Translations under genes and position numbers: made by a program
The notes under the pieces: model-generated
Told to the model about the DNA's origin: nothing
Databases searched by the model: none
The model's input: the letters and a program-made list of their open reading frames with translations, nothing else
Shown here: positions 1-11,554 of the stretch, one piece after another
Layout of the letters: the number at the start of each line of letters is the position of its first letter
Numbering within the stretch: the first letter of the stretch is position 1
Origin: Acidobacteriaceae bacterium
GTDB taxonomy: Bacteria; Acidobacteriota; Terriglobia; Terriglobales; Acidobacteriaceae
Direction of reading: 5' to 3'
DNA length: 11,554 nucleotides
NCBI GenBank assembly: GCA_003135495.1
Contig: PLBX01000289.1
Location: 1-11,554, forward strand

Positions 1-61
1 AAACCGTCCCTTTTCCATCCTTAAGGCCACCCTTCCACACCGCACTAGCTTTCCTTTGCAT
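1..61 (-). CDS. osmC: OsmC-family peroxiredoxin, N-terminal fragment (cut by window edge)
   Basis: The minus strand from the ATG at 61-59 reads MQRKASAVWKGGLKDGKGTV and then runs off the left edge. This matches the remembered start of E. coli-type OsmC (a W-x-G, then a K-x-GKGTV stretch before the STESG segment). OsmC/Ohr proteins are cytoplasmic thiol peroxidases that reduce organic hydroperoxides with a pair of cysteines; those residues lie outside the window. A good Shine-Dalgarno, AGGAGA, sits at 72-67, five bases before the ATG, which supports the start. The gene lies downstream of the zinc-ribbon gene on the same strand, with a gap of about 144 bases. Only 20 codons are visible, so the OsmC assignment (as opposed to Ohr) rests on the GKGTV motif and spacing. 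Confidence 0.72.
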   Translation of the reverse strand, partial: MQRKASAVWKGGLKDGKGTV

Positions 62-205
62 TGCAATCTCCTAATTTGAAAATCGAAATGGGTCAGAAAC
101 TATTGTAGAAGAGGATGCGAACTCATGGTTAGGGGAGCACCGGATATAGCAGGGATCGCGAGGGAGTTGGGAAATTGAGGGTGCAGTATTAATAGAAAGC
201 CGCCT

Positions 206-454
206 TTAATAAAAATCGGAGCAGCTCAAATAAAATCCGCATTTCTTGCAAATTACTTTGCAGCGATGTCCGCGCAATTCGCTCGAACAGTTAGGGCAAA
301 TTGACGACACATCTTTTTTCTTCGCCGACGGCAGCAGATTAGCAACAGCAAGATTGCCGCCGCCGATATTAGGACTAGAGGTTGGGGTTTCTACGACACC
401 AGTGAGATTCAATGCATGCGACATGCTTCCAAATAAATTTGGATTCAAAGGCAT
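206..454 (-). CDS. Small cysteine-rich zinc-ribbon protein
   Basis: An 82-residue protein. The first 50 residues are low in complexity (Ser, Pro, Gly, Asn) and look disordered. The C-terminus is a compact metal-binding module: C53-x2-C56, then C65, C69-x2-C72 and C78, ending SCSDFY. Two CxxC knuckles about 12 residues apart are typical of zinc ribbons that bind nucleic acid or protein, but the function is unknown. The module resembles short uncharacterised proteins I associate with Acidobacteriota, by memory only. The start is uncertain: the ATG at 454 has no clear Shine-Dalgarno, while an in-frame ATG at 424 (Met11) is preceded by TTTGGAAG and would give 72 residues. The cysteine module is the same either way. 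It lies divergent from tRNA-Cys and upstream of osmC on the same strand. No hairpin terminator was seen after its stop. Confidence 0.7.
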   Translation of the reverse strand: MPLNPNLFGSMSHALNLTGVVETPTSSPNIGGGNLAVANLLPSAKKKDVSSICPNCSSELRGHRCKVICKKCGFYLSCSDFY

Positions 455-590
455 GCTCGGTGTTGTAGCACAAATCGGCGGTCAAGAAAATCTGTTCCGC
501 GGCAAGCCAGTGTTATACGAGATTCCGATTCGTTCGGAATGCCGGCCGCCTAGACAATTCCGCTTCCCACGTTCTACTGTGGATCAACAA

Positions 591-665
591 GGCGCGGTAC
601 CCAAGTGGTAAGGGAGAGGTCTGCAAAACCTTTATACGTCGGTTCGATTCCGACCCGCGCCTCCA
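591..665 (+). tRNA. tRNA-Cys (anticodon GCA)
   Basis: A complete cloverleaf can be drawn. The acceptor stem 591-597 pairs with 655-661 in seven perfect pairs (GGCGCGG with CCGCGCC). The D stem is 600-602 with 612-614. The anticodon stem is 616-620 with 628-632, around a seven-base loop with U33 at 622 and anticodon GCA at 623-625. The T stem is 638-642 with 650-654, around TTCGATT. The discriminator is U (662), a cysteine identity element, and CCA is encoded at 663-665. The gene stands alone, with no tRNA neighbours, promoter or T-tract terminator that I could identify. Confidence 0.97.
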
Positions 666-977
666 ACCTCCATCGATGCGCGACGTCTGTGCGCGAGCGA
701 AAGAGAAGCTCCGTGGCGCTGGAACGCTACCTTCTGTATCAACTATCGTCTCTGGAGTGGATTTCATTAGCTGGTGGAGGGTCAGCAAACTGTGTTTAGG
801 GCAGCGCCCATACGGGTAGATGACGAGCGTTCTTTTAAATAAAAAGTGGACCTCGTGTCGGGCGGAAGATGAGGCGTAAACAAAGGCGCTCGTGAATTTT
901 TGCTATCGTAATTGCAGAAAGGAACAAGGCGGGTTGTGAGCCGCGATGGTTGACCACAGAGATGCCACACCCACTAC
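666..977. other. Intergenic stretch without a recognisable gene
   Basis: About 312 bases between tRNA-Cys and the permease. Short ORFs here (for example minus 782-970) have no recognisable motif or ribosome binding site. There is an AT-rich patch around 829-846, a 4-bp hairpin at 799-809 and a 7-bp inverted repeat (823-829 with 887-893), none stronger than chance. The permease promoter is presumably here, but no convincing -35/-10 pair was found. Confidence 0.5.
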
Positions 978-2351
978 ATGACTCTTTCTACACCGGCGGG
1001 TCCCGCTAACACTCAGAAGCCTGGGCTGGCGCGCCAACTGGGGCTATTCGACGTCACCATGCTGGTCATGGGAGGGATTGTTGGTTCTGGGATATTTATA
1101 AATCCTTACGTTGTGGCGCAGCAGGTTCATACTCCGGCGTTGATTCTGGGAGCATGGGTCTTCGGTGGAATTGTTGGCATAGGCGGCGCCTTTATCTGGG
1201 CTGAACTGGCGGCGACCCTGCCGGCAGTCGGTGGGCAATATGCTTATTTGCGCGAGGCGTATCACCCGGCCGTCGCATTTCTGTATGGATGGGTGCTGCT
1301 GCTGGTGATACAGACCGGAGGTATGGCGGCAGTTTCGATAACTTTCGCGCGCTATTTTCTGGAACTCTCCGGCCTACGAGCGCCAGATTGGACGGTCGCG
1401 ACATGTGCGCTCGCCGCGCTAACCCTGATTAATTGTCTTGGCGTAAAAACTGGCGGGCGGACGCAGAGCGCGCTTATGGTCATGAAGATAATCGCTATCG
1501 CCGCCTTGGTGATTGCCGGGGTCGTCTTTGCCGGGCAGCACGGGACTATCCGGCACGAGACTATGAGGAACGCAGCGGCACGGAGTTGGTCGCTGACGTC
1601 GTTTGGCGGGGCGATGGTACCGGTTCTTTTCGCGTATGGGGGTTGGCAGACCGCGAACTTTATTGCCTCAGAAGTAAAGGAGCCCAAAAAGAACTTGCCT
1701 CGTGGACTACTGCTCGGTGTTTTCGGAGTAGCAGTGCTCTACATCGGCGTTAACTGGGTATGCCTTCGTGCGCTGGGGCCGGAAGGATTAGCCGCAACCA
1801 CGACGCCCGCCACCGCTGTAATGCGGATGGCACTCGGGCAGCGCGGCGCTACGTTCATTGCGGCGGCGATTGCGATCTCGACTTTGGGCTTTTTAAGCCA
1901 GTCGATTTTGACTGCACCTCGCGTCTATTTTGCGATGGCTGGCGATGGCTTGTTTTTCCGTGCGGTGGCATGGCTCGACCCGCGCACGCGAGTTCCGGTG
2001 GTGGCCATTGTTTTGCAGAGTGTGTGGACTATAGTGATCGCGCTGACAGGGCGCTACGAACAGATTTTGAATTACGTTATCGCCATGGATTTTTTATTTT
2101 TTGGACTTACGGCGACCACAATCTTTGTATTTCGAAGACGGGCCGCGCGCGGCGATATGAATGCGAGCGATGGCTATCGTATTCCCGGGCACCCGGTAAG
2201 CACTGCGATATTCGTGGCTATATGCTGGTGGGTCGTTGCAAATACGGTGTACCGCTATCCTCAGAACAGCCTTATCGGTTTCGTTCTGCTGCTGGCGGGC
2301 GTTCCCGTGTACTGGTTCTGGGCCCGGCGATCGCGATCGGCCGATTCGTAA
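978..2351 (+). CDS. APC-superfamily amino acid permease (LAT/SteT-like exchanger)
   Basis: A 457-residue integral membrane protein with about 12 hydrophobic helices. Helix 1 has the amino-acid-binding unwound motif GSGIF (residues 36-40) of the APC fold. A second signature, EVKEPKKNLPRG (232-243), lies in the loop after the FAYGGW helix (218-223) and is typical of the LAT/SteT branch. The family takes up or exchanges neutral amino acids across the inner membrane; the substrate here cannot be told. The length fits the family (about 430-480). The ATG at 978 is the only usable start, because an in-frame TGA lies at 951-953 and the next Met (28) is inside helix 1. No strong Shine-Dalgarno precedes it. 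The aminotransferase follows after 54 bases, suggesting a two-gene unit for amino acid uptake and transamination. Confidence 0.93.
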   Translation: MTLSTPAGPANTQKPGLARQLGLFDVTMLVMGGIVGSGIFINPYVVAQQVHTPALILGAWVFGGIVGIGGAFIWAELAATLPAVGGQYAYLREAYHPAVAFLYGWVLLLVIQTGGMAAVSITFARYFLELSGLRAPDWTVATCALAALTLINCLGVKTGGRTQSALMVMKIIAIAALVIAGVVFAGQHGTIRHETMRNAAARSWSLTSFGGAMVPVLFAYGGWQTANFIASEVKEPKKNLPRGLLLGVFGVAVLYIGVNWVCLRALGPEGLAATTTPATAVMRMALGQRGATFIAAAIAISTLGFLSQSILTAPRVYFAMAGDGLFFRAVAWLDPRTRVPVVAIVLQSVWTIVIALTGRYEQILNYVIAMDFLFFGLTATTIFVFRRRAARGDMNASDGYRIPGHPVSTAIFVAICWWVVANTVYRYPQNSLIGFVLLLAGVPVYWFWARRSRSADS

Positions 2352-2405
2352 CGTGATTAGCTGCAAGATATTGAGAAACGCATCTTTCAATCAGGAGAGC
2401 TACAC

Positions 2406-3506
2406 ATGATTGCATCACGGCCGGAGGCCGTTTCGAGCTATCTGGCGTGGGCTAAATTGCGTTCGAACGCGCGTTTCAATTTAGCGGCGAGCGGAGTGAT
2501 GGATTATCCGCTGGCTGAGTTGCCGGTGCGTATCGAAGACATCGAGATTGGGGGGACGGGGCCTTATGGTTATCCGCCGCTGATGGAGCGCCTAGCGGCA
2601 AAAGCAGGCGTGGCGGAAGATTGTGTCGTCTATACCCTAGGTACATCGATGGCGAACTTCGTGGCGCAGACAGCGCTGGTGCGCCCGGGTGATGACGTAC
2701 TGATTGAGCGACCGACTTATGATCCGCTGTTGACTATTCTCGATCATATCGGCGCCAGGGTATCTCGCTTCGAACGTCTTGCGGAGAAGGGATTCAAGGT
2801 CGGCTTGGGAGAATTCGAGCGCAAGCTGACTCCGAAAACGCGTCTTGTAATTCTCTGCAATCTTCATAATCCAAGTTCCGCACTGACTGATGAGAACACG
2901 TTGGTTCAGATAGGTGAGATGGCGGCGAAAGTTGGAGCGAAAGTTCTAGTCGACGAGGTCTATCTCGAAACCTTATTCAATCAGTCGTGGCGTTCTGCGT
3001 TTCATCTGGGGGAGAACTTCATTGTGACCAGCAGCCTGACCAAAGCCTATGGTCTGAGCGGGATCCGCTGCGGATGGATTCTTGCGCAACCGGAGCTCGT
3101 GCAGCGCATGTGGCAGATTGTCGATTTCACGTACGGCAGTCCGGTGCATCCGGCCGAGATGCTTGCGGTAGTTGCTCTCGACAATCTGGATCGTGTGCGA
3201 GATCGCGCCCGCGTGTTACTCGAAAGCAATCGCTCTCTGGTGAATGAATTTCTCGCGAAGCATACGAGCCTCGTTTGTGAGCCGAGCCGGTACGGCACGA
3301 CGGTTTTTCCGCGGCTTCGAATGGGCGATGCCGGAAAATTTGTGGGGATGTTGCGTGACAAGTTCGAGACCAGCGTGGTGCCGGGAGATTTTTTTGAGCA
3401 ACCACAGCATTTTCGAATCGGACTCGGCGGAGCTACAGAGATGGTGCGCGGCGGACTGGGGCGGCTTAGCGACGCGTTGGATGCATTCCAGCGAACCTCA
3501 AGTTAG
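2406..3506 (+). CDS. PLP-dependent class I/II aminotransferase
   Basis: A 366-residue fold-type I aminotransferase, cytosolic. Visible landmarks: cofactor-binding N152-x2-NP (155-156), a variant of the NxxNPTG motif; D183-x2-Y186, which contact the pyridine nitrogen and phenol oxygen; the Schiff-base lysine K213 in SSLTKAYGLSGIRCGW; and the substrate-carboxylate arginine R337 in FRIGLGG. These make it catalytically competent. It moves an amino group between an amino acid and a 2-oxo acid, but the amino acid specificity is not readable from sequence. It is slightly short for the family (usually 380-400), mainly at the N-terminus. The start at 2406 is well supported by AGGAGAG at 2393-2399. It probably shares a transcript with the upstream permease, so its substrate may be the imported amino acid; that link is inference. 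Confidence 0.92.
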   Translation: MIASRPEAVSSYLAWAKLRSNARFNLAASGVMDYPLAELPVRIEDIEIGGTGPYGYPPLMERLAAKAGVAEDCVVYTLGTSMANFVAQTALVRPGDDVLIERPTYDPLLTILDHIGARVSRFERLAEKGFKVGLGEFERKLTPKTRLVILCNLHNPSSALTDENTLVQIGEMAAKVGAKVLVDEVYLETLFNQSWRSAFHLGENFIVTSSLTKAYGLSGIRCGWILAQPELVQRMWQIVDFTYGSPVHPAEMLAVVALDNLDRVRDRARVLLESNRSLVNEFLAKHTSLVCEPSRYGTTVFPRLRMGDAGKFVGMLRDKFETSVVPGDFFEQPQHFRIGLGGATEMVRGGLGRLSDALDAFQRTSS

Positions 3507-3516
3507 ATCGCGAAAG

Positions 3517-3536
3517 TCGTGACAAGACTCGTGACA
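3517..3536. repeat. Short tandem repeat upstream of folP
   Basis: TCGTGACA occurs twice (3517-3524 and 3529-3536), twelve bases apart, between the aminotransferase stop and folP. The second copy contains GTGACA, a possible -35-like hexamer, but no matching -10 stands 17 bases downstream. It may be a regulator half-site pair or chance. Confidence 0.35.
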
Positions 3537-3571
3537 TGGATTGTTACTCCACTGGAAACTCGGGCTCGTTC

Positions 3572-3577
3572 TAGAAT
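3572..3577 (+). promoter_or_regulatory. Candidate -10 element of folP
   Basis: TAGAAT (five of six consensus) lies nine bases before the folP ATG. A start site six to eight bases downstream would fall at or next to the ATG, implying a leaderless or nearly leaderless mRNA. This fits the lack of a Shine-Dalgarno. The -35 region about 17 bases upstream is weak. The hexamer and its placement recur before hemB. Confidence 0.5.
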
Positions 3578-3586
3578 AGCGGGCAT

Positions 3587-4555
3587 ATGCGGGCGGTCTT
3601 TCAGTGGAGGTTAGGATCACGTATGCTCGAGTTAGGGCGTCGCACCCTAATCATGGGCATCGTCAATGTAACTCCCGATTCGTTTTCGGATGGCGGGCTG
3701 TTTGTCGACGCCGAAAAGGCTGTTACACACGCCATGCAGTTGCTGGATGATGGCGCCTCCATAGTTGATATCGGCGGAGAATCGACGCGCCCCGGAACGT
3801 TAGTCTCGTCGCCGAGTGATATGCCTCAGGTCGATTCAACGAGGCGCGATGCTGCGCCGCAAGCGGAAACTGCAGCGATGAAGCCGGTATCCGAAGAAGA
3901 AGAGCGGCGCCGGGTGCTTCCGGTGATACGCGATCTGAAGCGCCGCCGCCCCCAAGCAATCATCAGCATCGACACTTACAAGGCCAGTGTCGCTCGGGCC
4001 GCAGTGGAGGCGGGAGCGGAGGTGGTAAATGATGTCAGCGGTTTTCGCTGGGATCCCAAGATGGCGAAAACACTGGCGGAATTAAATGTAGGAGCTGTGC
4101 TCATGCATAGCCGCGGCCGTCCGGAGGATTGGAAATCGCTGCCGCCGATCGGTGATCCCGTGCTGATGGTCAAGCGTGAGTTGCGCCAGTGGGCCGAAAC
4201 GGCGACCCTCGCTGGCGTCAAGCGGGATCGACTGGTGCTGGATCCAGGTTTTGGATTTGGAAAGCGTTTCGAAGAAAATTATCCGCTGCTTGCACATTTC
4301 GGCGAACTGCAACAGATGGGATTCCCCCTGCTAGTTGGGGTTTCGCGTAAGGCGTTTATTGGGCGAATGCTGGCCAGAGATTCGAATAGTAACGAGAAGA
4401 GCAAAGATGCGGAAGTTTCAGAGCGTCTCAATGGCACCTTAGCCGCCGAAACTGCCTTGATTCTTAAAGGAGCACATATTATTCGGACGCACGACGTGCG
4501 CTGCGCTGTGGATATGGCCCGCGTGGCGGACGCAATCGTGTCCAGCGGTGGGTAG
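3587..4555 (+). CDS. folP: Dihydropteroate synthase
   Basis: A 322-residue TIM-barrel enzyme of folate synthesis; it joins p-aminobenzoate to hydroxymethyl-dihydropterin pyrophosphate and is the sulfonamide target. All motifs are present: loop 1 NVTPDSFSDGG (27-37), DIGGESTRPG (61-70), SIDT (127-130), NDVSG (148-152), DPGFGFGK (219-226), SRK (253-255) and the terminal RTHD (300-303). It is longer than the usual 270-285 residues because of a Ser/Pro/Glu/Ala-rich insertion at about 71-100, between STRPG and the VSEEEE helix. The start at 3587 is chosen because the FQWRLG segment before the core looks like family N-termini. An internal ATG at 3623 (Met13) has GGAGG at 3606-3610, 12 bases away, and would also leave a complete core. 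It is convergent with the sensor kinase gene, with 93 bases between stops. Confidence 0.96.
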   Translation: MRAVFQWRLGSRMLELGRRTLIMGIVNVTPDSFSDGGLFVDAEKAVTHAMQLLDDGASIVDIGGESTRPGTLVSSPSDMPQVDSTRRDAAPQAETAAMKPVSEEEERRRVLPVIRDLKRRRPQAIISIDTYKASVARAAVEAGAEVVNDVSGFRWDPKMAKTLAELNVGAVLMHSRGRPEDWKSLPPIGDPVLMVKRELRQWAETATLAGVKRDRLVLDPGFGFGKRFEENYPLLAHFGELQQMGFPLLVGVSRKAFIGRMLARDSNSNEKSKDAEVSERLNGTLAAETALILKGAHIIRTHDVRCAVDMARVADAIVSSGG

Positions 4556-4648
4556 GACCGATTGGCGCGAAGTTAGTTAGGATTGTTCTACCGATTAATC
4601 ACTAATGACCTAACGATCTAATGACCCATGGCGCGGCATAGAGAAGGC

Positions 4649-6397
4649 TTAGGCGCCAGCGGCTCCCGCTATGGCGTTATTCGTCTGGAAGACAGGGAGC
4701 CGGATTTCGAATGCTGCTCCGCCCTCCGGCCTGTTGTAGCAGGAGATTTGGCCTTTGTGATCCTGAATCACACCGTACGTAGCGCTGAGTCCAAGACCTG
4801 TGCCTTTGCCTACGGGCTTGGTCGTGTAAAAAGGATCGAAGACGCGCTCGGGATCACGCATGCCAGGTCCGGTGTCCGCGAACTGCACGATCACCTCACC
4901 GGCTTCGCTCCAAAGAGAAACCTGGAGACGCCCAGATCCCATTTCCTGCAAGGCATCGACCGCGTTTTCTACGATCTGAAGAAAGGCCTGGAGAAGTTGA
5001 TTGGCATTGCCGAGAACAGTCGGCACCGGGTCTGTAGCTTCCACGGAAAGGGTGATACTTTTGTTCTGCAGTTTGAACCCTTCCATTTGCACTGCGCGCT
5101 GCAAGAGAGACTTCAAATCCAAAGGATTTTTTTCGCCTGGAGTTTGTTGAGAGAAGCTGAGCAGATCGATGATCAGTTCTCGCGTGCGCCGCGCTTGCTG
5201 GCCAATCTTTTGGGCGGTGGAAAGTTGTTCGCGGGTGAGATTGTGGCTGGCCGCCATTTGTTCAGATTCGCTCAAGATCGACGAGAGTGGGAATTCGAGT
5301 TCGCCGGCTGCGAGTGCGACCAGTTCGCCGAGCGAAGCCAGTTTCGCTTGCTGGATTACTCTTCCTTGCAGTCTTTGTAAGTTATCGAAACTCTTGCGCG
5401 AGTGCCTGAGTAAATGCAGCAATCGCTGATCCAGCAAATATTGCTTGAGAAATATGAGAAAGGCCAGAACGGCAATGCCAACGATAGCCACGGCAAATCG
5501 GACGCGGCGTAAGTAAGGATCGTCCTGGGACAGGAACAGCGCCCAGTAAGCCATAACGGGTAACGAGAGCAAAGCGATTTGCGTCAGCAGCGGAGCCACT
5601 GAGTGCTTTGAACGTTGCAGGGCTGGCATCATGGGAATGCCGCGGAGACGATACCGCCCGGCAATCGCGACCCAGAGAAATCCCATCGTGGCGATGAGGA
5701 ATGGAAGGTCGTAAATGCCACCGGTCTTATAGGCGCCTCGAGCAATGGCAGAATTCATCGCCTCCGAAGACAGGGTGTAGAGAGTGGAGGCGATCAAAAT
5801 GTCGCGATAGAGTTCGCGCCATAATCCGGTAGAGGTGAAATATGCGGACGCCGATACCGCAATTAATATCGCTCCTTCCACCAGATACAGGAAGTCCCAT
5901 CGCGGGCTGTAAACCCCAACGTTTACGGCAAGATATTCCTCGGGGAAGACGAAAAAAGCGTAAACCACGAGCCACCACACCAACAATATGAAGACGTTGA
6001 GTGCGCTGGGCAACATTCCTTCGCGCTCGTCCGCCTGATGGGGCCGAATGGCTACCGACGCCGTGATTGGGACAACATGCATGAAGAGCACGATATCCCC
6101 TTGAAATGGCTCCGGAACGGGCCGGCGAACCAAGACCTCAAAATAGACCCAGCAGGCCTGGTTAAAGCACCACATGGCCAGGCCTGCCGTCATAAGGCTC
6201 CAAAACAAGCGCTTATGGCCCCGGCTATTGAGAGCATTCTTTGCGGAGATGATAAAGGCAGCCGTGATTATGAAAAATGGAACTAAGTCACCAACGGCAG
6301 AGCGGAAATGAGGATTGGGGTACAGGATGGGAGCCAGCGCAAAGCACACCAGCAGTCCAACTCCAAAGCGGAGCGCCGAGATTTGCAACTTAGACAC
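4649..6397 (-). CDS. Membrane sensor histidine-kinase-like protein lacking the H-box histidine
   Basis: A 582-residue protein. Residues 1-320 hold about ten hydrophobic helices (near 8-26, 34-51, 64-90, 102-118, 131-150, 168-188, 199-217, 229-246, 268-290 and 300-320), a membrane sensor region I cannot assign to a named family. A coiled stretch (322-355) leads to a HisKA-like helix, LASLGELVALAAGELEFPL, where the expected AHELNNPL is changed: the phospho-accepting His is Gly365 and the following Asn is Phe. The HATPase_c domain looks intact: N box with N477, G1 DTGPG (508-512), F box FDPFYTTKP (520-528) and G2 GTGLGLS (532-538). No response regulator is adjacent. The GTG start is favoured because an in-frame TGA lies four codons upstream and the next Met would remove two helices; the ribosome site is weak. 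It could be a pseudokinase, an ATP-dependent partner of another kinase or a phosphatase. Confidence 0.9.
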   Translation of the reverse strand: MSKLQISALRFGVGLLVCFALAPILYPNPHFRSAVGDLVPFFIITAAFIISAKNALNSRGHKRLFWSLMTAGLAMWCFNQACWVYFEVLVRRPVPEPFQGDIVLFMHVVPITASVAIRPHQADEREGMLPSALNVFILLVWWLVVYAFFVFPEEYLAVNVGVYSPRWDFLYLVEGAILIAVSASAYFTSTGLWRELYRDILIASTLYTLSSEAMNSAIARGAYKTGGIYDLPFLIATMGFLWVAIAGRYRLRGIPMMPALQRSKHSVAPLLTQIALLSLPVMAYWALFLSQDDPYLRRVRFAVAIVGIAVLAFLIFLKQYLLDQRLLHLLRHSRKSFDNLQRLQGRVIQQAKLASLGELVALAAGELEFPLSSILSESEQMAASHNLTREQLSTAQKIGQQARRTRELIIDLLSFSQQTPGEKNPLDLKSLLQRAVQMEGFKLQNKSITLSVEATDPVPTVLGNANQLLQAFLQIVENAVDALQEMGSGRLQVSLWSEAGEVIVQFADTGPGMRDPERVFDPFYTTKPVGKGTGLGLSATYGVIQDHKGQISCYNRPEGGAAFEIRLPVFQTNNAIAGAAGA

Positions 6398-6445
6398 TTC
6401 TTTGAATCATATGATGTTCGCGCTCAGAAGTTTAGATCACGGTCT

Positions 6446-6471
6446 GGTTACCTCCGGTTACTGTAGTAACC
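6446..6471. promoter_or_regulatory. Operator-like triple GGTTAC repeat between sensor kinase and hemB
   Basis: GGTTAC at 6446-6451 and 6456-6461, and its complement GTAACC at 6466-6471, start exactly ten bases apart, one helical turn. The last two form a perfect inverted repeat, GGTTACT-GT-AGTAACC (6456-6471). A further GTTACA at 6572-6577 overlaps the proposed hemB -35. The layout suggests a dimeric or oligomeric regulator binding one DNA face in this divergent control region. The regulator is unknown. Confidence 0.5.
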
Positions 6472-6571
6472 TTGCGACTAACAGCACATTATTCGAAGGC
6501 TAGTTCATCCAAGGCAGGGCGAAAGACTTCGGATGTGATGGTGGTCACGATAAGGAGTGACGGATTGAACA

Positions 6572-6600
6572 GTTACAGGTACTGCGGCAACTGCTAGAAT
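6572..6600 (+). promoter_or_regulatory. Candidate hemB promoter
   Basis: GTTACA (6572-6577, four of six to TTGACA) is followed after 17 bases by TAGAAT (6595-6600). The -10 ends only eight bases before the hemB ATG, and no Shine-Dalgarno lies between, so the transcript may be leaderless, as proposed for folP. Confidence 0.5.
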
Positions 6601-6608
6601 GGCGTGTT

Positions 6609-7628
6609 ATGGCATTTCCCGCCAACCGTTTGCGTCGTTTACGGCGCACTGAAGGCCTGCGAACGCTGGTTCGCGAAACCAGGCTTTCGCCGGAGTCCTT
6701 CGTTTATCCGCTTTTTATATGCCCCGGGAACGGAGTCAGAAAAGCAATAGGCTCGATGCCTGGCGTGTTCAACCTTTCGGTAGATGAGGCTGTAAAGGAA
6801 GCCCGTGCGACTCGATCCCTCGGAGTGTTGTCGATCATTCTCTTCGGACTGCCGGAGAAGAAGGATGAGGTGGCGACGGGCGCGTGGGCAGAGGACGGTA
6901 TCGTGCAGCGCGCAGCACGCGCGATTAAGAGTGAAGTGCCTGATTTGCTGGTGATGGGTGACGTCTGCCTCTGCGAATACATGTCGCACGGGCATTGCGG
7001 CATTGTGAAAGCGGAGCGGCGATCGCTGGGAGCGGCTGCGGCTCCGCCGGCGATCAGTGAGTACGAGATCATAAATGACGCTAGTTTAGAACTGCTTGCT
7101 CGGACGTCGGTTTCGCTGGCGCGATCAGGAGTCGATATCATCGCTCCCTCAGACATGATGGATGGCCGGGTGGGCGCGATCCGCAGTGCGCTAGATCAGG
7201 CTGGTTTTGAGAATACCCCTATTCTTTCCTATGCAGCCAAGTTCTCTTCGGGCTTCTACGGCCCTTTCCGGGAGGCAGCAGATTCGGCGCCGCAATTTGG
7301 AGATCGCCGTTCCTATCAAATGGATCCGGGGAACATTCGCGAAGCGATGCGGGAGATTGAGTTAGATATAGAAGAGGGCGCGGACATGATCATGGTGAAA
7401 CCCGCCATGCCATATCTCGATGTAATTGCTGCCGCACGCGACCGGTTCGACCTGCCTTTGGCGGCCTATCAAGTCTCCGGAGAGTACGCAATGATTGAAG
7501 CGGCCGCTCGCAACCAGTGGATTGACCGGGAGCGGGTAATGATGGAGTCGTTGCTCTCTATTCGCCGCGCCGGAGCGAGCATTATCTTGACTTATTACGC
7601 GAAGGAAGCCGCGAAGCTTCTGGCATAG
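6609..7628 (+). CDS. hemB: Delta-aminolevulinic acid dehydratase (porphobilinogen synthase)
   Basis: A 339-residue cytosolic enzyme that condenses two 5-aminolevulinate molecules into porphobilinogen, the first common step to heme and other tetrapyrroles. Both Schiff-base lysines are visible: K211 in [15 protein letters not shown] and K264 in [10 protein letters not shown]. The metal site has three cysteines, C120, C122 and C130 ([13 protein letters not shown]), so it is the zinc-dependent type rather than the Mg-only Asp-rich type. [14 protein letters not shown] (179-192) is the family signature. A loop of about 15 extra residues (Ala/Pro-rich, around 132-158) follows the third cysteine, before the LELL helix. 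The ATG at 6609 gives the standard N-terminus. It is divergent from the sensor kinase, and the sigma-factor gene starts 82 bases after its stop. No clear terminator was found, so read-through is possible. Confidence 0.97.
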
Positions 7629-7655
7629 CTTTAACACTGGCAAATCCCACAAATC

Positions 7656-7687
7656 TTGATCTTATTCCACCAATAGTATTGTAAAAT
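7656..7687 (+). promoter_or_regulatory. Tentative promoter region of the sigma factor operon
   Basis: TAAAAT (7682-7687) resembles a -10, and TTGATC (7656-7661) a -35, but the 20-base spacer is too long for a standard sigma-70 promoter. The 82-base gap after hemB is AT-richer than its surroundings. If the sigma factor drives its own operon, its target motif would be in this gap; I cannot derive that motif from one copy. Confidence 0.3.
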
Positions 7688-7710
7688 CCCACCCGACTTG
7701 GAGTAACACT

Positions 7711-8385
7711 GTGTTGAGCTACTTGCGATACCCGTCGGAAGAACTGGTGAAAGCCTGCGCTTCCTCAAAGGACGAGAACGCCTGGTTGGAGTTCGTCCGA
7801 CGTTTTCGCGCGGTGATTGCCGGGGCTGTATTGAGAACCGCTCAGGGTTGGGGCGAGTTATCCCGGTCACAAATAGACGACCTCATCCAGGATACTTACC
7901 TCAAGCTTTGCGAAAACGATTGCCAATTGCTGCGTTCATTCCAGCCCCGGCAGGAAGATTCTATTTTCGGATTTCTGAAAGTGGTAGCGGCGAATGTTGT
8001 GCACGATCATTTCAAGTCGGCGTTGGCCGCCAAGCGTGGTGCTGCCAAGACCGTCGCAGACCCCATCAATCTAGAGTCAACTTTGGCCAGCGACGATGGC
8101 TTCCGAGGACTGGCCCATCGTCTTCAGCTGCAGCAGATCGACGATGTTCTGAGACGGGTGACGGCAGGTGAGGATCAGGAAAGAAAATGCGCGATTTTTT
8201 GGCTTCGTCACCGGCAAGGTTTCACGGCGCGTGAGATTGCAGCTATCCCTTCCATTGAATTGACTACCGAAGGAGTGGAGAGCGTGCTTTTGCGTCTGAC
8301 AATTATGATTCGAAGTCACGTACTCGGTTCTGAGCCGCATCGCGAAGTGAAGGTTTTGAAGCGGCAAAATCGTTCTAGTAAGTAG
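7711..8385 (+). CDS. RNA polymerase sigma factor, sigma-70 family (ECF-like)
   Basis: A 224-residue sigma factor with only regions 2 and 4. Region 2 spans about 24-105: IDDLIQDTYLKLCEN (55-69) is the core-binding helix, and the FGFLKVVAANVVHDHFKS segment (86-103) corresponds to the -10 recognition and melting helices. A variable linker (106-135) follows. Region 4 spans about 138-205, with a helix-turn-helix around GFTAREIAAIPSIELTTEG (170-188) and VESVLLRL. The GTG start is supported by GGAG at 7700-7703, seven bases upstream; no ATG alternative keeps region 2 complete. The anti-sigma/CHAT gene begins 16 bases downstream with its own ribosome site, so the two are almost certainly one operon. 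Regulation by that partner is inferred from its zinc motifs. Divergence from classical RpoE makes the exact ECF group unclear. Confidence 0.9.
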   Translation: MLSYLRYPSEELVKACASSKDENAWLEFVRRFRAVIAGAVLRTAQGWGELSRSQIDDLIQDTYLKLCENDCQLLRSFQPRQEDSIFGFLKVVAANVVHDHFKSALAAKRGAAKTVADPINLESTLASDDGFRGLAHRLQLQQIDDVLRRVTAGEDQERKCAIFWLRHRQGFTAREIAAIPSIELTTEGVESVLLRLTIMIRSHVLGSEPHREVKVLKRQNRSSK

Positions 8386-8390
8386 GAAGT

Positions 8391-8404
8391 GGGGAGTTAC
8401 TTTG
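8391..8404 (+). promoter_or_regulatory. Ribosome binding site that sets the TTG start of the CHAT gene
   Basis: GGGGAG (8391-8396) stands five bases before TTG at 8402-8404. This is the best start in the open frame: it lies just before the first zinc motif, and the next in-frame ATG (Met41) falls inside that motif. A rare TTG codon after a strong site may lower output relative to the sigma factor. Confidence 0.7.
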
Positions 8405-11400
8405 GAAGAGAATCTCCAGGGCCATATTGGAGCGCAGGAACTGGGACGGCTGTTAGAGGAATCCCGGCAGGGCGCCCACTCGGAGGAGGCAGCGGAGACC
8501 CACCCACATCTTGCCGCGTGTATGAGTTGCCGCGAACAATTTCAAGAACTGGTTGTTATGGACCGCCGATTGAAAAGAATGCAGCCAACAAGTGTGCCCT
8601 TACGCGATGGCGGCTGCCCAGATTCATCGTTATGGCGTCGGATCGCCGGCGGTCTGATTCCTCCCGGCCAGACTTTGATCAACATCGAACATGCCAGCCG
8701 TTGTGATTTATGTGGCCCATTGCTTCACCGGGCTGTATCTGAATTGACCGGTCTCAGCATGGAGTGGTCCGAGGCGGAGCGAAAGGCCATCGCAAACCTC
8801 GAAAGTGCGAATCCGGAGTGGCAGCGCCGATTGGTGCAACGAATCACCGGGCTCTCAATTTCTAAATTGCAAAAGTTGAAATGGAGGTGGTTGTCCGTTC
8901 CGCAACTCTCCATAGCGGCTCTATCTGCGTTGGCAATAATTGTGGCGGGATCGTGGATTGTGAGTCATGTAGACCAGCCTGCCGCAGCGGACAAACTTCT
9001 TGCCCGTGCGTACACTGAAAAGCGCACGCTGGAACTCAGGATCCGGGGAGCGGATTATGCGCCTTTGCGCATCTCGCGTGGAGTGGAGGCTTCTTTCAGT
9101 AACCGCCCTCCTACACTCTTAAAGGCAGAAGCGATAATTTCCGCGCAGTTGCAGTCGCATCCTGCAGATCCGGCATGGCTACGGGCGAAAGCCCAGGCGG
9201 ATGTGCTTGAAGGGAAGTACGACGCGGCGGTGGAGTCGTTGCGCCGCGCTTTGGAGTTAGATTCGCATTCGCCTGCGCTATTGACCGACCTTGCCACAGC
9301 CTACTTTCAGCGAGCCGAGCAGGAAGACCGTAAGGACGATCTCGGAGCTGCCTACGAGTTGTTGAGCCAAGCGCTTAAGGTAAGTCCGAATGATGCGGTA
9401 GCGCTCTTTAACCGAGCCATCGTAGCGGATCATCAATTCCTTTATCACCAAGCGCTTGATGATTGGGAACATTACTTGCGCGAAGATCCCTCCTCGCAGT
9501 GGGCCGAAGAGGCGCGTAATCGCGCCAATGCTGTCCGGGAAATGCTGAAGCAACATGGCAGCAAAGCAAACCTGCTGCTTTCACCTGAGCGTTTGGCCGG
9601 GCTGGATGCAAATTCAAGTATTGTCCTTGAACTGGATGAGCGCATCGATGAATATTTGCACGAGGCAGTGCGCTCGTGGTTACCGCAGGCTTTTCCGGAA
9701 GCCGGAACGCCGAATCCTGACGCCTCGAAGGCGCTTTTTTTTTTGGCGCAACTCGCTCAGCAACGACATTCCGATCGCTGGTTAGTTGATGTACTTCGGG
9801 GCACCCAGTCACCGAATTTTCCACCCGCCGGAGGAGCGCTTGCGCGCGCTGTCAGGGCTAACGACGAAGGTGCTTATAACATTTCCCATCAGCAAGCCGA
9901 GCTTGCGGAACATTTATTCAGTAATGAAGGAAACGCGGCTGGCGTGCTTCGCGCGAGATTTGAATGGTCTTTCGGCGCGCAAATGGAACGGAACGGCGGG
10001 CGTTGCCGGGCGGAAGCCGCCGCAGCACTCGCCGAGGCAGAACGCTACTCATACCCTTGGTTGCAAATTCAATTGGGCCTCGAAAAGGGAGTTTGCTCCG
10101 CTCTGATGGGCGATGTGGGCGCCGACGAAAAGGCCTCGGCTGAAGCCATGGCGAAGGCGAAGCGGGCAAACTATGAAGCGCTTTATCTGCGAGCAGTGGG
10201 TTTTGGGATAGTCGGTAATCTTGAGACGGGCGATCAAACCCGCGCCTTAAATCTGGCTGGTGACGGGTTGCGTCGCTTTTGGTCCGGACACTCTCCGGCA
10301 ATGCGTGGTTATAACCTCTACGATGATTTGGCATTCGCTGCAGAGGCTGCGGGGCAACCGCATCTTCAGTTGGCGAATTGGCGCGAAGCCATTGGCTTGG
10401 TCGACGGCGACGAGGACCTGCTGCTGCGAGCGGAAGCACATAGCATGATGGCTAAAGCAGCGGTAGCGGCGGAACAGCCACAAATCGCGGGACAACAGTA
10501 TTCCGAAGCCTCTCGTCTTTATGCTGTGGCCCCGCAAACCGAAGCAACACGCACTCATCGCATCGAGATCGAAATTAGAACGGCTCAATTTGAGGCGCGT
10601 CGCAATTCGTTGGACGCAGCTTTGGCGAGGCTGATTCGGGTCCAGAGCGAGATACGGCGACTCTCGGATAATTATCTGGCGCAGATGTTTTACTCCACAT
10701 TGGGAGAAGTGGAACTCAGAAGCGACCATTACAGGGAGGCGGAACAGTCATTTCGACCAGCGATGGCGTTTGCGGACCAAAGCCTGGCTTCGATCCACTC
10801 GGAAGAAGAAAGAATCAACTGGAGCAGGAATACCGCTTCCGTGTATCTCGGGCTTGCGGAAGCCGAATTAATACAGGGTCGATCGCGCGATGCGCTCGAA
10901 ACATATCAGCGCTACCTAGGAGCCCCTGAACGGTTGGAAAGCGGGGTGCGTTCGAATCTATCCGCCGACGCTGCAAGCGGACGAGATCTGATCCAGCCGC
11001 ATGCGTCTTTGATCGAGTCCCGCATCCCGCTCATGACGAAAGAGACAGTGCTCACTTACGCCGTGCTGCCGGACGGCTTGGCGATCTGGATCTATGACGA
11101 TCGCGGCATCAATGCCAGCTGGACGAAGGAATCCACCGACGATTTGAAAGAGTTGGCGCAGCGCTTTCGCGATTTGGCATCGGATCCGACGTCGGAGTCG
11201 ATTGCGATGCAACGCGATGGTCGCAGTCTTTACGAAGCGCTGATCGCGCCGGTGGAAGCGCGGCTCGTGCCGGGCCGCTCGTTGGTTATTGAGGCTGAAG
11301 GATGGCTTGCTGCCGTACCCCTCGAAGCCCTGATTGATTCAAATCATCATTATTTGATTGAACGTGCGGCAGTGATTCATTCTCTCGGTCAAGAAGCAGA

Positions 11401-11554
11401 GGTGAGCCTGCACAGCGATAGCGGCGCTGTATCGGAACTGCCTGCGCTCGTGGTTGCCAGCACTGCTTCTTCTCGCGCTGATGGTCTAATTCCACTGCCG
11501 GATGTTGCCGCGGAAGCGAATATCGTAGGCAGAGATTTTCATGCCGCGCGAATT
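8402..11554 (+). CDS. Zinc-finger anti-sigma / TPR / CHAT protease fusion (3' end outside window)
   Basis: The frame is open from TTG 8402 to the window end (1051 codons) and continues beyond; I translated it throughout and found no stop. Residues 1-110 hold two HxxxCxxC motifs, H36-x3-C40-x2-C43 and H97-x3-C101-x2-C104, the hallmark of zinc anti-sigma (ZAS) domains. A single membrane helix (about 168-188) follows a basic WRW stretch, so the zinc part should face the cytoplasm and the rest the periplasm. TPR-like helices fill about 240-385 (clearest at 257-365), with a second helical-repeat region at about 480-850. From about 880 the sequence matches the start of a CHAT (caspase-like peptidase) domain: ETVLTYAVLPDGLAIW, then LVIEAEGWLAAVPLEAL (961-977) and YLIERAAVIHS. 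The catalytic HG and AC motifs would lie past the edge. A ten-T run at 9735-9744 encodes Leu-Phe-Phe-Leu. It follows the sigma gene by 16 bases. Confidence 0.9.
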   Translation, partial: MEENLQGHIGAQELGRLLEESRQGAHSEEAAETHPHLAACMSCREQFQELVVMDRRLKRMQPTSVPLRDGGCPDSSLWRRIAGGLIPPGQTLINIEHASRCDLCGPLLHRAVSELTGLSMEWSEAERKAIANLESANPEWQRRLVQRITGLSISKLQKLKWRWLSVPQLSIAALSALAIIVAGSWIVSHVDQPAAADKLLARAYTEKRTLELRIRGADYAPLRISRGVEASFSNRPPTLLKAEAIISAQLQSHPADPAWLRAKAQADVLEGKYDAAVESLRRALELDSHSPALLTDLATAYFQRAEQEDRKDDLGAAYELLSQALKVSPNDAVALFNRAIVADHQFLYHQALDDWEHYLREDPSSQWAEEARNRANAVREMLKQHGSKANLLLSPERLAGLDANSSIVLELDERIDEYLHEAVRSWLPQAFPEAGTPNPDASKALFFLAQLAQQRHSDRWLVDVLRGTQSPNFPPAGGALARAVRANDEGAYNISHQQAELAEHLFSNEGNAAGVLRARFEWSFGAQMERNGGRCRAEAAAALAEAERYSYPWLQIQLGLEKGVCSALMGDVGADEKASAEAMAKAKRANYEALYLRAVGFGIVGNLETGDQTRALNLAGDGLRRFWSGHSPAMRGYNLYDDLAFAAEAAGQPHLQLANWREAIGLVDGDEDLLLRAEAHSMMAKAAVAAEQPQIAGQQYSEASRLYAVAPQTEATRTHRIEIEIRTAQFEARRNSLDAALARLIRVQSEIRRLSDNYLAQMFYSTLGEVELRSDHYREAEQSFRPAMAFADQSLASIHSEEERINWSRNTASVYLGLAEAELIQGRSRDALETYQRYLGAPERLESGVRSNLSADAASGRDLIQPHASLIESRIPLMTKETVLTYAVLPDGLAIWIYDDRGINASWTKESTDDLKELAQRFRDLASDPTSESIAMQRDGRSLYEALIAPVEARLVPGRSLVIEAEGWLAAVPLEALIDSNHHYLIERAAVIHSLGQEAEVSLHSDSGAVSELPALVVASTASSRADGLIPLPDVAAEANIVGRDFHAARI
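9735..9744 (+). repeat. Homopolymer T10 inside the CHAT gene
   Basis: Ten consecutive T at about codon 445, between the two TPR-like regions. Losing one T gives TAG at 9783-9785 and gaining one gives TGA at 9787-9789, both within about 16 codons. Either product would keep the zinc motifs, membrane helix and first TPR region but lose the CHAT domain. Confidence 0.8.

Follow-up and report, generated by a model that had tools for sequence, protein, structure and literature searches.

What might be the task of a protein that appears to join a zinc anti-sigma region to a TPR-CHAT protease across a membrane, and whose gene lies directly behind that of a sigma factor? In the window (the whole stretch of 11,554 nucleotides analysed here), an ECF-type sigma gene with a GTG start (7711..8385, + strand) is followed, after a gap of 16 bases (8386..8401, +), by a single gene with a TTG start that encodes a zinc anti-sigma region, a membrane helix, TPRs and a CHAT domain (8402..11554, +). 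This arrangement, including the beginning of the CHAT domain in the same ORF, had been read from the letters in an original prediction, and is confirmed by the ORF coordinates and domain matches. The second gene is truncated by the window end, which lies directly before an assembly gap of 2 Ns ('NN'); the contig extends 1014 bases farther, and the gene runs on it to about base 12023. Past the 'NN', CHAT resumes in a different frame (PF12770, 140.8 bits, E 1.1e-40), and the motifs FHFAGHS and LSACGT, which supply the His and Cys expected beyond 11554, are both found there. An intact copy of 1208 aa (P0001) is 100% identical across all 1051 residues and has the same CHAT motifs beyond, with the pair at His1077 and Cys1120 in its numbering.

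The pairing of the two genes is a constant feature of the family. Every one of the 81 loci examined, among them that of the window, has a kin sigma gene next to the anti-sigma part on the same strand, and in 79 no gene is called between them; the two genes are thus kept together rather than usually apart. Six matches fetched later (E<=2.5e-16) adjoin a kin sigma gene (3), a sigma fragment (1) or a contig end (2). Distances among the sigma factors and among their anti-sigma parts are correlated (r 0.85). In genomes with multiple cassettes, sigma and anti-sigma point to the same nearest foreign relative for only 6 of 15 cassettes, which counts against the explanation preferred below. Together, these comparisons and those that follow, made at the level of sequence, demonstrate the gene order, zinc ligands, helix, TPRs, CHAT dyad and pairing, and the existence of fused and split forms.

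The window sigma factor has the make-up of an ECF sigma, a small protein of 224 aa with regions 2 and 4, as judged by matches that score below the curated cut-offs. It matches TIGR02937 (sigma70-ECF) at E 1.1e-7 over residues 51-201, with 31.6 bits against a cut-off of 42.9, and Pfam Sigma70_r2 at E 9.7e-4, also under the cut-off. A profile (A4) of sigma plus zinc anti-sigma region (ZAS) from 22 relatives aligns along sigma-E 1or7 (E 0.012). The sigma factor of locus L048, read through into its ZAS, gave a model with a mean pLDDT of 79.7 and a pTM of 0.66, scores that describe the whole model and not the contact between domains. Autoregulation of the sigma gene was considered and rejected, as no clear ECF promoter was seen upstream of 16 near relatives; a TGTAAAAT-like block and a GGAG-type site are common to most of these rows. 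Dyads were counted over 79 upstream regions with regard to the same question.

The N-terminal part of the second protein contains two Hx3Cx2C motifs, H36-C40-C43 and H97-C101-C104, with C72 preceding the second. They belong to a first zinc finger (8423..8530, +; residues 8-43, H8...H36xxxC40xxC43) and a second (8615..8713, +; residues 72-104, C72...H97xxxC101xxC104). Since C72, H97, C101 and C104 are each conserved in 81 of 81 loci, the zinc region is more than a chance occurrence. The motif occurs twice before the helix in only 46 of the 81; within A6, a chosen subset of 32 rows, the first-finger equivalents of H8 and the two cysteines are invariant and that of the other histidine is nearly so. 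The commonest Pfam match to the ZAS is zf-HC2 (21 of 32 rows, E up to 1), and the ZAS profile matches PDB anti-sigma chains at E 0.05-0.09 only. Both marks of the zinc-type class I anti-sigma factors, the Hx3Cx2C signature and a gene next to that of an ECF sigma, are present in all 81 loci, and the protein, a predicted anti-sigma factor, probably restrains the sigma factor in this switch. Six of six additional loci fetched (L207-L212) combine this tandem zinc region, the helix and a neighbouring kin sigma gene with a different outer domain, CMVCH-type, of ~170 aa and devoid of TPR or CHAT; three of these outer domains were scanned and matched no Pfam family above cut-off. TPR-CHAT therefore occupies the sensor slot of the anti-sigma factor.

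Within this slot, Pfam TPR stretches lie between residues 249 and 837 (9146..10912, +; PF00515, E 1.6e-9), followed by the N-terminal part of CHAT (11210..11554, +; PF12770, E 1.5e-11, above cut-off). The CHAT profile matches separase and CHAT-protein structures, and the His and Cys are both conserved in 73 of 73 aligned CHAT sequences. This alignment left out L108 and L109, in which the anti-sigma part comes with a degenerate CHAT, and L079, in which CHAT was not found beside the anti-sigma part; such loci speak against the explanation preferred below. The domain with its His-Cys dyad is that of a CHAT peptidase, for which protease activity is predicted. Fused and split forms alternate across the family: by the authors' tally the fusion is present in 65 of the 81 loci, whereas 16 have a split, broken or degenerate form or are cut at contig ends. 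Hence the original view that a single polypeptide serves as sensor, protease and inhibitor describes most of the family, and the fusion is common rather than obligatory.

These features can be accommodated by a reading to which about an even chance may be assigned: a zinc anti-sigma factor that spans the membrane and has, by prediction, a built-in site-1-type protease in its periplasmic TPR-CHAT sensor. Residues 1-110 would hold the ECF sigma at the inner membrane face. An envelope signal, perhaps a protein, a peptide or the product of the third gene described below, would be read by the TPR superhelix and a conserved juxtamembrane segment, which would turn CHAT on. CHAT would then make the periplasmic site-1 cut, either in cis or on a neighbouring copy, and in split loci would cut the ZAS-TM-TPR partner in trans. 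An RseP-like M50 protease may complete the cleavage and so free the sigma factor. The window's own genome encodes an M50 protease (PF02163, 208 bits, G000:C77), and RseP-like proteases are also present in 14 of 14 controls; as they are near universal, their presence here says little.

In 60 of 74 loci the third gene, of an unnamed family, lies directly behind that for CHAT; 14 loci lack it. Split loci L085 and L077 also have it behind the CHAT gene, on the opposite strand. At E<=1e-3 the family numbers 451 matches. Eight of its proteins were compared with Pfam and NCBIfam, and none scored above a cut-off; the best hit of a PDB sequence search had an E of 0.79. Its profile has no match in 20 loci elsewhere in the phylum, outside the order, where profile comparison gives a probability of at most 4.9%. 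As a separate observation, the 11 loci compared beyond the order have a following ORF of similar length; homology to the third gene is not claimed. As judged by eye, 40 of the 60 third proteins begin with an export signal (lipoprotein, Sec or Tat-like; the scoring took in L118), and in 20, all 14 of cluster 6 among them, none was seen. The product of the third gene is likely a co-regulator or a second substrate.

In the leading alternative, which we consider rather unlikely, CHAT would cut a different protein of the envelope, above all the product of the third gene, and the sigma factor would be released separately, through a conformational response of the same TPR sensor that involves no proteolysis. 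The position of the third gene, in fused and split loci alike, and the export-type starts are what this reading would expect, and passages of two papers describe CHAT proteases with adjacent substrate genes, those for Csx30 and bacterial gasdermin (PMC10028731, PMC9729208). However, the 14 loci that lack the gene would have no such substrate beside them, and the 20 third proteins with no visible export signal would reside in a different compartment from CHAT.

It is improbable, more so than the cutting of a separate substrate, that the third protein is instead an RseB-like gatekeeper that holds CHAT or the anti-sigma factor off until a signal is bound, with outside proteases doing the cutting and CHAT serving mainly as a scaffold. 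The order of sigma, membrane anti-sigma and often exported protein does recall that of rpoE-rseA-rseB, whose genes encode a sigma factor, a membrane anti-sigma factor and an exported protein. In addition, the best-kept residues of the third protein (G54, P73, H78, P207, H228 and C319, from 59 rows) suggest a binding or metal site. Yet a mere scaffold would have no use for the His-Cys dyad that every aligned CHAT sequence retains, and a model of the third protein found no confident match among PDB folds, RseB included (best E 0.15).

The reading of CHAT as a periplasmic site-1-type protease also depends on where the membrane helix places it. The window protein has a single such helix (8906..8962, +; residues 169-187, mean hydropathy 2.27). 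Across the family the median hydropathy is 2.13, with 4 of 81 helices under 1.6, and 64 of 81 helices have an excess of K+R residues on their N-terminal side, 9 an equal number and 8 fewer. Split loci provide a natural test of the earlier claim that CHAT lies across the membrane from the zinc part, and the claim is supported: in 7 of 7 scored, the separate CHAT protein carries a hydrophobic helix of its own at the N-terminal end (lowest hydropathy 1.54), which places CHAT outside. Hydropathy, charge bias and anchored CHAT halves together point to a single-pass anti-sigma factor with a cytosolic ASD. They argue against the idea, very improbable despite the four weak helices and the 20 third proteins with no export signal seen, that the helix fails to span the membrane or that the topology is inverted, leaving a cytosolic, Csx29-like CHAT to act on a cytosolic partner.

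The juxtamembrane segment invoked by the built-in protease reading carries the motif AYxxxRxxExRxxGA (9008..9052, +; residues 203-217), in which R213 and R208 are conserved in 80 and 79 of 81 loci, respectively. The pattern follows the helix in 74 of 81 loci; of 16 anchors from other parts of the phylum, 15 have it too. Its ExR could be a candidate separase-type site. The motif is also retained in most CHAT halves that lack an anti-sigma part, and therefore does not have to mark a site of cleavage.

Compared with the original prediction, the alternation of fused and split forms, the swapped outer domain and the third-gene family are additional. The joining of an Acidobacteriota sigma switch to a caspase-like far-side domain in one piece, often beside a third gene, suggests an envelope alarm with its own cutting enzyme. 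The fuller version, tentative and somewhat less than evenly probable, is a phylum-wide alarm of the Acidobacteriota in which a separase-like protease in the sensor slot of a membrane anti-sigma factor acts as that factor's own site-1 protease, a dedicated third protein, possibly of a new fold, is signal partner or substrate, and the anti-sigma domains on the inner side of the membrane are interchangeable. If this is right, caspase/separase-like TPR-CHAT proteases and ECF/anti-sigma signalling, hitherto separate themes, would meet in one membrane protein, and a caspase-type protease would have a regulatory role in the periplasm. The type III-E logic, in which a protease frees a sigma factor, would gain a CRISPR-free counterpart, and there would be a first lead on an unnamed protein family whose model has no PDB fold match.

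Among known systems, Craspase (Csx29, Csx30 and CASP-sigma) resembles the predicted switch in logic: as passages of PMC10028731 and PMC9729208 describe it, a TPR-CHAT protease governs an ECF-like sigma factor by way of an inhibitor. In type III-E the protease is a different protein from the inhibitor Csx30 and is RNA-activated by Cas7-11, whereas here both are mostly one membrane protein with a zinc anti-sigma inhibitor. The type III-E link drawn originally stands as a functional analogy and fails as membership: the window sigma has no NF041236 match at E up to 1, and the protease is membrane-anchored and usually fused. Weak NF041236 matches occur in the sigma factors of 4 of 10 relatives (L154, L158, L162 and L164; E 3.1e-6 to 0.0017, 18-27 bits against a cut-off of 100).

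A TPR-CHAT protease with a nearby bacterial gasdermin substrate (PMC9729208) shares with the present locus a TPR-CHAT protein and a nearby gene; that passage concerns cell death in defence and does not mention a sigma factor. A defence-system label was considered here and set aside, PADLOC giving no match for the window's two genes and two third-gene proteins. ECF54 resembles the locus in that CHAT genes occur in the context of an ECF sigma gene. The ECF54 passage (PMC8999054) lists CHAT, subtilase or carboxypeptidase genes, treats the group as without an anti-sigma factor and names no fusion. Finally, class I (ASDI) anti-sigma factors have, in the account of PMC7406223, an N-terminal anti-sigma domain, a membrane helix and an adjacent ECF sigma gene, with Hx3Cx2C marking the zinc kind. 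In these respects the present protein is like RsiW and RseA, two membrane factors of this class that regulated proteolysis releases. According to the relevant passage of PMC10028731, RseA is cut by DegS, a separate protein, whereas here the predicted CHAT protease would be the periplasmic domain itself.

The sigma factor gene (7711-8385, + strand, 224 aa by ORF reading) is followed after 16 bases by the anti-sigma/TPR-CHAT ORF, which starts at 8402 on the same strand and runs beyond the window end (base 11554 of a 12568-base contig whose first base is also the window's first). An 'NN' gap begins directly after the last window base. The original prediction expected the CHAT His and Cys past 11554, and both are indeed found beyond the gap, as FHFAGHS and LSACGT in another frame; this continuation scores 140.8 bits against PF12770. 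Because a database relative, P0001, is 100% identical to the window ORF across all 1051 residues and is unbroken up to 1208 aa, the frame break at 'NN' looks like an assembly artefact. Homologues at E<=1e-3 number 432 among 8000 scored candidates. By eye, a hemB-like gene (6609-7628) precedes the sigma gene; counting the window, 13 loci have it in this position.

Within the order searched, 111 of 397 genomes contain a match, the weakest being to TPRs alone. The 89 matches at E<=2.5e-16 comprise 81 loci taken first, including the window's own, 2 that fall in loci already counted, and 6 added later; since the query was the ZAS-TPR part (zinc anti-sigma region plus TPRs), this is a sample of that part. 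The predicted pairing of the two genes extends to all 81 loci, where the anti-sigma part has a kin sigma gene as its same-strand neighbour, with no called gene between them in 79 and a short ORF between them in L114 and L115. Among the six later loci, L201, L203, and L206 have a kin sigma gene, L205 has a sigma fragment, and L202 and L204 are contig ends. Pairwise distances for sigma and anti-sigma correlate (r 0.85). In genomes with several cassettes (sigma gene plus anti-sigma/TPR-CHAT gene), sigma and anti-sigma have the same nearest foreign relative for 6 of 15 cassettes, and each of these 6 has a sampled relative of at least 53% identity.

Residues C72, H97, C101, and C104 of the anti-sigma part are each present in 81/81 loci. 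The motif Hx3Cx2C, which a passage of PMC7406223 gives as the signature of class I anti-sigma domains that bind zinc, occurs before the helix in two copies in 46 loci and in one copy in 35. At E up to 1, Pfam zf-HC2 matches 21 of 32 alignment rows, the best with E 1.6e-7; the first row, L048, closely related to the window's protein, falls short of the cut-off. A PDB profile search with the ZAS finds RsiW, 3hug_B (which we take to be RslA), and DdvA at E 0.047-0.087, outranked by two collagen matches (E 0.006 and 0.045). A model of the L048 sigma and anti-sigma, built with 21 in-phase relatives and natural stops read through, is all-helical (mean pLDDT 79.7, pTM 0.66, output without inter-domain error), with disorder at residues 212-235, around the artificial joint.

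What follows the zinc region and helix can differ. Fourteen lower matches lie mainly over this part, and the six examined (L207-L212) share the tandem zinc region and the helix but continue into another outer domain, one marked by a CMVCH motif; a kin sigma gene stands beside the anti-sigma gene in 6/6, and the three proteins scanned match no Pfam family above cut-off. TPR-CHAT therefore occupies the periplasmic-domain position of other members. Genome searches were confined to this one phylum, in the rest of which a ZAS-TM-TPR profile (zinc region, membrane helix, and TPRs) has matches in 230 of 396 genomes; those listed are often weak and inside TPRs. For 16 of 20 phylum loci the upstream gene was scanned; 15 gave a sigma-family match, some weak, and the upstream ORF of L161 gave none. 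Hx3Cx2C is absent before the helix in 9 of 16 phylum anchors, which are taken, by position only, as non-zinc anti-sigma domains. L163 has zf-HC2 above cut-off, and zf-HC2 occurs together with CHAT in two database relatives, P0257 and P0356. No zinc motif occurs in the N-terminal region of the TPR-CHAT or TPR proteins encoded at L160, L162, and L164-L170; the upstream genes of the five scanned (L160, L162, L164, L167, and L170) give sigma-family matches. Taxon names among the listed relatives are Terriglobales, Pyrinomonadaceae, Blastocatellia, and Acidobacteriota.

By automatic count, 74 of the 81 proteins have one helix, 5 have none, and 2 have two. The single helix comes after the zinc part, and K+R are richer on its N side in 64/81. 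Seven split loci, in which CHAT is encoded apart from the anti-sigma part, were scored for an anchor (L085, L077, L101, L154, L155, L156, and L158). In all seven the separate CHAT protein begins with a hydrophobic helix near its N-terminus, which puts CHAT outside in split forms and, by homology, in fused forms as well. An RxxExR-type pattern follows this helix in 6 of the 7 (L101 lacks it, and the L156 match is possibly chance). Most split systems scored retain the juxtamembrane block in both halves, which makes it a candidate for a control or contact role and weakens it as a mere cleavage site.

By our own tally, 65 of the 81 loci are fused. The rest have CHAT as a separately encoded, self-anchored protein (L085, L077, and L101), a gene broken between TPR and CHAT (L096, L114, L115, and L121), a stand-alone ZAS-TM-TPR gene (L079, and L105, whose CHAT ORF stands further on), or a degenerate CHAT (L108 and L109), or are cut by a contig end (5). 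CHAT His and Cys are present in 73/73 aligned sequences, which are 72 cassette copies (the window's via P0001) and one extra CHAT in L076; ORFs below 780 aa, including L108 and L109, are omitted. In a CHAT-domain tree with 89 members, the fused/split state needs 9 changes, at least 4 of them forced by starred branches, and zinc/no zinc, as labelled by the analyst, changes once. That the parts separate and rejoin argues for their joint action. In genus g11, five loci of one clade (L114, L115, L121, L181, and L182) have a nine-T run at the TPR/CHAT junction, with a frame change there in 3 and in-frame reading in 2; g11 cassettes L183, L184, L185, and L187 lack the run. With programmed slippage at the run, a single gene could possibly yield both the full protein and an anti-sigma factor without CHAT.

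An unnamed family, the third gene, lies directly after CHAT in 60 of the 74 loci where CHAT is present and the gene after it can be read. The start of the window contig's member, a lipoprotein-like gene, lies just past the window (C273:12054-12568); this gene was assigned manually, as automatic calling went astray at the N gap. An iterated profile search from 18 members through 5790 ORFs (E<0.01) recovered 58 of the 62 genes that come next on the same strand, together with those of L100 and L118, overlooked by the gene caller; the remaining matches are a single fragment and five copies lying farther on in these loci. In direct profile comparison, cluster 2 reaches 96% with cluster 4, 98% with L074, and 96% with cluster 49, but only 54% with cluster 6 and less than 10% with several singletons; ten control neighbour families reach 1.4% at most. 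Such profile comparison gives this one divergent family uneven support.

The family is absent from 14 of the 74 loci (L063, L065, L070, L071, L075, L078, L092, L099, L102, L105, L108, L109, L110, and L111). In the first five, a cluster 18 gene on the opposite strand takes its place directly after CHAT; by eye, cluster 18 resembles clostripain (clan CD). A long protein, glycosidase-like by eye, follows CHAT instead in L092, L099, L102, and L110. Of the loci added later, the third gene is present in L203 (two copies), L204, and L206. By eye, 40 of 60 third proteins have an exported start and 20, including L047, do not, with a crude script concordant only in part. The best-kept residues over 59 rows are C319 (59), G54 and H78 (58 each), P73 and P207 (57 each), and H228 (54). 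Matches at E<=1e-3 number 451, and the 120 listed are, where a name is given, called 'hypothetical protein', bar one garbled entry. The L048 third-protein model, built on 59 rows, is confident (mean pLDDT 81.9, pTM 0.75) and consists largely of beta structure. Foldseek against the PDB gave it no match at E<=0.001 (best E 0.15, probability 0.02; TM-scores over the query ~0.1), which need not indicate a new fold.

Anatomy, conservation, pairing, and topology are established at the sequence level. In the pathway proposed, the anti-sigma part would bind sigma, a signal would pass through the TPRs, and CHAT would serve, in cis or in trans, as the site-1 protease, making the first, periplasmic cut; an RseP-like M50 protease may take part, as may the third gene. 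Among known structures, the CHAT profile matches 8rot, a CHAT domain-containing protein (3.9e-13), separase (1.6e-4), and 8d9g, a 'CHAT domain protein' that we take to be Csx29 (2.9e-4). A literature search for CHAT/caspase-like or TPR with sigma/anti-sigma listed no zinc anti-sigma/TPR-CHAT fusion among its open-literature matches; subscription papers fell mostly outside its scope, leaving absence unproven. The same search did return type III-E papers and one sentence of a review, which places CHAT genes in the context of ECF54 (PMC8999054).
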